NCBI GenBank assembly: GCA_024278855.1
Contig: JAJRSJ010000023.1
Location: 1-64,000 of the forward strand
Length of the DNA stretch: 64,000 bases
Reading direction: 5' to 3'
From: Alphaproteobacteria bacterium
Lineage (GTDB): Bacteria; Pseudomonadota; Alphaproteobacteria; Caulobacterales; Maricaulaceae
Positions within the stretch are counted from its first letter, which is position 1; each line of letters starts with the position of its first letter. The notes beneath the pieces are model-generated. The model was not told where the DNA came from, ran no database searches, and was given only the letters and a program-made list of their open reading frames with translations. The translations under genes and the position numbers were made by a program. Of the stretch, positions 1-64,000 are shown one piece after another.

Positions 1-1
1 A

Positions 2-106
2 CGCCAAGACGTGTTCGATTATATCGAAATGTTCTACAATTCTAAGCGAAAGCATGGTAAGTGCGGGATGTTGTCACCCGCTCAGTTCGAGATGGCAACA
101 AAATGA
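2..106 (+). CDS. IS3-family transposase, C-terminal fragment cut by window edge
   Basis: Only the last 34 codons are present; the rest lies outside the window. The peptide contains VFDYIEMFYNSKRKHG followed by LSPAQFE, the usual C-terminal end of IS3-family OrfB (DDE) transposases, where a YxxxFYNxxRxH block precedes the stop by about 15 residues. This part follows the last catalytic glutamate. The stop codon is a few bases inside the element's terminal repeat, as is normal for IS3 elements. I cannot tell whether the full element is intact. Confidence 0.8.
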   Translation, partial: RQDVFDYIEMFYNSKRKHGKCGMLSPAQFEMATK

Positions 107-115
107 AGGTACAAG

Positions 116-138
116 GTGTCTACAAATCTAGGGGCACA
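116..138. mobile_element. Right terminal inverted repeat of the IS3-type element
   Basis: Ten bases after the transposase stop comes a segment whose reverse complement starts TGTGCCCCTAGATTTGTAGA. It resembles IS3-family ends, which begin TG and carry a run of C. The left end is outside the window, so the repeat pairing and target duplication cannot be checked. The exact outer boundary may be off by one to three bases. Confidence 0.55.
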
Positions 139-457
139 TCAATAAATCCAAACCATCATTAGATGTGAAATGGTCGTTTAGCAATTCTCTTGAAGGTAAT
201 TCAGAAAGGTCTAACCCAGTAATGGTAGTGGTTGTTGTACTCGTGCCGTTCGCAGATGTTTGGGTTGTGGTCTGAGTTCTTTCAGAACAACTACCTCCTC
301 CTGCATCTGTATAACCTGCGCAATCAGCAAACAAACCAAATGGGTCGGTAGCGTTTATGGGGTCGTTGCCAACATATCCTGCCTGTGCTGTGCTGGCCGT
401 AAATATCAAGCCCGCACCGAATAAAATTGTTCCTATAATCCTGATTGCCAAGCTCAT
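128..457 (-). pseudogene. Exported RHS-core-like peptide, 3' end truncated by the IS element
   Basis: A 109-codon frame with a clear signal peptide (residues 1-26, ending STAQA) followed at once by GYVGNDPINATDPFGL. That is the motif that closes the core of RHS/YD-repeat proteins. A Thr-rich stretch follows at about 62-80. The start is preceded by a good Shine-Dalgarno (AAAAGGGGAG). The last three codons and the stop lie inside the IS terminal repeat, so the natural C-terminus has been lost. In full RHS proteins this motif sits near the C-terminus before a variable toxin; here it follows a signal peptide, so this is a remnant or a short RHS-derived secreted peptide. Confidence 0.5.
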
Positions 458-610
458 AATATTCTCCCCTTTTGAAACATGTGAACACCGTTAATACACT
501 TTAAGGTTTTGCGCAATGTTTAAGCACTTATATAATTTCTGCCAAACGCTTTACGCGCCTTGTTCTACAGTTTAGACATGTCTGCGTAATTCAGCAAGGT
601 GAGAGAGAAT

Positions 611-2305
611 ATGCCAGAGGATACACAAGCGAATACACAAGCGCGGGAAAGTATGGAATATGATGTGGTGATCGTCGGCGGCGGGGTATCTGGCCTGTCC
701 GCTGCTATTCGCCTCAAACAATTGGCTACGCAAAACGATAGCGAGATCAATGTTGCGCTGTTGGAGAAAGGCTCGGAGATCGGGGCGCATATATTGTCGG
801 GTGCTGTGGTTGACCCCATTGCGCTGGACGAATTGTTTCCAGATTGGAAAAACATGGGTGCGCCCCTGAACACGGCGGTAACAAAAGACAAGTTTTATTT
901 CTTGACCAGTGTCGGTGCCATTCCGCTCCCGGCTTTGATGATGCCGCCTTTGATGAGCAATCACGGCAATTATATTGTGTCTTTGGGTAATGTAGCGCGG
1001 TGGCTGGCCGAGCAAGCGGAAAATATGGGGGTCGAGATATATCCCGGATTTCCGGCCGCCGAAGTGGTTTATAATGCGGATGGTTCCGTCAAAGGTGTGG
1101 CCACGGGGGATATGGGTGTGGGTCTGGACGGCAAACCCAAGGACGGTGCTTATACCCAGGGCATAGAATTACACGCGAAATACACGTTTTTTGCCGAGGG
1201 TGCGCGGGGGTCTTTGACCAAAGCCTTGATCGAAAAATTCGCTTTGGACGCAGAGAGCGAGCCGCAAAAATACGGCATCGGCCTCAAGGAATTATGGGTG
1301 GTCAAGCCGGAAAACCACAAGCCAGGCCTGGTGCAGCATAGCTTTGGCTGGCCTTTGGATAACAAAACTGGCGGCGGTACGTTCCTGTATCATATGCTCG
1401 ACGGCGATACGCCTTATGTGGCGGTGGGCATGGTGCTACATTTGAATTATAAAAACCCATACCTGAGCCCGTTTGAAGAATTTCAGCGCATGAAAGCCCA
1501 TCCCCATATCAAGGACGTGTTTGAGGGGGCCAAGCGCGTATCTTACGGCGCACGAGCCATGACCGAAGGCGGTTGGCAATCCGTACCAAAATTGGCATTT
1601 CCGGGCGGGGCGCTTATGGGCTGCGGCGCCGGGTTTATGAATGTGCCGCGCATCAAAGGCTCTCATAACGCTATGAAAACCGGGATGTTAGCCGCCGAAG
1701 CCGCGTTTTCGGCTATTGGCGCGGGCCGGGCAGGGGACGTATTGTCCGAATACCAAAGCGCGTATGAAGCTAGCTATGTGTATAAAAATCTGAAAAAAGT
1801 CCGTAATGTCAAACCGTTTTGGTCAAAATTTGGCACGGTGTTCGGGGTGATGCTCGGCGGTCTTGATATGTGGACAACGAGTCTTTTGGGCGGGTTTTCA
1901 CTTTTTGGCACGCGGGGTCACGGTAAATCCGACGCGGATAGCCTTGATCTGGCTGAGAAGCACAAGCCAATCGACTACCCAAAACCGGACGGCATATTGA
2001 CATTTGATCGCCTGACCAGTGTTAGTTTTTCCGCCACTAATCACGAAGAAGATCAGCCGTGTCATTTAAAATTGACCGACCCGGATATTCCGCTCACTGT
2101 CAATCTGCCGAAATGGGCCGAGCCAGCCCAACGTTATTGCCCGGCAGGGGTTTATGAAATATTGGAAGAAAACGGGGTGCAACGCTTTCAAATCAATGCG
2201 CAAAATTGTGTGCATTGTAAAACCTGTGCCATCAAAGACCCTAGCCATAACATTAATTGGGTGACGCCTGAAGGCGGCGGCGGCCCCAATTATCCAAATA
2301 TGTAA
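611..2305 (+). CDS. Electron transfer flavoprotein-ubiquinone oxidoreductase (ETF-QO)
   Basis: Passes electrons from reduced ETF (fed by acyl-CoA and amino-acid dehydrogenases) to ubiquinone at the inner membrane. The N-terminus has the FAD dinucleotide fold VVIVGGGVSGLSAAIRL. The C-terminus carries the ferredoxin-like 4Fe-4S site, with one Cys in CPAGVYE and three in CVHCKTCAIKDP, followed by the family ending PEGGGGPNYPNM. Length (564 residues) is normal for bacterial ETF-QO. I chose the ATG at 611 because AAGGTGAGAGA precedes it; a GTG four codons upstream is the alternative. No etfAB genes are adjacent. Confidence 0.95.
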   Translation: MPEDTQANTQARESMEYDVVIVGGGVSGLSAAIRLKQLATQNDSEINVALLEKGSEIGAHILSGAVVDPIALDELFPDWKNMGAPLNTAVTKDKFYFLTSVGAIPLPALMMPPLMSNHGNYIVSLGNVARWLAEQAENMGVEIYPGFPAAEVVYNADGSVKGVATGDMGVGLDGKPKDGAYTQGIELHAKYTFFAEGARGSLTKALIEKFALDAESEPQKYGIGLKELWVVKPENHKPGLVQHSFGWPLDNKTGGGTFLYHMLDGDTPYVAVGMVLHLNYKNPYLSPFEEFQRMKAHPHIKDVFEGAKRVSYGARAMTEGGWQSVPKLAFPGGALMGCGAGFMNVPRIKGSHNAMKTGMLAAEAAFSAIGAGRAGDVLSEYQSAYEASYVYKNLKKVRNVKPFWSKFGTVFGVMLGGLDMWTTSLLGGFSLFGTRGHGKSDADSLDLAEKHKPIDYPKPDGILTFDRLTSVSFSATNHEEDQPCHLKLTDPDIPLTVNLPKWAEPAQRYCPAGVYEILEENGVQRFQINAQNCVHCKTCAIKDPSHNINWVTPEGGGGPNYPNM

Positions 2306-2317
2306 AGTGTGACCATT

Positions 2318-4048
2318 ATGGGAAAAGTCAGATTAATAACTATGTCTGCGATATTGACGCTCGCCCTGTTCGGCTTGCCTGCATGTACGACAGTTTAGAA
2401 AGAAAACAATTTTGAAGCGGGCATAACCCTGTCGCCTACGGCTCAGTTATATGCGGACTATGTGTCGGGTAGCTATGCCTATAATCTTGGCGATGCGGCT
2501 AGGCGCTCCAGTTTTTATGCTAAAGCCTTTGCCCGCCGCCCGCGAGATTTGGATTTGGGCCGCAAAGCAATGGCGGCGGCGATCAATAATGATGATACCG
2601 GGTTATCGCGTAGATTGGCCCGCAAAATCATTGTGCTTGAGCCTACGGACGGCGTGGCGCGAGCTGTATTGGGCGCACAAGCTTTGGCGAATGGTCAGTA
2701 CAAAAAAACTATTGATATATTGGACAATGCTAGTGGGGGTATCGGCGTCGAGGACTTTAATTCCATGATGCGCGGTTGGGCCAAATACGGGCTAGGGAAA
2801 AAGAAATCGGCGATTGCAACTTTTGATAATATGCAAGGTGGGGGTTATTTCGAATATTTGGGTAAAATGCAAAGAGCCATTGTTGATATGGATTTGGGCA
2901 ATGTAAAGAAGGCCGAAAAATATTTCGCCGAAATTGACGAGGTAAATTTAGCCCCGATCGAATCCACCTTGGCACAAGTGCGCGGGTTGATGTTGCGCGG
3001 TGAAAAAGACAAAGCCCTTGAGAAATTGCAAACATATGCTGATGAGAATAATGGGTCGCTTAGTGGGCCGATCCGCGCATTTATTAACGCCATTGAAAAG
3101 GACAAAAATCTTGAATGGAAATTGACCCCTGCTCAGTTGGCTTCACGGGCTATGACTGAGCCGGCTTTTCGGTATTACGGTGCCAAACAGCAATTTCATT
3201 CCGCTGAAACATTTCTGCGCTTGGCCCTAGTGTTGGACCCGCACAATGACAAAGCAAAGCTTTTTCTGGGCACTATTTTAGAGGAAGTTGAGCGCAATGA
3301 AGCGGCCTTGCAAACATATAGACAAATTTCGAAAGTTTCCGAGTTTTCCGTCTCGGCGCGTTTGGCAGAGGCTGACATTTTATTTGGCGCGGATAAAAAT
3401 ACGGAAGGATTGGCGGTATTGGAATCTATACAAAAGTCCCATCCTTCGCGGGTAACGCAGGGGTCTTTGGGGCGGGCCTATCTTATCATGGAAGAATACG
3501 AAAATGCGCTCCCTTTTTACGAAGCTTTGATTGAGGAAATGTCTGCAGACGAGCTTGAGAACAATCCTGTACCGCACTATGTGCGCGGCATTATTCTTGA
3601 GCGGTTAGGCCGTTGGCAAGAGGCAGTGGCGGATTTTGAATTTGTCCTCAAACACCAACCAGATAATGCAGATGCGCTTAATTATCTGGGATATACTTGG
3701 GTCGATAAAGGGGTTAATTTGACCAAAGCGTTTATCATGATTGAAAAAGCGGTGGAGTTGGAGCCAAAAAGCGGGGCGATTATCGACAGTTTGGGCTGGG
3801 CTCACTATAAATTGGGTCGATATGCCCAAGCCAGGGTGAATCTGGAGGAGGCGGCCCAGCGTTCCCCAACCAGTGCTACGATTATTGACCATCTTGGAGA
3901 CGTATATTGGAAACTAGGGCGCGAGAAAGAGGCTGGATATCAATGGACTAGGGCTGCAAGTCTTGACCCGACCGAGGAGGAGCTTAGGATAATCAAGATC
4001 AAACTTAAAGACGGTCTTGATGCTGTCATTGTCACAGATAAGCGTTGA
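2318..4048 (+). CDS. TPR-repeat lipoprotein, interrupted by an in-frame amber codon
   Basis: From ATG 2318 the frame encodes a lipoprotein signal (hydrophobic stretch ending LPACTT, lipobox LPAC). An in-frame TAG at 2396-2398 (codon 27) follows, after which the same frame runs open to 4048. The long part is rich in tetratricopeptide repeats, clearest in the last 150 residues (for example GYTWVDKG, DSLGWAHYKLGRYAQA, DHLGDVYWKLGREKEA). The likely role is an outer-membrane-anchored protein-protein scaffold. Without the leader, translation could only start at GTG 2462, giving a cytoplasmic protein, which makes little sense. One substitution would restore the gene. It lies 6 bases before ispE and is probably co-transcribed with it. 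Confidence 0.8.
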
Positions 4049-4054
4049 TCCCCG

Positions 4055-4912
4055 TTGACGAAAATCGCCAAATATTCCGAGATCGCTCGGGCAAAAATCA
4101 ATCTTACATTACATGTAGGCCCGGTGCAAGACAATGGCTATCACCCCTTACACAGCCTTGTGGGGTTTGCAGATTTTGGAGATAGGGTCGACGCAAAAAC
4201 TGCAGGTGCATTTAGCTTAAATGTACAAGGCCCATTCGCCGGGGATACACCCGGCGGGGATAAAAATTTGATCATGGAAGCCGTGAAACTTGTTGCCAAG
4301 CACAACAAAGTACAAGCTAAACTTGCCTATAGTTTGACTAAAAACCTACCGGTTACGTCCGGCATTGGCGGCGGCAGTGCCGATGCGGCGGCGGCCCTTA
4401 GAATATTGGCGCAGGCGGAGCATGTCAGCTGGTCGGAACATGCGGAAGGTTTCTTGCCCTTGGGGGCTGATATTCCGGTCTGTTATCTGTCCCGCACCTG
4501 TGTCATGCAAGGCATCGGCGAGCAGATATTACCTTGGCCTGGACTAGGGCAAGTCGCTGCCGTGCTCGTCAATCCGGGGGTTGGTCTTCATACGGGCGAG
4601 GTTTTTGCAAGTTTTGATACTGTAGGCATGTCTTCGAAATTCACCTTGCCTGCCGGGTCTTTGCTCGATATGGCAAGAGCCGGGCGCAATGATTTGCAAG
4701 GGGTTGCAATAAGGCTGCAGCCCGTCATCGAGACGGTGCTTGAGGAAATTTCCCACCAAACAGACTGCAATTTGGCCCGTATGTCCGGTTCGGGTGCCAG
4801 TTGTTTTGGTTTGTTCCCAAGTTTGGAAAAAGCCCAAAGGGCGGCGAAAGATATTCAACAAAACCATCCAAAATGGTGGTGTGCTCCGGCCTTGCTCGGG
4901 GACGCAATGTGA
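4055..4912 (+). CDS. ispE: 4-diphosphocytidyl-2-C-methyl-D-erythritol kinase
   Basis: Phosphorylates the 2-hydroxyl of CDP-methylerythritol in the non-mevalonate isoprenoid pathway. The GHMP-kinase ATP loop PVTSGIGGGSADAAAAL is at about residues 97-113. The N-terminus ARAKINLTLHVG and the C-terminal MSGSGASCFGLF loop are both typical. Length (285) fits the family. The start is TTG, since no ATG or GTG lies between the preceding stop and the conserved KIN motif. A prenyl diphosphate synthase lies next door on the other strand, so two isoprenoid genes are neighbours without sharing an operon. Confidence 0.95.
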   Translation: MTKIAKYSEIARAKINLTLHVGPVQDNGYHPLHSLVGFADFGDRVDAKTAGAFSLNVQGPFAGDTPGGDKNLIMEAVKLVAKHNKVQAKLAYSLTKNLPVTSGIGGGSADAAAALRILAQAEHVSWSEHAEGFLPLGADIPVCYLSRTCVMQGIGEQILPWPGLGQVAAVLVNPGVGLHTGEVFASFDTVGMSSKFTLPAGSLLDMARAGRNDLQGVAIRLQPVIETVLEEISHQTDCNLARMSGSGASCFGLFPSLEKAQRAAKDIQQNHPKWWCAPALLGDAM

Positions 4913-5108
4913 GCTTTGAACCTCCGGTAATGATTGTATTGCATTTGGCCGGTTTTTCTTTTTTTATATCTTTGGCTATGAGCGGGTTTATGATTTCCGC
5001 CGGCGTTTCTGACAATATTGGCTTTGTTTTATCCAAATTGCGCGGATCATAGCCTGCTTGGCTCTATTTTGGCTTTGGTTTATTTGGCCGTTCATAAAAA
5101 ATTAGTGG

Positions 5109-6131
5109 CTAACTCACCCGTTCAGCCACAAAATCCGCCAATCGAATAAGCGCCGTCTTCCATTGGCTATCCGGAAAAATACCCAGAGACAATTTGGCAG
5201 TTTTAATATGTATACGCGCCGCGCCCAATGTGGCTTCAAGGGCATTTTCCTGTTTTAACAAATCCGTGGCAGTTTCTAAATCACCTGATGATTGCTTGTG
5301 GTCACTGATCACCCTTTGCCAAAAACCTAGTGCGGGTTTGTCACTTTTTCGTTTGGCGTTGGCGTAGGCAATGATCACGGGCAAAGTCATTTTGCCTTCG
5401 CGAAAATCATCGCCGACAGACTTGCCCAAAGCCGCTTCAAAACCACCGTAATCCAGTGCATCGTCCACCAGTTGAAAGGCCAATCCAAGCTCTTGACCAT
5501 AAGCCTTAAGGGCGGCTTGTTTTTGCGAACCACTGCCGGCCAGTACGGGCGAGACTTCGGCGGCGGCGGCAAAAAGTGCGGCGGTTTTGGCCCCTATGAC
5601 CTGCATATAAACCTCTTTGGTCATTTCTACATCACGCAGTCCAGCCAATTGTTGCACTTCACCTTCGGCGATAACACTGGAGGCCGCAGACAATATGCCC
5701 AAAGCAACAAGGGAGCCCGTCTCCACCATGAGATTAAAGGCCCTTGCAAACAAAAAATCCCCGACCAAAATGCTGGGCGCATTACCCCAGATCAGATTGG
5801 CGGCTTTTTTTCCTCTGCGCTTGGCACTGCGGTCAACCACATCATCATGCAAAAGCGTGGCGGAATGGATGAACTCCACCGCCGCTGCCAATTTATAATG
5901 ATGTTCGCCTTGATACCCGCATAAATGCGCGGACGCTATGGTCAGCAAAGGCCGCAACCGCTTGCCGCCTGCCCCGACCAGATGCTCGGCCAAATCCGGG
6001 ATCATGCCGACCGGGCTTTGCATACGCTCAAGGATGATGGCATCAACTTGGGCCATATCGTCTGTCGCCAGTGCAAGCAAGTGCTCGATCGGTGAGGAAG
6101 TGCTAGGCTTTGTCTTTGTTTTTATGGTCAC
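5109..6131 (-). CDS. ispB: Polyprenyl (octaprenyl/decaprenyl-type) diphosphate synthase
   Basis: Condenses isopentenyl diphosphate onto an allylic primer to make the long side chain of ubiquinone. Both aspartate-rich motifs are present: LLHDDVVDRSAKRRGK (first) and FQLVDDALDYGG (second), plus GGKRLRP upstream. The family is trans-isoprenyl diphosphate synthase. Chain length cannot be read with confidence, but IspB-like long-chain synthesis is likely. I placed the start at GTG 6131 (AATGTGACC, preceded by GAGAG) because the upstream frame looks non-coding and overlaps the divergent DUF2007 gene. About 340 residues. Confidence 0.9.
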   Translation of the reverse strand: MTIKTKTKPSTSSPIEHLLALATDDMAQVDAIILERMQSPVGMIPDLAEHLVGAGGKRLRPLLTIASAHLCGYQGEHHYKLAAAVEFIHSATLLHDDVVDRSAKRRGKKAANLIWGNAPSILVGDFLFARAFNLMVETGSLVALGILSAASSVIAEGEVQQLAGLRDVEMTKEVYMQVIGAKTAALFAAAAEVSPVLAGSGSQKQAALKAYGQELGLAFQLVDDALDYGGFEAALGKSVGDDFREGKMTLPVIIAYANAKRKSDKPALGFWQRVISDHKQSSGDLETATDLLKQENALEATLGAARIHIKTAKLSLGIFPDSQWKTALIRLADFVAERVS

Positions 6132-6222
6132 ATTGCTCTCGTTTCGGCTTCTATCTAGGCGGATAGACCTAAGGCGGCAAGTAGCTATGGTAATTTTATT
6201 GTTCAGGTGATATAGGGCTACA

Positions 6223-6447
6223 ATGATTGCCATTATAAAAACCAATAACCCGGTGACGCTCAGTTATGCCCAGTCGGTTCTCAATGACAACGACATAGGT
6301 TGGTTCGTCGCCGATACACATGCCAGTGTTATCGAAGGTTCCATAGGGGCTATTCCGAGGCGGTTTATGGTCTTGGGAGAGGATGTTGTGGAGGCCAGAA
6401 AACTATTGGCTGCGGCAGGTTTGGAAGACGAATTTTGCCGGCTTTAG
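6223..6447 (+). CDS. DUF2007 family small protein
   Basis: A 74-residue soluble protein. It matches the DUF2007 ('putative signal transducing') pattern: an N-terminal TNNPVTLSYAQSVL helix, a central region ending GAIPRRFMVLGED, and a C-terminal amphipathic helix ARKLLAAAG. These are thought to be ferredoxin-fold domains, with no established biochemical role. Its 3' end overlaps the start of the tRNA methyltransferase gene, so translation of the two is probably coupled. It is divergent from the prenyl synthase, and the roughly 90 bases between them should hold both promoters. Confidence 0.8.
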   Translation: MIAIIKTNNPVTLSYAQSVLNDNDIGWFVADTHASVIEGSIGAIPRRFMVLGEDVVEARKLLAAAGLEDEFCRL

Positions 6448-7163
6448 ACGTAAAGTTTTTCGGTGGACAGGTTAGCGTTACCCAGCCGGGCGAAGGCTAT
6501 AGGGCGGGAACCGATGCTATTTTGCTAGCCTCATCACTGAATGCGGGCGCGGGCGAAAAAATACTTGAGCTTGGTTGCGGCACGGGCGTGGTGATGCTGC
6601 TGGCGGCCCATCATTTACCGGATGTGCAATGTACCGGGCTTGAGAAGAGCCAAGACATGTTGGCGCTGTCGCGCACAAATAAGGCGGGCCATGACAATAT
6701 CGAAATCGTTTCCGGTAGCATCAGACGCATCCCCCATGATTGGCATTTGCAATATGATCAAGTGGTTGCCAACCCGCCTTATTTTGACAACCGCCGGGCT
6801 GTGCGGATGTCGGCGGAAAAAGAAAGCTCGTTCGTCAATAAAGGTCTGACATTGGATGATTGGCTCGGTGCCATGTTGATATGCCTGAAACCACGCGGTC
6901 TCGGCACGTTGATTTACCGGGCGGATGGTTTGGAGAAAATATGTTCAAGCTTGGTGGGCAAAGCAGGACGCTTGCGGATTTTGCCCATACATTCTTACGC
7001 CGACGAGCCCGCAAAACGCATAATTGTCCAGTTTCGTAAAGGCGTCAAAAGCGAAAGTGCACTGTTGCCCGCCTTGGTCATGCATGATCGCGGTGGTGCC
7101 GCCCGGTACGCACCAGAGGCCGCAAAAATCCTCAGCGGCAAAACTAGGCTCAATCTAGCGTAA
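6435..7163 (+). CDS. trmN6: tRNA1(Val) adenine(37)-N6-methyltransferase-like protein
   Basis: A class I SAM-dependent N6-adenine methyltransferase. It has SAM motif I ILELGCGTGVVMLLAA near residue 35 and the catalytic NPPY motif in VVANPPYFDN near residue 115. The N-terminal QPGEGYRAGTDAILLASSL block is typical of the TrmN6/YfiC group, which modifies A37 of tRNA-Val. The start is uncertain. TTG 6435 keeps the conserved GGQVSVTQP segment and overlaps the DUF2007 stop by 13 bases. RNA specificity is inferred from family membership. Confidence 0.8.
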   Translation: MPALDVKFFGGQVSVTQPGEGYRAGTDAILLASSLNAGAGEKILELGCGTGVVMLLAAHHLPDVQCTGLEKSQDMLALSRTNKAGHDNIEIVSGSIRRIPHDWHLQYDQVVANPPYFDNRRAVRMSAEKESSFVNKGLTLDDWLGAMLICLKPRGLGTLIYRADGLEKICSSLVGKAGRLRILPIHSYADEPAKRIIVQFRKGVKSESALLPALVMHDRGGAARYAPEAAKILSGKTRLNLA

Positions 7164-7234
7164 TCACGGCTTGATTTTAACTTCACCACTCCATAGGTTT
7201 GCGCCATATACGACTATAGTTATTAGAGATTCTT

Positions 7235-8122
7235 ATGGGCCCAAAATCAAAAAAAGCGCCGCTTTCTTTTCAGGATTTAATCCTTACCCTCCAACATTAT
7301 TGGAGCGAGCAAGGTTGTGCTATACTCCAGCCCTACGATATGGAGGTCGGGGCGGGGACTTTGCACCCGGCGACCACCTTGCGCTCGCTCGGGAAAAGTC
7401 CGTGGAAATGTGCCTATGTGCAGCCGTCGCGCCGCCCGGCTGATGGTCGTTACGGTGAAAACCCGAACCGCTTGCAACATTATTACCAGTTTCAGGTACT
7501 TCTAAAACCCAACCCGCCGGACATTCAGGATTTATATCTTGGCTCGCTCGCGGCCATTGGCATTGACATGGACTTGCACGATATCCGCTTTGTTGAAGAC
7601 GATTGGGAAAACCCGACGGTCGGTGCTTGGGGGTTAGGCTGGGAAGTGTGGTGCGACGGCATGGAAGTCAGCCAGTTCACCTATTTCCAACAAGTCGGCG
7701 GTCTGGATGTGGAACTGGTATCGGGCGAACTTACTTACGGTCTGGAACGTCTGGCCATGTATGTGCAGGGCGTCGATAATGTTTATGATCTGGCTTATAA
7801 TGATGCGGGTGTTTCTTACGGCGATGTGTTTCACCAAAACGAAATTGAGCAATCCAAATTTAATTTTGAACATGCCAATGTAGAGCGGTTGGAAAATTGG
7901 TTCAAAGGTGCCGAAGAACAATGCAAAGCCTTGTTGGCGTTAGACCCACCTCTACCACTTCCCGCCTATGACCACGCCTTAAAAGCCGGGCATTGTTTTA
8001 ACTTGTTGGATGCACGCGGTGTAATCTCCCCCACGGATCGGGCGCGGTATATCAAAGCCGTGCGTGATTTATCGAAAGGTTGCGCCGAGGCTTGGGTTGC
8101 GGGTGAGAGGGAGGCAGGGTGA
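7235..8122 (+). CDS. glyQ: Glycyl-tRNA synthetase alpha subunit
   Basis: Catalytic subunit of the bacterial alpha2-beta2 glycyl-tRNA synthetase; activates glycine and charges tRNA-Gly. The N-terminal [20 protein letters not shown] and the following [18 protein letters not shown] are signature segments. [19 protein letters not shown] and [16 protein letters not shown] follow. Length 295 is typical. It is followed, after a palindromic repeat, by glyS in the same direction. Confidence 0.97.
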
Positions 8123-8141
8123 TGCATACTACCATTAAAGC

Positions 8142-8276
8142 CCCTCACCACGCTATCGCGCGCCTCTCCCCAAAGGAGAGGCTAAGGTTGGCGCACCCCT
8201 ACGGTATTTCTCGTTGTCCACAGATAGACAATCCGCCGTCTCCTCTCCTTTGGGGAGAGGAACAAGGTGAGAGGGT
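8142..8276. repeat. Palindromic intergenic repeat, family B, copy 1
   Basis: Fills the glyQ-glyS gap. The outer arms are CCCTCACC and GGTGAGAGGG. The inner stem is CCTCTCCCCAAAGGAGAGG on the left and CCTCTCCTTTGGGGAGAGG on the right, with AGACAATCCGCCGTCTCC between. The same organisation recurs at 61517-61663. It is long enough to form a strong RNA hairpin between the two subunit genes. Confidence 0.85.
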
Positions 8277-8302
8277 AAGATTTATTTGGGGGAAACGAAG
8301 TT

Positions 8303-10465
8303 ATGTCTGAACTTCTATTGGAAATCATGTGCGAGGAAATTCCGGCGCGGATGCAGGTTAAGGCCGGGGCGGATTTGGCACGTATGCTCTCGGATGCCTT
8401 GGCTAAAGCCGGGTTGGATGTGGACAATGTGCAGACATTCACCGGGCCGCGAAGATTGGTGTTTGTGGCCGATGTGCCGCTGCGTAGCCCGGACGTGAAA
8501 GAAGAACGCAAGGGGCCGCGTGTTGGGTCGCCGCAGCAAGCTTTGGCCGGATTTATGCGCGGGGCGGGCTTGAACGATATATCCGAGGCCGAAATCCGCA
8601 GCGATAAAAAGGGCGAGCATTATGTGGCTATTTTGGAAAAACCGGGACGGGATGCTTCGGATATAATCGCGGCGGCAGTCCCCGAAATCATGGGTAAATT
8701 CCCGTGGCCAAAGTCCATGAAGTCCGGTGATAGCAGTTTTCGCTGGGTGCGGCCTTTAACCTCAATATTATGTATTTCAGACGGCAGAATCGTGCCCTTT
8801 AGTGTCGGGGGCATAGACAGCGGCAATATCACCCAAGGTCATCGCCGTATGGGACGCGGGCCTTACTCCGTTACCAATTTCAAAGCCTATAAAAACACAT
8901 TGCAAACCAAAGGCCATGTGATTTTGTCGGCACAGGCCCGGGCGGACATAATTTTACGCAATGCCAAAACGGTGTGCGCCAAGGCCGGATTGGAACTGGT
9001 TGAGGACATTGGCTTGCTAGCCGAGGTTGCGGGACTGGTCGAATGGCCCGTGGTTATTCTAGGTGATATGGACGCAGCGTTTTTGGAGCTGCCCGCAGAC
9101 GTAATCCGCCTGTCCATGCGCACCCACCAGAAATATTTCGCCCTCAAAGACAAGGCCGGCAACCTGGCCCCAAATTTCATCGTCGTCGCCAATCAAGAAG
9201 CCCCGGACGGCGGTGTTGAGATTGCGCGGGGCAATGCGCGGGTATTGTCAGCACGACTGGATGATGCAAGGTTCTTCCAGGCCGAAGACGCCAAGCGTAC
9301 ACTGGAGTCCCGCTACGACGAACTGGACGGCATCGAATTCTATAAGGGTTTGGGCACTATAAAAGACAAATCCGGACGTGTCGCCGCCCTAGCAAGAGAG
9401 CTAGCACCCAAGGTAGGCGCAGACCCGGACATGGCTGAACAAGCGGCGCGATTAGCCAAATGTGATCTGGTCACCAAGAGGGGAGTAGAATTCACCAGTC
9501 TGCAAGGCAAAATCGGGCGGTTGAGGTACGAGGCATAGGGCGGCGATAAGGACATAGCGACCGCAATAGAAGACCACTACAAACCCCAAGGCCCAAGCGA
9601 CAGCGTGCCAACCAACCCGGTCGCCGTAGCGGTAGCGCTAGCCGACAAACTAGACACCCTAGTAGGCTTCTGGGCCATAGACGAGAAGCCGACGGGGAGT
9701 AAGGACCCCTATGCGTTGCGCCGTGCGGCGCTTGGGGTGGTGCGGATTATTTTGGAGAGTGGGGTAACTATTATTCTCCAAGAAACCTTGGAAGGGCATT
9801 TTTTACTCAAACAACCAAGGTTTCGAGATGGATATGGATTTGAAAATACAACAGAAACATTCCTAGAATTTTGCACCATGAATACGGGCGGCGGATATGG
9901 CGCCGGTGTAGATAACATTCGAGTTGTTCGAGAACATGCAGGTGAGATAACTAATAATTTATTGGATTTCATCCTAGACCGCCTGAAAGTTCATCTGCGT
10001 GAGCAAGGTGTCAAGCACGACCATATAGACGCAGTATTCTCCCTAGGCGGGGACGACCTTATTGACATCACCAATCGTGTAACCGCCCTCGGCGCATTCC
10101 TCTCCACTGACGACGGCGCAAACCTCCTCGCGGGGTACAAACGCGCCGTTAACATCCTCAAGGCCGAAGCTAAAAAAGGGGCGTTGCCTGATGCGGAGCC
10201 GGGGCGGGGGACACAGGTTGAAGAGGGTGCGCTTTATGATGCGCTTGCGGTCGCGGGGCCTGCTATCGAGACCGCTTTGGCGGCGGAGGATTACGCCGGG
10301 GCCATGACGGCTTTGGCGGGGTTGCGCGGGCCTATTGATGTGTTTTTTGATGAGGTTACGGTGAATTCTGATGTGGCGGCAGAGCGGGATAATAGATTGG
10401 GGCTTTTGATGCAGGTACGTAAATTGGCCGGGACGATTGCTGATTTTGATAAAGTGGAGGGTTAG
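8303..10465 (+). CDS. glyS: Glycyl-tRNA synthetase beta subunit, with an in-frame amber codon
   Basis: Beta subunit of the tetrameric glycyl-tRNA synthetase, needed for tRNA binding. The frame is uninterrupted from ATG 8303 except for TAG at 9536-9538. Both sides are well conserved: LQGKIGR before the stop and [30 protein letters not shown] and [18 protein letters not shown] after it. The stop sits in the variable loop just after the LQG motif. The gene is essential, so suppression, a sequencing error or a second copy elsewhere is expected. Codon choice shifts locally (about 9380-9690) to CTA, ATA and GTA, unlike the TTG/ATT style around it. The total of about 720 codons is slightly longer than usual. 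Confidence 0.9.
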
Positions 10466-10488
10466 ATGGTTGGTGAACAGTTTTGTCC

Positions 10489-10648
10489 TTCCTCCGTTTA
10501 CGGGGGAAGTACCCCGAAGGGGGGATGGGGGGCGTCGCTCTTGCGACGCTACAAAGTTATAGGGGTTTTCGAACGTCTGTTGCGCACAAGATGTGCGCCC
10601 CCCCATCGCCTGCGCAAGAGCTACGGCACTTCCCCCGTAAACGGAGGA
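10489..10648. repeat. Palindromic intergenic repeat, family C, copy 1 (carries the ppdK ribosome-binding site)
   Basis: Terminal arms TCCTCCGTTTACGGGGGAAGT and its near-exact reverse complement at the right end enclose about 115 bases. The interior has further inverted segments (GCGTCGC/GCGACGC and GGGGGGATGGGG/CCCCCCCATCG). The right arm ends ACGGAGGA, which lies 8-10 bases before the ppdK ATG and acts as its Shine-Dalgarno. Related pieces lie at 16831 and at the window end. Confidence 0.85.
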
Positions 10649-10656
10649 AAAAAAGA

Positions 10657-13326
10657 ATGAAATACGTCTATACATTTGGGGCGGATACCACCGACGGTAA
10701 TGCGTCCATGAAAAATCTTTTGGGTGGTAAGGGGGCCAATCTGGCTGAGATGTCCTCGCTTGGCTTGCCAGTTCCGCCGGGCTTTACTTTGACCACCGAA
10801 GTTTGCACCGCTTATTATGCAAATTATAAAAACTATCCTGACGACCTCAAAGCACAGGTTGAGCGGGCAGGCAAGGCTTTGGAAGCCGACACGGGCAAAG
10901 TTTTGGGCGATGCTGATACCCCGCTTCTCCTGTCCGTGCGTTCCGGTGGGCGGGCGTCTATGCCGGGCATGATGGATACGGTCCTCAACCTTGGGCTTAA
11001 CGACGAAACGGTTAAAGGTTTGGCGAAACTGTCGGGGGATATGCGCTTTGCGTTAGATAGCTATCGCCGCTTTATCCAGATGTATTCTAATGTAGTTCTG
11101 GGCATGGCCCACCATACGTTTGAAGACATACTGGAAAACCATAAAGACGATAACGGCTATTTGTCGGACACGGACATGAGCGCTGAGGACTGGCGCGAGC
11201 TTATAGATAATTACAAGACGGCCGTGCGCGAAGAACTGGGGCGGGACTTTCCGCAAAATCCTGACGAGCAGCTTTGGGGGGCTATATCCGCCGTGTTTGA
11301 TAGCTGGATGACGGACCGAGCCATCACTTATCGCCGCCTAAGCGACATCCCCGAAAGCTGGGGTACGGCGGTCAATGTCCAAGCCATGGTGTTTGGCAAT
11401 ATGGGCGACACATCGGCCACGGGCGTGGCCTTTACCCGCGACCCAAGCACGGGCAATAACGAATATTACGGCGAATTTCTGATCAATGCCCAGGGCGAAG
11501 ACGTGGTGGCGGGCATCCGCACCCCGCAAACCCTGACCAAAAAATCCCGCGAGGATATGGGCGAAACCGAGCCGTCCATGGAAGAAGCCATGCCGGAGGT
11601 GTACGCGGAATTGGCGGCGGTATTTGCCAAATTGGAAGCCCATTACCGCGACATGCAGGACATCGAATTTACCGTTGAGGACGGGCGCTTGTGGATGCTA
11701 CAAACCCGCGCTGGCAAACGCACCGCTAAAGCGGCCATCAAAATAGCCGTGGATATGGCGGGTGAAGGGTTGATCTCCAAAGACGAGGCCGTGCTGCGCA
11801 TCGAACCTATGTCGCTTGACCAACTTTTGCACCCGACTTTGGATGCACATGCCAAGCGTGATTTGTTGGTTATGGGCCTGCCCGCATCACCCGGTGCGGC
11901 GATAGGTGAAGTGGTGTTTTCGTCGGACGAGGCGGAAGCCTTGGCACGGGCCGGACACAAAGTTATTCTTGTGCGCACGGAAACCAGCCCCGAAGATATT
12001 CACGGCATGCACGCGGCCCAGGCAATTGTCACCGCACGCGGCGGCATGACGTCACACGCCGCCGTGGTGGCGCGGGGCATGGGTACGCCGTGCGTATCTG
12101 GCGCGGGTAGTATGCGGATTGACTACGAGGCTGGGACATTTTCCGTGGCTGGGCGCGTGGTCAAGAAGGGCGACATTGTCACTGTGGACGGGGCAAGTGG
12201 ACAAGTGTTTGCGGGCGCGGTCGATATGGTACAGCCGGAAATGAGCGGTGATTTTGAAACGCTGATGTCTTGGGCGGACGCAGCTCGTACTCTAGGCATC
12301 CGCACCAATGCTGAAACCCCTACGGATGTGGAGACCGCCAAGGGCTTTGGCGCAGAAGGTATCGGGCTTTGCCGTACTGAACATATGTTTTTCGAGGCGT
12401 CCCGTCTGGCGCATTTTCGCGAAATGATTTTAGCGACGGATAAAAAAAACCGGGTAGCAGCGCTTGCTAAAATTCTGTCAACCCAACGCGATGATTTCGC
12501 GGCGATCTTCCGCATTATGGGTGAATTGCCCTGCACGATCCGCCTGCTAGACCCGCCCTTGCATGAATTTTTACCCCACGGTGAAGACGACGTAAAAGCG
12601 GTTGCCGAAGCCACTGGCTTGTCCGCCAGTGAGCTTATGGAGCGGGCCAAGGAATTACACGAAACCAACCCCATGCTCGGACACAGAGGTTGCCGCCTAG
12701 GCATCTCCTATCCGGAAATTTACGAAATGCAGGCGCGGGCTATATTTGAGGCGCAAGCTTTGGTAGCCGCCGAAACCGGGAGCAATCCAGTGGCCGAAGT
12801 GATGATTCCCTTGGTATCGTCGGAAAAAGAGCTGAAAATATTGAAAGACGCCATAGAGGCCGTTGCCGGACAGGTGGCAGAAGAAACCTCCGCGCCCGTC
12901 ACCTATAGTATCGGCACTATGATCGAACTGCCCCGCGCCGCACTTATGGCCGGTAAGATCGCTACCCACGCCGAATTTTTCTCGTTCGGCACTAATGATT
13001 TAACCCAGACCACATTCGGCTTGTCGCGGGATGACGCCGGGCGGTTTTTGCCGGATTATGTGGCCCAGGGCATTGTCGAAAAAGACCCGTTTGTGACGTT
13101 GGACCAGGAGGGCGTTGGTGATTTGATCAAAATCGCCGTGCAGCGCGGTCAAAAAACCCGGCCGGACATAAAGTTGGGCATTTGCGGTGAACACGGCGGC
13201 GACCCGGCCAGTATTGATTTTTGCCACAATGGGGGGTTGGATTATGTATCTTGCTCACCTTACCGGGTTCCTATAGCCCGATTGGCAGCCGCCCAAGCGG
13301 CAATCAAAGCTAATAAATCTGGCTAA
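10657..13326 (+). CDS. ppdK: Pyruvate, phosphate dikinase
   Basis: Interconverts pyruvate + ATP + Pi with PEP + AMP + PPi; gluconeogenic or pyrophosphate-linked central metabolism. It has the N-terminal ATP-grasp domain (LLGGKGANLAEMSSLGLPVP at about 20), the swivelling phosphohistidine site GGMTSHAAVVARGMGTPCV at about 460, and the C-terminal PEP/pyruvate barrel ending in the catalytic Cys of GICGEHGGDP. Length is 889, as expected. The start ATG 10657 follows GGAGGAAAAAAAG. The open frame extends upstream through a palindromic repeat, but that part is not protein-like. Confidence 0.97.
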   Translation: MKYVYTFGADTTDGNASMKNLLGGKGANLAEMSSLGLPVPPGFTLTTEVCTAYYANYKNYPDDLKAQVERAGKALEADTGKVLGDADTPLLLSVRSGGRASMPGMMDTVLNLGLNDETVKGLAKLSGDMRFALDSYRRFIQMYSNVVLGMAHHTFEDILENHKDDNGYLSDTDMSAEDWRELIDNYKTAVREELGRDFPQNPDEQLWGAISAVFDSWMTDRAITYRRLSDIPESWGTAVNVQAMVFGNMGDTSATGVAFTRDPSTGNNEYYGEFLINAQGEDVVAGIRTPQTLTKKSREDMGETEPSMEEAMPEVYAELAAVFAKLEAHYRDMQDIEFTVEDGRLWMLQTRAGKRTAKAAIKIAVDMAGEGLISKDEAVLRIEPMSLDQLLHPTLDAHAKRDLLVMGLPASPGAAIGEVVFSSDEAEALARAGHKVILVRTETSPEDIHGMHAAQAIVTARGGMTSHAAVVARGMGTPCVSGAGSMRIDYEAGTFSVAGRVVKKGDIVTVDGASGQVFAGAVDMVQPEMSGDFETLMSWADAARTLGIRTNAETPTDVETAKGFGAEGIGLCRTEHMFFEASRLAHFREMILATDKKNRVAALAKILSTQRDDFAAIFRIMGELPCTIRLLDPPLHEFLPHGEDDVKAVAEATGLSASELMERAKELHETNPMLGHRGCRLGISYPEIYEMQARAIFEAQALVAAETGSNPVAEVMIPLVSSEKELKILKDAIEAVAGQVAEETSAPVTYSIGTMIELPRAALMAGKIATHAEFFSFGTNDLTQTTFGLSRDDAGRFLPDYVAQGIVEKDPFVTLDQEGVGDLIKIAVQRGQKTRPDIKLGICGEHGGDPASIDFCHNGGLDYVSCSPYRVPIARLAAAQAAIKANKSG

Positions 13327-13554
13327 CCGGATCAAGTTCAACGCAAAGCCAGTTAAAATTTTCATATACCCCTTATTCCATCTTTGGCATGGCTATTGCG
13401 TGATTTTTGTGAAGAAAGTCACGGATTATATGCGGATTAGTATGCTATTTCTAATCGAACCGGGTAGACGGCCAATGAATATTTGTAAACTGTCTGTTAA
13501 TAATCTGTCTGCAAGGGTTGATTTAATCGCTTTGGCGACTATATGAGGGCTGAA

Positions 13555-14289
13555 ATGAGCAAAAATGTACACATATACCTCGCTTGGGGGCTGTCTGTCG
13601 CTGTAATGGCAGGGGCATTGATCAGCTTGCCGAATATGGCGGGGGCTTCTTTGGTTATGAAAGACCAGGCCAAGTGGCAAGCCCGCGCTGGTAATTTACA
13701 AAACATTGGCGTTGAATTTTACTCGACCTCTAATCTGGCCCAAACCATGTCCGAACGCAGTTTGGACACCCGCATCAGCAATCCATATATGTTGGATTAC
13801 CAATTGACGCAGGATTTATCCAAAAACGGCCTGTCTTATATTGCACCGGCCAAGGCTATGGCTCGCCAGACCAATTGTCTGGCCGAAGCAATTTATTACG
13901 AAGCCCGTTCCGAAACTACGGACGGTCAAAAAGCCGTGGCCGAGGTTGTGCTAAACCGTGTCGGGCATAGAGCTTTCCCAAATTCAGTTTGCGGCGTGGT
14001 TTATCCAGGCGCAGAGCGGACGACCGGTTGTCAGTTTTCTTTTACCTGTGATGGTTCCACCGCTAAATTGCCCAAAGGCAAGCATTGGCAGAAATCCAAA
14101 ACCATAGCCAAGCACATGATGATCGGTGCCAACGCGCCGCTCACCAACCGTGCCACCCATTACCACACCACGGATGTAAATCCGAAATGGGCGCCAAGTT
14201 TGCGCAAGCTGCGCAAATACGACACCCATGTGTTTTACAGATTTATGCCGAGAAAGCAGCGTCTAAGACCCGTGAGTGTTGCGCCTTAG
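13555..14289 (+). CDS. SleB-like cell wall hydrolase, exported
   Basis: An N-terminal hydrophobic segment (about residues 8-30, ending MAGASL) suggests export or membrane anchoring. The C-terminal half is a Hydrolase_2 (SleB) domain: [46 protein letters not shown] and AKHMMIGA. These domains cleave peptidoglycan glycan strands. In Gram-negatives they act in the periplasm during wall growth or turnover. The start is chosen at ATG 13555, with GAGGG seven bases upstream; ATG 13543 lacks such a site. About 244 residues. Confidence 0.88.
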
Positions 14290-14318
14290 TTGGGTAACAA
14301 ACCAATATAGTTCTGCAG

Positions 14319-14350
14319 GATGGATTAGCGTTTTTTACGCGTAGTCCACC
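14319..14350. repeat. Hairpin repeat, family D, copy 1, between convergent genes
   Basis: TTAGCGTTTTTTACGCGTAG flanked by GGAT and TCCACC. It shares a 17-base core with the hairpin at 45618-45653. It is followed directly by a small CCACC-TTTT-GGTGG stem. Lying between the convergent hydrolase and nadC genes, the pair probably terminates transcription from both sides. Confidence 0.7.
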
Positions 14351-14378
14351 TTTTGGTGGTTTCGTTGCTCTAGGCCAT

Positions 14379-15227
14379 TTAAGTATCTAGCCCAATATCA
14401 AAATTTGGCGCAGAGTGTGTCAAAGCACCCACCGATATCACATCAACACCCGTAGCCGCAATCGCCGCCACTGTGCGAAAATTTACGCCGCCTGAGGCTT
14501 CCAGCATCACTTTGTTTTTGTTTAGCGCCACACATTCGCGCAAATCGTCCAAACTCATATTATCCAATAGAATAACATCCGGGCGGTGTTTCAGGACTTT
14601 CTTAAATTGCGCTACCGTGTCCACTTCAATTGAAACCTTGGTCATGTGGTCGGCACCGGCCATGACAGCACGCACAGCTTTGTCAACGCCGCCGGCCAAG
14701 GCGATATGGTTATCCTTGACCATGATGGCGTCGGATAATGAACCTCTATGGGTATGACCACCGCCGTGCAGGACGGCGCGTTTTTCCAAAGCCCGCAGGC
14801 CCGGCGTAGTCTTGCGGGTGGCGGCTATGCGCACATTATGGGGCGCAGTTTTGGCGACGAATTTTGCGGTCAGTGTGGCAATGCCGCTCATCCGGCCCAT
14901 GAAATTAAGTGCCGTGCGCTCGGCCATAAGCAGTGAGCGCACCGGGCCGGAGACACTGGCGATGACGGTACCCTTGCGCACCTTTGAGCCGTCCGGGGAA
15001 TGAATGTCAAATTCCACATCCGGGTCAACCAGAGCATAGGTCAGAACGGCGGCTTGTAGCCCGGAAACCACACCCGACCCCCTTGATTTGAAATATAATT
15101 GGGCATTGGCGGATGCAGGCACTAGCAGATTAGCGGTTAAATCTCCGGCAGTGCCAAAGTCTTCGGCGAGCGCACGGCGCACCATCGGTTCAATAACAAT
15201 GCGGGGTAGGGGGGGGATAGTATTCAT
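14379..15227 (-). CDS. nadC: Nicotinate-nucleotide pyrophosphorylase (carboxylating), quinolinate phosphoribosyltransferase
   Basis: Converts quinolinate and PRPP to nicotinate mononucleotide, the third step of de novo NAD synthesis. Diagnostic motifs are ATRKTTPGLRALEKRAVLHG, HRGSLSDAIMVKDNHIA and ILLDNMSLDDLREC. ASGGVNF then VISVGALTHSAPNFDIGL close the protein. Length 282 is typical. The start lies 3 bases after the nadB stop, so nadB-nadC form an operon. Confidence 0.97.
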   Translation of the reverse strand: MNTIPPLPRIVIEPMVRRALAEDFGTAGDLTANLLVPASANAQLYFKSRGSGVVSGLQAAVLTYALVDPDVEFDIHSPDGSKVRKGTVIASVSGPVRSLLMAERTALNFMGRMSGIATLTAKFVAKTAPHNVRIAATRKTTPGLRALEKRAVLHGGGHTHRGSLSDAIMVKDNHIALAGGVDKAVRAVMAGADHMTKVSIEVDTVAQFKKVLKHRPDVILLDNMSLDDLRECVALNKNKVMLEASGGVNFRTVAAIAATGVDVISVGALTHSAPNFDIGLDT

Positions 15228-15230
15228 AAT

Positions 15231-16757
15231 CTAAACCAGTTGATTGTAAGTTATATAAGAGGAATGCGGCGGGTTACTTGCGCCGGGAAAGTCAGTGCGG
15301 GTGTGGCCGCCTCTGCTTTCCTCGCGCGCCAGAGCGCCTGATGCGATAAACCGTGCGGCGATGAGCGGGTTGGCTTCGCCGACCTGCTCGGTCAGCTCCG
15401 CGATAATATCAAGCAATGTGTTCAGCCCGCCCGAATTACGCAACACGCCGCAATATTTTGTCATATTAGTGCGCAGGGTTTCGCTTACCTCCGCAGTCAT
15501 GGCCAGCCAGGGTTGGGGGCCGATATGCTCGGCCCGGCGTCTTGGGTGACTGCCAGTATTGATAGCATTGGCGGCGCGGTTGCCAAACACTATGGCTTCC
15601 AGAAGTGAATTGCTTGCCAAGCGGTTGGCGCCGTGAACGCCCGCGCTGGCGCACTCGCCCACGGCCCATAGGCCGGGCAAATTGCTGCGGCCCTCATCAT
15701 CAGTCATGATACCGCCCATATGATAATGCACGGCGGGAGCTATGGGGATAAGCTCGGTGCGTGGGTCAATGCCTGCGCTCATGCAGCTGGCGAAAACGGT
15801 CGGGAATTCTTCGGGGAAATGTGCCCCCACGGCAGTGCGGCAATCCAGAAACGGCGGCTCGCCTTTTTGGATTTGCGCGAATACGGCGCGACTGACATCA
15901 TCACGCGGGGCTAATTCGCCGTCCTTGTGGTATTTATCCATAAAGCGCTTGCCATCCGCCGTGACTAAAGTCGCACCCTCGCCGCGCAGGGCTTCAGTGG
16001 CCAAGGGGTTGGGGTCGCGGTCTATGTCAATGGCGGTGGGGTGAAACTGGACAAACTCCGGGTCGCGGATGATTGCTCCGTGAACTGCGGCCATGCCGAG
16101 TGCGTCGCCGCGAGAGGTTTTGGGATTGGTGGTGGTTTTGAACAGCCCGCCAACCCCGCCCGTGGTCAAGACGGTAATATCGGCCTGCACGGCCATGAGC
16201 GAACCGTCGTCCTTGCGGGCCATGGCCCCGGCGATACCACCTTTGCCGTCGGGTAAAAGCGTTTCCGCCCGCCAACCCAGTAGCGGTGTGATATGTTCGG
16301 CATCTTTAGCTTGCTCAACCATAGTTTCGATGATGGCTTTACCCGCCAAATCACCTTTGACCCGCGCCACACGGGGACGCCCGTGGGCCGCCTCCAGCGA
16401 CAGCACCAAATCCCCACGCGGATCCGTATCAAACTCGACCCCGTACTGCATCAAATCGCGCACCCGCGCCGGCCCTTCGGACGCGAGGATCATAGCCACC
16501 CGCTCGTCCACCAAACCATCCCCCGCCGCTACGGTATCGCGTGCATGATCTGCCGCCGTATCCCCCGCGCCAATAGCAGACGCAATCCCGCCTTGCGCCC
16601 AGGCCGAAGCCGCGCCCTCACCTTGCCTCATGGATGTCAAAATATAAACCGGGCGCGGCGCAAGTTTAAGCGCCGTAAACAACCCGGCCAGACCTGCGCC
16701 CACTATGAGGACAGCGCCGGCAGGCAGCCGGGTCGTTTCGAGATCACCTAATGGCAT
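15231..16757 (-). CDS. nadB: L-aspartate oxidase
   Basis: Flavoprotein that oxidises L-aspartate to iminoaspartate, the first step of de novo NAD synthesis. FAD-binding VLIVGAGLAGLFTALKLA is near the N-terminus, EGAASAWAQGGIASAIG follows, and the active-site region is FVQFHPTAI and LATEALRGEGA. VGECASAGVHGANRLASNSLLEA is present near 355. The C-terminus has EESRGGHTRTDFP. 508 residues, normal. The usual nadA partner lies 1.7 kb upstream, displaced by an accessory segment. Confidence 0.97.
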   Translation of the reverse strand: MPLGDLETTRLPAGAVLIVGAGLAGLFTALKLAPRPVYILTSMRQGEGAASAWAQGGIASAIGAGDTAADHARDTVAAGDGLVDERVAMILASEGPARVRDLMQYGVEFDTDPRGDLVLSLEAAHGRPRVARVKGDLAGKAIIETMVEQAKDAEHITPLLGWRAETLLPDGKGGIAGAMARKDDGSLMAVQADITVLTTGGVGGLFKTTTNPKTSRGDALGMAAVHGAIIRDPEFVQFHPTAIDIDRDPNPLATEALRGEGATLVTADGKRFMDKYHKDGELAPRDDVSRAVFAQIQKGEPPFLDCRTAVGAHFPEEFPTVFASCMSAGIDPRTELIPIAPAVHYHMGGIMTDDEGRSNLPGLWAVGECASAGVHGANRLASNSLLEAIVFGNRAANAINTGSHPRRRAEHIGPQPWLAMTAEVSETLRTNMTKYCGVLRNSGGLNTLLDIIAELTEQVGEANPLIAARFIASGALAREESRGGHTRTDFPGASNPPHSSYITYNQLV

Positions 16758-16830
16758 AGATGTGCGTTCCTTTGTTATCTGTGGGGATTGTTAGCAGGCG
16801 CGGGGTGGTGGGGCAAATGGTAAGGTTGAC

Positions 16831-16860
16831 CTCCTTCCCTCATGAAAAAGGGGGAAGGAG
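16831..16860. repeat. Short hairpin, family C-like, upstream of nadB
   Basis: CTCCTTCCC and GGGGAAGGAG are inverted around TCATGAAAAA. The GGGGGAAGGAG arm is the same as the end of the element at the right edge of the window, so it looks like a minimal or decayed family C copy. Confidence 0.55.
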
Positions 16861-16884
16861 AAAATAATCATGCCCCTCCAACCT

Positions 16885-16912
16885 CGCTCACCCCTGCGAA
16901 TGCAGGGGTCTA
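16885..16912. repeat. Hairpin repeat, family A, copy 1 (contains the stop codon of the GIY-YIG gene)
   Basis: CGCTCA-CCCCTGCGAATGCAGGGG-TCTA. The perfect stem CCCCTGC/GCAGGGG has a short loop. On the minus strand it reads TAGA-hairpin-TGAGCG, and the leading TAG is the stop codon of the nuclease gene. Confidence 0.9.
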
Positions 16913-17248
16913 TTGCCGGGGTTTAGGTGAATGTGGGAGCACAGGTAAATGGCCTTGCAAAGGTGGCCAAACTGGTTGCTCATGAATGTCCAGCCAAAAG
17001 GGGTTTTCCAGTTCAATGGTGTTTAACTTGTAAGCACGTTTCCATTTTTTGATTTGTCGTTCTTTTTTAAACGCGGCGTCACGGCTGGAAAACTCTTTAA
17101 ACCAAACCAGTTTGTCACACCCATATTTTGCCGTGAACCCGTCAAATATTTTCTGTTTGTGCTGTTCCATCCGGGCGGACAAATCATCCGTATGACCAGT
17201 GTAAAGGGTTCCGCGTGGCTTGTTCGTGCAAATATATGTATAGAACAT
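16910..17248 (-). CDS. Small GIY-YIG (URI-type) nuclease
   Basis: A 112-residue stand-alone GIY-YIG domain of the UvrC/Intron-type (URI) group. The N-terminal MFYTYICTNKPRGTLYTGHT gives the YxYI and LYTGHT forms of the motif, then the catalytic Arg in DLSARMEQHK, and KYGCDKLVWFKEF, AAFKKERQIKKWKR with the conserved Glu and Lys. Such proteins are expected to nick or cut DNA; their cellular role is unsettled. The ATG at 17248 begins the motif. Family A hairpins flank the gene in opposite orientation, one containing its stop codon, the other 56 bases before its start. It sits between nadB and nadA, in an accessory patch. Confidence 0.9.
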   Translation of the reverse strand: MFYTYICTNKPRGTLYTGHTDDLSARMEQHKQKIFDGFTAKYGCDKLVWFKEFSSRDAAFKKERQIKKWKRAYKLNTIELENPFWLDIHEQPVWPPLQGHLPVLPHSPKPRQ

Positions 17249-17303
17249 AAAGCGAACATATGTGTTGGTACCTGTAATGACAAGTATAAAATCAACATCA
17301 AGA

Positions 17304-17331
17304 TAGACCCCTGCATCCGCAGGGGTGAGCG
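17304..17331. repeat. Hairpin repeat, family A, copy 2
   Basis: TAGACCCCTGCATCCGCAGG then GGTGAGCG. It is inverted relative to copy 1 and lies just upstream of the GIY-YIG start. The stem is CCCCTGC/GCAGGGG. Confidence 0.88.
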
Positions 17332-17453
17332 GGGTGGGTGGGGGGATTAAATATGGATATAATACCACATGATGCTACCTCAAAGAGCAGGAAGAGATGA
17401 TAAATTTCATCTCCCAAACCCACACTTACACCCCACATCCAAACCCCACACCC

Positions 17454-17482
17454 CGCTCACACCCGCGAATGCGGGTGTCCAT
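17454..17482. repeat. Hairpin repeat, family A, copy 3 (stem variant)
   Basis: CGCTCA-CACCCGC-GAAT-GCGGGTG-TCCAT. The stem sequence differs from copies 1 and 2, but both arms changed together, so pairing is kept. The flanks CGCTCA and TCCAT are conserved. Confidence 0.85.
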
Positions 17483-17515
17483 CTCGATCTATCCGTAAAT
17501 ATGCAATCTTGGAAT

Positions 17516-17545
17516 ATGGATACCTGTATGCACAGGTATGAGCGG
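17516..17545. repeat. Hairpin repeat, family A, copy 4 (stem variant)
   Basis: ATGGA-TACCTGTATGCACAGGTA-TGAGCGG. It is inverted relative to copy 3, 33 bases away, so the two form a divergent pair. Confidence 0.85.
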
Positions 17546-17575
17546 AATGTGGTGTTCGGAAACCCTACTCTATCT

Positions 17576-17594
17576 GCTTTTATCCTTTAGGGCA
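17576..17594 (+). repeat. 19-base direct repeat, copy 1
   Basis: GCTTTTATCCTTTAGGGCA, identical to 63672-63690 in the same orientation. Flanking sequence differs. Chance identity of 19 bases within 64 kb is very unlikely, but its nature is unknown. Confidence 0.7.
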
Positions 17595-17713
17595 TACTGG
17601 CGCAGGCCGATATCCATCTTTCTTAAATATGTGGGGTATGCCCTTGAAAAGAACAAATAGAGCACATATATAAAGTGGGTGCAATAGATTCACCTTTAAG
17701 CAATGGGGGCTAC

Positions 17714-18439
17714 ATGAGCGTCAATAGTAATAGCGAAGAACAGTTACCATCTGGTAGAGAAGAAGCATTTGTCGTTTTCGAAAAAAAAGCACGGATTGAT
17801 TATGTAGGTTGGTCACGTAATGACCGTGATAACAATACGGATAGCAATGGTCAATATCTTGGCTCATATGATCCTGAAAGAACCTATGTTACCAAAATGC
17901 TTGCATTTTTAGATGAATATGATTTGGAAAATAGTATCGCAGATATTTCGGGGCTTATTGACGATGATTTCATTCAAAAATTTAGTGGGTTTGAACAAAA
18001 AATGACTTATATGGCTACTCGGTTTCGGCTGCGCAAATGGAGAATTGATGCAGGTATAGTTGGTACAATGATAATGATTGCGCCAACCTATAAATCAGAA
18101 ATAGGTAAACTTCTTGAAACAATAAGAAAAATAGTAAATCAAGAAGTGAGAGATAAAAACAAGAAGGATAAAATTTTTTCTAAAATAGCCAGCCTCCAAT
18201 CAGAAGTAGACCGCGAGCAAACGACTATAGATGCATTGTTTGGGCGGATGATTGATTTGTCAAAAACCGTTGGAGAGTGTGCAGAAAATTTAGAGCCCCT
18301 TCTTGAAAAAATGGAACGGGTCAAAAAGCTCTTATGGGATAATTCAAAAAAAGTAGAAATGCTTCCAAAACAAGAACGGCCAAAGCTCATCACAAAAGCA
18401 GACGAAGAGTTTGATATTGATGGTGATATTCCATTCTAA
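17714..18439 (+). CDS. Coiled-coil protein of unknown function with an SSB-like C-terminal tip
   Basis: I do not recognise the family. 241 residues, acidic N-terminal half with a short WSRNDRDNNTDSNG segment, and a mainly helical second half. A predicted coiled coil spans about 135-220 (Lys/Glu-rich, with FSKIASLQSEVDREQTTIDALFG inside). The last residues are DEEFDIDGDIPF. An acidic run ending D-I-P-F is the hallmark of single-stranded DNA-binding protein tails, which dock repair and replication enzymes. No OB-fold is visible. ATG 17714 is chosen over an upstream GTG because it follows GGGGGC. It lies in the patch that separates nadA from nadBC and is AT-richer than its neighbours. Confidence 0.75.
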   Translation: MSVNSNSEEQLPSGREEAFVVFEKKARIDYVGWSRNDRDNNTDSNGQYLGSYDPERTYVTKMLAFLDEYDLENSIADISGLIDDDFIQKFSGFEQKMTYMATRFRLRKWRIDAGIVGTMIMIAPTYKSEIGKLLETIRKIVNQEVRDKNKKDKIFSKIASLQSEVDREQTTIDALFGRMIDLSKTVGECAENLEPLLEKMERVKKLLWDNSKKVEMLPKQERPKLITKADEEFDIDGDIPF

Positions 18440-18454
18440 TACAATGGAAACCCC

Positions 18455-19606
18455 CTAAATAACCCGAATATCCTTATGCCCCGCCTTAGGATCAAAATGC
18501 CCCTTTTTCCCCGGTGCTGGTAAATCTATCATCCGCTGCACAGCGCGTCTTGCTTTCTTCGCTATGCGTTTTGGGACTTTTACTTCGTGCTCTTCGTTGA
18601 CTAGGCAGTCGTATATGTTTTGTAATGTGATGCGTTTCATGTGGGGGCATAGATTGCACGGGCGCACGAAATCTACGTCCGGGTTGGCCATAGCTACGTT
18701 GTCGCTCATGGAGCATTCGGTGAGTAGGATTACGTTTTTGGGTTTATTGTTTGATACATAATCGCTCATGGCTTTTGTGGAACCGGTGAAGTCGGACTCT
18801 AGCACGACGTCCGGCGGGCATTCGGGGTGGGCCAGCACGACCACGCCGGGGTTGGCGGCGCGCATGTCGCGCACGTCCTCGGCGTCAAAACGCGCATGGA
18901 CTTCGCATCTGCCGTGCCAGGCTATGATCTCGACCCCGGTCATATTGGCGACATTTTTGGCCAAGAATTCATCCGGCACCATGATGACTTTGGGGACGCC
19001 AAGGCTTTCTACCACTTGTACGGCGTTGGAGCTGGTGCAGCAAATATCGGTTTCGGCTTTCACTTCGGCGGTCGCATTAACATAGGTGACGATAGGAATA
19101 CCAGGATATCTTTGCTTGATCAGGCGCATATCGTCGCCAGTTATTGACGAGGCTAGCGAACAGCCTGCGTCTAGGGACGGTATTAAAACTTTTTTGTCCG
19201 GGCACAGGATTTTGGAGGTCTCGGCCATGAAATGCACGCCCGCCTGCACGATAATTTCGGCGTCGGTTTTGGTGGCTTCGATTGCAAGGCCCAGACTGTC
19301 GCCTTTGTAATCCCCGACTAGGGCATAGATGTCCGGCGTCATATAATTATGGGCCAGGATGACCGCGTTTTTCTCGACCTTGAGTTTGTTGATGGCGTGG
19401 ACGAGCGGCGCATAGGCGGGCCATTCAAATTTTGGGATAAAGTCCGCGACCAACGCATAAAGATGATCGGTCGCCGCTTTCACCTCGTCCGTATAGGCTA
19501 GCTCTCCGGCTAGCGTGCGGGCGGGCAGGGCGCAGACCCCGTTTTCAACTTCCAAAGTCTGGCCAATCCAGTGGCCGTCTTCCCAGTTGTTTAAAACTTT
19601 TGTCAT
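18455..19606 (-). CDS. nadA: Quinolinate synthase (4Fe-4S)
   Basis: Condenses iminoaspartate with dihydroxyacetone phosphate to quinolinate, the second step of de novo NAD synthesis. [20 protein letters not shown] and [12 protein letters not shown] are the substrate segments. The three cluster Cys lie in the CCTSSNA region, [10 protein letters not shown] and [16 protein letters not shown]. 383 residues, in the range of the longer NadA type. It reads towards the coiled-coil gene, ending 15 bases from it. Confidence 0.97.
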
Positions 19607-19664
19607 AAATGTATCTCCATATTACCCCTCTTATATAGGAAGGAACGGACGTAATCCAAAGGTA

Positions 19665-20021
19665 TTATTGCTGCTCAGTTTGGTAATGCGGGATCATGTT
19701 CAATTTTGCGTACAAATCTGGGTTATTCAACAAAAGTGCTGCAAGTATACATGTAGTAAGCCCGATTAAAGCAGCTATAAAAAATACAATTTTTAATTTT
19801 TTAGGTTTCTTTTTGACGTTATGATAATTGATTGCCCCAAAAAGAAATGCTGGAAAGCCAAAGAAAGGTGCTGCGATGACAATAAAAATTACTTCGCCGG
19901 TACCATAGTGCAGATTATCAATTGGTAATTGATTAAAAAAGACACGCAATATCATTATCAAAGACAACACCCCAAACACAATGGTGAGCGCGCCAAATAA
20001 TTGCTGGAATTTTGTTTTCAT
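19665..20021 (-). CDS. Small membrane protein of unknown function
   Basis: 118 residues with about three or four hydrophobic segments (residues 7-27, 43-66 and 79-98), separated by a basic loop NYHNVKKKPKKLK. No recognised motif. It starts at ATG 20021 after a TGAGAATGCT leader with a weak ribosome-binding site. It lies between nadA and an HD hydrolase in the same direction, with no functional hint from either. Confidence 0.6.
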   Translation of the reverse strand: MKTKFQQLFGALTIVFGVLSLIMILRVFFNQLPIDNLHYGTGEVIFIVIAAPFFGFPAFLFGAINYHNVKKKPKKLKIVFFIAALIGLTTCILAALLLNNPDLYAKLNMIPHYQTEQQ

Positions 20022-20051
20022 AGCATTCTCAAGTTAAAAGTTTCACGCAAT

Positions 20052-20636
20052 CTATGATAATTCTGTAAACCTATGGATGTACAATTCCTTGGCATCTACC
20101 ACAGACAATGGTTTTATTTTTATACGGATGTCGCCGGGTGGTTTGGTGAAGCATTGATCGGCTTCCGCCTGGCTAAAGCCTGCGATTTGTATAGCCTCGA
20201 AATAGGCGCAATATATGTCGCAGGTTTTGATGGCTTTTTTGAGAGATGTGCGCGGGTGGGGCGGCAAGCCAAAGCGTAAATGCACGGCTTGTTCTATACG
20301 CTGTTCAATATCTGTGTAATCAATACCGAGCGCGGTTTTGAACGGCGAGATCATATCCCCGACCACATATTCCGCCGCATCGTGAAGTAGCGCCATAAGT
20401 TTTTCTTCGCGGGAGGATTTTGGGTTCAAAATGGAAAATAATTTTTCGACCACCACCGAGTGCTCGGCAACAGAAAATGCATAATCTCCGGACGTTTGCC
20501 CGTTCCACCGCGCCACCCTTGCTAGCCCGTGGGCGATGTCCTCAATCTCAATATCAAACGGAGATGGGTCAAGCAAATCGAGACGCCGTCCCGATAACAT
20601 GCGTTGCCATGCCCGTTTTGGGGCGCGGGGCGGCAT
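20052..20636 (-). CDS. HD-domain hydrolase, YfbR-like
   Basis: A 194-residue metal-dependent phosphohydrolase of the HD superfamily. The metal ligands are seen as H in SVAEHSVVV, HD in LMALLHDAAEYVVGD, and a later D in YTDIEQRIEQ. The AEYVVGDM and early GRRLDLLDPSP segments match proteins often annotated as 5'-deoxynucleotidase-like (YfbR group). The precise substrate is not provable from sequence. It begins immediately after the stop of the FabH-like gene, so the two form an operon. Confidence 0.8.
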   Translation of the reverse strand: MPPRAPKRAWQRMLSGRRLDLLDPSPFDIEIEDIAHGLARVARWNGQTSGDYAFSVAEHSVVVEKLFSILNPKSSREEKLMALLHDAAEYVVGDMISPFKTALGIDYTDIEQRIEQAVHLRFGLPPHPRTSLKKAIKTCDIYCAYFEAIQIAGFSQAEADQCFTKPPGDIRIKIKPLSVVDAKELYIHRFTELS

Positions 20637-21752
20637 TTAAGTCTTCCGCACCACAACAACGCCCGCGCTATAGCCTGCGCCGAATGAGCAGATTAGGCCT
20701 ATGTCGCCGGGTTTGAAATCTGATGAGTGTTTATCAAAAGCTATGATAGAGCCCGCCGAGCTTGTGTTGGCGTATTCGTCGAGGACGACCGGGGCCATAT
20801 CCATGTCCACGTCCTTACCCATTACTTTTTTAGCGATCAATGTGTTCATGGACAGATTGGCCTGGTGCAGCCACATGCGCTTAATATCGCCCGTGGAAAC
20901 GCCAATTTTTGCCAACTCTCCGGTGATAATTTCTGCGACCAATGGCACGACTTCTTTGAACACGCGCCGCCCGTTTTGAATAAATAATTTGTCGTCTGTA
21001 CCGATACCTTCGGGGGCGGCATTGTTCAAGAAGCCGAAATTGTTACGGATATTGTTGGAGTATTGGGTGGCCAGTTTTGCGCCCAGAATTGCCCATGCGC
21101 CGCCCGGCGCCATGTTTTCGTCCTCAACCAAAATGGCCGTTGCCACATCGCCAAAAATAAAATGGCTGTCCCGGTCTTTGAAATTCAAATGGGCCGAGCA
21201 GATTTCCGGGTTACACACCAAAACCGATTTGGCCGTTCCGCCCGCGATTAAACCGCGAGCCGTTTCAACACCAAATGTCGCGGACGAGCAAGCCACATTC
21301 ATATCAAATGCGAATCCGTCTATTTCGAGCGCGGCTTGTACTTCGATAGCAATGGCCGGATAAGCGCGCTGTAAATTGGAGCAAGCCACGATAACCGCGT
21401 CCACGTCTTTGGCGTCCCGCCCGGCCTTGGCCAGTGCATCACGGGCGGCGGCTACAGAGATTTCCGCTAATACGGATATATCTTGGTCGGGGCGCTCAGG
21501 GATGCGCGGGGCCATGATGTCGGGGTCCAGGATCGGGTCTTTGGATATGACGAAACGGGATTTTATGCCCGATGCTTTGAAGACAAATTCGGCGGAGGAC
21601 AAAGGCTTTGCCTCAAGCGCGCCCGCCGCAATCTCGTCCTTGTGCTTCGCGTTCCACTTCTCCGCCCAAGCGTTAAAGGCAAGGACCAGTTCTTCGTTAG
21701 AAATACTGTCTTTTGGTGTCCACAAACCTGTGGCACTAAGTACTGCTGTCAC
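20637..21752 (-). CDS. Beta-ketoacyl-ACP synthase III-like (FabH family)
   Basis: A thiolase-fold condensing enzyme. The catalytic triad is visible as Cys in MNVACSSATFGVE, His in MWLHQANLS and Asn in EYANTSSAGSI, and GAGYSAGVVVV closes the protein. At 371 residues it is longer than the housekeeping FabH (about 320), with an insertion around residues 20-75. This fits the longer group that may use unusual acyl donors. Start: GTG 21752, preceded by GAGGGAG; codons upstream lack protein character. Whether it primes normal fatty-acid synthesis is not shown. Confidence 0.88.
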   Translation of the reverse strand: MTAVLSATGLWTPKDSISNEELVLAFNAWAEKWNAKHKDEIAAGALEAKPLSSAEFVFKASGIKSRFVISKDPILDPDIMAPRIPERPDQDISVLAEISVAAARDALAKAGRDAKDVDAVIVACSNLQRAYPAIAIEVQAALEIDGFAFDMNVACSSATFGVETARGLIAGGTAKSVLVCNPEICSAHLNFKDRDSHFIFGDVATAILVEDENMAPGGAWAILGAKLATQYSNNIRNNFGFLNNAAPEGIGTDDKLFIQNGRRVFKEVVPLVAEIITGELAKIGVSTGDIKRMWLHQANLSMNTLIAKKVMGKDVDMDMAPVVLDEYANTSSAGSIIAFDKHSSDFKPGDIGLICSFGAGYSAGVVVVRKT

Positions 21753-21857
21753 GCGGGTCTCCCTCTTGCATTTTTCGCTTGCATTTTTCTGGCAATCTAG
21801 GCGCAATATTAAAAATTACCAAATGGTTTTATTTTGTAATTGTGGTTAGCTTTTTGT

Positions 21858-22031
21858 TTAGCCGCTTGGAGGGTCAGGTACATGATTACCTGTGCATTGC
21901 CGCTCATTGCGATTTTCGACACGGTCACAATATTTATCAACCTCATCATCATACATGGATTGGCAGGCTGACAATGCAGTTGTGAATATCAGAAAAATTG
22001 CGAGGCTAGGAAGTTTGGTTTTATTGGTCAT
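21858..22031 (-). CDS. Small predicted lipoprotein, 57 residues
   Basis: A short frame starting two bases after the tag stop. The N-terminus is MTNKTKLPSLAIF, then LIFTTALSAC with a lipobox (LSAC), so the mature part is about 37 residues: CQSMYDDEVDKYCDRV, then a tail rich in charged and polar residues with two more Cys. It is probably co-transcribed with tag. No family recognised. Supported by the ordered signal, lipobox and spacing. Confidence 0.65.
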   Translation of the reverse strand: MTNKTKLPSLAIFLIFTTALSACQSMYDDEVDKYCDRVENRNERQCTGNHVPDPPSG

Positions 22032-22033
22032 AA

Positions 22034-22621
22034 CTATTCACAACACTTATCATAAACATGGCAACTCACCTCATGGTCATTAATCATGCCGACCGCCTGC
22101 ATAAATGCGTAAATAATCACCGGGCCGGTGAATTTAAACCCGCGTTTTTTCAAATCTTTGGCCATAGAGATGCTGGCGTTGGTTTTGGTCGGGGCGTCTT
22201 TAAACTCGGCCCAGGCGTTTTGAACTTGCTTGCCGTCTACGAAACTCCAGAGACATTCGCTAAAATCTATCCCTTCTTCATCGCGCATTTTTATATAAAT
22301 CTGTGCGTTGGAAATGGCAGCATTTATTTTCAGCTTTGAGCGAATAATGCCGGGATCGGCGAGCAAGCGCTCGCGGTCTTTGTCGGTATAATGGGCAATG
22401 ATGTCGGGATCGAGACCGTCAAAAGCTTTTAATATAGTGTCGCGTTTGCGTAAAATCGTAATCCAGGCCAGGCCCGCTTGCATACCGTCTTGTATCAATT
22501 TTGAAAACAAAGACTTGCTGTCATAATTTGGCATGCCCCATTCCGTGTCGTGATAATGACAATAAAGCTCGTCGCCGGGCGGAACCCAGCCGCATCTTGG
22601 GAGATCAGGATTGTGGCTCAT
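22034..22621 (-). CDS. tag: DNA-3-methyladenine glycosylase I
   Basis: Base-excision repair glycosylase removing 3-methyladenine. The family pattern is plain: CGW near the N-terminus, YHDTEWGMPNYDSKSLFSKL, AGLAWITILRKRDTILKAFDG, KFTGPVIIYAFMQAVGMIND, and a C-terminal CHVYDKC that supplies zinc ligands with the N-terminal Cys. 195 residues. The start ATG 22621 lies inside the end of ygfZ, so the two are translationally coupled. Confidence 0.95.
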   Translation of the reverse strand: MSHNPDLPRCGWVPPGDELYCHYHDTEWGMPNYDSKSLFSKLIQDGMQAGLAWITILRKRDTILKAFDGLDPDIIAHYTDKDRERLLADPGIIRSKLKINAAISNAQIYIKMRDEEGIDFSECLWSFVDGKQVQNAWAEFKDAPTKTNASISMAKDLKKRGFKFTGPVIIYAFMQAVGMINDHEVSCHVYDKCCE

Positions 22622-23408
22622 AATTTGGCTCCATGATAGTAAGGGGTATATCGTTGACAAGCACATCATCTGTGCTCGCGGCCAAGCGGTCAAGCCGGAT
22701 TAAGGCCATGCCCATATCACCTCTGACATGATTGATGGTACCGATGGTGCGCCCGCCGGATTTTATCGCGTCGTCAGCCGTGGCATCAATTTGGGCCGCG
22801 CCTGATAATTTCACAGCCCGCATGCGTTTGCGCACTTCGGCTTTGCGGTGCATGCGGCTGACGACTTCCTGACCGATAAAGCAGCCCTTTTTGTAGTCAA
22901 CACCGTTTAGAAGGTCCATATTGGCGTCAGACGGGAACATTTGTTCGGTGCCGAAATCCCATGTGCTGTCGGGGACGCCGAGAGACATGCGGTGCAAATC
23001 GTAACCTTCGGGCGTATGTTCTGGTGTTAATGGTTCGGAATTTGTAAGCAAGCGCTGCCCAAGTTTCGGGTGGCGCGGGTCGGTCAAACCGACATCACCC
23101 GTCCCGTTCCATAGGGCATAGACATCGTAATCCGCACTAACGTCTTCAATATCAATCGCAGCTCGCAATTTATACATTTTCAGGCGTAGCACTAAAATTT
23201 TGGCAAATTTTTCCGCCGCTTCAAGAGCAAAATGATCCCCGGCCAGTCGGTGAACAAAAAAGTCAGCAATGATTTTTCCTTGCGGCGTCAATAGAGCCGC
23301 AAAGGTCAAATCGTCATGTAGGGAATTGGTAATCAGACCGTTCAAGAACCCGGCAAGATCATCTCCTCTTAGGGAAATAACACTGCGTTCAAGACGGCAT
23401 ACAGGCAT
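22605..23408 (-). CDS. ygfZ: Folate-binding YgfZ/GcvT-like protein
   Basis: Supports Fe-S cluster biogenesis or repair and binds tetrahydrofolate. The signature KGCFIGQEVV is present in YKKGCFIGQEVVSRMHRK at about 170-187, and GDDLAGFLNGLITN near the N-terminus is also typical. About 267 residues. Start ATG 23408 (MPVCRLERSV). It follows rpmG by a few bases and overlaps tag. Confidence 0.92.
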   Translation of the reverse strand: MPVCRLERSVISLRGDDLAGFLNGLITNSLHDDLTFAALLTPQGKIIADFFVHRLAGDHFALEAAEKFAKILVLRLKMYKLRAAIDIEDVSADYDVYALWNGTGDVGLTDPRHPKLGQRLLTNSEPLTPEHTPEGYDLHRMSLGVPDSTWDFGTEQMFPSDANMDLLNGVDYKKGCFIGQEVVSRMHRKAEVRKRMRAVKLSGAAQIDATADDAIKSGGRTIGTINHVRGDMGMALIRLDRLAASTDDVLVNDIPLTIMEPNYEPQS

Positions 23409-23415
23409 AGCTAGC

Positions 23416-23583
23416 CTACTTGATTTTGCCTTCTTTGAAGTCCACATGCTTGCGGACAACCGGGTCATATTTCTTTTTGACCATTTTGTCGGTCATGGTG
23501 CGGGCGTTCTTTTTAGTAACATAGAAATACCCGGTTCCGGCGGTGGAATTGAGGCGGATTTTAACGGTGGTTGGCTTCGCCAT
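23416..23583 (-). CDS. rpmG: 50S ribosomal protein L33
   Basis: A 55-residue ribosomal protein. [20 protein letters not shown] and the ending [16 protein letters not shown] match the alphaproteobacterial L33 form, which lacks the zinc-binding Cys pairs of other L33 types. The start is the ATG at MAKP; codons upstream are not conserved. Confidence 0.97.
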
Positions 23584-23640
23584 GATTGTGTCCTTAAGTC
23601 TGAAATTCAAGCGCGGAACATAGTCTCGAAAATACCTATG

Positions 23641-24834
23641 TCAACGCCTAAAACGCAGGACGGCGACCATCAACCCGGCTAGCCCCAGCCCGGCCATTGT
23701 CCACATAAAGCCAGAAGGGTTGTAAACATCCATCATTTTCCCGGCAAGCGGCGGCACGATGAGCGAGCCAATGCCGTAAGAGATTATAAACCCGGCATTG
23801 GCGGCAGCCAGATATTTGCCTTTAAACTGCTCACCGAGCCGTACTAGTCCGACCGTATAAAGCGCCGTTGTCAAACCTGCATAAAAGAATGCCAGTGTTG
23901 CGATCATGGCAAAATTGCTACCCGCAAATACAATCGCTACTGGGCCAAGTGCGGCCACGCCCATCAAAATCACGGTCAGGCGTTTGCGGTTCATCTTGTC
24001 GGCCAACATTCCCATAGGATATTGAAACAGGACAATGCCGAGGGCGGCTATCAACAGCAATATACGACCCGATTCCTCGCTATGTCCGAGCCTGGTATCA
24101 TAAACGGGCAGAAAATATATCAAGCTTTGCTCAATGGCACCAAATACGATGCCGCACATCATAATAGCAGGTGCGGCCCGCATGATTTTGAAAATAATCT
24201 CGAACTTGGCATCTTCCTTTGCAGTTGCGATAATCGGTGCGGCTTTGCGCATCAGGATAAACGGCAAGACCGCCGCAAGATTTACGGCTGCAGTGATCAG
24301 AAACGGCGACCAACCGTCTATGCCGGTTTTAACCGCCAGTCCGCTCCCAATCCCCATGCCGCCCGCCACAGCGGCTCCGTACATGCCCATTATGCGGCCG
24401 CGCAAATGTTCAGGCGCCAACTGGTTAATCCATATTTCGGCAATGACAAAGACAATGGTAAAGGCGCAAGACGCGATGAATTTTATCAAGAACCAGGCGG
24501 GCGGGCTCATGAAAATTTTAAGGGCAGGGATAGTCGCCGCGCCGATCACGAGACACACAATCATCACTGCACGGGGGTTAAACCGGCTCATCAATTTTGG
24601 CACAAAGGGTGTAGATAAAATTGTCGCCACTGCCGCTAGGGATATTAGCCAGCCTAGCAGGGCGCCGGAACCTTCCATCCGTTCCATGTTTTGGCTAATG
24701 ATTGGCGAGGATAGACCCCAGGCCAAGGCAATCAAGCCCGTACAGCTAATGGCCGTGATAATGCCCTGTTTTTGGGGCAAGCCCATTTTTTGGGACAAGT
24801 CTATTTTTGTCGTGGTCATAGCTGTTGGCTTCAT
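23641..24834 (-). CDS. MFS transporter
   Basis: A twelve-segment major-facilitator protein of about 397 residues. The hydrophobic helices are regularly spaced, and the loop after helix 2 (VPKLMSRFNPRAVM) is in the position of motif A. HLRGRIMGMYGAAVAGGMGIG (helix 5 region) and LFQYPMGMLADKMNRKRL (after helix 8) resemble the YcaD/YfcJ-like drug/metabolite group. Substrate unknown. The ATG overlaps the NUDIX stop as ATGA, so translation is coupled. Confidence 0.85.
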   Translation of the reverse strand: MKPTAMTTTKIDLSQKMGLPQKQGIITAISCTGLIALAWGLSSPIISQNMERMEGSGALLGWLISLAAVATILSTPFVPKLMSRFNPRAVMIVCLVIGAATIPALKIFMSPPAWFLIKFIASCAFTIVFVIAEIWINQLAPEHLRGRIMGMYGAAVAGGMGIGSGLAVKTGIDGWSPFLITAAVNLAAVLPFILMRKAAPIIATAKEDAKFEIIFKIMRAAPAIMMCGIVFGAIEQSLIYFLPVYDTRLGHSEESGRILLLIAALGIVLFQYPMGMLADKMNRKRLTVILMGVAALGPVAIVFAGSNFAMIATLAFFYAGLTTALYTVGLVRLGEQFKGKYLAAANAGFIISYGIGSLIVPPLAGKMMDVYNPSGFMWTMAGLGLAGLMVAVLRFRR

Positions 24835-25532
24835 TTTGGAAAGCGGGTAAATTCAAATCGTCCACGCGGGGCGCACGAGAAGAACACATCCGGCGGCGGG
24901 GTGTCATAGTCAAGATATATTTTCAATTGTTCGATCATCATATCTGTGGCCCTATGGGTTCTAAGCAAGGCCAGTTGGTCGAAGTTAAACCAACCCGTGT
25001 CTACTAGCTCGGGGCTATTTTTAATAGGGCGACGGGCAGCTTCACCTGCAAGCCTCGCCAAAAAGAACCAAGTATCAAAGCGCTTATTTCGGTGGGGCGG
25101 GGTGATAGCGCGGCCAAACAGTTCAATATTAGCCAGGCTAGGAAGGTAACCCTTGGCATGAAAATCTTTCCAAGACGCATCATTGATAGAGCGGGGAGAC
25201 GCACATTTTTCCCCAAGGATCAGCGAAGTTTCCTCGAAGGTTTCGCGCACTGCTGCCAACACCCAGGCTTGGGCGCGGGCCGGGGGCATGGCGGCCTCCA
25301 GGATTTCGCGGGTGCGGGAATTTGGCTTATCCAAGGCCGGGGCATAACTGTCGCTAGGATCAACCCGCCCGCCCGGAAACACATAGACGCTGGGCATAAA
25401 ATCATGGCGCGCCGACCGCTTGCCCATTAAAATTTGCTGCTCGCCGTCTATCTCGCGCAACAGCACAATGGTCGAAGCCAATTTGGGGCGCGGTGCAATG
25501 CGCCCGCGAATGGGTTTAGGTATAGTTATCAT
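24831..25532 (-). CDS. NUDIX hydrolase
   Basis: A 233-residue hydrolase of nucleoside diphosphate derivatives or similar substrates. VFPGGRVDPSD opens the Nudix region and the box core is AAVRETFEETSLILG, with REtfEE intact. About 45 residues are inserted between the GG and the RExxEE part, as in some CoA-pyrophosphatase/NUDT19-like proteins, so substrate is unclear. It is coupled to the MFS gene by an ATGA overlap. Confidence 0.88.
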   Translation of the reverse strand: MITIPKPIRGRIAPRPKLASTIVLLREIDGEQQILMGKRSARHDFMPSVYVFPGGRVDPSDSYAPALDKPNSRTREILEAAMPPARAQAWVLAAVRETFEETSLILGEKCASPRSINDASWKDFHAKGYLPSLANIELFGRAITPPHRNKRFDTWFFLARLAGEAARRPIKNSPELVDTGWFNFDQLALLRTHRATDMMIEQLKIYLDYDTPPPDVFFSCAPRGRFEFTRFPK

Positions 25533-25578
25533 GGCGTCTCATAATAAATTGCAACCGAATTGTATAGCTGTGTTTTAT

Positions 25579-27081
25579 CTAAGCCGCCCCGGTGAACCTT
25601 CTGATAGCCATCATGCCCACAAGCATCAATCCGGCGGCGGCCAAGAGCGCCCAAGCACTGCCTGTAATCCCGGCTACAATGAATGCGGCCAGACAGCAAA
25701 TCCCGTTAAACACCGCGTAGGGCAATTGGGTTTTTACGTGTTCGAGGTGGGAACAGCCTGCACCTGTCGCCGAAAGAATTGTCGTGTCTGATATGGGGGA
25801 GCAATGGTCTCCGAACAAGCCGCCCGACAAAACCGCGCCGATACACACATACATGGATATATCAAATTGGAAGGCCAGAGGGATAACTAGCGGTATCAAT
25901 ATGGCATAGGTCCCCCAGGACGATCCGGTGGAAAACGAGATAACCCCGCCGACCATAAATGCAATGGCCGGGATAAAAAATACGGGAATATTACCGCCAA
26001 CCAGTGCGGCGATATAGGCGGGTGCGCCCAAATCTTTGCCAACGGCGCCCAAAGACCAAGCGAGTACCAAAATGGCGAGAATATTGATAATTTTGCTCAT
26101 ACTGTTGAGATAGAGCGCGAAGCCGGCCGCCAAAGACTTAATACCGTACCGGGCCATAAGCGCGATCAGGGCGGCGGCAGCAAAGACATAGCCCGTTGAC
26201 AGGGATGCCCGAAACGCATTGGCAGGCAAATTGCTCATATCAAAGGGAAAACCTTTGGAAAACAGCAGGCTGAACATGACCACCAACATAATACTAAGCG
26301 GCAACCAGACTAATATAGGCTTGGCTTTGTTGTTGGCGTCTGCGATGTCTGCTTCCAAGGTATCGGTTTCTTGGTCTTTAGCCACTATGCCCTTGGCGGC
26401 ATTGTCCTCGGCAATTTTCATGGGGCCAAAATCGGTTTTGGAGAACACGAACAACGGTACCATGACCACGGCCATCAGTGAATAAAACTGAAACGGCACG
26501 GCTTTCACATAGCTGACAAACGGGCTTTCTGTGATGCCGAGCGCGGTATATTCTTCGCCGATCAAACCTTGGGTATACAAGCCCCAACCAATAAACGGTA
26601 TCAAAACGGCCACTGGCGAGGCGGTGGTATCTATGATCCATGCCAGTTTAGCCCGCGAAATTTTAAGCCCGTCAATGATCGGGCGAAACAATGGCCCGAC
26701 AATAAGCGGTGTGCCGGAATCAGTAAAGAACAACAAACAACCACTGGCCCAAGCCCCCATTTGCGCTTTAATCTTGCCGTTGATATATTTGATCATCATA
26801 GAAGCAAATGCCGCCGCCCCGCCGGATTTTTCCATCAATCCGACCAAGCCGGCAATGAAAATCATCAAGATGATAATACCCATATTGGCGCTTTTGGAGG
26901 CTTGGGCAACTAGATAATCTTCAACCAATATGCTTACGCCCGTAAACGGATTGATCCCGTTGAGCAAAAGTACGCCCGTAAATACGCCGATAAACAGACC
27001 TAGCACAACATTGCGTGTCCACACAGCAATGCCCAATGTCACCAAAACCGGCAATAATGATAAAAACCCCGCGTCTGTCAT
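25579..27081 (-). CDS. nhaC: NhaC-type Na+/H+ antiporter family protein
   Basis: 500 residues with eleven or more hydrophobic segments. Family features are LFFTDSGTPLIVGPLFRPI, SFSTGSSWGTYAILIPLVIPLA and GGLFGDHCSPISDTTILSATGAGC near the C-terminus. Such proteins exchange sodium for protons or move organic anions in the inner membrane. It is a stand-alone gene. A roughly 270-base repeat-bearing gap separates it from the broken ABC gene upstream. Confidence 0.88.
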   Translation of the reverse strand: MTDAGFLSLLPVLVTLGIAVWTRNVVLGLFIGVFTGVLLLNGINPFTGVSILVEDYLVAQASKSANMGIIILMIFIAGLVGLMEKSGGAAAFASMMIKYINGKIKAQMGAWASGCLLFFTDSGTPLIVGPLFRPIIDGLKISRAKLAWIIDTTASPVAVLIPFIGWGLYTQGLIGEEYTALGITESPFVSYVKAVPFQFYSLMAVVMVPLFVFSKTDFGPMKIAEDNAAKGIVAKDQETDTLEADIADANNKAKPILVWLPLSIMLVVMFSLLFSKGFPFDMSNLPANAFRASLSTGYVFAAAALIALMARYGIKSLAAGFALYLNSMSKIINILAILVLAWSLGAVGKDLGAPAYIAALVGGNIPVFFIPAIAFMVGGVISFSTGSSWGTYAILIPLVIPLAFQFDISMYVCIGAVLSGGLFGDHCSPISDTTILSATGAGCSHLEHVKTQLPYAVFNGICCLAAFIVAGITGSAWALLAAAGLMLVGMMAIRRFTGAA

Positions 27082-27196
27082 AAACTCCCCTTTTGTAGGT
27101 GACTAACAGGGGCGGGCGGCTTTGTCTTGCGGTAATGTGAGTTTAGGTTCTGTATTATTAGTTAATTGATTTGTCGGCTAAACGCAAAACCCGGAG

Positions 27197-27226
27197 ATGG
27201 ATACCTGCATTCGCAGGTATGAGCGG
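27197..27226. repeat. Hairpin repeat, family A, copy 5
   Basis: ATGGATA-CCTGC-ATTC-GCAGG-TATGAGCGG. It forms a convergent pair with copy 6, 47 bases away, inside the gap between nhaC and the ABC ATPase gene. Confidence 0.88.
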
Positions 27227-27273
27227 AGTGTGGGGTGTTTTCTAAATACCCGCACTGGGTTATATCTTCATTC

Positions 27274-27301
27274 CGCTCACCCCTGCGAATGCAGGGGTCT
27301 A
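27274..27301. repeat. Hairpin repeat, family A, copy 6
   Basis: CGCTCA-CCCCTGC-GAAT-GCAGGGG-TCTA, identical to copy 1. Placed just 3' of the ABC ATPase gene, it could act as a terminator for it. Confidence 0.9.
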
Positions 27302-27348
27302 TCTTTGCGCTAACAAGAACACACGAAACTCTAATTGCTCTATACTCG

Positions 27349-28284
27349 CTAATCACGCTCATAGGTCAGGGCCATGAACACATCTTCCAAATCCGGTTCT
27401 TCGGTGCGCAGGTCGGCTATGGTGATTTTGGCATTACTTATTTGCGCTAGCAGGTCGGGGATTTTGGCTTTCGCCGTGTTATAGGTGATAGCCAGTGTAC
27501 CGTCGTCCCGCAAACTTGCGTTCAATTTTTTCAATGCAGGAGGGATTTTCTTCAAGGGGGTATCCGGCGTGATCACCAAGGTTTTTTGGTCGAGCCTGCC
27601 CATGAGGGTTTTTGTGTCTTCATTAGCGGTTATTTCGCCGTTGTGGATAATGGCAATGCGGTCACAAAGGGCTTCGGCTTCCTCCAGATAATGGGTGGTG
27701 AGAATCACCGTCGTGCCTTTGTCGTGCAATTCGCGTACATAACTCCAAAGCTGACGGCGCAGTTCAATATCCACCCCGGCAGTCGGCTCGTCTAGAATCA
27801 ATACTGGCGGATTATGGACAAGGGCTTTGGCAATCAGAAGCCTGCGCTTCATGCCGCCGGATAATTGCCGCACATAGGCGTCGCGTTTATCCGCCAATCC
27901 CAAAGCCGCAAGAATTTAGTCGCTGCGCCGTTCGGACTTGGGTACGCCGTAATATCCGGCCTGATTTTCAAGTGCCTGATAGGGCGAGAAAAACACATCC
28001 ATGGAAATTTCTTGGGGCACGACCCCGATGGAAGCTCTCGCTTGGCGGGTCTGGGTGTCAATATCATAGCCGCAAATCTTGGCACTGCCCGCCGATTTCA
28101 CCACCAACCCGGCCAAAATATTGATCATAGTGGACTTTCCGGCACCATTAGGGCCAAGCAGGCCAAAAATCGAACCGCGCGGTATGGTCAAATCCACGCC
28201 TTTCAAAGCCAATTTAGCAGGCGATTTTTTCGATGCTCGATAGGTTTTGGTCAGGTTTTTTATTTCAATAGCGGGGGATTTCAT
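27349..28284 (-). pseudogene. ABC transporter ATP-binding protein (ABC-2 export type), broken by an ochre codon
   Basis: Walker A (GLLGPNGAGKSTMINILAGL), Q-loop (GVVPQEIS), signature (LSGGMKRRLL), Walker B (VLILDEPTAGVD) and H-loop (TTHYLEEAE) are all present in one frame. A TAA at 27916-27918 lies between the Q-loop and the signature. As written, the product is cut before the signature and cannot hydrolyse ATP. Homologues usually have an acidic residue there, so one base could explain it. The full frame is 312 codons, the family length. The usual ABC-2 permease partner is absent on both sides. Either a decaying orphan or a base-call error. Confidence 0.85.
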
Positions 28285-28367
28285 AAACGGGTTTCCATTG
28301 ACCTTGATGTGTGTCAGCAATAGATAGGGGGTAAGTTCTTTCACTTCAACTCAAATTGAGGTTGCCC

Positions 28368-28589
28368 ATGTCTAAAAGTATGATGTCTAAAAGTATAATG
28401 CCTGAAAATATAATGCAAAAAAACACGACAACAATCCGTGAACCGGAAACCAAGGTCGTTCACACACACCGGGTTTCATGTGACGGCGGCGACGGCGCGG
28501 GCGGACATCCCAAAGTCTTTATGGATATGGGGCAGGCAGACGAGGCCGTTTGCAAATACTGCGGTAAGAAGTTTGTTTTCAAAGCGTAA
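28368..28589 (+). CDS. Small zinc-finger protein (zf-CHCC, NDUFS6-like)
   Basis: A 73-residue protein. The C-terminal half has the zf-CHCC pattern VSCDGGDGAGGHPKVF, then EAVCKYCGKKFVF: one Cys, one His and a CxxC pair. This domain is homologous to the accessory complex I subunit NDUFS6, and stand-alone forms are common in alphaproteobacteria. The N-terminal 35 residues are Met/Ser/Lys-rich and carry a short repeat (MSKSMMSKSIM). The start at 28368 follows GAGG. It is divergent from the ABC gene. Confidence 0.85.
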   Translation: MSKSMMSKSIMPENIMQKNTTTIREPETKVVHTHRVSCDGGDGAGGHPKVFMDMGQADEAVCKYCGKKFVFKA

Positions 28590-28604
28590 ATTTTAACCGC
28601 CCCT

Positions 28605-29549
28605 TTATCCACCAGTTGTAAATTTATACTTCCGCACATATCTGCTAGTTGTGACGGCTTTTCCAGCTTCGGTTTTGGGGTGAAATTTTGAGGCCATTGC
28701 GGCGCGTCTGGCGGCGCGGATGAACTTATCTTTATAACGCGGGGCTTTCGCCGATATAACGGTTGTTCGTACCACATGGCCGCGTTCATTTATATCCAGA
28801 GCCAAAGTAATTTGACCTGATATACCTTTGCGAAAGGCGTTGCGCGGGTATCGGGGCCGTTTGGAAAACTTTACACGAACGGGGCGGTTTTGGCCCGTCC
28901 TAAAAGATTGAGATATGTCGCTTATTTGCTCAGTGGTATTGGTAAATACATCCCCCGCTAAAACGGTATCAGCGCGTCCTTTGGCATATTGGGAGCTTCG
29001 GATATACGGGCTATAATTTGGCAAATTTTTCTCATCTATAGTGTTGGTGTTTTGGCCGGCGACGTATTTTGCCGATTGTACCTCAGCCAGTCCCGTAACA
29101 GTCAGCAATTTAGGTAATTCAACTTGACGGTTCCAAAGACCCCAATTGGCTTTGTAATCGGCGATGGCCAGATTCTTTTTGTCTAGTGTGGCGTCAATAT
29201 CATACAGCAAATCAGTCAGGTGCGCCCAGGAATTTTGCTCATACAAATCCAGTGTATCTCGCCCGGTTTTTGCGCGCTGCGTGTCGGCATTTCGCGGCGC
29301 ATGCGCGGTGAAATCCTTGAGCCGAGCCAAGCGCAAACCCGTATGGGGCTCGCCGAGAATATCAAGATAAGCCTGCCGCGCTTTGAATTCTTGGCTAGGC
29401 ATGTTGGGCTGCGGGGCTTGCAGATTTATTGTTAGCCATACGCCGATTGCCAATAGGACAGGAAATAGCAAAAGCGCCACCTTGTATTTGTTCATGGGCA
29501 ATGTGGTTGTTGGCTCTGCACTTGGTTTTATGTTTTTTCGTTTCGGCAT
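28605..29549 (-). CDS. TonB C-terminal domain protein, membrane-anchored
   Basis: About 314 residues. There is a single N-terminal transmembrane segment (VALLLFPVLLAIGVWLTI) and a periplasmic region without motifs that I recognise. The C-terminal TonB-like domain starts at RPRYPRNAFRKGISGQITLA and runs through VISAKAP and RRAAMASKFHP. TonB family proteins couple the proton gradient to outer-membrane receptors. No exbBD genes or receptor lie nearby. The start is taken at the ATG six bases after AGGGG; an ATG two codons earlier is possible. Confidence 0.8.
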   Translation of the reverse strand: MPKRKNIKPSAEPTTTLPMNKYKVALLLFPVLLAIGVWLTINLQAPQPNMPSQEFKARQAYLDILGEPHTGLRLARLKDFTAHAPRNADTQRAKTGRDTLDLYEQNSWAHLTDLLYDIDATLDKKNLAIADYKANWGLWNRQVELPKLLTVTGLAEVQSAKYVAGQNTNTIDEKNLPNYSPYIRSSQYAKGRADTVLAGDVFTNTTEQISDISQSFRTGQNRPVRVKFSKRPRYPRNAFRKGISGQITLALDINERGHVVRTTVISAKAPRYKDKFIRAARRAAMASKFHPKTEAGKAVTTSRYVRKYKFTTGG

Positions 29550-29663
29550 TTGCATCCCCTAATGGGCGAGGATATTGCGTAAAAAAGGCAAAAATATGGC
29601 AAATTGGGGTTTGTCCGTAAATCCGTTCTTGCATATTTTGCGCAGCTTGCGCACACTCTCGCC

Positions 29664-32498
29664 ATGACAGATTTTCACAAAAAGCAGGCTACGCACGCCA
29701 AACCCGTTACCCAGCCCGTAGATCGCGATTCCCACGTCGTTTTAGTGGATGGTTCGGGCTATATTTTTCGCGCCTATTATGCCCTGCCCGCTTTAACCCG
29801 GCGCACGGACGGGCTAATCATCGGCGCGGTGGCCGGGTTTTCCAACATGTTGTTTAAATTGCTCCGCGAGCAACACGGTGATGACCGTCCGACCCATTTC
29901 GCCGTGGTTTTTGATGCCAAAGGTAAAACATTCCGCTCGGATATTTACCCCGAGTATAAAGCCAACCGCCCACCAGCCCCCGAAGATTTAGTGCCGCAAT
30001 TCCCGTTAGTACGTGATGCAACACGGGCGTTCGGGGCGCAGTCCATTGAAACGCCGGGCTTTGAGGCGGACGATATTATTGCGTCTTACGCTGACAGGGC
30101 CGAAAAAAAAGGCGCACGGGTTACGGTTATTTCGAGCGATAAAGACCTGATGCAATTGGTCAGTGATCAAGTTCGCATGGTCGACACTATGAAAAATAAA
30201 ACCATTTGCGCGCCCGAAGTCATGGAGAAATTTGGCGTTGGGCCAGATAAAGTCATAGATATTCAAGCTCTGGCCGGGGACAGTGTTGACAATGTGCCGG
30301 GGGTGCCGGGCATTGGCGTTAAAACGGCCGCGCTTTTAATCAATCAATTCGGTGATCTGGATACATTGTTAGAGCGGGCAGGCGAGATTCCGCAAAAGGC
30401 AAGGCGCGAAAAACTGGTAGAGTTTGCGGATCAAGCCCGTGTTTCCCGCGAGCTTGTCACCCTGAAACGCGATATGGATTTGGAAGTGCCGCTGGAAGAG
30501 CTAGCCGTGCAAGACCCGAACCGGGACACATTGTTGGACTTTCTCGAAGACATGACATTTCGCACGCTTGCGAAAAGGGTTGTCGCCGCCTTGGGGGAGG
30601 GCGAAACCGACGGCTTGCGCAAAGATGACAGCGACGATGCCCGCACGCCACGCGTCCCGGTATTTGACAAAACGAAATATGAATGCGTGCAGGATATTGT
30701 GCGCCTCAAACACTGGGTCGCCCGGTGCGTCGAGGTCGGTGTGTGCGCCGTTGATTTGGAGACCGATAGTCTTGATAGCGCGGCGGCCAATTTGGTCGGT
30801 GTGTGTTTAGCGGTGGCCGATAATGAAGCCTGTTATATTCCTCTTGGCCATGTGGGCGAGGGAGATTTGCTAGGCGGGGGCGCGCCAAAGCAAATTCCCA
30901 TGCAAGAGGCACTGGATATTTTAAAGCCCATGTTGCACGACGAAAGCATTCTGAAAATCGGGCAAAGCTTTAAATATGATCTGGGTGTATTTTCGCGTTA
31001 CGGTCTTTATCCGGCCCCGTTTGATGATACCATGCTGATTTCCTATGCGCTAGCGTGCGGTTTGCACGGGCACGGCATGGACACGTTGTCGGAGCTGCAT
31101 TTTGGCCACGAACCGATCCCTTTCAAGCAGGTGGCAGGCACGGGTAAAGCTAAAAAAACCTTTGACCAAATAGATTTGGAGACCGCAACCCCCTACGCCG
31201 CTGAGGACGCGGATGTGACCTTGCGTTTGTGGAAACACCTGAAGCCCGAACTGGCTAGAGCACAAGTGGCTACAGTTTACGAAACTCTAGAACGCCCCAT
31301 GCCGAGCGTATTGGCAGCAATGGAAAATGCGGGCATCAAAGTTGATAAAGCCGTTTTGGCGCGGCTATCAGCAAACTTCGAGCAAAAGAAATGTGCGCTA
31401 GAGGCCGAAGCACACGCCTGGTCCGGGCGGCCATTTAATTTGGCCAGCCCGAAACAACTGGGCGAGATTTTGTTTGATGACCTGGGCTTGCCGGGCGGTA
31501 AAAAGACCAAACCCGGGGCTTGGCAAACCGGGGCAGGGGTGTTGGAAAAACTGCAAGACGCCCATGCTTTGCCCAAAATAGTCCTGAACTGGCGTCATTA
31601 CGCCAAGTTGAAATCCACCTATACGGATACTTTGCCCAAAGAGATCAACCCGCGCACCGGGCGTGTCCACACCAGTTATTCTCTGGCTTCGACCTCAACC
31701 GGCCGCTTGTCGTCCAGCGATCCGAATTTGCAAAATATCCCGATCCGCACGGACGATGGCCGTAAAATCCGTACTGCTTTCGTGGCTGAACCTGGCCATG
31801 TTTTGGTGGCGGCAGATTACTCACAAGTCGAGCTTAGGGTGCTAGCCCATATGGCTAATTTGCCCGCTATGAAACAAGCGTTCGCGGACGGTGTGGACAT
31901 CCACGCCATGACGGCGAGTGAGATGTTTGGTGTGCCTATTGAAGGCATGGACAGCGCCACGCGCCGCCGGGCCAAAGCGATCAATTTCGGAATTATCTAC
32001 GGCATTTCCGCTTTTGGCCTGGCCAATAACCTCGGAATTTCACGCACCGAGGCCAAAGAATATATCGACAGCTATTTCGAAAAATTCCCCGGCATCAAGG
32101 CCTATATGGAAGCGGCCAAAGACGAGGCCAGAGAATACGGTTATGTCAAAACTCTATTTGGGCGCAAATGCCATGTGCGCTCTATCAATGACAAAAACCC
32201 CATGTACCGGGCCGGAGCCGAACGCCAAGCCATTAACGCCCCCATTCAAGGCACCGCCGCTGATATATTGCGCCGTGCCATGATTAAAATGCTGGATGCG
32301 ATTAAGGAGGTTGAGGGGGCAAGAATGCTGCTCCAGGTTCACGATGAATTGATTTTTGAAGTGCCCGAAACCCGCGCCGATGATTTGATTTCTCTGGTTA
32401 AACCTGTTATGCAAAATGCCTGTCGGCCAGCTTTGGATTTAAGTGTACCGCTCGTGGTAGACGCAAAGGCGGCGCGTAATTGGAATGATGCGCACTAA
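29664..32498 (+). CDS. polA: DNA polymerase I
   Basis: 944 residues with all three domains. The 5'-3' exonuclease has GSGYIFRAYYALP, ETPGFEADDIIAS and GDSVDNVPGVPGIG. The 3'-5' proofreading domain retains DLETDSL and DTMLISYAL. The polymerase motifs are A (AADYSQVELRVLAHM), B (RRAKAINFGIIYGISAFGL) and C (LLQVHDELIFEVP). The proofreading domain is therefore probably active. The start ATG 29664 begins MTDFHKK; the upstream frame is not conserved. Confidence 0.97.
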   Translation: MTDFHKKQATHAKPVTQPVDRDSHVVLVDGSGYIFRAYYALPALTRRTDGLIIGAVAGFSNMLFKLLREQHGDDRPTHFAVVFDAKGKTFRSDIYPEYKANRPPAPEDLVPQFPLVRDATRAFGAQSIETPGFEADDIIASYADRAEKKGARVTVISSDKDLMQLVSDQVRMVDTMKNKTICAPEVMEKFGVGPDKVIDIQALAGDSVDNVPGVPGIGVKTAALLINQFGDLDTLLERAGEIPQKARREKLVEFADQARVSRELVTLKRDMDLEVPLEELAVQDPNRDTLLDFLEDMTFRTLAKRVVAALGEGETDGLRKDDSDDARTPRVPVFDKTKYECVQDIVRLKHWVARCVEVGVCAVDLETDSLDSAAANLVGVCLAVADNEACYIPLGHVGEGDLLGGGAPKQIPMQEALDILKPMLHDESILKIGQSFKYDLGVFSRYGLYPAPFDDTMLISYALACGLHGHGMDTLSELHFGHEPIPFKQVAGTGKAKKTFDQIDLETATPYAAEDADVTLRLWKHLKPELARAQVATVYETLERPMPSVLAAMENAGIKVDKAVLARLSANFEQKKCALEAEAHAWSGRPFNLASPKQLGEILFDDLGLPGGKKTKPGAWQTGAGVLEKLQDAHALPKIVLNWRHYAKLKSTYTDTLPKEINPRTGRVHTSYSLASTSTGRLSSSDPNLQNIPIRTDDGRKIRTAFVAEPGHVLVAADYSQVELRVLAHMANLPAMKQAFADGVDIHAMTASEMFGVPIEGMDSATRRRAKAINFGIIYGISAFGLANNLGISRTEAKEYIDSYFEKFPGIKAYMEAAKDEAREYGYVKTLFGRKCHVRSINDKNPMYRAGAERQAINAPIQGTAADILRRAMIKMLDAIKEVEGARMLLQVHDELIFEVPETRADDLISLVKPVMQNACRPALDLSVPLVVDAKAARNWNDAH

Positions 32499-32511
32499 TT
32501 TGGAGACCAAT

Positions 32512-33386
32512 ATGAAACTTTTTATACTGACTACCGTAGCAGCTTTGAGCTTGGCGGCTTGCCAACAGGCAGAAGCGCCTGCCCCTGAAGCCACAGAGAT
32601 GGCAGATGCAAAAATGATGGACAAACCTGTTGTGATGGCCGGAGCTGAAAATTCTGCGGAACAACCTGCTAATGGAATGGGCAATCATGGCGCGGTTATG
32701 CAAGCAATGCAGGCCGAAGCGCGACCAGAAGCCGATTTGAAAGATGACAATATCCGAAAAACTGCCGACGTGTTGGCATTTACGGGCGTGACGCCCGGAA
32801 TGACCGTGGTCGATCTTGAGGCGGGGAGCGGTTATTATAGTGAACTTTTCTCGCGCATTGTCGGAGAAAACGGCAAAGTGATTATGCAAAACCCACAGCG
32901 TTTCGACGCTTTTATCAAGCCGGAAGTTTTTGAAGCTCGTCTTGGCAAGGACGGTGAACGCCTCAAAAACGTCACCCATATTCGCGGCAATTTTGATGTG
33001 TTGGATGTGCCCGATGCGTCCGCCGACCTTGTGACCTGGTTTCTTGGTCCCCATGAATTATGGCTCAAAGACGAAGATGGTGCGCTCACCCTCGGTGCGC
33101 CTGATGATGTTTACGCCGAAATTTACCGGGTGTTGACACCCGGCGGAAAATTTATCGCCCTTGATCACAAAGCTGCGCCCGGCTCCCCCGCTACGACGGG
33201 CGGTACGACCCACCGTATTGACCCGGCCCATGTTTTGGAAAGTGCTAAAAAGCCGGTTTCGTGTTCAAAAAAAGCAGTGATGTTTTGGCCAATGCGGCCG
33301 ATGATTACGATATCCAGGTGTTTGACCCAAAAGTCCGCCGCAAGACCGACAGGTTTTTGCACATGTATGTTAAACCTGCGAAATAG
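32512..33386 (+). CDS. Predicted SAM-dependent methyltransferase lipoprotein, frameshifted near its 3' end
   Basis: The N-terminus is a lipoprotein signal (LTTVAALSLAAC, lipobox LAAC), then a Glu/Ala/Met-rich linker to about residue 70. A class I methyltransferase fold of the COG4798 type follows (GMTVVDLEAGSGYYSELFS, NFDVLDVPDASADLVTWFLG, RVLTPGGKFIALDHKA). After HVLESAKK the frame is lost at an A-run (33247-33251). In the next frame the expected ending continues: AGFVFKKSSDVLANAADDYD, then QVFDPKVRRKTDRFLHMYVK and the stop at 33384-33386. One added A would restore about 291 codons. It ends 11 bases before gpmA. Confidence 0.85.
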
Positions 33387-33397
33387 AGTAAAATAGT

Positions 33398-34123
33398 ATG
33401 ACAAAACTGGTATTGGTGCGCCACGGCCAAAGTGAATGGAATTTACAAAACCGTTTTACGGGCTGGGTCGATGGTGACTTGACCAAAAAAGGTAAGCGCG
33501 AAGCAAAGCTTGGCGGCAAGCTCTTGGCACAAGAAGGTTTGCGGTTCGACGAAGCCTACACCTCATATCTAACCCGCGCCGTGCGTACTTTGTGGATTGC
33601 CCTGCGCGGGTTAGACCAATGCTATATTCCCGTGACCAAAGACTGGCGTCTTAATGAGCGTCATTACGGCGGCCTGACTGGGCTCAATAAACAAGAAATG
33701 CGTGACAAGCACGGCGACGAGCAAGTGCATATCTGGCGGCGAAGCTATGATATACCGCCGCCGCTGATCGGCCCTGAACATGAATATCACCCAGCCAATG
33801 ACCCGCGCTACGCCGGTATTGACCCGGCGGTTCTGCCCGGCGGGGAAAGTTTAAAGCTTACCCTTGAGCGCGTCCTACCTTATTTTGAAACCGAGATTGC
33901 ACCCAAAATCAAGGCTGGACAAACCCTGTTAATCTCGGCCCACGGCAATTCATTACGGGCCTTGCTCAAACAATTGTTCAATGTCCCCGACGCAAAAATC
34001 CCCGGCTACGAAGTCCCCACCGGCAATCCGCTCTTGATAGAACTGGAGGATGGGACACTAAACGTTACGGGCGCACGCTATCTGGACGACAGCCGCGCCA
34101 AACCGTTACCGCCTATTACATGA
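33398..34123 (+). CDS. gpmA: 2,3-bisphosphoglycerate-dependent phosphoglycerate mutase
   Basis: Interconverts 3- and 2-phosphoglycerate. The catalytic phosphohistidine motif is LVLVRHGQSEWNLQNRFTGW at the N-terminus. RLNERHYGGLTGLNK and LISAHGNSLRALLK complete the active site. 241 residues, a typical length. It is followed by a strong inverted repeat that should terminate transcription. Confidence 0.97.
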   Translation: MTKLVLVRHGQSEWNLQNRFTGWVDGDLTKKGKREAKLGGKLLAQEGLRFDEAYTSYLTRAVRTLWIALRGLDQCYIPVTKDWRLNERHYGGLTGLNKQEMRDKHGDEQVHIWRRSYDIPPPLIGPEHEYHPANDPRYAGIDPAVLPGGESLKLTLERVLPYFETEIAPKIKAGQTLLISAHGNSLRALLKQLFNVPDAKIPGYEVPTGNPLLIELEDGTLNVTGARYLDDSRAKPLPPIT

Positions 34124-34188
34124 CGCTTTTGTTATAGTGACAAGGTTCCTGAAGCCTTACGTTTAAATATTATGATGATATTTCTTAA

Positions 34189-34224
34189 AATTTCACATCA
34201 ACCAGATTAGGTTAATGTGAAATT
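34189..34224. terminator. Bidirectional hairpin between gpmA and the HNH gene
   Basis: AATTTCACATCAACC is followed by a six-base loop (AGATTA), then GGTTAATGTGAAATT. The 15-bp stem has one mismatch. T-rich sequence lies on both sides. It sits between convergent genes, so it fits a two-way intrinsic terminator. Confidence 0.7.
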
Positions 34225-34229
34225 CCTTG

Positions 34230-34799
34230 TTAGAGTTTTTTGTATGCGTCTGCTATTTCAACATTGATTTTGGCGGCTAATATTTGTGCGTTTCGCATGG
34301 TCTCTTGAATTCTCTCACAATTTTTCCAATGCTGTTCCCAATCTTCTTTCTCTAGGATTTCTTGAAAATCCATTTGTATTGCAGTGCCCCAAGTTTCATA
34401 TTTTTTTAATTTTTCAATTCGTTCTTTAATATCGGGTATATTTCTTTTTTTTGGTGATAAGGGTGCATCACTTACCATCCATGCGCCCCAATTCTTGTTG
34501 CCTTTTGATTGATTGCATTTGCCACATGCAGGGACAAGATTTTGAACTTCGGATATGTAACCAGTAGGTTTTTTATTTAGAACTAAAGGGCGAAGATGAT
34601 CCCATTCTGTTGCTGTGTCGCCACAATATACACATTGATAGTTGTCCAAAATTCCTAGGATTGTTAGTGCCTCTTTAACTTGCCCTTCGGTGGGTTGGAT
34701 AACGGGAATAATTGAGTTAACAAATGAATTAGTTATACTTGAAGACCTGCCTGTGATTTTCACTGGTTTTGGCATTTTAAATAGGTGCAGATAATTCAT
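34230..34799 (-). CDS. HNH endonuclease family protein
   Basis: A 189-residue protein with a zinc-bound beta-beta-alpha-metal nuclease core. CVYCG at about 55, then the first catalytic His in EWDHLRPL, EVQNLVPACGKCNQSKGNK with the Asn and second CxxC. The rest is helical and charged. Similar domains occur in HNH restriction enzymes and in homing or defence nucleases. No methyltransferase partner is adjacent. It is AT-richer than the gpmA and dnaG neighbours and uses AAA/ATT codons heavily, suggesting recent arrival. Confidence 0.85.
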   Translation of the reverse strand: MNYLHLFKMPKPVKITGRSSSITNSFVNSIIPVIQPTEGQVKEALTILGILDNYQCVYCGDTATEWDHLRPLVLNKKPTGYISEVQNLVPACGKCNQSKGNKNWGAWMVSDAPLSPKKRNIPDIKERIEKLKKYETWGTAIQMDFQEILEKEDWEQHWKNCERIQETMRNAQILAAKINVEIADAYKKL

Positions 34800-35088
34800 A
34801 ATTTAGTGCTCTTGCTAGAAATTTAACGGGCCGCTTTGCAGCCAAGTTAAATGCGGTGTTGAGTTACCTCGCATATTATTATGTGGCACCTCCCAAATTG
34901 CGCCACTCGTTATATAGAATTGAAGAGTACAGTGTTAGGCGGCTACTGTATAGTGTTGAACACAACGATGAAGACGGTTCCATTGCCTGTACTGACTGCG
35001 GCCAATAGATGTTTTGCCGCGCACAACCAAGGTTGCTCTAATGGTTTAAACTAAGTTTTTCCTCCACCTTGCCTACCAGAAGAAATTT
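34800..35088. other. AT-rich gene-free spacer with one small inverted repeat
   Basis: No gene recognised on either strand. It contains the inverted repeat described at 34821-34852 and probably the HNH promoter. The remainder looks like decayed accessory sequence. Confidence 0.5.
34821..34852. repeat. Inverted repeat upstream of the HNH gene
   Basis: ATTTAAC and GTTAAAT are perfect inverse copies separated by 18 bases that contain GGCC...GGCT-like pairing. They lie about 20 bases upstream of the HNH start, so this could be an operator for that gene, but no regulator is evident. Confidence 0.4.
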
Positions 35089-35496
35089 TTACATACTGAG
35101 TGAATGCTTATCCCCGCAAACATCCGTCAACACCTTCGCCCCCTCAATCCCCGCCGGGAAGCCTGCGTAATAGCTTAGATGTAACATCACCTCTGTGAGT
35201 TCTTTTTGTGTCCAGCCCGTGTTGAGGGTGCCTTTTACGTGCATGGCCAGTTCTTCCGGTTTGCCCAGTGCCACCAAGGCGGCCACCGTGATCAATGAAC
35301 GGGTTGTTAGGTCTAGGCCGGGGCGGAGCCATATTTCGCCGTAAACATGGGCGAAACTGGCTTCACCGAATATTGCGGGCGCTCCGGTTTTGGGCATATC
35401 TCCGCCGAACAATTTTGCGACGGCTTCAAAAGCCCGTTTGGTGGTTTGATCTTTGCTTATATTTTTTCCTTTTAATTTACCTCCCCCCAATGTCAC
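35089..35496 (-). CDS. Carboxymuconolactone decarboxylase-family protein
   Basis: An alpha-helical CMD/AhpD-like protein. GEIWLRPGLDLTTRSLITVA, LGKPEELAMHVKGTLNTGWT and EVMLHLSYYAGFPAG match gamma-carboxymuconolactone decarboxylases. The CxxC of AhpD-type enzymes is absent, so a redox role is unlikely. The start is uncertain. GTG 35496 falls in a palindromic repeat. The natural-looking start, directly after AAAAGGAAAAAAT, is the codon at 35458-35460, which reads ATA where ATG would be expected (then SKDQTTKRAFEAVAK). It is divergent from dnaG. Confidence 0.75.
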   Translation of the reverse strand: MTLGGGKLKGKNISKDQTTKRAFEAVAKLFGGDMPKTGAPAIFGEASFAHVYGEIWLRPGLDLTTRSLITVAALVALGKPEELAMHVKGTLNTGWTQKELTEVMLHLSYYAGFPAGIEGAKVLTDVCGDKHSLSM

Positions 35497-35564
35497 CCCG
35501 GGCTTGACCCGGGACCTCATGCGTTGAGACGAGTACGAGGCCCCGGGTCAAGCCCGGGGTGACA
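35491..35564. repeat. Palindromic repeat, family E, between CMD and dnaG
   Basis: TGTCACCCCGGGCTTGACCC plus GGG is repeated in inverse at 35542-35564, with a perfect 23-bp stem and a 28-base interior. Repeats of this GTCACCCCGGGCTTGACCCG type are scattered widely in alphaproteobacterial intergenic DNA. This copy sits in a divergent promoter region. Confidence 0.9.
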
Positions 35565-35631
35565 AATGGAGAAACAGCCAAGTTTAAACATCACTCTGGC
35601 AATTCCCTTTCAAACACCTTACATTACCCCC

Positions 35632-37458
35632 ATGCAGTTTGGCGAACATTTTATTGATGAGATTAAAGCGCGCCTCCGGCCTTCGGATGTGATTGGCAAG
35701 CATGTCAAGTTGAAGCGTCAGGGACGAGAATATGCGGCTTTGTCGCCCTTTAGTAATGAGAAAACCGCGTCGTTTTTTGTTAATGACGAGAAGGGGTTTT
35801 ACCATTGTTTTTCCTCGGGCAAGCACGGGGATATTATCTCGTTTTTGATGGAGGTCGAGGGGCTTAGTTTCCCCGAAGCCGTAGAGCGTCTGGCTATTCA
35901 GGCCGGGATGGAATTGCCTGCGGCTGATCCGCAAGCCGAAGCCCGGGCCGCGTCCAACAAAAAAACCATCAGCATCATCGAACAAGCCCAAGTATTTTTT
36001 GAAAAATCCCTGCGCCGAGGCATAGGCCAAGACGCACGGGCTTATTTGAAAGGACGCGGGCTAACGGGCGAGGATTGCAAACGCTTCGGTATCGGATTTG
36101 CGCCGGATAGTTTTACGGCTTTGGTGGACGAGTTGAGCCAGGCGGGGGCGTCTATCGACCGTCTGGTCGAGGCCGGGTTGGTTATACGCCCGGATGATAA
36201 CCGTGAAAATCGCAAACCTTGGGATCGGTTTCGCAACCGCATCATGTTCCCAATCACTGATGCCCGTGGACGGTTGATCGCCTTTGGCGGGCGGGCCATG
36301 GAAGTTGGGGCGAAAGCGAAATATCTCAATTCCCCCGAAACCGGGGTGTTCCACAAGAGCCAAATTCTGTACCGCTATCCAAATGCCCGCAAAGCTTTGC
36401 ACATGCCGGGCAATGGCGCACGTGGACTGATTGTCGCCGAGGGTTATATGGACGTGATCGCGCTAGCGCGGGCCGGGTTTAACCATGCTTGTGCGCCGCT
36501 GGGCACGGCCCTGACCGAAGACCAATTGGCTTTGCTGTGGCGGGCCGGGCCGGAGCCAATATTATGTTTTGACGGCGATAAAGCCGGACTGCGGGCCGCA
36601 TTTCGCTCGGTCGAGCGGGCTTTGCCTTTGGTGCGGCCGGGGCAAACTTTGCGCTTTGCGCTGCTGTCAGACGGGCAAGACCCGGACGACCTCATCCGCG
36701 ACAAAGGGCCGGATGCCATGAAGCGGGTGCTAGAGAAATCCATACCCTTGGTGGATATGTTGTGGCGGCGCGAGATCGAGAAAGAGCATCTGGACACACC
36801 CGAAGCCAAGGCGGGGCTGAAAAACCGGATTTTTGTAGCCCTGCGCGAAATCAGCGACGAGGGTGTGCGCGACCAATATAAAACCGCGCTGCTCGGTCGG
36901 TTTGACAAAGAATTTGGCCGTCCGAAGTGGACGCCGGGCGGCGGGCGCGGCAAGACTTGGGGTGGCCAATCTTGGGGGGGTAAACAAAAACCAAGCAAAA
37001 CCCAGGCACAAAAAATGCAACCCGAAGCCCAGCAAATGGCCCGCGAAAGGCGGCTTATTGGCGCGGTATTGGAATGGCCGGAGTTGTTGGAAAGTGTTGA
37101 CCAGACATTATTTGGCCTGAAATTCAGCTCATCCGAGTGTGAAAACCTGCAAAATGTGTTTTTAAGCTATTGGCAGGACACAATAGCGGTTGATAAACGT
37201 GCCTTGTTTGCCCATATAGAAGACAATGGATTAGGAAATGTTAGCAAAACTTTCGTGCGAACACGCAATTTAACCATTGCGGCCATGGGCGGTGTTGACG
37301 CGGTGTTAACGGAGCGCACAGTAAAATGGTTGGCAGAGGCCCGTAAATTAATGGGGCGTGAGGACGCCCACGGAGCCAAAATTGAGACACGCGGACGTTT
37401 GGCAGACACCATACGTTCGGAAAAGAGAGACGCATTACAGCGTTTGGCGCGGGCTTGA
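35632..37458 (+). CDS. dnaG: DNA primase
   Basis: Makes RNA primers for replication. 608 residues. The N-terminal zinc-finger region reads ALSPFSNEKTASFFVNDEKG then FYHCFSSGKHGDI. Two of the four CHC2 zinc ligands have become Ser (SPFS for CPFH), and the last Cys has also become Ser. This degenerate form is known in alphaproteobacterial DnaG. The TOPRIM domain shows IVAEGYMDVIALARAG and CFDGDKAGLRAAFR. The C-terminus is the DnaB-interacting helical domain. Start chosen at ATG 35632 (MQFGEHFIDEIKARL). rpoD follows in the same direction, as in the classical macromolecular synthesis operon. Confidence 0.96.
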   Translation: MQFGEHFIDEIKARLRPSDVIGKHVKLKRQGREYAALSPFSNEKTASFFVNDEKGFYHCFSSGKHGDIISFLMEVEGLSFPEAVERLAIQAGMELPAADPQAEARAASNKKTISIIEQAQVFFEKSLRRGIGQDARAYLKGRGLTGEDCKRFGIGFAPDSFTALVDELSQAGASIDRLVEAGLVIRPDDNRENRKPWDRFRNRIMFPITDARGRLIAFGGRAMEVGAKAKYLNSPETGVFHKSQILYRYPNARKALHMPGNGARGLIVAEGYMDVIALARAGFNHACAPLGTALTEDQLALLWRAGPEPILCFDGDKAGLRAAFRSVERALPLVRPGQTLRFALLSDGQDPDDLIRDKGPDAMKRVLEKSIPLVDMLWRREIEKEHLDTPEAKAGLKNRIFVALREISDEGVRDQYKTALLGRFDKEFGRPKWTPGGGRGKTWGGQSWGGKQKPSKTQAQKMQPEAQQMARERRLIGAVLEWPELLESVDQTLFGLKFSSSECENLQNVFLSYWQDTIAVDKRALFAHIEDNGLGNVSKTFVRTRNLTIAAMGGVDAVLTERTVKWLAEARKLMGREDAHGAKIETRGRLADTIRSEKRDALQRLARA

Positions 37459-37628
37459 GGGCCGGAAAGGCCCTAACTATAAAGATGGGCCGGAGAGATC
37501 CTAAAGTAGACGCGACGAACATGACAGGACATAGCCCGCATAATTGCAGGTACAAAATAAGGCTCCACCTGCCCTTTTGGGCGGGGCGGGGTTTATTTGG
37601 CGTTTAGAGCCAAGAACTGGAGAAATAT

Positions 37629-39695
37629 ATGGCAAAGGCGGCCACACCTAAAGCAAAAACCACTAAAGCAAAGAGCGCAAAAACCGCAGAAACGACGGAG
37701 AATTCTGCCAAAACCTCTGCGCCTGCAAAGAAAACAACAATGCTTGACATGAACAATGTCGAGGTCAAGCGCATGATTGCCGTGGCCAAGAAAAGTGGCT
37801 TGCTGGCAACTTCAGAGCTGAACAAGCATTTGAATGCCGACGAAATTACCCCGGACCAGATCGAGGTCACTTTATCGGAATTGTCAGATTTAGGCATTTC
37901 CGTAGTTGACGACAAAGATCAAGGCGACACCTCCGCCAACACACTGACCAAAGCAGATAGTCGTGTTGTCAAAGGCGGAAATTCAAAACCAGCCCATGAC
38001 CGTACAGACGATCCGGTGCGCATGTATCTACGCGAAATGGGTACGGTCGAGCTGTTATCCCGCGAGGGCGAAATTGCTATTGCCAAGCGTATTGAAGCTG
38101 GCCGCGACACTATGATCAAAGGCCTGTGCGAAAGTGCGCTGACCTTTGAAGCCATCATGGTGTGGCGCGAGGAACTTGAGGAAGAGCGCATTTTACTGCG
38201 CGATATTATTGATCTGGACGGTACTTATAATTTGTCCATCGGCAATATTCAGGAAGACCGTTCGGACGCCGCCGTGCGGCGCGAAAAAATTGAACGCGGT
38301 GAGATCGAGCCTGAAAAGGGCGAAAAAATCGAAAAGCCAAAGCATGGCCCAGTCTTGAAGAAAGCCACCCATGCGGAAGGCGAAAAAACCCTTGAGGACG
38401 ACGACGAGGAAGAGGAAGACGAAAAAATCAATCTGTCTATGGCCGCAATGGAAGCGGAGTTGCGCGACGGTATTTTTGACATCCTCAATAATATTTCCCG
38501 CGATTTTGCCCGCTTCCAGCAATTGCAGGACATGCATATTCGTGCCCGGCTCAAGGGCAAGGCCTTGCGCAAACCGCAAGCCGAACAATATGCCGAGCTG
38601 CAAACTATCATCATCAAAGAGCTTAAATCCCTGCAACTTAATAATGCCCGGATCGAATCTCTGGTCGAGCAGCTTTACGCCATCAACAAGCGCCTGATCG
38701 GCCTTGAGGGTAAATTGATGCGCCTCGCCGACGGTAATGGTGTGCCGCGCCAGGAATTTTTGGCTTGCTATTTGGGCAGTGAGCTTAACCCGGAATGGGT
38801 TGAGGAGTTACGCGGAAAATCGGAAGCTTGGGACAGGTTTATTGGCCGCGAAAACCGCTCTATTGAAAAACTGCGTACCGAAATCGCTGAACAAGCTCAG
38901 GAAACCGGCGTGCCGGTTGACGAGTTTCGCCGCATTGTCCAGACCGTTCAAAAAGGCGAGCGCGAAGCCGCCCAAGCTAAAAAAGAAATGGTTGAAGCCA
39001 ATTTGCGTCTGGTGATTTCTATCGCTAAAAAATACACCAATCGCGGCCTGCAATTTCTTGATTTGATCCAAGAAGGCAATATTGGCCTGATGAAAGCCGT
39101 GGATAAATTTGAATACAGACGCGGTTATAAATTTTCTACCTATGCCACATGGTGGATCCGCCAGGCCATCACCCGCTCTATCGCCGACCAGGCCCGTACC
39201 ATCCGTATCCCCGTCCACATGATCGAGACTATCAACAAGATCGTGCGCACCAGCCGTCAAATCCTGCACGAAATTGGCCGCGAACCAACGCCGGAAGAAC
39301 TGGCCAAAAAACTGGCCATGCCTCTGGATAAAGTCCGCAAAGTCATGAAAATCGCCAAAGAACCGATCTCGCTCGAAACACCTATAGGCGACGAAGAAGA
39401 CAGCCAACTGGGTGATTTTATCGAAGACAGCAGCGCCATCCTCCCCATCGACGCCGCCATTCAATCGAACCTGCGCGAAACCACAACCCGCGTCCTGGCA
39501 AGCCTGACGCCGCGCGAAGAACGCGTCCTGCGCATGCGTTTTGGCATCGGTATGAACACCGACCATACTTTGGAAGAAGTGGGCCAGCAGTTTAGTGTGA
39601 CACGCGAGCGGATACGGCAGATTGAGGCGAAAGCTTTGCGCAAGTTGAAGCATCCGAGCAGGTCCCGGAAGCTCAGGAGTTTCTTGAACCAGTAG
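37629..39695 (+). CDS. rpoD: RNA polymerase primary sigma factor (sigma-70)
   Basis: Main housekeeping sigma. 688 residues. The Lys/Ala/Thr-rich N-terminal extension is followed by region 1.1, and [20 protein letters not shown] gives region 1.2. A non-conserved insert has a Glu/Asp run (DDDEEEEDE). Region 2 ([40 protein letters not shown]), region 3 and region 4.2 ([20 protein letters not shown]) follow. The start follows TGGAGAA. A likely terminator-like GC-rich stem (GCCCTTTTGGGC) lies in the dnaG-rpoD gap. Confidence 0.98.
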
Positions 39696-39720
39696 ACAAA
39701 GTAAAAATGGGTAACGAACA

Positions 39721-40701
39721 ATGCTTTTAGGAGAACCTATTGACCACATTCTTGCGGATCCTCCTAATGTTTGGCTAACATCAGTTTATGGCTGGTCTCC
39801 TGAAACATGGGGCTGCATTGGCTTTTCCTTGTCGGGGCAAAGAGATAAGTTCCTTCGAAAAACAAAGCCTGGAGCATTGATTGTTATTTATGGTGCAAAA
39901 AGCTCTGAGACGCCCGAAGATATGCGCGGTAAGGTTCTAGGTTTCTATCAAACTAACCACCAAATAGGACATTCACATGAATTTATCGCACCTGTTCGAA
40001 TTGAGCAAAATAAAAGACTGAATCGTTTAGATAAGTGGACAGATGGTGTTAAATGTGTAGGTGCGTGGGAGCTTATCCCTGAAAACCGAATAACAATTGA
40101 GAGTTTTGCACCTGAAACATACGGCTCACAGGCAGCTATTTTGATAGGTTCCCAAGGGGTTCGGTTGCTACCTAATGAGGCCAAAAAAATGCTTGATTTA
40201 ACATTTGAGCGACGCAAGGTTTATGGAGGTGAAAATATCCTTGCATCTTCACCTGCACAACTTTCCCCTTCTAAGGCTGTTGTCGGAGCAACAAAAAATT
40301 ATGAGGTGATTGTTGAGCAAGACAGTCCAAAAGAACTCTATATTCTCAGGCTTAAAGGGAATTTATCGCATTTTCTCAACAAACAAATTGGCGCCTTAAA
40401 AGGGTACGAAGTTATTAAAGTTGGTTTTTCTAAAAGTCCACAATCACGCTGCAACCATTTTAACCGGTCATTGCCTAAATGCGCATTTGAGTGGGAAATC
40501 CTAAAATCGACACTACTTGATAATCACGCTCTCTACGCCAATCAAGCTGTTGCCATTGTTGGAGAAGATAGAATGAAAATAATACTGGACGAACACAGTA
40601 AATGCCTTGGCGGGGAGTTTTTTCTAACCCATAGAGAAACAATTGATGAAGCGTGGTTTGGTGGTCATCGTGCAGCTCTTACTAAGCAAAAACCTGAATA
40701 A
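39721..40701 (+). CDS. Two-domain protein: possible EVE/PUA-like reader plus GIY-YIG-like nuclease
   Basis: 326 residues, no full-length family recognised. Residues 1-150 contain GWSPETWGCIGFS, then FLRKTKPGALIVIYGAKSSE and KVLGFYQTN. This pattern of an aromatic start, then PGALIVIYG, then GfY recalls PUA-like base-reading folds (EVE), but the match is weak. Residues 200-310 look like a T5orf172-type GIY-YIG domain: ELYILRLKG, VIKVGFSKSPQSRCNHFNRS, LLDNHALYANQAVAIVGED and GEFFLTHRETIDEAW. If right, it would be a modification-reading nuclease. It follows rpoD closely but is AT-richer. Confidence 0.55.
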   Translation: MLLGEPIDHILADPPNVWLTSVYGWSPETWGCIGFSLSGQRDKFLRKTKPGALIVIYGAKSSETPEDMRGKVLGFYQTNHQIGHSHEFIAPVRIEQNKRLNRLDKWTDGVKCVGAWELIPENRITIESFAPETYGSQAAILIGSQGVRLLPNEAKKMLDLTFERRKVYGGENILASSPAQLSPSKAVVGATKNYEVIVEQDSPKELYILRLKGNLSHFLNKQIGALKGYEVIKVGFSKSPQSRCNHFNRSLPKCAFEWEILKSTLLDNHALYANQAVAIVGEDRMKIILDEHSKCLGGEFFLTHRETIDEAWFGGHRAALTKQKPE

Positions 40702-40729
40702 AATTTCCTCTCTCGCATCTCCCACACAT

Positions 40730-40757
40730 CGCTCACCCCTGCGTATGCAGGGGTCTA
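40730..40757. repeat. Hairpin repeat, family A, copy 7
   Basis: CGCTCA-CCCCTGC-GTAT-GCAGGGG-TCTA. It lies just 3' of the two-domain nuclease-like gene, and with copy 8 forms a divergent pair. Confidence 0.9.
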
Positions 40758-40793
40758 TCTTTTAATTACCGGGATAAACTTCTAAACCCTGCG

Positions 40794-40822
40794 ATGGATA
40801 CCTGTATGCACAGGTATGAGCG
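40794..40822. repeat. Hairpin repeat, family A, copy 8
   Basis: ATGGA-TACCTGTATGCACAGGTA-TGAGCG, the same stem as copy 4. It is inverted relative to copy 7, 36 bases away. Confidence 0.88.
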
Positions 40823-40987
40823 AATTTTGGGGGTGGATTTGGGTGGGATATATACCAAACTCCTACAGGGCTTGTTGCTCTAACTTCTTGTCATGACATG
40901 AAATTTCGTTTGTACGACTTGAAATGAGTTGAAGTTTGCCAAAAACTATCTCTTAATCCAATTGTGTGTTTTGTTTGGGAGGTTTAC

Positions 40988-41536
40988 GTGAAAAAGTCAG
41001 AAAAAATAGAAATTCGGTTGTCCCATGAGGATAAATCAGATTTAGCCGAGTTGGCCAAGAAAGAGGGGCGGACAATTAGTGAATTGGTGCGGCGTATTAT
41101 TCAAAGATATGTTGAATTTAACATACCTTCCCAGGCCCTGAAGTTTCCAATTGCCAAAGTTCTGGCCGTGGGTCTGGCAAGCTTCATCGCTGGCGCACTT
41201 TTGGTTTATTTCAGTGCTCAAATGAAGCAGCCGAAGCAATATTGGTTGGAGACAAATATTGACGGAATGAGGATGTATATAACATTTCCTATGGAGGACG
41301 AATTTTCTACCGAACTGGCAATGCCTGACAAGGACGGAAACATTCAAATCAAAGTGAAGCTGTTCAAGGATGCGCAAGACTTGAAATTTTTATCAATGGA
41401 TTTTTGCAGAACCGCTAAGGGCGTATGCATACCATTTGCAAAACCTGTCTTACTCATAAATCAGGAAAATAAGTCCCAACTTAGCTTTAGCAGCAAGAGC
41501 GGGGAGTTTATTATTATTCAAATTGGGCCGCGCTAA
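40988..41536 (+). CDS. Membrane-tethered ribbon-helix-helix protein
   Basis: 182 residues. The N-terminal 45 residues have the ribbon-helix-helix pattern KIEIRLSHEDKSDLAELAKK then EGRTISELVRRIIQRYVE, a MetJ/Arc-type DNA-binding fold. A transmembrane helix follows (VLAVGLASFIAGALLVYF, about 58-75), then an outward domain of about 100 residues with two Cys (FCRTAKGVCIPF). Start GTG 40988, preceded by GGGAGG at ideal spacing. A DNA-binding head on an extracytoplasmic sensor-like domain suggests a one-component membrane regulator, but no target is evident. Its 3' end overlaps the convergent Rieske gene by four bases. Confidence 0.7.
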   Translation: MKKSEKIEIRLSHEDKSDLAELAKKEGRTISELVRRIIQRYVEFNIPSQALKFPIAKVLAVGLASFIAGALLVYFSAQMKQPKQYWLETNIDGMRMYITFPMEDEFSTELAMPDKDGNIQIKVKLFKDAQDLKFLSMDFCRTAKGVCIPFAKPVLLINQENKSQLSFSSKSGEFIIIQIGPR

Positions 41537-42582
41537 GACCGCCATCTTAAAGTCGTCGCCTTCACCGGATTAACGAATTCCCGGCCTTCGGCCCTTGATT
41601 TGGCCCATTCTTTTTTGATTGCGTAATACCATTTTGCTTGGCGGTCTGCGTCGTCGATTAGCATCAGTCTTGGATCATGTTTCAGGCATTCTGCTTGTAG
41701 TTTTATGATGTCGCCGTCCTGGTTTAGGAAAATGCTTGCGCCTTTTTTTAGAATTGGTTTGAGCAGTTTAACAATCGCCATATCCGAGAAAAATACTGAT
41801 GTGATTTCGGTGTTGTTTTCGTCTATGGGGACAACGGCGGTGAACGACAAAATACCTTTATCTCCCACTGTAATCTCTTCGGTGCGCACGCCGGGTAGAC
41901 GAAAAGCGATTTCCGTAATTGGCTTGCCTCCGAGGATTTTATAGCCGAACGAATTGGACGACGGTGTGTGGGCCGCCATGGCAAAACCGCGTGTGCGTGG
42001 CTCAAACCGTTTTTCTTTTTCGTGCATGCTCGCACCCGTGCGCCACCACCATTGCCGGTGCAAAAATGACACATGGGCCGGGTCCATCAGGCCGATAACC
42101 GCATGGTCAACATGACAGTTGAGCTTAAGCCGCTCTACGAACACCGCCTTGCGGTCTGTGCGGGCAAATTGCGGCGGGGCTATGTCTGGCTCCCCCTTAA
42201 ATTTGGGATCAGCCGCAATATAAACCCAGATCAATTGCCCGTTCTCGCGCACCGGATAGTTGCGGACTTTAATGCCGCCCGCCGGGTCTTTTTGGCCTGA
42301 ACATATGGCCGGGATATGGGTACACTGGCCGTCGTCAAGGCCAAAACGCCAGCCATGATAGGGGCATTCGACCGTATCGTCGGCCATGACTTTACCCGCA
42401 GAAAACGGCGCGGCGCGGTGTGGGCATATATCGCGCAGGGCAAATACCTTGCCGCTCTGGCTGCGCCCGACAACGATTGGATGCCCGGCAATGGTTTTGT
42501 GGGCCATAGCCCCACGCCTAAATTCGGACTTAAGCCCGGCGAAATACCAAATGTCTTCAACGAATGTCAGTGCTTGGGCCAT
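41533..42582 (-). CDS. Rieske aromatic ring-hydroxylating oxygenase
   Basis: 349 residues. The Rieske 2Fe-2S site is CPHRAAPFSAGKV then CPYHGWRFGLDDG (C-x-H, C-x2-H). The mononuclear iron site lies in NCHVDHAVIGLMDPAHVSFL, where a conserved Asp and two His are seen, followed by HRQWWWR. It belongs to the alpha-subunit family (vanillate demethylase-like). Substrate unknown. No reductase or ferredoxin gene is adjacent, so electrons must come from elsewhere. It is upstream of, and 8 bases from, gluQ in reading order reversed (gluQ is transcribed first). Confidence 0.88.
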   Translation of the reverse strand: MAQALTFVEDIWYFAGLKSEFRRGAMAHKTIAGHPIVVGRSQSGKVFALRDICPHRAAPFSAGKVMADDTVECPYHGWRFGLDDGQCTHIPAICSGQKDPAGGIKVRNYPVRENGQLIWVYIAADPKFKGEPDIAPPQFARTDRKAVFVERLKLNCHVDHAVIGLMDPAHVSFLHRQWWWRTGASMHEKEKRFEPRTRGFAMAAHTPSSNSFGYKILGGKPITEIAFRLPGVRTEEITVGDKGILSFTAVVPIDENNTEITSVFFSDMAIVKLLKPILKKGASIFLNQDGDIIKLQAECLKHDPRLMLIDDADRQAKWYYAIKKEWAKSRAEGREFVNPVKATTLRWRS

Positions 42583-42590
42583 GACGCCTC

Positions 42591-43427
42591 TTATCCCAGT
42601 TGTTTGGTTTGTGCCAGAATATTTTCAGGCTCTGCGCCTGATTGCCGCATTGCGCGCAAAGTCATTGCTTGATCACGTTTGGCGAAACGTTTGCCGTCCG
42701 CGCCCACTAATAATTCGTGGTGTTGATAATGAGGTACGGGCCAGTTCATGATTTCCTGGAGCAGGCGGTGGATATAGGTGCTTTCCAACAAGTCACGCCC
42801 GCGTATAATATCAGTAACGCCTTGCAAGGCATCATCGTGGCAGCAAGCAATATGATAGCTCGTGCCGACATCTTTGCGGGCCAATATGACATCGCCGAGC
42901 AGGTTTGGTCTGGCTTTGGTTTTCTTGCCGTTATTGGAGAAATACAGGTTTTGAAATTTTTTACCGAGTATCTCCCGACACATACTAAGAGACAAACGCC
43001 AAGCAAATGGTTTGTCCTGGCCTAGCAGTTCCGCTTCTTGCGCTTTTGGTAAAGCTGCGCCGATAAAAGCAACACCGTGTTCGTGGGGCGCGCGGGCAAT
43101 GTCGTCCAAAACTTCCTTGCGGGTTTTGAAGCAGCGGTAAACCAGATCTTGCGCGCGTAAATTTTGCAGCACCTTGTCATAATCCGCGAAATGTTCGCTC
43201 TGGCGACGCACGGGCGTGGGCCAGTTAAACCCGAGCCATGCCAGATTATCATAAATGGCTTGCTCAAATTCAGGCTTGCATCTGGTCGTGTCTATATCTT
43301 CAACCCGCAACAAACATGTGCCGCCATGTTTTGCGGCAAAGTCGAAAGCTCTAGCGGCACTGGCGGCATGGCCGAGGTGCAAATAGCCAGTGGGGGAGGG
43401 GGCAAATCTGGTGATAACAGCTTCCAA
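42591..43427 (-). CDS. gluQ: Glutamyl-Q tRNA(Asp) synthetase
   Basis: A tRNA-independent glutamate-activating enzyme that adds Glu to queuosine at position 34 of tRNA-Asp. It is a shortened GluRS catalytic core with FAPSPTGYLHLGHA (HIGH motif) and KRFAKRDQAMTLRAM (KMSKS-like motif). It lacks the anticodon-binding domain. LRVEDIDTTRCKPEFEQAIY is typical. The zinc-binding Cys set of the E. coli enzyme is not seen. 278 residues. Confidence 0.93.
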   Translation of the reverse strand: MEAVITRFAPSPTGYLHLGHAASAARAFDFAAKHGGTCLLRVEDIDTTRCKPEFEQAIYDNLAWLGFNWPTPVRRQSEHFADYDKVLQNLRAQDLVYRCFKTRKEVLDDIARAPHEHGVAFIGAALPKAQEAELLGQDKPFAWRLSLSMCREILGKKFQNLYFSNNGKKTKARPNLLGDVILARKDVGTSYHIACCHDDALQGVTDIIRGRDLLESTYIHRLLQEIMNWPVPHYQHHELLVGADGKRFAKRDQAMTLRAMRQSGAEPENILAQTKQLG

Positions 43428-43430
43428 AAC

Positions 43431-43724
43431 CTAGCCCGCCGCCTGCTCCATGCGCCCGAAAGCTTGCTGCATGCGTTTGGCGAGGGTCACGTCTTTTTCC
43501 GTCACCCCACCCGCGTCGTGGGTCGTCAAGGTCACATCAACCCGGTTATAGACATTATACCAACTGGGGTGATGGTTCATTGCCTCGGCCACAATTGCGA
43601 TCTCTGTCATAAATCCGAAGGCGCTCGCGAAATCCTTAAACTGGAAAACCTTGGTGATAAAATCATCTCCGCCGCTCCAACCCGGCAATTCGTCTGCAAT
43701 GTGTTTAGGGTTAAGAACGTGCAT
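43431..43724 (-). CDS. phhB: 4a-hydroxytetrahydrobiopterin dehydratase (PCD/DCoH)
   Basis: Dehydrates the pterin carbinolamine formed by aromatic amino acid hydroxylases. [20 protein letters not shown] has the conserved HH and downstream motif, and [11 protein letters not shown] closes the domain. 97 residues from ATG 43724; an upstream ATG (43757) would add eleven residues. It sits 3 bases before gluQ. No phenylalanine hydroxylase gene is nearby. Confidence 0.92.
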
Positions 43725-43845
43725 ATTAAAACCTTTATTTGAAGATAAATTGGACATAAATGTGCCACACTTGAACGCAATATACTATTGTTATTAACGG
43801 GTGCTTTTGTATGCTATCAAGGCACGATTATTGGGTGGAAGTTTT

Positions 43846-44244
43846 ATGCAGTATACAAAGTTTAGTCAGGGCTTGCGGCGATTATGTTCGGGCTTGGCTA
43901 TGGTTTTTGCGGTGGTTATTTTGGTAAAATCCCTCACCCCGACTTTGCCAAGCATACCTATTAATCATGCTGATAAATATCTTCATGTATTAGCCTATTT
44001 GGCTTTAGGGGCGGTAGCACTGCCAGCATTTGCGCACATCCGGCCCTTATTCGTGTGGCTGGGGGTAGTCGTTTTTGGGGGCGGGGTTGAAGTTTTACAA
44101 GGCGTAGTCAATACGGGTAGGGCCGCCGATATATACGACGGTATTGCCAACGCTTTTGGCGCATTATTGGCTATAGGAATTTGGCAACTCATCTCGAAAG
44201 TTATGGCTAGATCTAGCCGTACAGGCGAAGATAAATCCGGATAA
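43846..44244 (+). CDS. VanZ-family membrane protein
   Basis: About 132 residues, four hydrophobic segments. HADKYLHVLAYLALG, then GGGVEVLQGVVNTGRAADIY and DGIANAFGALLAIG are the VanZ pattern. VanZ in enterococci gives low teicoplanin resistance; the general function is unknown. Start ATG 43846 (MQYTKFSQG), chosen because upstream residues are not membrane- or family-like. It is divergent from the PCD gene. Confidence 0.85.
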   Translation: MQYTKFSQGLRRLCSGLAMVFAVVILVKSLTPTLPSIPINHADKYLHVLAYLALGAVALPAFAHIRPLFVWLGVVVFGGGVEVLQGVVNTGRAADIYDGIANAFGALLAIGIWQLISKVMARSSRTGEDKSG

Positions 44245-44379
44245 TCGCCTCTGCAGGGAGTTTACTGCTTATTGTGCTCGTTTTAACCATCTGATCTGTA
44301 CATTTAATTTGACCAGACAATTAACCTATCTATGGTTAATGGTGATATGGGGCTAATCTTGGTGTGCGGAGTAACGGGC

Positions 44380-45585
44380 ATGAATTCAAATATGAGTTCA
44401 AATATGGGTTCAAAATTAAAATTGCTTGGCCTTACGAGCTTACTTGCGCTTGGTGTTGGCTCAATTGCCGTATCCGCAAGCGGTCAGGCGGCGCAGTGGG
44501 AGCCGGATTTATTGCCGCCTAATCCTGAGGCCGGCAAATGTTATGGGCGGGTACAAATTCCGGCGCAATATTCGACCATAGCGGAAAGAGTTCTGGTTTC
44601 ACAAGGTTACGCCAAGCTTGAAGTATCCCAACCACGTCTAGCGTCTCGCCAAGAACAGGTTTTAACCAAAGAGGCCAGTGTGCGCTATGTCGTGCGCCAA
44701 CCCCGGTTTGAAACCATAAGGGAACAGGTTTTGGTTAGGCCGTCTTACGCAAAATTGTCTGTAAGTGCGCCGCAATTTCGTACAGTAACGCAAACCATCC
44801 AGACATCGGCGCCAAGGTTGGTATGGAAACTAGGTAATCCGCTGCGGCTAGAGGCCCAAGGCTATAAAATTCATAGTGTTGCGGACGGGCGTATCCGTAG
44901 CCGAGGTTATGGTAGATCTGCCAACGCGCAAGGCTTGGGCCAGCACCAAAATTCGGTGACGAGCTGCGGTGAGGTATGCGAAATTTGGTGTCTGGTTGAA
45001 GAGCCCGGCGAAACCGTCAGTTTTAACCGCCGGGTCATGACATCTTCTGGCACGGTAAGGCGCATCAATGTTCCGGCAAAATATGCATCTATTAGCAAAC
45101 AAATTGTAGCCGATCCGGGCGGGGTGCGGGAGATTCCTGTGCCGGCGGAATACCGGAGTATTATGGTTGAAACTTTGGTCGAGCCGGGGCGTGAACATAT
45201 GGTCGAAATACCGCCGGTTTACGGCCTCGTGGACAAGAAAACCCTTGTTGCGCCTGCGCGCTATGAATGGCGGGAAACTGTTTGCCCGTCTGGACGTTTA
45301 CACTCGTCCACCCAGGGTCACAATAGTTATGGGAAGACTTCCAACTATGGTAACTATAGCTCAAGAGCCCACAGTGCAGCTTCACATGCCAGTGCGGGTC
45401 ATTCAGGTGCAGTTTCTTCACACAGTGGGGGCTATACCTCCAAAAAAGTGGTTATCTATAGCGGTGCTGCACCCCATAAGCCCTATGGCCAGACACATAA
45501 AAATACAGGCCAATTCGGCACCACCCAATCAGGCCGTTCCTATTATTACGGCACCAATAGGCCCGCGCAGCCCCATGAGGATTAG
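44380..45585 (+). CDS. Exported repeat protein (CYxRV/PAxYxTV repeats)
   Basis: About 400 residues. The N-terminus is Met/Asn/Ser-rich, then a signal peptide (LLGLTSLLALGVGSIAVSAS). From PEAGKCYGRVQIPAQYSTI the chain carries at least six imperfect repeats of a 'Pro-x-x-Tyr/Phe-x-x-(I/V)-x-x-x-(V/L)-L-V' unit (RVQIPAQYSTIAERVLV, RQPRFETIREQVLV, NVPAKYASISKQIVA, PVPAEYRSIMVETLV). This resembles the N-terminal region of some OmpA-family proteins; the OmpA domain itself is not present. The C-terminus is Ser/His/Tyr/Gly-rich. Likely cell-surface structural. Start chosen at ATG 44380. Confidence 0.65.
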   Translation: MNSNMSSNMGSKLKLLGLTSLLALGVGSIAVSASGQAAQWEPDLLPPNPEAGKCYGRVQIPAQYSTIAERVLVSQGYAKLEVSQPRLASRQEQVLTKEASVRYVVRQPRFETIREQVLVRPSYAKLSVSAPQFRTVTQTIQTSAPRLVWKLGNPLRLEAQGYKIHSVADGRIRSRGYGRSANAQGLGQHQNSVTSCGEVCEIWCLVEEPGETVSFNRRVMTSSGTVRRINVPAKYASISKQIVADPGGVREIPVPAEYRSIMVETLVEPGREHMVEIPPVYGLVDKKTLVAPARYEWRETVCPSGRLHSSTQGHNSYGKTSNYGNYSSRAHSAASHASAGHSGAVSSHSGGYTSKKVVIYSGAAPHKPYGQTHKNTGQFGTTQSGRSYYYGTNRPAQPHED

Positions 45586-45617
45586 CAGTTTTTTAGATAT
45601 ATTTTGCTTAGTCTTGT

Positions 45618-45653
45618 AGGGTGGGCTACGCGTAAAAAACGCTAACCCACCCG
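45618..45653. repeat. Hairpin repeat, family D, copy 2, between convergent genes
   Basis: AGGGTGGGCTACGCG-TAAAAAA-CGCTAACCCACCC. It is an inverted repeat with an A-run loop. Its core is the reverse complement of the 14319-14350 hairpin. Located between converging genes, it is a good candidate two-way terminator. Confidence 0.85.
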
Positions 45654-45681
45654 ACTTAACATTTTATACGCTTTACCCTAA

Positions 45682-47187
45682 TCAGTCGGGTTTTCCCTCT
45701 ACATTATGCAAGCCCTTTGCGTGGGCGCTTTCGTCGTGGGGTTGGATGGGACGTGTATCTTTTCCGCCGCGTGTCATGGAGACAACAACACCGGACAGCA
45801 GCAAGACGGCAATTAGATTGGGCGCCGCCATAACCGCATTGCCAATATCGCCCAATTTCCAGACCGATTTTACCGCGAGTAAAGCCCCTGCGAAAGTAAA
45901 GAAACACCAGATAACCCGAAATGGTAACACGGCTTTTTCGCCGAACAAAAACGAGATGGCTCGTTCGCCGTAATATGACCAGCCCAAAATCGTGGTAAAG
46001 GCAAATATCATCAGCGCGAAAGTGATGATGTAGCCGCCGCCAGGTATACCTGCGGCAAAGGCGGCAGACGTAATGCGTGCCCCTTCAAGATTTGACTGCC
46101 AAGCATGATCAACCGCTTGTTGAACTCCGCCGACATCAGCCGTGAAATTACCCTTAACCGTCAAAATAACCAAGGCAGTCATGGTGCAAATTACAATGGT
46201 GTCAATGAAAGTGCCGAGCATGGCAATAGTGCCTTGCTGTACCGGATCTTTGGTTTTTGCGGCGGCGTGGGCGATGGGTGCGGAACCTTGCCCGGCCTCG
46301 TTGGAGAATAAGCCTCTGGCAATACCGGCGCGAATGGCCAGTGCAACAACGGCACCCGAGAAACCACCCGTAGCGGCAGTGCCGCTAAAGGCACCTTCAA
46401 AAATCAATTTAAACGCACCGGGAATACCAGAAGCGTTCATGATAAGAACAATAATGGCGGCGGCTACATAACTGAACGCCATGAACGGCACTAATTTGGA
46501 GGCAAATTTACCAATACTTTTGATGCCGCCAATAATCACGACAAAAGCTAGAGCCGCCAAGACCAACCCAGTGGCAACACGCGGCGCACCAAAGCTTTCA
46601 TTGACCACATCGGCAATGCCGTTTGACTGCACCATATTACCGGCGGCCACAGCGCCAGCCAGTGTTCCGACCGAGAAAATAATGGCAAGCCATTTCCATC
46701 TTGGGCCGAGGCCGTTTTTGATGTAATACATGGGGCCGCCTTTGAAATTCCCCTCTTCATCAACTTCGCGGTAACGCACGGCAAGCATACTTTCGGCGTA
46801 TTTTGTCGCCATGCCGACCAAAGCCGTCATCCACATCCAGAAAATCGCGCCGGGCCCGCCTAAGGTTATGGCCGTGGCCACACCCGCAAGGTTACCGGTG
46901 CCGACCGTAGAGGAAAGCGCCGTCATTAGGGCGGCAAAGGGCGTAATTTGTCCTTCTTCACCTTTCTTGGGTTTGCGGCCTTTCCACAACAGAACAAATC
47001 CGGCAGGAATGCGCCAAATCGGCATGAACCGCAAAATGATGGTCAAATACAGCCCCGTACCTAGCAAGAGGACGGCCAGAATTGGCATTTCGCCGAGAAA
47101 CGGAATATTGGTCTTGAATATTGAATTTATTGAGCCCCAAAAATAATCATCCGCTAATGTTGCAACAATCTCGTTAAATTTTTCCAC
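45682..47187 (-). CDS. Alanine/sodium symporter family (AGCS) protein
   Basis: 501 residues, about ten to eleven membrane segments. ALMTALSSTVGTGNLAGVAT matches the AGCS signature region and FKGGPMYYIKNGLGPRWKW is strongly typical, as is GLFSNEAGQGSAPIAHAAAK. Expected to import alanine or glycine with sodium. It is divergent from an aromatic amino-acid aminotransferase; the shared roughly 160-base gap should hold both promoters. Confidence 0.92.
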   Translation of the reverse strand: MEKFNEIVATLADDYFWGSINSIFKTNIPFLGEMPILAVLLLGTGLYLTIILRFMPIWRIPAGFVLLWKGRKPKKGEEGQITPFAALMTALSSTVGTGNLAGVATAITLGGPGAIFWMWMTALVGMATKYAESMLAVRYREVDEEGNFKGGPMYYIKNGLGPRWKWLAIIFSVGTLAGAVAAGNMVQSNGIADVVNESFGAPRVATGLVLAALAFVVIIGGIKSIGKFASKLVPFMAFSYVAAAIIVLIMNASGIPGAFKLIFEGAFSGTAATGGFSGAVVALAIRAGIARGLFSNEAGQGSAPIAHAAAKTKDPVQQGTIAMLGTFIDTIVICTMTALVILTVKGNFTADVGGVQQAVDHAWQSNLEGARITSAAFAAGIPGGGYIITFALMIFAFTTILGWSYYGERAISFLFGEKAVLPFRVIWCFFTFAGALLAVKSVWKLGDIGNAVMAAPNLIAVLLLSGVVVSMTRGGKDTRPIQPHDESAHAKGLHNVEGKPD

Positions 47188-47345
47188 AGAAATATTCCCC
47201 AGTTTTGGTTTTAATTTTGCGCGACCATAGGGGGTTATGTTGGAAATTCAAAGGGAAATTTGTTAATCTTGTATATGTGCGCATTTGCCCCTTTTCACGG
47301 CGGGGAATTTCGGTTAGCGAAGATGCACACACATAAGAGGCCCAC

Positions 47346-48539
47346 ATGTTTGAAAGTTTAAAACCAGCTCCGCCGGACGCCATTGTCGGCATGATAAAAT
47401 TGGCAGCAGCCGATCAAAACCCGGATAAAATTGATCTTGGCGTGGGTATTTACCAAGATCAGGCCGGCGCGACACCCGTCATGGCGGCGGTGAAACAGGC
47501 TGAAACCCGGCTTTTGGCTGAGGAGACTTCCAAGAAATATATTGGCATTTTGGGCAATCCGGATTTCAACAGGCTGTTTAGCGAACTGATGTTCGGCGCG
47601 GACAGCAAGACGGTCACATCCGGTCGTTTGGCGGTGGCACAAGCGGCTGGCGGTAGCGGCGCACTCCGCCTAGGTGCGGAGTTGATTAAACTGGCCAACC
47701 CGCATGCAACCGTCTGGGTTAGCACGCCCACATGGGCCAATCACCAACCGCTTATTGGCTCGACCGGACTGCCGATTAAGCCTTATCCCTATTACAACAA
47801 ACAGACCCAGACCATTGACTTTGATGAAATGTGCGCCGAGTTGCGCACCCATGCCAAGGCGGGCGATGCGGTTCTGTTACACGGATGTTGCCACAACCCG
47901 ACCGGCGCAGATTTGACCCATGCGCAGTGGCAGGCTATTGCCGATTTGATGTTGGAAAAAGGCCTGCTGCCGTTTGTCGACTTGGCTTACGCTGGTCTTG
48001 GCGACGGTCTTGACGAAGACAGTTACGGCTTGCGTCTGTTGGCAGATATATGCCCCGAACTGGTGTTGGCGGCGTCCTGCTCCAAAAATTTTGGCTTATA
48101 CAAAGAACGCGTTGGTCTGGTGGCGGCACTGACCACAAGCCCAAAGGCGGCAAAATTGGCCGAGGGGCAAATTGGGCTGACCATGCGCCGGATGATTTCC
48201 ATGCCGCCAGACCACGGCGCGGCTCTGGGGGCTAAAATATTGGCTGACCCCGTATTGAACACTGAATGGCGCACCGAGCTGGAAGATATGCGGGTGCGCA
48301 TTAACGGTTTGCGGGTTGCGTTGTCACAAGCGCTGTCTGTGCAAGGTAGAGAGCAAATGGCGGCGGCCCTAGTGGCTCAAAAAGGCATGTTCTCCCTCCT
48401 GCCCGTTACCCCTGAACAAGCCGAGAAATTGCGCAGCGAGCATTCGATCTATCTGTTAAATTCAGGCCGGATCAATATAGCCGGAGCCAAATTTGAGACC
48501 ATAGAGCGGTTGGCCGATTGCATTTTAAGTGTGTTGTGA
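47346..48539 (+). CDS. Aspartate/aromatic amino-acid aminotransferase
   Basis: A PLP-dependent class I aminotransferase of the AspC/TyrB group. The PLP lysine is in ASCSKNFGLYKERVG at about 240. The N-terminus PDKIDLGVGIYQD, and HGCCHNPTGADL and PFVDLAYAGLGDGL, are signature segments. 397 residues. Whether it prefers aspartate or aromatic substrates is not settled by sequence. A neighbouring amino-acid symporter suggests amino-acid metabolism. Confidence 0.92.
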   Translation: MFESLKPAPPDAIVGMIKLAAADQNPDKIDLGVGIYQDQAGATPVMAAVKQAETRLLAEETSKKYIGILGNPDFNRLFSELMFGADSKTVTSGRLAVAQAAGGSGALRLGAELIKLANPHATVWVSTPTWANHQPLIGSTGLPIKPYPYYNKQTQTIDFDEMCAELRTHAKAGDAVLLHGCCHNPTGADLTHAQWQAIADLMLEKGLLPFVDLAYAGLGDGLDEDSYGLRLLADICPELVLAASCSKNFGLYKERVGLVAALTTSPKAAKLAEGQIGLTMRRMISMPPDHGAALGAKILADPVLNTEWRTELEDMRVRINGLRVALSQALSVQGREQMAAALVAQKGMFSLLPVTPEQAEKLRSEHSIYLLNSGRINIAGAKFETIERLADCILSVL

Positions 48540-48661
48540 ATTTCGATAATACCTCGAACCTATTAATTTCACTGCTTCTGTTGCCGAGGCAACTGCTTTC
48601 CAGGTTTTCGCGGCGGTGAGTTAAGCTTGGCCATGCCTGAACAATCACTTATGTTGTAGCC

Positions 48662-48821
48662 TTAATAGTATTTTCCAATTTTGATATTTACGCATGGGGC
48701 TTTCATGCCTTCGGCTTCGTCTTCCTGATGAACAGTAATTTTTTCATGTAGTTTTGAACGATGCGTCCCTGCAACTAATTCGAATAGTGCGCGTCTAAAA
48801 ACTAAATTTTAAATGGGACAT
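48662..48821 (-). pseudogene. Short gene with a single-base frameshift, function unknown
   Basis: ATG at 48821 opens MSHLKFSF and then hits a stop in a T-run. Removing one T continues the frame as RRALFELVAGTHRSKLHEKI, then TVHQEDEAEGMKAPCVNIKI and GKYY, ending at TAA 48662-48664. The second segment is well-composed protein sequence, so a 52-residue protein with one homopolymer indel is likely. No family recognised. It fills half of the otherwise empty gap before the methyltransferase. Confidence 0.45.
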
Positions 48822-48826
48822 CGTAT

Positions 48827-49633
48827 ATGTATATAAGTGTTAAACGCAATCTTTTGTATTTTCCTGCGACAATATTATTCATCCTGTCTGGTTTGCCTTT
48901 GTTCTTTGTGCTCATGGCAATCCCGAAGAAAAAATACGCTGATATTCATGCTACGCATCAAACAAATGACATGAAAAGTCGCATGGACGATATTGGAGAT
49001 TTTATTTCGGCGGGCGACCATGTGTTGGATGTAGGTTGCGGCAATGGGCAGTTCGGTGAAGTATTGGCCAAAAAATTCAAGGCAAATGTACGAGGGGTTG
49101 ATGTGATAGATTATGCAAATGCAGATATTCCAATTGACGTGTTTGATGGTGTAAACTTGCCTTTTGAAGACAATAGTTTTGATGTTATTGTCATGGCTAT
49201 GATGTTGCATCATGTTAAACACCAAGAAGACCTTATTGATGAAGCCGTTCGCTGTTCGCGCAGGGCCTTGATCATTTATGAGGATACTTATTTCTCTCCC
49301 TGGCAAAAATTGGCAATTATTTGGAATGATTTTTATTCAAATATAGCTATCGGGTTTGTGAGAGTTGTGAAAGGCTTGGAGGGCAAGGCCGTGTTAAAAA
49401 TGCCCTTACCCTTTACATTCAGGTCTGTTGCGGGTTGGCATCAGCTTTTTGGTGAAAAATCTTTGACGCAGAAAAATACAATTGTTCACCATCTTGGGAT
49501 GAAACCGCATTCTAAGGTGACTTTTTTGTTGGAAAAAGAAGCCGGTTTAGTTGCTAGCAACCATAGCCGGCCAATGGGCCGTGAAACAGTGAGTAGTAAA
49601 TCCGGAAAATTGGACTTAGAGCCGGTCAATTGA
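48827..49633 (+). CDS. Class I SAM-dependent methyltransferase with N-terminal membrane segment
   Basis: 268 residues. A hydrophobic N-terminal helix (FPATILFILSGLPLFFVLMA, about 12-32) precedes a methyltransferase fold with HVLDVGCGNGQFGEVLA (motif I), DVFDGVNLPFEDNSFDVIVM and MMLHHVKHQEDLIDEA. The membrane anchor suggests a lipid or membrane-bound substrate. It is same-strand and 220 bases upstream of the inositol cluster, and could belong to it, but the gap suggests its own transcript. The substrate is unknown. Confidence 0.8.
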   Translation: MYISVKRNLLYFPATILFILSGLPLFFVLMAIPKKKYADIHATHQTNDMKSRMDDIGDFISAGDHVLDVGCGNGQFGEVLAKKFKANVRGVDVIDYANADIPIDVFDGVNLPFEDNSFDVIVMAMMLHHVKHQEDLIDEAVRCSRRALIIYEDTYFSPWQKLAIIWNDFYSNIAIGFVRVVKGLEGKAVLKMPLPFTFRSVAGWHQLFGEKSLTQKNTIVHHLGMKPHSKVTFLLEKEAGLVASNHSRPMGRETVSSKSGKLDLEPVN

Positions 49634-49853
49634 CGCGTTTAACATTTTTGCTCAATTACGGCCATCATTACCCGCCGGCTTAACGTGTGAGTTGTGGTAT
49701 TTTTACTATTTCCCAATATTGGATAGATAGCTTGCAACAAGTGTGTCCTTACTGTCTATTAATGTGTTTTTTGGGGTGTTTGTGCAGAAACGTGCTTGTT
49801 TATTTGTGATTATTTATCTATTGGTTGGTAGTTTTTTGTGAAAGGAATGCGCT

Positions 49854-50801
49854 TTGATTTTTAAGAATACATATATGGTTGTTCTAGGGAGCCTAGCCCC
49901 ATTGTTATTTATGACATCATGTGCTTCGGCGCAGACATATTCTAATCCGAATGCCCCAATAGAGGTTAAGGCTAGTGAGTTACAGGCTAGTGAGATTAAG
50001 GCCGGCGAGGTTAAGGTGGACGAGACAGTGAGCGTAAAGCAGGTTTCACAAAACCATGAGCCAGTTGATCTACTAAACGAGAAGAATGCAATAGATACTA
50101 TTAGGGAAAACCCAGTAGACTTTCAGGCAGGTGCTATTAAGGCATCGTCACCAACACCAGTTACAATGGTCGCTGGTGTTGCTATTACGCCAGAGCAGCC
50201 AGGTGTTGTATTGCCTGAAGTTGAAGTTGAAACTGGGACTAAAACTGAAATTGCCGGTTCTGAATTTGCCGGTTCTGAAGTTGCCAGTTCTGAAATTGCC
50301 AGTGATGAACACCCTCACACTTGGCCCATTGATATTAGCGATCAATTTACAGAAATCATCGCGGGTGTACCAATTATTGAGAACCCGAAAAATTGCGGGC
50401 AAGGGAATTTAGAGATCGGGGTTACTATAAGTAACATACCAAAATCCAAAGGTGTTATCGTTGCTGATCTGCATGATGATGTGCGTGAAAACTTCCTAGT
50501 TTGGGACAAGGTCGTTTTGCGGGTACGTGCCCATGCCCATAAGGGCGAAATATCTTTTTGTATGCCGCTCACCCGTCCGGGCGATTATGCTATTGCCGTT
50601 TACCATGATAAAAACGGCAATAAGGAATTTGATAAAAACTTTCTCGGCATTCCCAAAGAGAGATTTGGCATGTCTAGCAATCCAAGGTTTGGCACCCGCT
50701 CTCCCAAATATGAGGAAGCCGTCATTACCGTACCTGAAACCGGCAAGAAAATTCTTATCAAGCTGCGCAAGGCCAGTGATATCTTGGGTCGCCAAGATTA
50801 A
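49854..50801 (+). CDS. DUF2141 exported (lipo)protein, first gene of the inositol cluster
   Basis: 315 residues. An N-terminal hydrophobic signal ends FMTSCASAQ (weak lipobox). A long acidic linker with two sets of short repeats follows: ASE-based at about 40-60, and a 15-base tandem (GSEFA/GSEVA) at about 132-151. The C-terminal DUF2141 domain starts at NLEIGVTISNIPKSKGVIVA, with FLVWDKVVLRVR, GDYAIAVYHDKNGNKEFDK and NPRFGTRSPKYEEA. Function unknown; DUF2141 proteins are envelope-located. Start TTG 49854, preceded by AAAGGA; an ATG at 49875 is the alternative. Directly upstream of ino1. Confidence 0.75.
   Translation: MIFKNTYMVVLGSLAPLLFMTSCASAQTYSNPNAPIEVKASELQASEIKAGEVKVDETVSVKQVSQNHEPVDLLNEKNAIDTIRENPVDFQAGAIKASSPTPVTMVAGVAITPEQPGVVLPEVEVETGTKTEIAGSEFAGSEVASSEIASDEHPHTWPIDISDQFTEIIAGVPIIENPKNCGQGNLEIGVTISNIPKSKGVIVADLHDDVRENFLVWDKVVLRVRAHAHKGEISFCMPLTRPGDYAIAVYHDKNGNKEFDKNFLGIPKERFGMSSNPRFGTRSPKYEEAVITVPETGKKILIKLRKASDILGRQD
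50247..50306 (+). repeat. Four 15-base in-frame tandem repeats in the DUF2141 gene
   Basis: Consecutive units GAAATTGCCGGTTCT, GAATTTGCCGGTTCT, GAAGTTGCCAGTTCT and GAAATTGCCAGTGAT encode E-[IFV]-A-[GS]-[SD]. They lie in the linker before the DUF2141 domain and probably vary in copy number. Confidence 0.8.
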
Positions 50802-50847
50802 TAATTCATAACAACAAACAACCAATCCAAAAAACAAGGAGAAGATA

Positions 50848-51999
50848 ATGGGAAAACAAAAGGGGGGTACTGTCAATGTGGCAATTATTGGTGTGGGAAA
50901 TTGCGCCAGCTCACTCATTCAGGGTATACATTATTACGGGGATAAAGATGCGGCAAACTCCACAGGTTTGATGCACGAAACCTTGGGTGGCTATCATAGT
51001 CGGGACATAAAAATTGTCGCCGCCTTTGATATTGATGTGCGCAAGGTCGGCAAGGATCTGTCTGAGGCCATATTTGAAAAACCCAATTGCACCACGGTGT
51101 TTTGCGAAAATATACCAAATATGGGCGTAACAGTTCAGCTTGGGCAAGCTTTGGACGGGTTTTCCCAACATATGAACAATTACCCCCAAGATCGGCGCTT
51201 TATGCCGAGCGACGCCGCACAGCCGGAAATGGAAGATATTGTTAAAATTCTCAAGGCCGCCAAGGTTGACGTTTTGGTCAATTATTTGCCGGTTGGCAGT
51301 CAGCAGGCCACCGAATTTTACGCCGAATGCGCCCTGGAAGCCGGCTGCGCCTTTGTCAACAATATCCCGGTTTTCATTGCCAGTAACCCGGTGTGGGCCA
51401 ACCGCTTCGAGCAAGCTGGTCTGCCGATCATTGGTGATGATATTAAATCCCAAGTGGGCGCAACCATAGTCCACCGGGTCTTGACTGATTTATTTCACAA
51501 GCGCGGCGTGCCTGTTGACCGCACCTACCAACTTAACACGGGCGGGAACACGGATTTTCTCAATATGAAACACGCGCGGCGACTCGAATCCAAGAAAATT
51601 TCCAAAACCGAGGCCGTACAAGCGGTGGCGGCAGAGCGTTTGGACGATGAAAACATTCATGTGGGGCCAAGTGATTATGTGCCGTGGCAAAATGACAACA
51701 CAGTCGCCTTTATTCGCATGGAAGGCCGTTTGTTCGGGGATGTCCCTATGAATATCGAACTGCGCTTGTCAGTAGAAGACAGCCCAAATTCTGCTGGTGT
51801 GTCCATTGATATGATAAGATGTGCCAAATTGGCTCTTGAACGGGGCGTTGCCGGGCCGGTTGCGGCACCTTCTGCTTATTTCTGCAAGCATCCTCCAGTG
51901 CAATACACGGACGAAATGGCCCATCAGCTTACCGAAGCCTTTATTGAGGGTGACCAAGTTGAAGTCCTTAACAAGTCGCTCAAAAAAGTTAGCGGATAA
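50848..51999 (+). CDS. ino1: myo-Inositol-1(3)-phosphate synthase
   Basis: NAD-dependent conversion of glucose-6-phosphate to inositol phosphate. Rossmann motif VAIIGVGNCASSLIQG at the N-terminus. VDVLVNYLPVGSQQATEFYA, GCAFVNNIPVFIAS, GDDIKSQVGATIVHR and QLNTGGNTDFLNM are characteristic of the bacterial/archaeal Ino1 group. 383 residues. SD AAGGAGAAG precedes ATG. It starts 46 bases after the DUF2141 gene and ends 19 bases before the CDP-alcohol phosphotransferase. It supplies the inositol phosphate that the downstream genes are predicted to activate. Confidence 0.95.
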   Translation: MGKQKGGTVNVAIIGVGNCASSLIQGIHYYGDKDAANSTGLMHETLGGYHSRDIKIVAAFDIDVRKVGKDLSEAIFEKPNCTTVFCENIPNMGVTVQLGQALDGFSQHMNNYPQDRRFMPSDAAQPEMEDIVKILKAAKVDVLVNYLPVGSQQATEFYAECALEAGCAFVNNIPVFIASNPVWANRFEQAGLPIIGDDIKSQVGATIVHRVLTDLFHKRGVPVDRTYQLNTGGNTDFLNMKHARRLESKKISKTEAVQAVAAERLDDENIHVGPSDYVPWQNDNTVAFIRMEGRLFGDVPMNIELRLSVEDSPNSAGVSIDMIRCAKLALERGVAGPVAAPSAYFCKHPPVQYTDEMAHQLTEAFIEGDQVEVLNKSLKKVSG

Positions 52000-52018
52000 A
52001 GCGCTTGCTTAATACACA

Positions 52019-52933
52019 ATGGAAAACCCGACAGCACATCAAACCGCAAAGTCTAGCGTCTATGGGCGACCACGCTCAATAGAGGAGTTTTCGAACCGGT
52101 ACCTAGTTCATCCGCTGTCGGAAATTGTTGCGAATTATGCCGTCTCTGTGCGCTGGAGCGCTAACCTAGTCTCCTTTATCGGCCTAGGAGCCGGCTTGTT
52201 GGCGGGCGTGTTTTATTATTACCAATCCCACAGGCTTTTCATCCTTGCGGGGTTTTTGTTCATGGTGGTTTGGCATGTGTTTGATGGTGCTGACGGGCGG
52301 GTCGCACGGGCTACCGGGACAAGCAGTCCGCTAGGGCGGATTATTGACGGTATTTGCGATCATTTGGTATTCGGCGCGGTTTATTTCGCCTTCGTGTTTT
52401 ATTTGCTCCAACCCGGCGCATCCAAAACGGTGTGGTTTTGGGCCATAGCGGCTGCCATCAGTCACGCCGTTCAGGCGGCAGGCTATGAGGAAAGACGGCA
52501 ACAATATCAACGGCGTGAGCGCGGCGCAACAAGAGACGGCACCCAAGAAACCCTGCTCTCCCTCAATGGACGCAAGTCAATTTTGGCAAATGGGTATGAT
52601 AAAATACAAAAATTGGTTTCCCCCAAAACCACCAAGCTTGACATTGCCCTGAACGGATTACGTGCTCGCGGTACGTCAAAAGATGAAATGCAAAACCAGG
52701 TGGGCCGCACTGCGATTATTGTTCGCGCATGGGCTTTGTTAAATGCAAATAACAGAACAATCATGCTGGCGGTTACGGCTTTGGTCGGACGGCCTGATCT
52801 GTATTTTCTATACGAAATTTTTGTTCTGAATGCCGTATTTATTGGCTTGCTAGTGTTTGAGCATTTTCGTGAGGCTGAAATAGCCGCCGCCATTGCGCCA
52901 AATAAATCAGTTAAGGCGGAATCAGGCCCATGA
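52019..52933 (+). CDS. CDP-alcohol phosphatidyltransferase family enzyme
   Basis: 304 residues, several membrane segments. The full family motif D-x2-DG-x2-AR-x8-G-x3-D-x3-D is present (DGADGRVARATG, then PLGRIIDGICDH), with Asp at about 89, 92, 110 and 114. It transfers a phospho-alcohol between a CDP donor and an acceptor. Next to inositol phosphate synthase and an inositol-phosphate cytidylyltransferase-like domain, it probably uses CDP-inositol or accepts inositol phosphate. Candidates are phosphatidylinositol-type lipid or a di-inositol phosphodiester. Its stop overlaps the flippase start as ATGA. Confidence 0.9.
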   Translation: MENPTAHQTAKSSVYGRPRSIEEFSNRYLVHPLSEIVANYAVSVRWSANLVSFIGLGAGLLAGVFYYYQSHRLFILAGFLFMVVWHVFDGADGRVARATGTSSPLGRIIDGICDHLVFGAVYFAFVFYLLQPGASKTVWFWAIAAAISHAVQAAGYEERRQQYQRRERGATRDGTQETLLSLNGRKSILANGYDKIQKLVSPKTTKLDIALNGLRARGTSKDEMQNQVGRTAIIVRAWALLNANNRTIMLAVTALVGRPDLYFLYEIFVLNAVFIGLLVFEHFREAEIAAAIAPNKSVKAESGP

Positions 52934-54416
52934 CCAATTTGGCTGATATACGTGACCTTATACGCGGGGCATTTGCGTCGCTTTTTGGGTTTGGCGGGCG
53001 TTTATTTGCCCGCGCCATGCTTATGGTTTTGGCCGGACGGGCATTTGGTATCGAAGCCTTGGGGCATCTGGGGCAAATTGCAGCAATCACAGAAATAATG
53101 GCGGCACTGTGCGTTTTGGGCTTGAAACGCAGTCTTTTGGACATGCTTAGCCTAGAGGCCAAAACGGTAAACCGCCTGAAAAGAGGATTGTGGAAGCCCT
53201 AACTATATCCGTAGGTGCGGGCTTGGTTATTTCAACCGTTTTATTTTTTATCTGGCCGTTGATTTACCCGCAAAGTCAAAGCGTTTTGCCGTTTTTATTT
53301 TTTGCGGTTCCGGGCATTGTGTTCATGGAGGTTGCCCTTGCGGCCATCAAGTTTAAACGCATTATCAAATGGGATGTGTGGACGCGCGGTATTGCAGAGC
53401 CTTGGGGTTTTTTGGCTCTCGCTTTTGGGTTTTTTATACTCGGCGCGGCCAATACCAATAATTTAATTATTGCCTATACTGGCTCTATTTTCATCGGTGC
53501 ATTATGTGCGGGCTTCGGCCTTGTCCATACCTATAAACTAAAACCATTACTGTTGTCGAAGCCCCGTTTTTCAAATTTCCCGGCGATCATTAAGCAAAGT
53601 GCCCCGGTCGGGTTTACGGATATGGGCAATTTGATGTTGCGGCGGATTGATCTGGTTGTGTTGAGTGTGTTTGTCGGCAGTGAAGGTGTGGGGCTATATT
53701 ATATGGTGCAACAACTTGCGACTATTCCGCAAAGAGTGAATTCCTTGTTTGAGCCAATGATGTCTCCGATCCTTGCGCGGCTTCATAATGCTATTGAAGC
53801 CAAGAGTATACGAGCCCATCTCATTGGTGTGTGTCGTTGGGTGTTTATTATCCAAATAGGCCTCACCGTGCCTATGGTGGTATTTGGCGATATGTTTCTC
53901 AGCTTGTTTGGCCCTGAATTTGTTATTGGTGGTTTGGTGTTGGCCACTATTTTGCTCGCGGAGCTTATTGACGGCAGTTTTATTACGGCGGAAACACCCT
54001 TGGTCTTTGCCCGGCCTAAAATTCCGCCGCTTTTATTGCTTATGGCCCTGATTATAGAGGTGATTGCAATCGCCGTCTTGTCAAAACTATGGGGTGTACA
54101 AGGCGCAGCAATTGGGTTTTTGCTTGCCATTACAAGTCTGAGTGTGGGACGCTTATATATGTTAAAAAAGCATCTTGGTATTCAGGTCTTGGGGTTAATA
54201 TACTTGGTGCCGCTGGTTATTGGCGGTGTGACCGCTAGCGGGTTATTATTGGTGCGGTACTGGTTTGACCCGCTCGCAAGTTTGTGGATTGTTACGTCTG
54301 TTCTTTGCGCCCTGTTGGTATTTTTCGTATTAATCAGGCATTTTGCACTCACGAAAACGGACCGCATATTATGGCGCAATTTTTCGCGGCGCAAATCCGG
54401 CCCGGTGCGGTCATGA
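52930..54416 (+). CDS. Polysaccharide/lipid flippase-like membrane protein, frameshifted
   Basis: A multi-span MVF-type (Wzx/PST) protein split by one lost base. Frame 1 runs MTNLADIRDLIRGAFASLFG to NRLKRG and then stops. From about 53178 the next frame continues IVEALTISVGAGLVISTVLF to the end at 54416. The junction lies within AAAAGAGGATTG; one more base would join them into about 496 residues with 12 to 14 membrane segments. It likely flips an inositol-containing lipid. It starts in the CDP-alcohol gene (ATGA) and its own end overlaps the MMPL start (ATGA), so the operon is translationally coupled. Confidence 0.8.
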
Positions 54417-56850
54417 TAAAACATGCAGTGAAATGGTGGACACAAATTATTTACAAGCGGGCCTTTGCCGTTTTACTGGTGGCAGGGTTGGTTACTATAC
54501 TGGCCATACAATCTATGATGTCCCTCAGCATTTCAACCCATTTAGAAGCTCCCATGCCCCAAGGTGCCAAAAGTGTTCAAACCTTGAACAATGCGCTCAA
54601 GAAAACCGGGAGCTTTGCGTCTATTCAAATTGTCGTTCACTCGGATGATCCAGACATATCGCTGGATTTTGTCAAGCAGGCCAAGTTGGAAATAGACAAA
54701 CATGAATGGGTCGGTACAAGCCAGTATTATGAAGATATAGATGTGCTTGAAGAGCATAAATTATTACTGCTCAATTTGAATGAATTGGAGCAGTTGGAGC
54801 AAGATATTTTCAAGGCCTATCCAACACTGGTCGCACAGGAATTGGCGGATATATTTGGCACGGATGTTACATTTACCCTGCGGGAAAATGATTTAAGTGG
54901 CAATTCCCAAACGGTTTGGATACAGATCGAATAGAAGAAATCCAGTCTTCTGTCTCGACCTCTCCCGCGACCCAGCGGTTGTTTATATCCGAAGACGGAT
55001 TGACGGCGGTTCTGGTTGTCGGGCCCAAGCCTAGTTTGGATGCGCTCACTGATTCAAAACGCATGGTGGATGATGCGAAACTGGTCGTCAATAACTTAAT
55101 GTCCTACAAATACGGGCAAGGTATTCAGGCCGGCGTGGCTGGACGCATTGCCAATAAAGTAGCGCAATTTGACACCATTGTTGCCGACTTAAAACTGGGG
55201 CTTTTGAGCGCCATTATCCTGATTTCTCTTTTGATTATCTGGTCTTACCGCACGGCAATAGCCTTGCCGGTGATTTTAATCCCGCTTGTGACCGGCATAA
55301 TATGGACACTGGGCATGACGGCGGTAACGGTTGGCAGCCTTAATTTAATAACGGTTTTTTTGACGCTTATTTTGTTTGGCCTGGGGATTGATTACGGTAT
55401 TCACAATTTTAGCCGCTACCGGGAGGAAAGGCGCAAAGGTGCGGATGTTGAAGCGGCTTTGCAGATTGTTATGGAGCGCACAGGCAGTGCATCTTTTATT
55501 GCTGCATTGACGACCTCTCTCGCATTTTTCTCCCTGACGCTTACACAATTCAGGGCTTTTACTGAATTTGGCGTCATAGCGGGCATGGGTGTTATTTTAA
55601 TATTTATTGCCATGTATAGCATATTGCCTGCCATGTTGGTTGTGGCGGAAAAATTGGGTTGGAAAGCAAGCAAGCTCGCAAAATCACAAGGCTTGCAAAT
55701 GGGGGGGCATAATCATTTTAATCCGCTCAAGCACCGCAAATTGGTCATAGGCTTAACCTTGTCCTTGTTGGTTTTCGCCGCAATATTTGCGCCGAAAGTG
55801 CAGTTTGAGAAAAATATTAAAAACTTGGAGGCGAGCCAACCTGCCAACCTCATAGCGGCGACGCAAGCGGTTAGGCGGGTGTTTTCGGACGGTCATGACC
55901 GGGCGATTGTCGTCGTGCAAACCCAAGCGGAACTTATTGCAATCGACGCTTATTTCAAAAAGCTGATAGTCGATGATACCCAGACCCCAACCATTAAAAA
56001 AATATCTAGCCTGTTGGATTTTATTCCCAGTACTGAAGCCCAGAGCAAACGACTTGAAGTTATCCACCGTCTTTCAAGATTTGCTCAAGACTTAAAGGGC
56101 ATAGACGAGACAAAGTTTAATGCCACAAACCGCTATCTTGATATTGAAAGTTTGAGAATTTCCGATCTGCCCGAAGCTCTGCGCCGCACATATCTGGGTA
56201 CGGACAGCGAGCCTGGATATCTTTTGTATATCTATAATTCTGTCAGCATGGATGACAGCCGTTTGGCCAAACAATTTTATGATGACGCGGCGTCTTTTAT
56301 CGTGGACGGGCGTACATATTATAGCGCATCGGAGGGTTTTATCTTTGTGGAAATGATTGCCATGATGAAGGCCGATGCTATCAAAGCGGTCGCACTGGTG
56401 ACATTAACAATTTTAATATTGGTGTTTTTTCTGGTTCGAACCGCCAGAGGCACATTTGTCATATTGGTGCCACCATTGATTGGTGTTCTTATTACAGTTG
56501 GTATTATGGGCGCGTTTGGGCCGTCCCTTTCCATTATGAATATGGTGATTTTACCGTCCTTGGTCGGTATAGCGGTTGATAACAGTATTCATATTTTTCA
56601 CCGCTACAAAAGCGACTATAAGGGCAAAGGATCGGACGGCGATATTCTCAATATTATGAATACAACTGGCCGGGCGGCCGTTTTGACTACATTTACAACG
56701 CTGATCGGGTTTGGCGGCATGATTACAGCCTCTATGGGTGGACTGCGCTCTATGGGCGCACTGGCTATAATCGGGTTTTTATCTTGCCTTCTCATGATCT
56801 GGATATTGTTGCCGGTTTTGCTGCAGGCCTATCGTCGTTACGCGAAATAA
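54413..56850 (+). CDS. RND/MMPL family exporter, frameshifted
   Basis: One gene in two frames. The first runs from ATG 54413 (MIKHAVKWWTQIIYKRAFA, one membrane segment, large periplasmic loop) to about 54914. The second starts in phase at LDTDRIEEIQSSVS (54916) and runs to 56850. The break is at GGTTTGG, a short T-run. Together about 812 residues, with two halves of TM plus loop plus five TM. GLGIDYGIHNFSRYREERRK (TM4/5 turn) and VGIAVDNSIHIFHRYKSDYK are RND family turns. It resembles hopanoid-transporter-type MMPL proteins. Likely moves the product of this cluster to the outer membrane. Confidence 0.85.
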
Positions 56851-56861
56851 AAGGAATGACT

Positions 56862-58436
56862 ATGCCTATCATCAAAGATTGCCTCATCGTTGCTGCTGGC
56901 AAAGGCACAAGGCTTAAAGGCTTTGGAGATCTCAAACCATTGGTTAATCTGTGCGGTAAGCCGCTTATAGAACATGCCATGTTATCCGCCTCAAAGGCGG
57001 GGGTTGAAAATTTTGTCGTGGTTACCGGCTATAAGGCCGGAATTTTGGGCAAGTTTTTGCAATCCTTGCGCAAGAAATACCGATGGAAAATCACCATTGT
57101 CAACAATGCTGATTATGAACTGGAGAACGGGCTTTCGGTTTTGGCGGCAGAGGCTTTTTTAGCGAAAGATTTTTTCCTGTCCATGTGTGATCATGTGGTC
57201 GAGCCGGGGGTTTATACGGCGCTGAATGCGGCCAAACTCCCAAAGGGAAGCGTCGGCTTGGGGATTGATATTCGGCTAACCAATCCGGATGTTGATATTA
57301 ATGATGTCACCAAAGTTACTGTTACGGGCGGTATCATGCAGGAAATTGGCAAAGACCTCGTAAAATATAATGCTTATGATTGCGGTATATTTCGCGCTAA
57401 CCACAACTTACTCGCCGCCATCAAGCAGAACCGGGATTTAACTGGAGATTGCAGTATTTCCGGCGGTATGAAAATGTTGTCCAAGAAAGATATGGCCCAC
57501 GGTATAAATATAGGAAACACGCGCTGGATAGATGTTGATTGCCCGCAAATGCACCACATCGCCCATAAATGGCAACGCGGTCTTATGAAGGGTAATGTGC
57601 AAGATATAATACCCCGTGCGCAAACACAAAACATTGTTGCAGTTGGCCATAGAGGCACCAAAAAATTCGCTCCGGAAAACACGTTGGCTGCCCACGAAGT
57701 CGCATTTTCCCTAGGCGCAAGGGCCATTGAGTTTGATGTAAGATGTACGAAAGATGGTCATTTCGTTTTAATTCACGACGGCTCTGTCAACCGTACTACC
57801 AACGGGCGAGGCCGGGTAAAAGATATGACTTTGGCGCAAATTAAAACACTGGACGCCGGGGTTCACAAGGGTTCGGAATTTGCCGGGGAGAAAATCCCAA
57901 CCCTGCGTGAAGCTTTGCGCAATGTGAAAGGCCGCTTTGTTGTTGATATTGATTTTAAAGGCGGGCCTAAAAACTCTGCTGAACTTTTAGCGAATGTATT
58001 TGAGGAAGAGGGGTTTTCTACAGGCCCGCTCATCACTATATTTGCCCGTTGGCACCATTTTAAAATGCTGCAATCCTTGTGCCCGCAATATGCACTTAGG
58101 CCCCACTATATCAGTCACAGATGGACAAGTAAATTGGTTAGAAACTTTCCCTTGGAAATTATGGGGCTAAGGCGCCGCTCTTTTAATTTCAAGCGCGCTA
58201 AAAACATTCGCGACAGCAATCTGCATTTATTTTGTAACACAATGGGGTTTTTCGATAATGAGCGCGGCTTTAGCGACAGCATAAAGGCGGATGCCTTGTT
58301 CATTCAAACGGATCATCTGGACAAGCTTATCCCGTTTCTTGAGAAACATAACTTGTTAGAAACTGGTGTTATGGGCCGGGATTATCAACCTATTTCGCTC
58401 AAAGAAAATGTTTCGAAATCAACAATCACCGGCTAG
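56862..58436 (+). CDS. Fusion: inositol-phosphate cytidylyltransferase-like domain plus glycerophosphodiester phosphodiesterase
   Basis: 524 residues. Residues 1-235 are a nucleotidyltransferase: LIVAAGKGTRLKGFGDLKPL (P-loop-like GxGTR and K), CGKPLIEHAM, NADYELENGLSVLAAEAF, MCDHVVEP. The pattern is that of CTP:inositol-1-phosphate or CTP:phosphocholine cytidylyltransferases. Residues 245-505 are GDPD: VGHRGTKKFAPENTLAAHEV, AIEFDVRCTKDGHFVLIHDG and SVNRTTNGRGR hold the catalytic His, Glu, Asp and His. The fusion could activate and recycle inositol phosphodiesters. Start ATG 56862, SD AAGGA; stop 11 bases from the convergent dprA stop. I do not know this fusion from named proteins. Confidence 0.88.
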   Translation: MPIIKDCLIVAAGKGTRLKGFGDLKPLVNLCGKPLIEHAMLSASKAGVENFVVVTGYKAGILGKFLQSLRKKYRWKITIVNNADYELENGLSVLAAEAFLAKDFFLSMCDHVVEPGVYTALNAAKLPKGSVGLGIDIRLTNPDVDINDVTKVTVTGGIMQEIGKDLVKYNAYDCGIFRANHNLLAAIKQNRDLTGDCSISGGMKMLSKKDMAHGINIGNTRWIDVDCPQMHHIAHKWQRGLMKGNVQDIIPRAQTQNIVAVGHRGTKKFAPENTLAAHEVAFSLGARAIEFDVRCTKDGHFVLIHDGSVNRTTNGRGRVKDMTLAQIKTLDAGVHKGSEFAGEKIPTLREALRNVKGRFVVDIDFKGGPKNSAELLANVFEEEGFSTGPLITIFARWHHFKMLQSLCPQYALRPHYISHRWTSKLVRNFPLEIMGLRRRSFNFKRAKNIRDSNLHLFCNTMGFFDNERGFSDSIKADALFIQTDHLDKLIPFLEKHNLLETGVMGRDYQPISLKENVSKSTITG

Positions 58437-58447
58437 GTCAAGATATC

Positions 58448-59566
58448 TCACAAATTTAAGCTAATACGCCCATCACCCTCAACCAAAATTTCTCCGGCCA
58501 GTTCAAGCTCCAACAAAGCGGCGCTGGCTATGGGGGTTGGGACGTTTGATTGGCGAATGATTTCGTCGCGAATGGTTGGGGTGGGGGAGCATAAGGACAA
58601 TAGCACAGTGCGTGCCGCGTCAATGTCGGCTTCTATTTCGTCCCAGTCAATCTGCGGCTGGTCATAGCCTTCCTGGGGTTCGGCAAAGTCTGGTGGTCTG
58701 GTATTGGCTAAAACATGTAAGATGTCTTCGGTGTTTTCAATCAGCGCGGCCCCTTGTTGGATCAGACGGTTACAGCCCTTGGTGCGCGGATCTAGGGGGG
58801 ATCCGGGCGCGGCCATGACTTCGCGGTGTTGCTCTAGGGCATAGCGGGCCGTGATCAATGTGCCGGAACGCTCTGCGGCTTCAATGACCACGACACCCAA
58901 GGATAGTCCGGAGATAATCCGGTTACGGCGCGGAAAATCGCGGGCGGTAGCACGGTGGCCCAAGCGGCTTTCCGAGACCAGAGCACCGCGTTCGCGCATT
59001 TGCGCGAAAATATCTGCATTTTGTTTGGGGTAGACATGGTCAACCCCGCCGCCGAGCACACCAACAGTGCCGGTCTCAAGTGCGCCTGAATGGGCTTGCG
59101 CGTCAATACCCCGTGCTAGGCCTGAAATCACAGTATAACCTTCTTCGCCGATCTCCCCGGCAATTTGGCGAGCGAACCTCAGGCCAATGGCCGAGGCATT
59201 GCGCGAGCCAATAATGGCAATGCAGGGTTTATGAAGCAGCTCGATTTTTCCCAACACGCTGATCACAGGCGGCGGTGGGGTTAAGGCTTTAAGATAGGGC
59301 GGGTAGTCCGGCTCGCAGGCACATACCAAGCGCACGCCCATTTGCTCGCACGCCTGCATTTCGGCTTCCATTTCTGCCAAAGGCGGGATGACCATTTTGG
59401 CTTTGCGCGACACCCGTCCGGCCAAGCGCGGTAAGGCGGTAAGTGCATCGCCCGCATTGCCGTAGCGTTTTAACAGATTGTCAAATGCCACCGGGCCAAC
59501 TGTGGATGTACGAATGAGCCGGAGCCAATCCCGGCGTTCGGAAAATGACAGCTCGTGTGCGCTCAT
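58448..59566 (-). CDS. dprA: DNA-processing protein DprA
   Basis: Loads RecA onto incoming single-stranded DNA during natural transformation. The Rossmann-like core has CIAIIGSRNASAIGLRFA, VISGLARGIDAQAHSGAL, GTVGVLGGGVDHVYP and NRIISGLSLGVVVIEA. The C-terminal winged helix (DML1-like) is at about 310-372 (RDEIIRQSNVPTPIASAALL). Start ATG 59566, which overlaps the plsY stop as ATGA; an upstream open frame is not protein-like. 372 residues. Confidence 0.95.
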   Translation of the reverse strand: MSAHELSFSERRDWLRLIRTSTVGPVAFDNLLKRYGNAGDALTALPRLAGRVSRKAKMVIPPLAEMEAEMQACEQMGVRLVCACEPDYPPYLKALTPPPPVISVLGKIELLHKPCIAIIGSRNASAIGLRFARQIAGEIGEEGYTVISGLARGIDAQAHSGALETGTVGVLGGGVDHVYPKQNADIFAQMRERGALVSESRLGHRATARDFPRRNRIISGLSLGVVVIEAAERSGTLITARYALEQHREVMAAPGSPLDPRTKGCNRLIQQGAALIENTEDILHVLANTRPPDFAEPQEGYDQPQIDWDEIEADIDAARTVLLSLCSPTPTIRDEIIRQSNVPTPIASAALLELELAGEILVEGDGRISLNL

Positions 59567-60156
59567 GTTTTCTTTGTGCCGATTTTTGGTTCGGTGCCAG
59601 CCAAGATACGGCTTACATTCTCCCGGTGCCGCAAGATGATAATTGCACCAAGTACAGCGCTTAAAACAGCGATCTGGGGTTGGCCCATGAAATATGCGGC
59701 GATAGGTATAGCGGTCGCAGTAACTATGCCCGACAAAGAGACAAGGCGCGTGCCCAAAACACTGCCTAGCCACAGGGCGGCGGCGATGAGTGCAAGTGGC
59801 CACGAGACCGCCAAGAGCACACCGAAATATGCGGCCACACCCTTGCCGCCTTTAAATTTGAGCCAAACCGGATAACAATGCCCGAACAAAGCCGCCCCGC
59901 CTGCGATCAAGGACGGTATAAATCCAAACAGATATGCCGCCAACAAAGCCGCCCCCCCCGCCTTCGCCATGTCGAGCAATAAGGTGGCAATGGCTAATTT
60001 TTTACTGCCCGTGCGCAAGACATTGGTGGCACCAATATTGCCAGAGCCGATTTTGCGAATATCGCCGTGGCCGGCAAATTTAGCAATCAACAGGCCAAAA
60101 GGTATAGAGCCAAGCCCATAGCCTAAAAACAGCGAATATATATTTTCAATCCCCAT
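59563..60156 (-). CDS. plsY: Glycerol-3-phosphate acyltransferase (acyl-phosphate dependent)
   Basis: Integral membrane enzyme that makes lysophosphatidate from acyl-phosphate. LGSIPFGLLIAKFAG (first loop), KIGSGNIGATNVLRTGSK and GHCYPVWLKFKGGKGVA are the three PlsY motifs. 197 residues. It is in an operon with dprA, an arrangement common in proteobacteria, and 15 bases after pyrC. Confidence 0.95.
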   Translation of the reverse strand: MGIENIYSLFLGYGLGSIPFGLLIAKFAGHGDIRKIGSGNIGATNVLRTGSKKLAIATLLLDMAKAGGAALLAAYLFGFIPSLIAGGAALFGHCYPVWLKFKGGKGVAAYFGVLLAVSWPLALIAAALWLGSVLGTRLVSLSGIVTATAIPIAAYFMGQPQIAVLSAVLGAIIILRHRENVSRILAGTEPKIGTKKT

Positions 60157-60171
60157 TTCCCCACCTTGCCC

Positions 60172-61467
60172 TTAACTGGCACGAGAGTCAAAAACGATTT
60201 TCCCGTTGCAAATTGTCGTAATGGCAGCACCTTGCATAAGGCGTCCGTCAAGGGGCGTGTTGCGGGAGTTGGACAAGAGATCGTCAACATCGCATTGCCA
60301 AGGTTTATTTGGGTCAATCAGGACGAGATCAGCCGGCGCACCGATGTCTAAAACGCCCTGGGGCAGGCCGAGCAGATCAGCCGGGGTGCAAGTAACGGCC
60401 CGCAGGAATGCCGTCAAATCAAGCTGACCATCCGCGACCAATGTCAAGCCGGCGGGTAGTAGCATTTCCAGACCAACCGCGCCAAATTCAGCCTCGGCAA
60501 ATGGGCGGCGTTTATCGCCAGCCGGGCGCGGGTCGTGGCTAGAGACGATAATATCCAGTGTGCCGTCATTGATGGCGCCGAGCAATGCCAAGCGGTCGTC
60601 TTCACCGCGCAAGGGCGGGTCAAGTTTGGCGAATGTGCGGTAATCGCCAATGTCAAGCTCGTTCAAGGCCAAATGATTGATGCTGACCGATACGCTGACA
60701 TCCAAGTTTTTTGCTTTAGCGCGGCGTAAGGCCGGCAGGGTCTGGGCGCTAGAGATCAGGTCAAGCAAATAACGTGCGCCGGTCAGTTCGACCAAGGCAA
60801 TATCGCGTTCGGCCATGATGCGTTCGGACATAGGGGGAGCTGCAGCCAGACCTAGGCGGGCGGAAAAATCGCTTTCGTGGGCAACCGTATTTTGGGACAA
60901 ATAAGGATCGACGGCGCGGTGGGCGATCAGGGCATTAAAAGCGGATGCATAGGACATGATGCGGCGCATTAACCCGGCGTCTGCGACCGGTTTATCGCCG
61001 TTGGAAAACATCACCGCGCCGGCTTCGCTCATGAGGCCCAACTCGGTCATATCTGTGCAGTTTAGCCCTTTGGTCAAAGCCCCTGCCGCGTAAACTTTAA
61101 CCGGCGAGGTTTCTCCGGCCCGGCGTTTGATAAAGTCTACCAGGGATATATCGTCGATCACCGGATTGGTTTGCGGCATGACCACCATTGAAGTCACGCC
61201 GCCTGCGGCTGCGGCACGTCCGGCGCTGGCCAAGGTTTCCTTGTGTTCGGCCCCCGGTTCTCCGGTCACGACGCGCATATCAATAAGTCCCGGTGCCAGA
61301 ATTAACCCGCCTGCATCTATGGTCTCTATATCCGGGCTGAGGCCTTCAGCGAACAGGGCGGGGCCGTAAGCGGCAATCTTGCCGTCCTCAATCAATAGAT
61401 CACCCATAGCGTCCATACCCGTAGCCGGGTCGATAAGCCGCGCATTACGGATGGCGAGTTTAGACAT
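60172..61467 (-). CDS. pyrC: Dihydroorotase-like protein (degenerate, PyrC')
   Basis: An amidohydrolase-fold protein of 431 residues adjacent to pyrB. The metal-binding H-x-H of active dihydroorotases is replaced: LAPGLIDMRVVTGEPGAEHK. The later metal/substrate His region reads IIVSSHDPRP. Such inactive forms are known in alphaproteobacteria and partner PyrB structurally, with another PyrC doing catalysis. Other family segments are intact (ALTKGLNCTDMTELGLM, RPFAEAEFGAVGLEMLLPAG). The true pyrC is not in the window. It starts 212 bases from pyrB. Confidence 0.88.
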   Translation of the reverse strand: MSKLAIRNARLIDPATGMDAMGDLLIEDGKIAAYGPALFAEGLSPDIETIDAGGLILAPGLIDMRVVTGEPGAEHKETLASAGRAAAAGGVTSMVVMPQTNPVIDDISLVDFIKRRAGETSPVKVYAAGALTKGLNCTDMTELGLMSEAGAVMFSNGDKPVADAGLMRRIMSYASAFNALIAHRAVDPYLSQNTVAHESDFSARLGLAAAPPMSERIMAERDIALVELTGARYLLDLISSAQTLPALRRAKAKNLDVSVSVSINHLALNELDIGDYRTFAKLDPPLRGEDDRLALLGAINDGTLDIIVSSHDPRPAGDKRRPFAEAEFGAVGLEMLLPAGLTLVADGQLDLTAFLRAVTCTPADLLGLPQGVLDIGAPADLVLIDPNKPWQCDVDDLLSNSRNTPLDGRLMQGAAITTICNGKIVFDSRAS

Positions 61468-61516
61468 ATTTACCTCCCGTTTTACACGGAAATATGTATA
61501 TTATTTTGCACCCTTT

Positions 61517-61663
61517 ACCCCTCACTCGCTGTCGCGCGCCTCTCCCAAAAGAAGAGGCTAAGTTTGCCGATCTTTTACAGAGCTTCCGGTAAATCACAGG
61601 TAGACAATCCACCGTCTCCTCTTCCCCCGAAACAAAAAAGCGGAGAGGAACAAGGTGAGGGGT
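61517..61663. repeat. Palindromic intergenic repeat, family B, copy 2
   Basis: Same organisation as copy 1: CCCCTCAC start, GCGCGCCTCTCCCAAAAGAA, AGACAATCCACCGTCTCC near the middle, and GGAGAGGAACAAGGTGAGG at the end. The inner stem is less perfect than copy 1, and the spacer length differs. It fills the pyrB-pyrC gap, which is otherwise empty. Confidence 0.85.
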
Positions 61664-61679
61664 AATGCTGTTGATAGGA

Positions 61680-62657
61680 TCACCCATTTACACCACCTAA
61701 CGAAAGCGCGTGCAGGATGGCCATGCGCATGGCGACGCCGGTTTCTACTTGTGCGGTGATCAGGCTAATGTCCGGGTCATCGGCTATGTCGGAGCTGATC
61801 TCGACACCCCTGTTCATGGGGCCGGGATGCATGACCAGTGCGCCGGGCGCGGCGTAATCAAGCTTTTTCTGGTCAAGGCCGTAAAAATGGAAATACTCGC
61901 GTTTGGACGGCACAAATGTTCCGCCCATCCGTTCAAGTTGAAGTCTGAGCATCATAACCACATCACAGTTTTTAAGGCCGGTTTTCATATCGTGAAATAC
62001 CTCTACACCCCATTGGTCCGCGTCTTGGGGTATCAAGGTCGGCGGGCCGATCAGGCGCACTTCTGCCCCTAATATGTTGAGAAGCTGCACATTGGAACGG
62101 GCCACCCGTGAGTGTGTAATATCGCCGCAAATAGCCATGCGCAGACCGTCGATTGCGCCTAGGCGCGTGCGTAATGTCAGGGCATCTAGCAAGGCCTGGG
62201 TCGGATGTTCATGGGCACCGTCCCCGGCATTGATCACGGCGCAGGAAACTTTTTGCGACAAAAGCGCCGGGGCGCCGGACGCGCCGTGGCGAATAACCAG
62301 CAAGTCCGGGTTCATGGCGTTCAGCGTGGTCGCCGTGTCCAGCAAGGTTTCGCCCTTGGCGGCACTGCTGGTCGCCATGGACATATTGATCACATCCGCC
62401 CCGAGCCTTCGGGCCGCCAGCTCGAAAGATTTTTCCGTTCGGGTCGAATTTTCAAAGAACAGATTGATCAAGGTTTTGCCAGCCAGCACATCATTGCGGG
62501 CATCTTTCTGCACAGATAAATCCAGATAGGTTTCGCCCAAGTCTAACAAGGAATCAATATCAGGGCGGCTTAAATCCGCTATGGATAGAAGGTGGCGCGT
62601 GGCCAGCCCATTCTCTAGCCCATTCTCTAGCCCGTGTGCTGTATGCGCGTTTGGCAT
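61680..62657 (-). CDS. pyrB: Aspartate carbamoyltransferase catalytic subunit
   Basis: First committed step of pyrimidine synthesis, condensing carbamoyl phosphate with aspartate. Carbamoyl-phosphate loop [55 protein letters not shown] and [13 protein letters not shown] are all present. 325 residues. Start chosen at ATG 62657, with AGGGAC six bases upstream. The N-terminus holds a 12-base tandem repeat (ENGL twice) that is outside the conserved core. Confidence 0.97.
62605..62634. repeat. 12-base in-frame tandem repeat in the pyrB N-terminus
   Basis: AGCCCATTCTCT occurs twice, then AGCCCGT as a partial third unit. It encodes LENG repeats in a region outside the conserved enzyme fold, so copy number is probably neutral. 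Confidence 0.75.
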
Positions 62658-62904
62658 AAAGTCCCTGTATAAGTTTCGCATGTTTAATAGCAGGGAGCGC
62701 GAATGTAAAGCGGCTTGTGTACGGGTGGGGGCGGGTGTGCTACGTCTGCTTTGGGGGCAGGAGCAGTCGTTAGAAAAACCAGTTTAATTTCGGGACCTTA
62801 CAAAACCGATCCATGGGTGTCAGTCGAGATTGCGCTTTTATGTTTGCCATTTCCAGACTAACCATGAAATAAAGATACACAATTTAAAGAGGTGGAGGGT
62901 CGGC

Positions 62905-63555
62905 ATGGCATCACAAAAACGTACCAACCTGAAAGTTGGTCCCAAACAGATCAAATCTATGACTGTTGCATCAAAACCAAAACGACGTTGTTCGCACTTT
63001 GAAAATGATATTGCGTTGAAGTTGGTTGCCGCACAGGACGATATGCTAACAAAAATGATGGAAGCGAACAGTGCGGCCACCCTCAAGAACGCCCTAAATG
63101 GCAGCCGCCGATATTTGGCGTTGCAATCAGTCATTTTTAAAGAGGTTTCTCTTTTGGGGGACTATATGTGCAAAGAACTCAGCCGTCATGACGTTAGCCA
63201 TTCGCCGATCAAAGCTAGCGACTTTCGTTCCGCCAAACTAGCGATTGAGGAATTTGCCGAAACGGCGCAAAAAGTCTATGGGAAAACCGTCAAAAACGGG
63301 GTTGTTTTTGGAGGCAGCGCACCTGAACTTGACGCGGTGAAGTTGAACGCTGTTATATTAACAGCCAAACACCGCATAGATGGCGAAGAAAAAGTCTACC
63401 TTTCTAAAACTTCAATGTGGAAATGGATGTGGCACGACGCCCGCACCAAAATTTGGTCAATGTTCTTAATCTTGATTGGTGGCAGTTTGATGGCCATCTT
63501 TAAATATTTATGGCCACAAGTTAAGAAATTAATCGACACAATTCCAATCGGATGA
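62905..63555 (+). CDS. Membrane-anchored protein of unknown function
   Basis: 216 residues, no family recognised. The N-terminal 35 residues are Lys/Arg-rich (ASQKRTNLKVGPKQIK). A helical middle follows, and one transmembrane segment near the C-terminus (MFLILIGGSLMAIFKYLW, about 190-207) with a short tail. This is the shape of a C-tail or single-span anchored protein with its bulk in the cytoplasm. Start ATG 62905 because of GAGGTGGAGGG upstream. It stands alone; the gene to the left is on the opposite strand. Confidence 0.6.
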   Translation: MASQKRTNLKVGPKQIKSMTVASKPKRRCSHFENDIALKLVAAQDDMLTKMMEANSAATLKNALNGSRRYLALQSVIFKEVSLLGDYMCKELSRHDVSHSPIKASDFRSAKLAIEEFAETAQKVYGKTVKNGVVFGGSAPELDAVKLNAVILTAKHRIDGEEKVYLSKTSMWKWMWHDARTKIWSMFLILIGGSLMAIFKYLWPQVKKLIDTIPIG

Positions 63556-63671
63556 AGCTCGCGCGTCTAGACGAGTCTGGGGCGGATTCCGTGATACTGA
63601 CGATGTTCGTGTGTAAAATCCACTCTAAGCTAAAGTCCGCTCATGGGGATAAGCCGTCTTCCCCCAATCCC

Positions 63672-63690
63672 GCTTTTATCCTTTAGGGCA
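63672..63690 (+). repeat. 19-base direct repeat, copy 2
   Basis: GCTTTTATCCTTTAGGGCA, the same as 17576-17594. Flanks differ on both sides. Confidence 0.7.
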
Positions 63691-63884
63691 CCCCGCCTAC
63701 AAAACGGGGCCCACCATTTGGCTAGTCGCAACCCTCACAATGGATACTGTCTGCGGCGGCGAGACGCGCGCCTAAAGTTGGTGAAACTATGGGTGCCTCC
63801 TTGTTGTTTTATCTGTTTTAGGTACAATAATGCAGGCGCGGGCTTCTTGGTGCGCTTCTGAATTTAAGCCAATACCGCACCATC

Positions 63885-63961
63885 GTTTCGCCGCAAGGGC
63901 GGCGACCCCCATCGCCCTCGCAAGAGCTTCGGCACTTCCCCCGTGAAAAACAGGGGAAGGA
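63885..63961. repeat. Partial family C palindromic repeat at the window edge
   Basis: GCCGCAAGGGCGGCGACCCC, then TCGCAAGAGCTTCGGCACTT and CCCCCGTG...CAGGGGAAGGAG. The CGCAAGAGCT-CGGCACTTCCCCCGT part matches the right half of the element upstream of ppdK, with the outer arm altered. Confidence 0.65.
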
Positions 63962-64000
63962 GTAGTTTACCCAATCACAAAATCACCCAGTCTGTACCCC

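Follow-up and report, generated by a model that had tools for sequence, protein, structure and literature searches.

A GIY-YIG nuclease gene family paired with tagged, REP-like hairpin repeats in Pseudomonadota

The window analysed here, a stretch of 64,000 nucleotides, comes from contig 30 of an alphaproteobacterial draft genome of 2.72 Mb (G000), whose nearest named relatives among the matched genomes are MAGs named Robiginitomaculum sp. It contains a small gene for a GIY-YIG nuclease, with nadB (15231–16757, minus strand) on one side and an ORF followed by nadA on the other. This ORF (17675–18439, plus strand, 254 amino acids) lies between the hairpin-nuclease unit and nadA and has no Pfam match. 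The nuclease gene and the hairpin repeats of the window are as follows.

16885–16912, plus strand: hairpin downstream of the GIY-YIG gene, CGCTCACCCCTGCGAATGCAGGGGTCTA, with tag CGCTC, an 8-bp stem, a 4-nt loop and tail CTA
16910–17248, minus strand: GIY-YIG nuclease gene, 112 amino acids and a TAG stop (ATG at 17248, TAG at 16910–16912)
17304–17331, minus strand: hairpin upstream of the GIY-YIG gene, CGCTCACCCCTGCGGATGCAGGGGTCTA, inverted relative to 16885–16912, the tags of both pointing outward
17454–17481, plus strand: hairpin, first half of an outward-tagged dimer adjoining the gene unit (pattern search, folding)
17517–17544, minus strand: hairpin, second half of the dimer with 17454–17481, stem ATACCTG
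27198–27225, minus strand: hairpin with stem ATACCTGC, beside 27274–27301, tags inward, between two genes (pattern search)
27274–27301, plus strand: hairpin of the type found in the gene flanks (pattern search, folding)
40730–40757, plus strand: hairpin of the gene-flank type, first half of an outward-tagged dimer (pattern search, folding)
40795–40822, minus strand: hairpin, partner of 40730–40757 (pattern search, folding)

The only Pfam domain of the 112-residue protein is GIY-YIG (PF01541, E 2.9e-16); no PHROG or NCBIfam family matched it, and PADLOC returned a weak match to a distant homologue only. Residues Y5, Y16, R26, H30 and E63 are the catalytic positions and are invariant across the nuclease family, and we take R26, H30 and E63 to correspond to the known catalytic residues of I-TevI. 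The predicted model has a mean pLDDT of 87, with a core at ~97 and a C-terminus modelled at low confidence. A profile search with the protein matched 1zg2 and 1ywl, and structural comparison of the predicted model gave UPF0213 1zg2 as the best match, with Slx1 also near, at a modest Z of 6.6. The protein belongs to the UPF0213/Slx1-like branch of the GIY-YIG nuclease superfamily. Slx1 is a branched-DNA nuclease, and the modelled Slx1-like fold would suit a hairpin substrate, which is only suggestive. Between orthologues of different genomes, dN/dS of the gene is 0.06–0.08, showing that the protein is in use and under purifying selection.

The original prediction described two opposite-facing hairpins around this gene, and the two flanking repeats are indeed inverted copies of each other, within a 41-nt pair that is 90% complementary. 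The upstream hairpin lies ~59 bp from the ATG and the downstream one at the stop codon, where bases 1–3 of the minus-strand repeat TAGACCCC form the TAG, just as had been read from the DNA. Stop-codon donation as a general feature was ruled out, many homologues stopping before the hairpin. Folding of the DNA gave each window repeat an 8-bp stem, a 4-nt loop and an unpaired CGCTC tag (z ~ −5). A search with the general pattern at 0 mismatches recovered eight window copies, namely the flanking two and exactly the six others that had been announced, compared to 0.44 ± 0.67 in shuffled sequence, which rules out a chance inverted repeat.

Over the whole genome, 21 sites were found at up to two mismatches, and none with a reversed control pattern. 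A narrower pattern with the exact CCCCTGC stem has only four exact copies in the window; the other window copies carry a second stem type (ACACCCGC, ATACCTGC), the dimer partner of the first. Most other copies in this genome are dimers of near-constant geometry, in which a CCCCTGC hairpin is followed after ~35 bp by an inverted ATACCTGC hairpin, with the tags outward. The gene unit is built likewise, except that its spacer holds the GIY-YIG gene, an arrangement also seen with REPINs and RAYT genes. Two more close copies of the gene (86 and 84% identity) are present in this genome, both with the same hairpin within 200 bp upstream, giving a repeat within 200 bp of 3/3 close gene copies. One of these paralogues has an in-frame TAA near its end. 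Their dS is saturated, so they are old, and movement in this genome is rare.

We next consider other genomes, in three locus sets that share some genomes or lineages and are not fully independent. Among 41 relatives, we examined 72 homologues scoring above 60 bits and 12 scoring below 50 bits; the former show a concentration of tagged hairpins in the 200 bp next to the gene, and the latter group has one. The same clustering within 200 bp of the nuclease gene was seen at 69 named loci in other genomes. In an even draw of 299 Pseudomonadota genomes, with 66 family homologues and 15 distant GIY-YIG genes, a hairpin lies within 200 bp of 42/66 family members compared to 1/15 of the distant genes (Fisher P 7e-5); no perfect hairpin was seen near the other 24/66 family members. 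Since DNA far from the gene mostly encodes protein, a plain comparison of far with near DNA overstates the enrichment, and the fair control is intergenic DNA 1–5 kb away. Against this control, tagged hairpins per kb near the gene number 2.4, 3.5 and 4.3 compared to 0.45, 0.76 and 0.93 in the three sets, a 4.6–5.3-fold enrichment (Poisson P 4e-14, 8e-10 and 5e-18, from sets sharing some loci), bearing out the expectation that homologues are flanked by repeats above chance. Both a general preference of REPs for intergenic DNA and plain terminators are ruled out by this ~5-fold excess.

Comparison across these genomes indicates that the gene family is coupled to CG(C)TC-tagged hairpins with an 8–9-bp stem and a 4–6-nt loop, which typically flank the gene as an inverted pair with outward tags, and we consider the pairing very probably real, established about as well as comparison allows. 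Two loci have features of their own. On contig 23 of G312 (9469–10614, L295), two family members lie in tandem at a distance of 0.6 kb, each with its own hairpins, which are of the same type. In G004 (L066, about 3300–3700), a different family member with 53% identity also adjoins nadB, and the spot beside nadB may be a recurrent insertion place.

The type of hairpin follows the protein. Hairpin similarity climbs with protein identity, from 0.52 at 30–40% to 0.96 above 70%, and the Mantel r between hairpin and protein similarity is 0.53; 2000 permutations gave a null standard deviation of 0.075 and at most 0.25. When hairpins were reassigned only among paralogues of the same genome, the observed value was reached in 9/2000 cases, showing that the hairpin is tied to the protein beyond what genome membership alone explains. 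Additionally, when the hairpin upstream of a gene is compared with the one downstream, they match at 12.8 of 14 nt, as against 8.05 for partners swapped between genes; an outward-tagged pair is present at 34 loci. Genome comparison thus indicates a hairpin sequence particular to each protein lineage; the correlation fits both co-evolution and joint descent as one unit, and either way gene and hairpin travel together. Two broad types can be recognised, CG(C/T/A)TC hairpins with mostly 4-nt loops, which include those of the window, and CGTC hairpins with 4- or 5-nt loops, which dominate the phylum sample. These CGTC hairpins, found next to most homologues there, fit the class of CGTC REPs described by Di Nocera and colleagues (PMC3733652).

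The number of repeats also varies with the presence of the gene. Within the genus, the exact window-type repeat has 3–12 copies in the five genomes that carry the gene at ≥80% identity and occurs in only two of the remaining nine (four copies in G002, one in G009); outside the genus, its only match among the relatives searched is a one-mismatch site in G040. Among all 299 genomes, one CGTC pattern was present three or more times in 30/75 genomes with the gene compared to 24/224 without it (OR 5.6, P 1e-7), and the association persists when stratified by taxonomic family (OR 6.6, chi-square 16.6). The expectation that copy number tracks the gene thus holds overall, with single exceptions. G076 has 129 CGTC repeats and no nuclease gene detectable at E 0.01, G002 has window-type repeats and no close gene, and G092 and G192 have many repeats and no gene found. 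Repeat-rich genomes such as G076 show that the repeats can persist after a gene is lost or exist independently of one; some genes may also be hidden by draft assembly.

Movement of the unit can be followed in two genomes. In G007, another family member is present in five copies, each at a different locus. C16 and C10 are the best-preserved pair; their homology extends from −72 to +360 around the ATG at 94.9% identity. With hairpin tags at −71 and +354, this homology ends at the hairpins. As in insertion sequences, terminal inverted repeats here bound near-identical copies at unrelated loci. In C27 and C9, homology to this pair stops inside the left hairpin, which is interrupted by a nested hairpin, and C6 lacks the left hairpin and has the gene and right hairpin in common with the other copies. 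A second dispersed repeat lies downstream of C27, C9 and C6, so not every flank is unrelated. In G005, the unit of the window is found at the same place beside nadB, but the segment bounded by the hairpins (−84 to +361) is inverted, and the DNA to either side is collinear. Comparison of genomes therefore places the hairpin-to-hairpin unit at several loci in one genome, and inverted in place in another.

The second dispersed repeat (GGGACAGGCAAGTG..CGTTG; L240 1961–1992, L112 3423–3454, L116 752–783, L117 4074–4105) is found downstream of three of the five G007 gene copies and of one G005 hairpin dimer, and is absent from the window. At another locus (G006, L057, about 4200–4790), what by eye is an apparent IS end replaces the start of the orthologue and its upstream hairpin.

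Hairpins also occur inside hairpins. A 28-nt hairpin element (CCCCGGCCTRCGCCGGGGTGARCGGAGA) is located at one position in the loops of other hairpins in 12/12 occurrences, spanning three host families and four genomes (L258, L261, L263 and nine further loci, in our own genome on contigs 6, 29, 44, 59 and 60), a count in which copies of one composite and repeated events within a host type are inseparable. Most of these nested insertions lack 3 nt of the host. The constant insertion site suggests a preferred cut in the hairpin loop. Orthologous empty sites at argD, radC and nadB yielded no base-precise target site or duplication, their flanking DNA being too diverged.

Together, we favour the reading that gene and hairpins make up a selfish unit akin to a REP, with a GIY-YIG nuclease in the part that RAYT transposases play elsewhere, and on the strength of the comparative data we think this somewhat probable. 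That the protein cuts its own hairpin is likely; that it drives the movement of hairpin-bounded DNA is plausible. In such a mechanism, the protein would recognise its hairpin when the strand is single, during replication, repair or DNA uptake, and would nick it near the loop, after which repair of the break would copy, flip or insert the hairpin-bounded DNA. The dispersed dimers have the layout of the gene unit minus its gene. GIY-YIG enzymes hydrolyse DNA and, to our knowledge, do not join strands, so that the insertion step would need host repair. Against the selfish-unit reading stand the repeat-rich genomes with no gene found, the 24/66 family members without a perfect hairpin, the old paralogues of our own genome and the orthologous sites that gave no base-precise empty site or target duplication.

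Those same repeats without a gene, which show that the two can part, suit a nuclease that recognises the hairpins without mobilising them, cleaving single strands at the repeats as DNA is taken up or repaired and thereby shaping DNA import, while the repeats spread by ordinary recombination and slippage. Specific pairing, co-variation and strong purifying selection would all fit such a host-useful enzyme, and we regard this explanation as unlikely mainly on account of the hairpin-bounded G007 copies at unrelated loci and the inverted G005 unit, which show that the unit itself moves. Movement could also be supplied in trans by a RAYT or IS200-type transposase, with the nuclease as a passenger, since HUH enzymes move REP families elsewhere and the dimer layout is the same (PMC3733652). 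Tyrosine transposases were, however, never found flanked by CGTC repeats (PMC3733652), and the hairpin type tracks the GIY-YIG protein even within one genome, making a mobiliser of this kind improbable.

It is more improbable still that these are ordinary intergenic hairpins with a role in termination or mRNA stabilisation, whose position next to a small gene is fortuitous. REPs are intergenic, and one copy does supply the stop codon of the window gene, as might be expected of such hairpins; however, the ~5-fold excess is measured over other intergenic DNA, hairpins are found upstream of the gene too, distant GIY-YIG genes are without them, paired inverted copies match each other, and the tag lies outside the stem with no T-run after the hairpin.

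CGTC-type REPs are widespread small repeats of alphaproteobacteria, for which the defining survey, in whose text GIY-YIG is absent, concluded that there is no dedicated transposase (Di Nocera 2013, PMC3733652). A GIY-YIG family with cognate, co-varying and co-moving hairpins is a concrete candidate driver for them. It is possible, and we propose it tentatively, that GIY-YIG nucleases are the enzymes, so far missing, that mobilise REPs of the CGTC-type superfamily. Such a hairpin-bounded element would spread, flip and enter the loops of other hairpins by loop nicking and repair, using no known transposase class. If true, the spread of hairpin-ended DNA by a hydrolytic nuclease would be a mechanism for mobile elements that belongs to none of the DDE, HUH and recombinase classes.

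Pairing of a GIY-YIG enzyme with a repeat is probably not new in principle. In Neisseria, a 2025 Nat Commun study of Ssn/NTS reportedly describes GIY-YIG nucleases paired with the NTS repeat that cleave single-stranded DNA, with many homologues each having its own sequence; Ssn is reported to cleave single strands at these repeats while DNA is being taken up or repaired, and so to influence DNA import. As in Ssn/NTS, a small stand-alone GIY-YIG nuclease is found here with a cognate dispersed repeat. The present system differs in its tag CGCTC, its stem CCCCTGC and its alphaproteobacterial host, and in that two inverted hairpins enclose the gene as a unit that moves and inverts; compared to that description, the CGCTC tag, the evidence of mobility and the hairpin-in-loop insertions are newer.

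The parallel with REP elements and their RAYTs drawn in the original prediction is upheld by the cognate flanking hairpins, the repeat number that tracks the gene and the moved and inverted unit. Like REP/REPIN with RAYT (GTAG superfamily), the system has a small nuclease gene between inverted palindromes, dispersed dimers without a gene and cognate pairing, but the enzyme is GIY-YIG instead of an HUH tyrosine enzyme, and the tag is CGCTC with no GTAG. With free-standing GIY-YIG homing endonucleases of the I-TevI type, it shares a GIY-YIG catalytic domain linked to the movement of its own gene; unlike these, it has no DNA-binding tail domain and no intron or intein, has hairpins at both ends, and has a fold nearer UPF0213/Slx1.

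The CGTC REPs resemble the window repeats in their 8–9-bp stem, 4–5-nt loop, one-sided unpaired tag, short tail and frequent head-to-head dimers (PMC3733652). They differ in having an unpaired CGTC, or else TGTC or CCTC, at one end, where the window tag CGCTC is one base longer and the gene-flanking type has the tail CTA. The CGCTC repeats of the window are a sister type of the CGTC-tagged REPs, with homologues elsewhere carrying CGTC itself.
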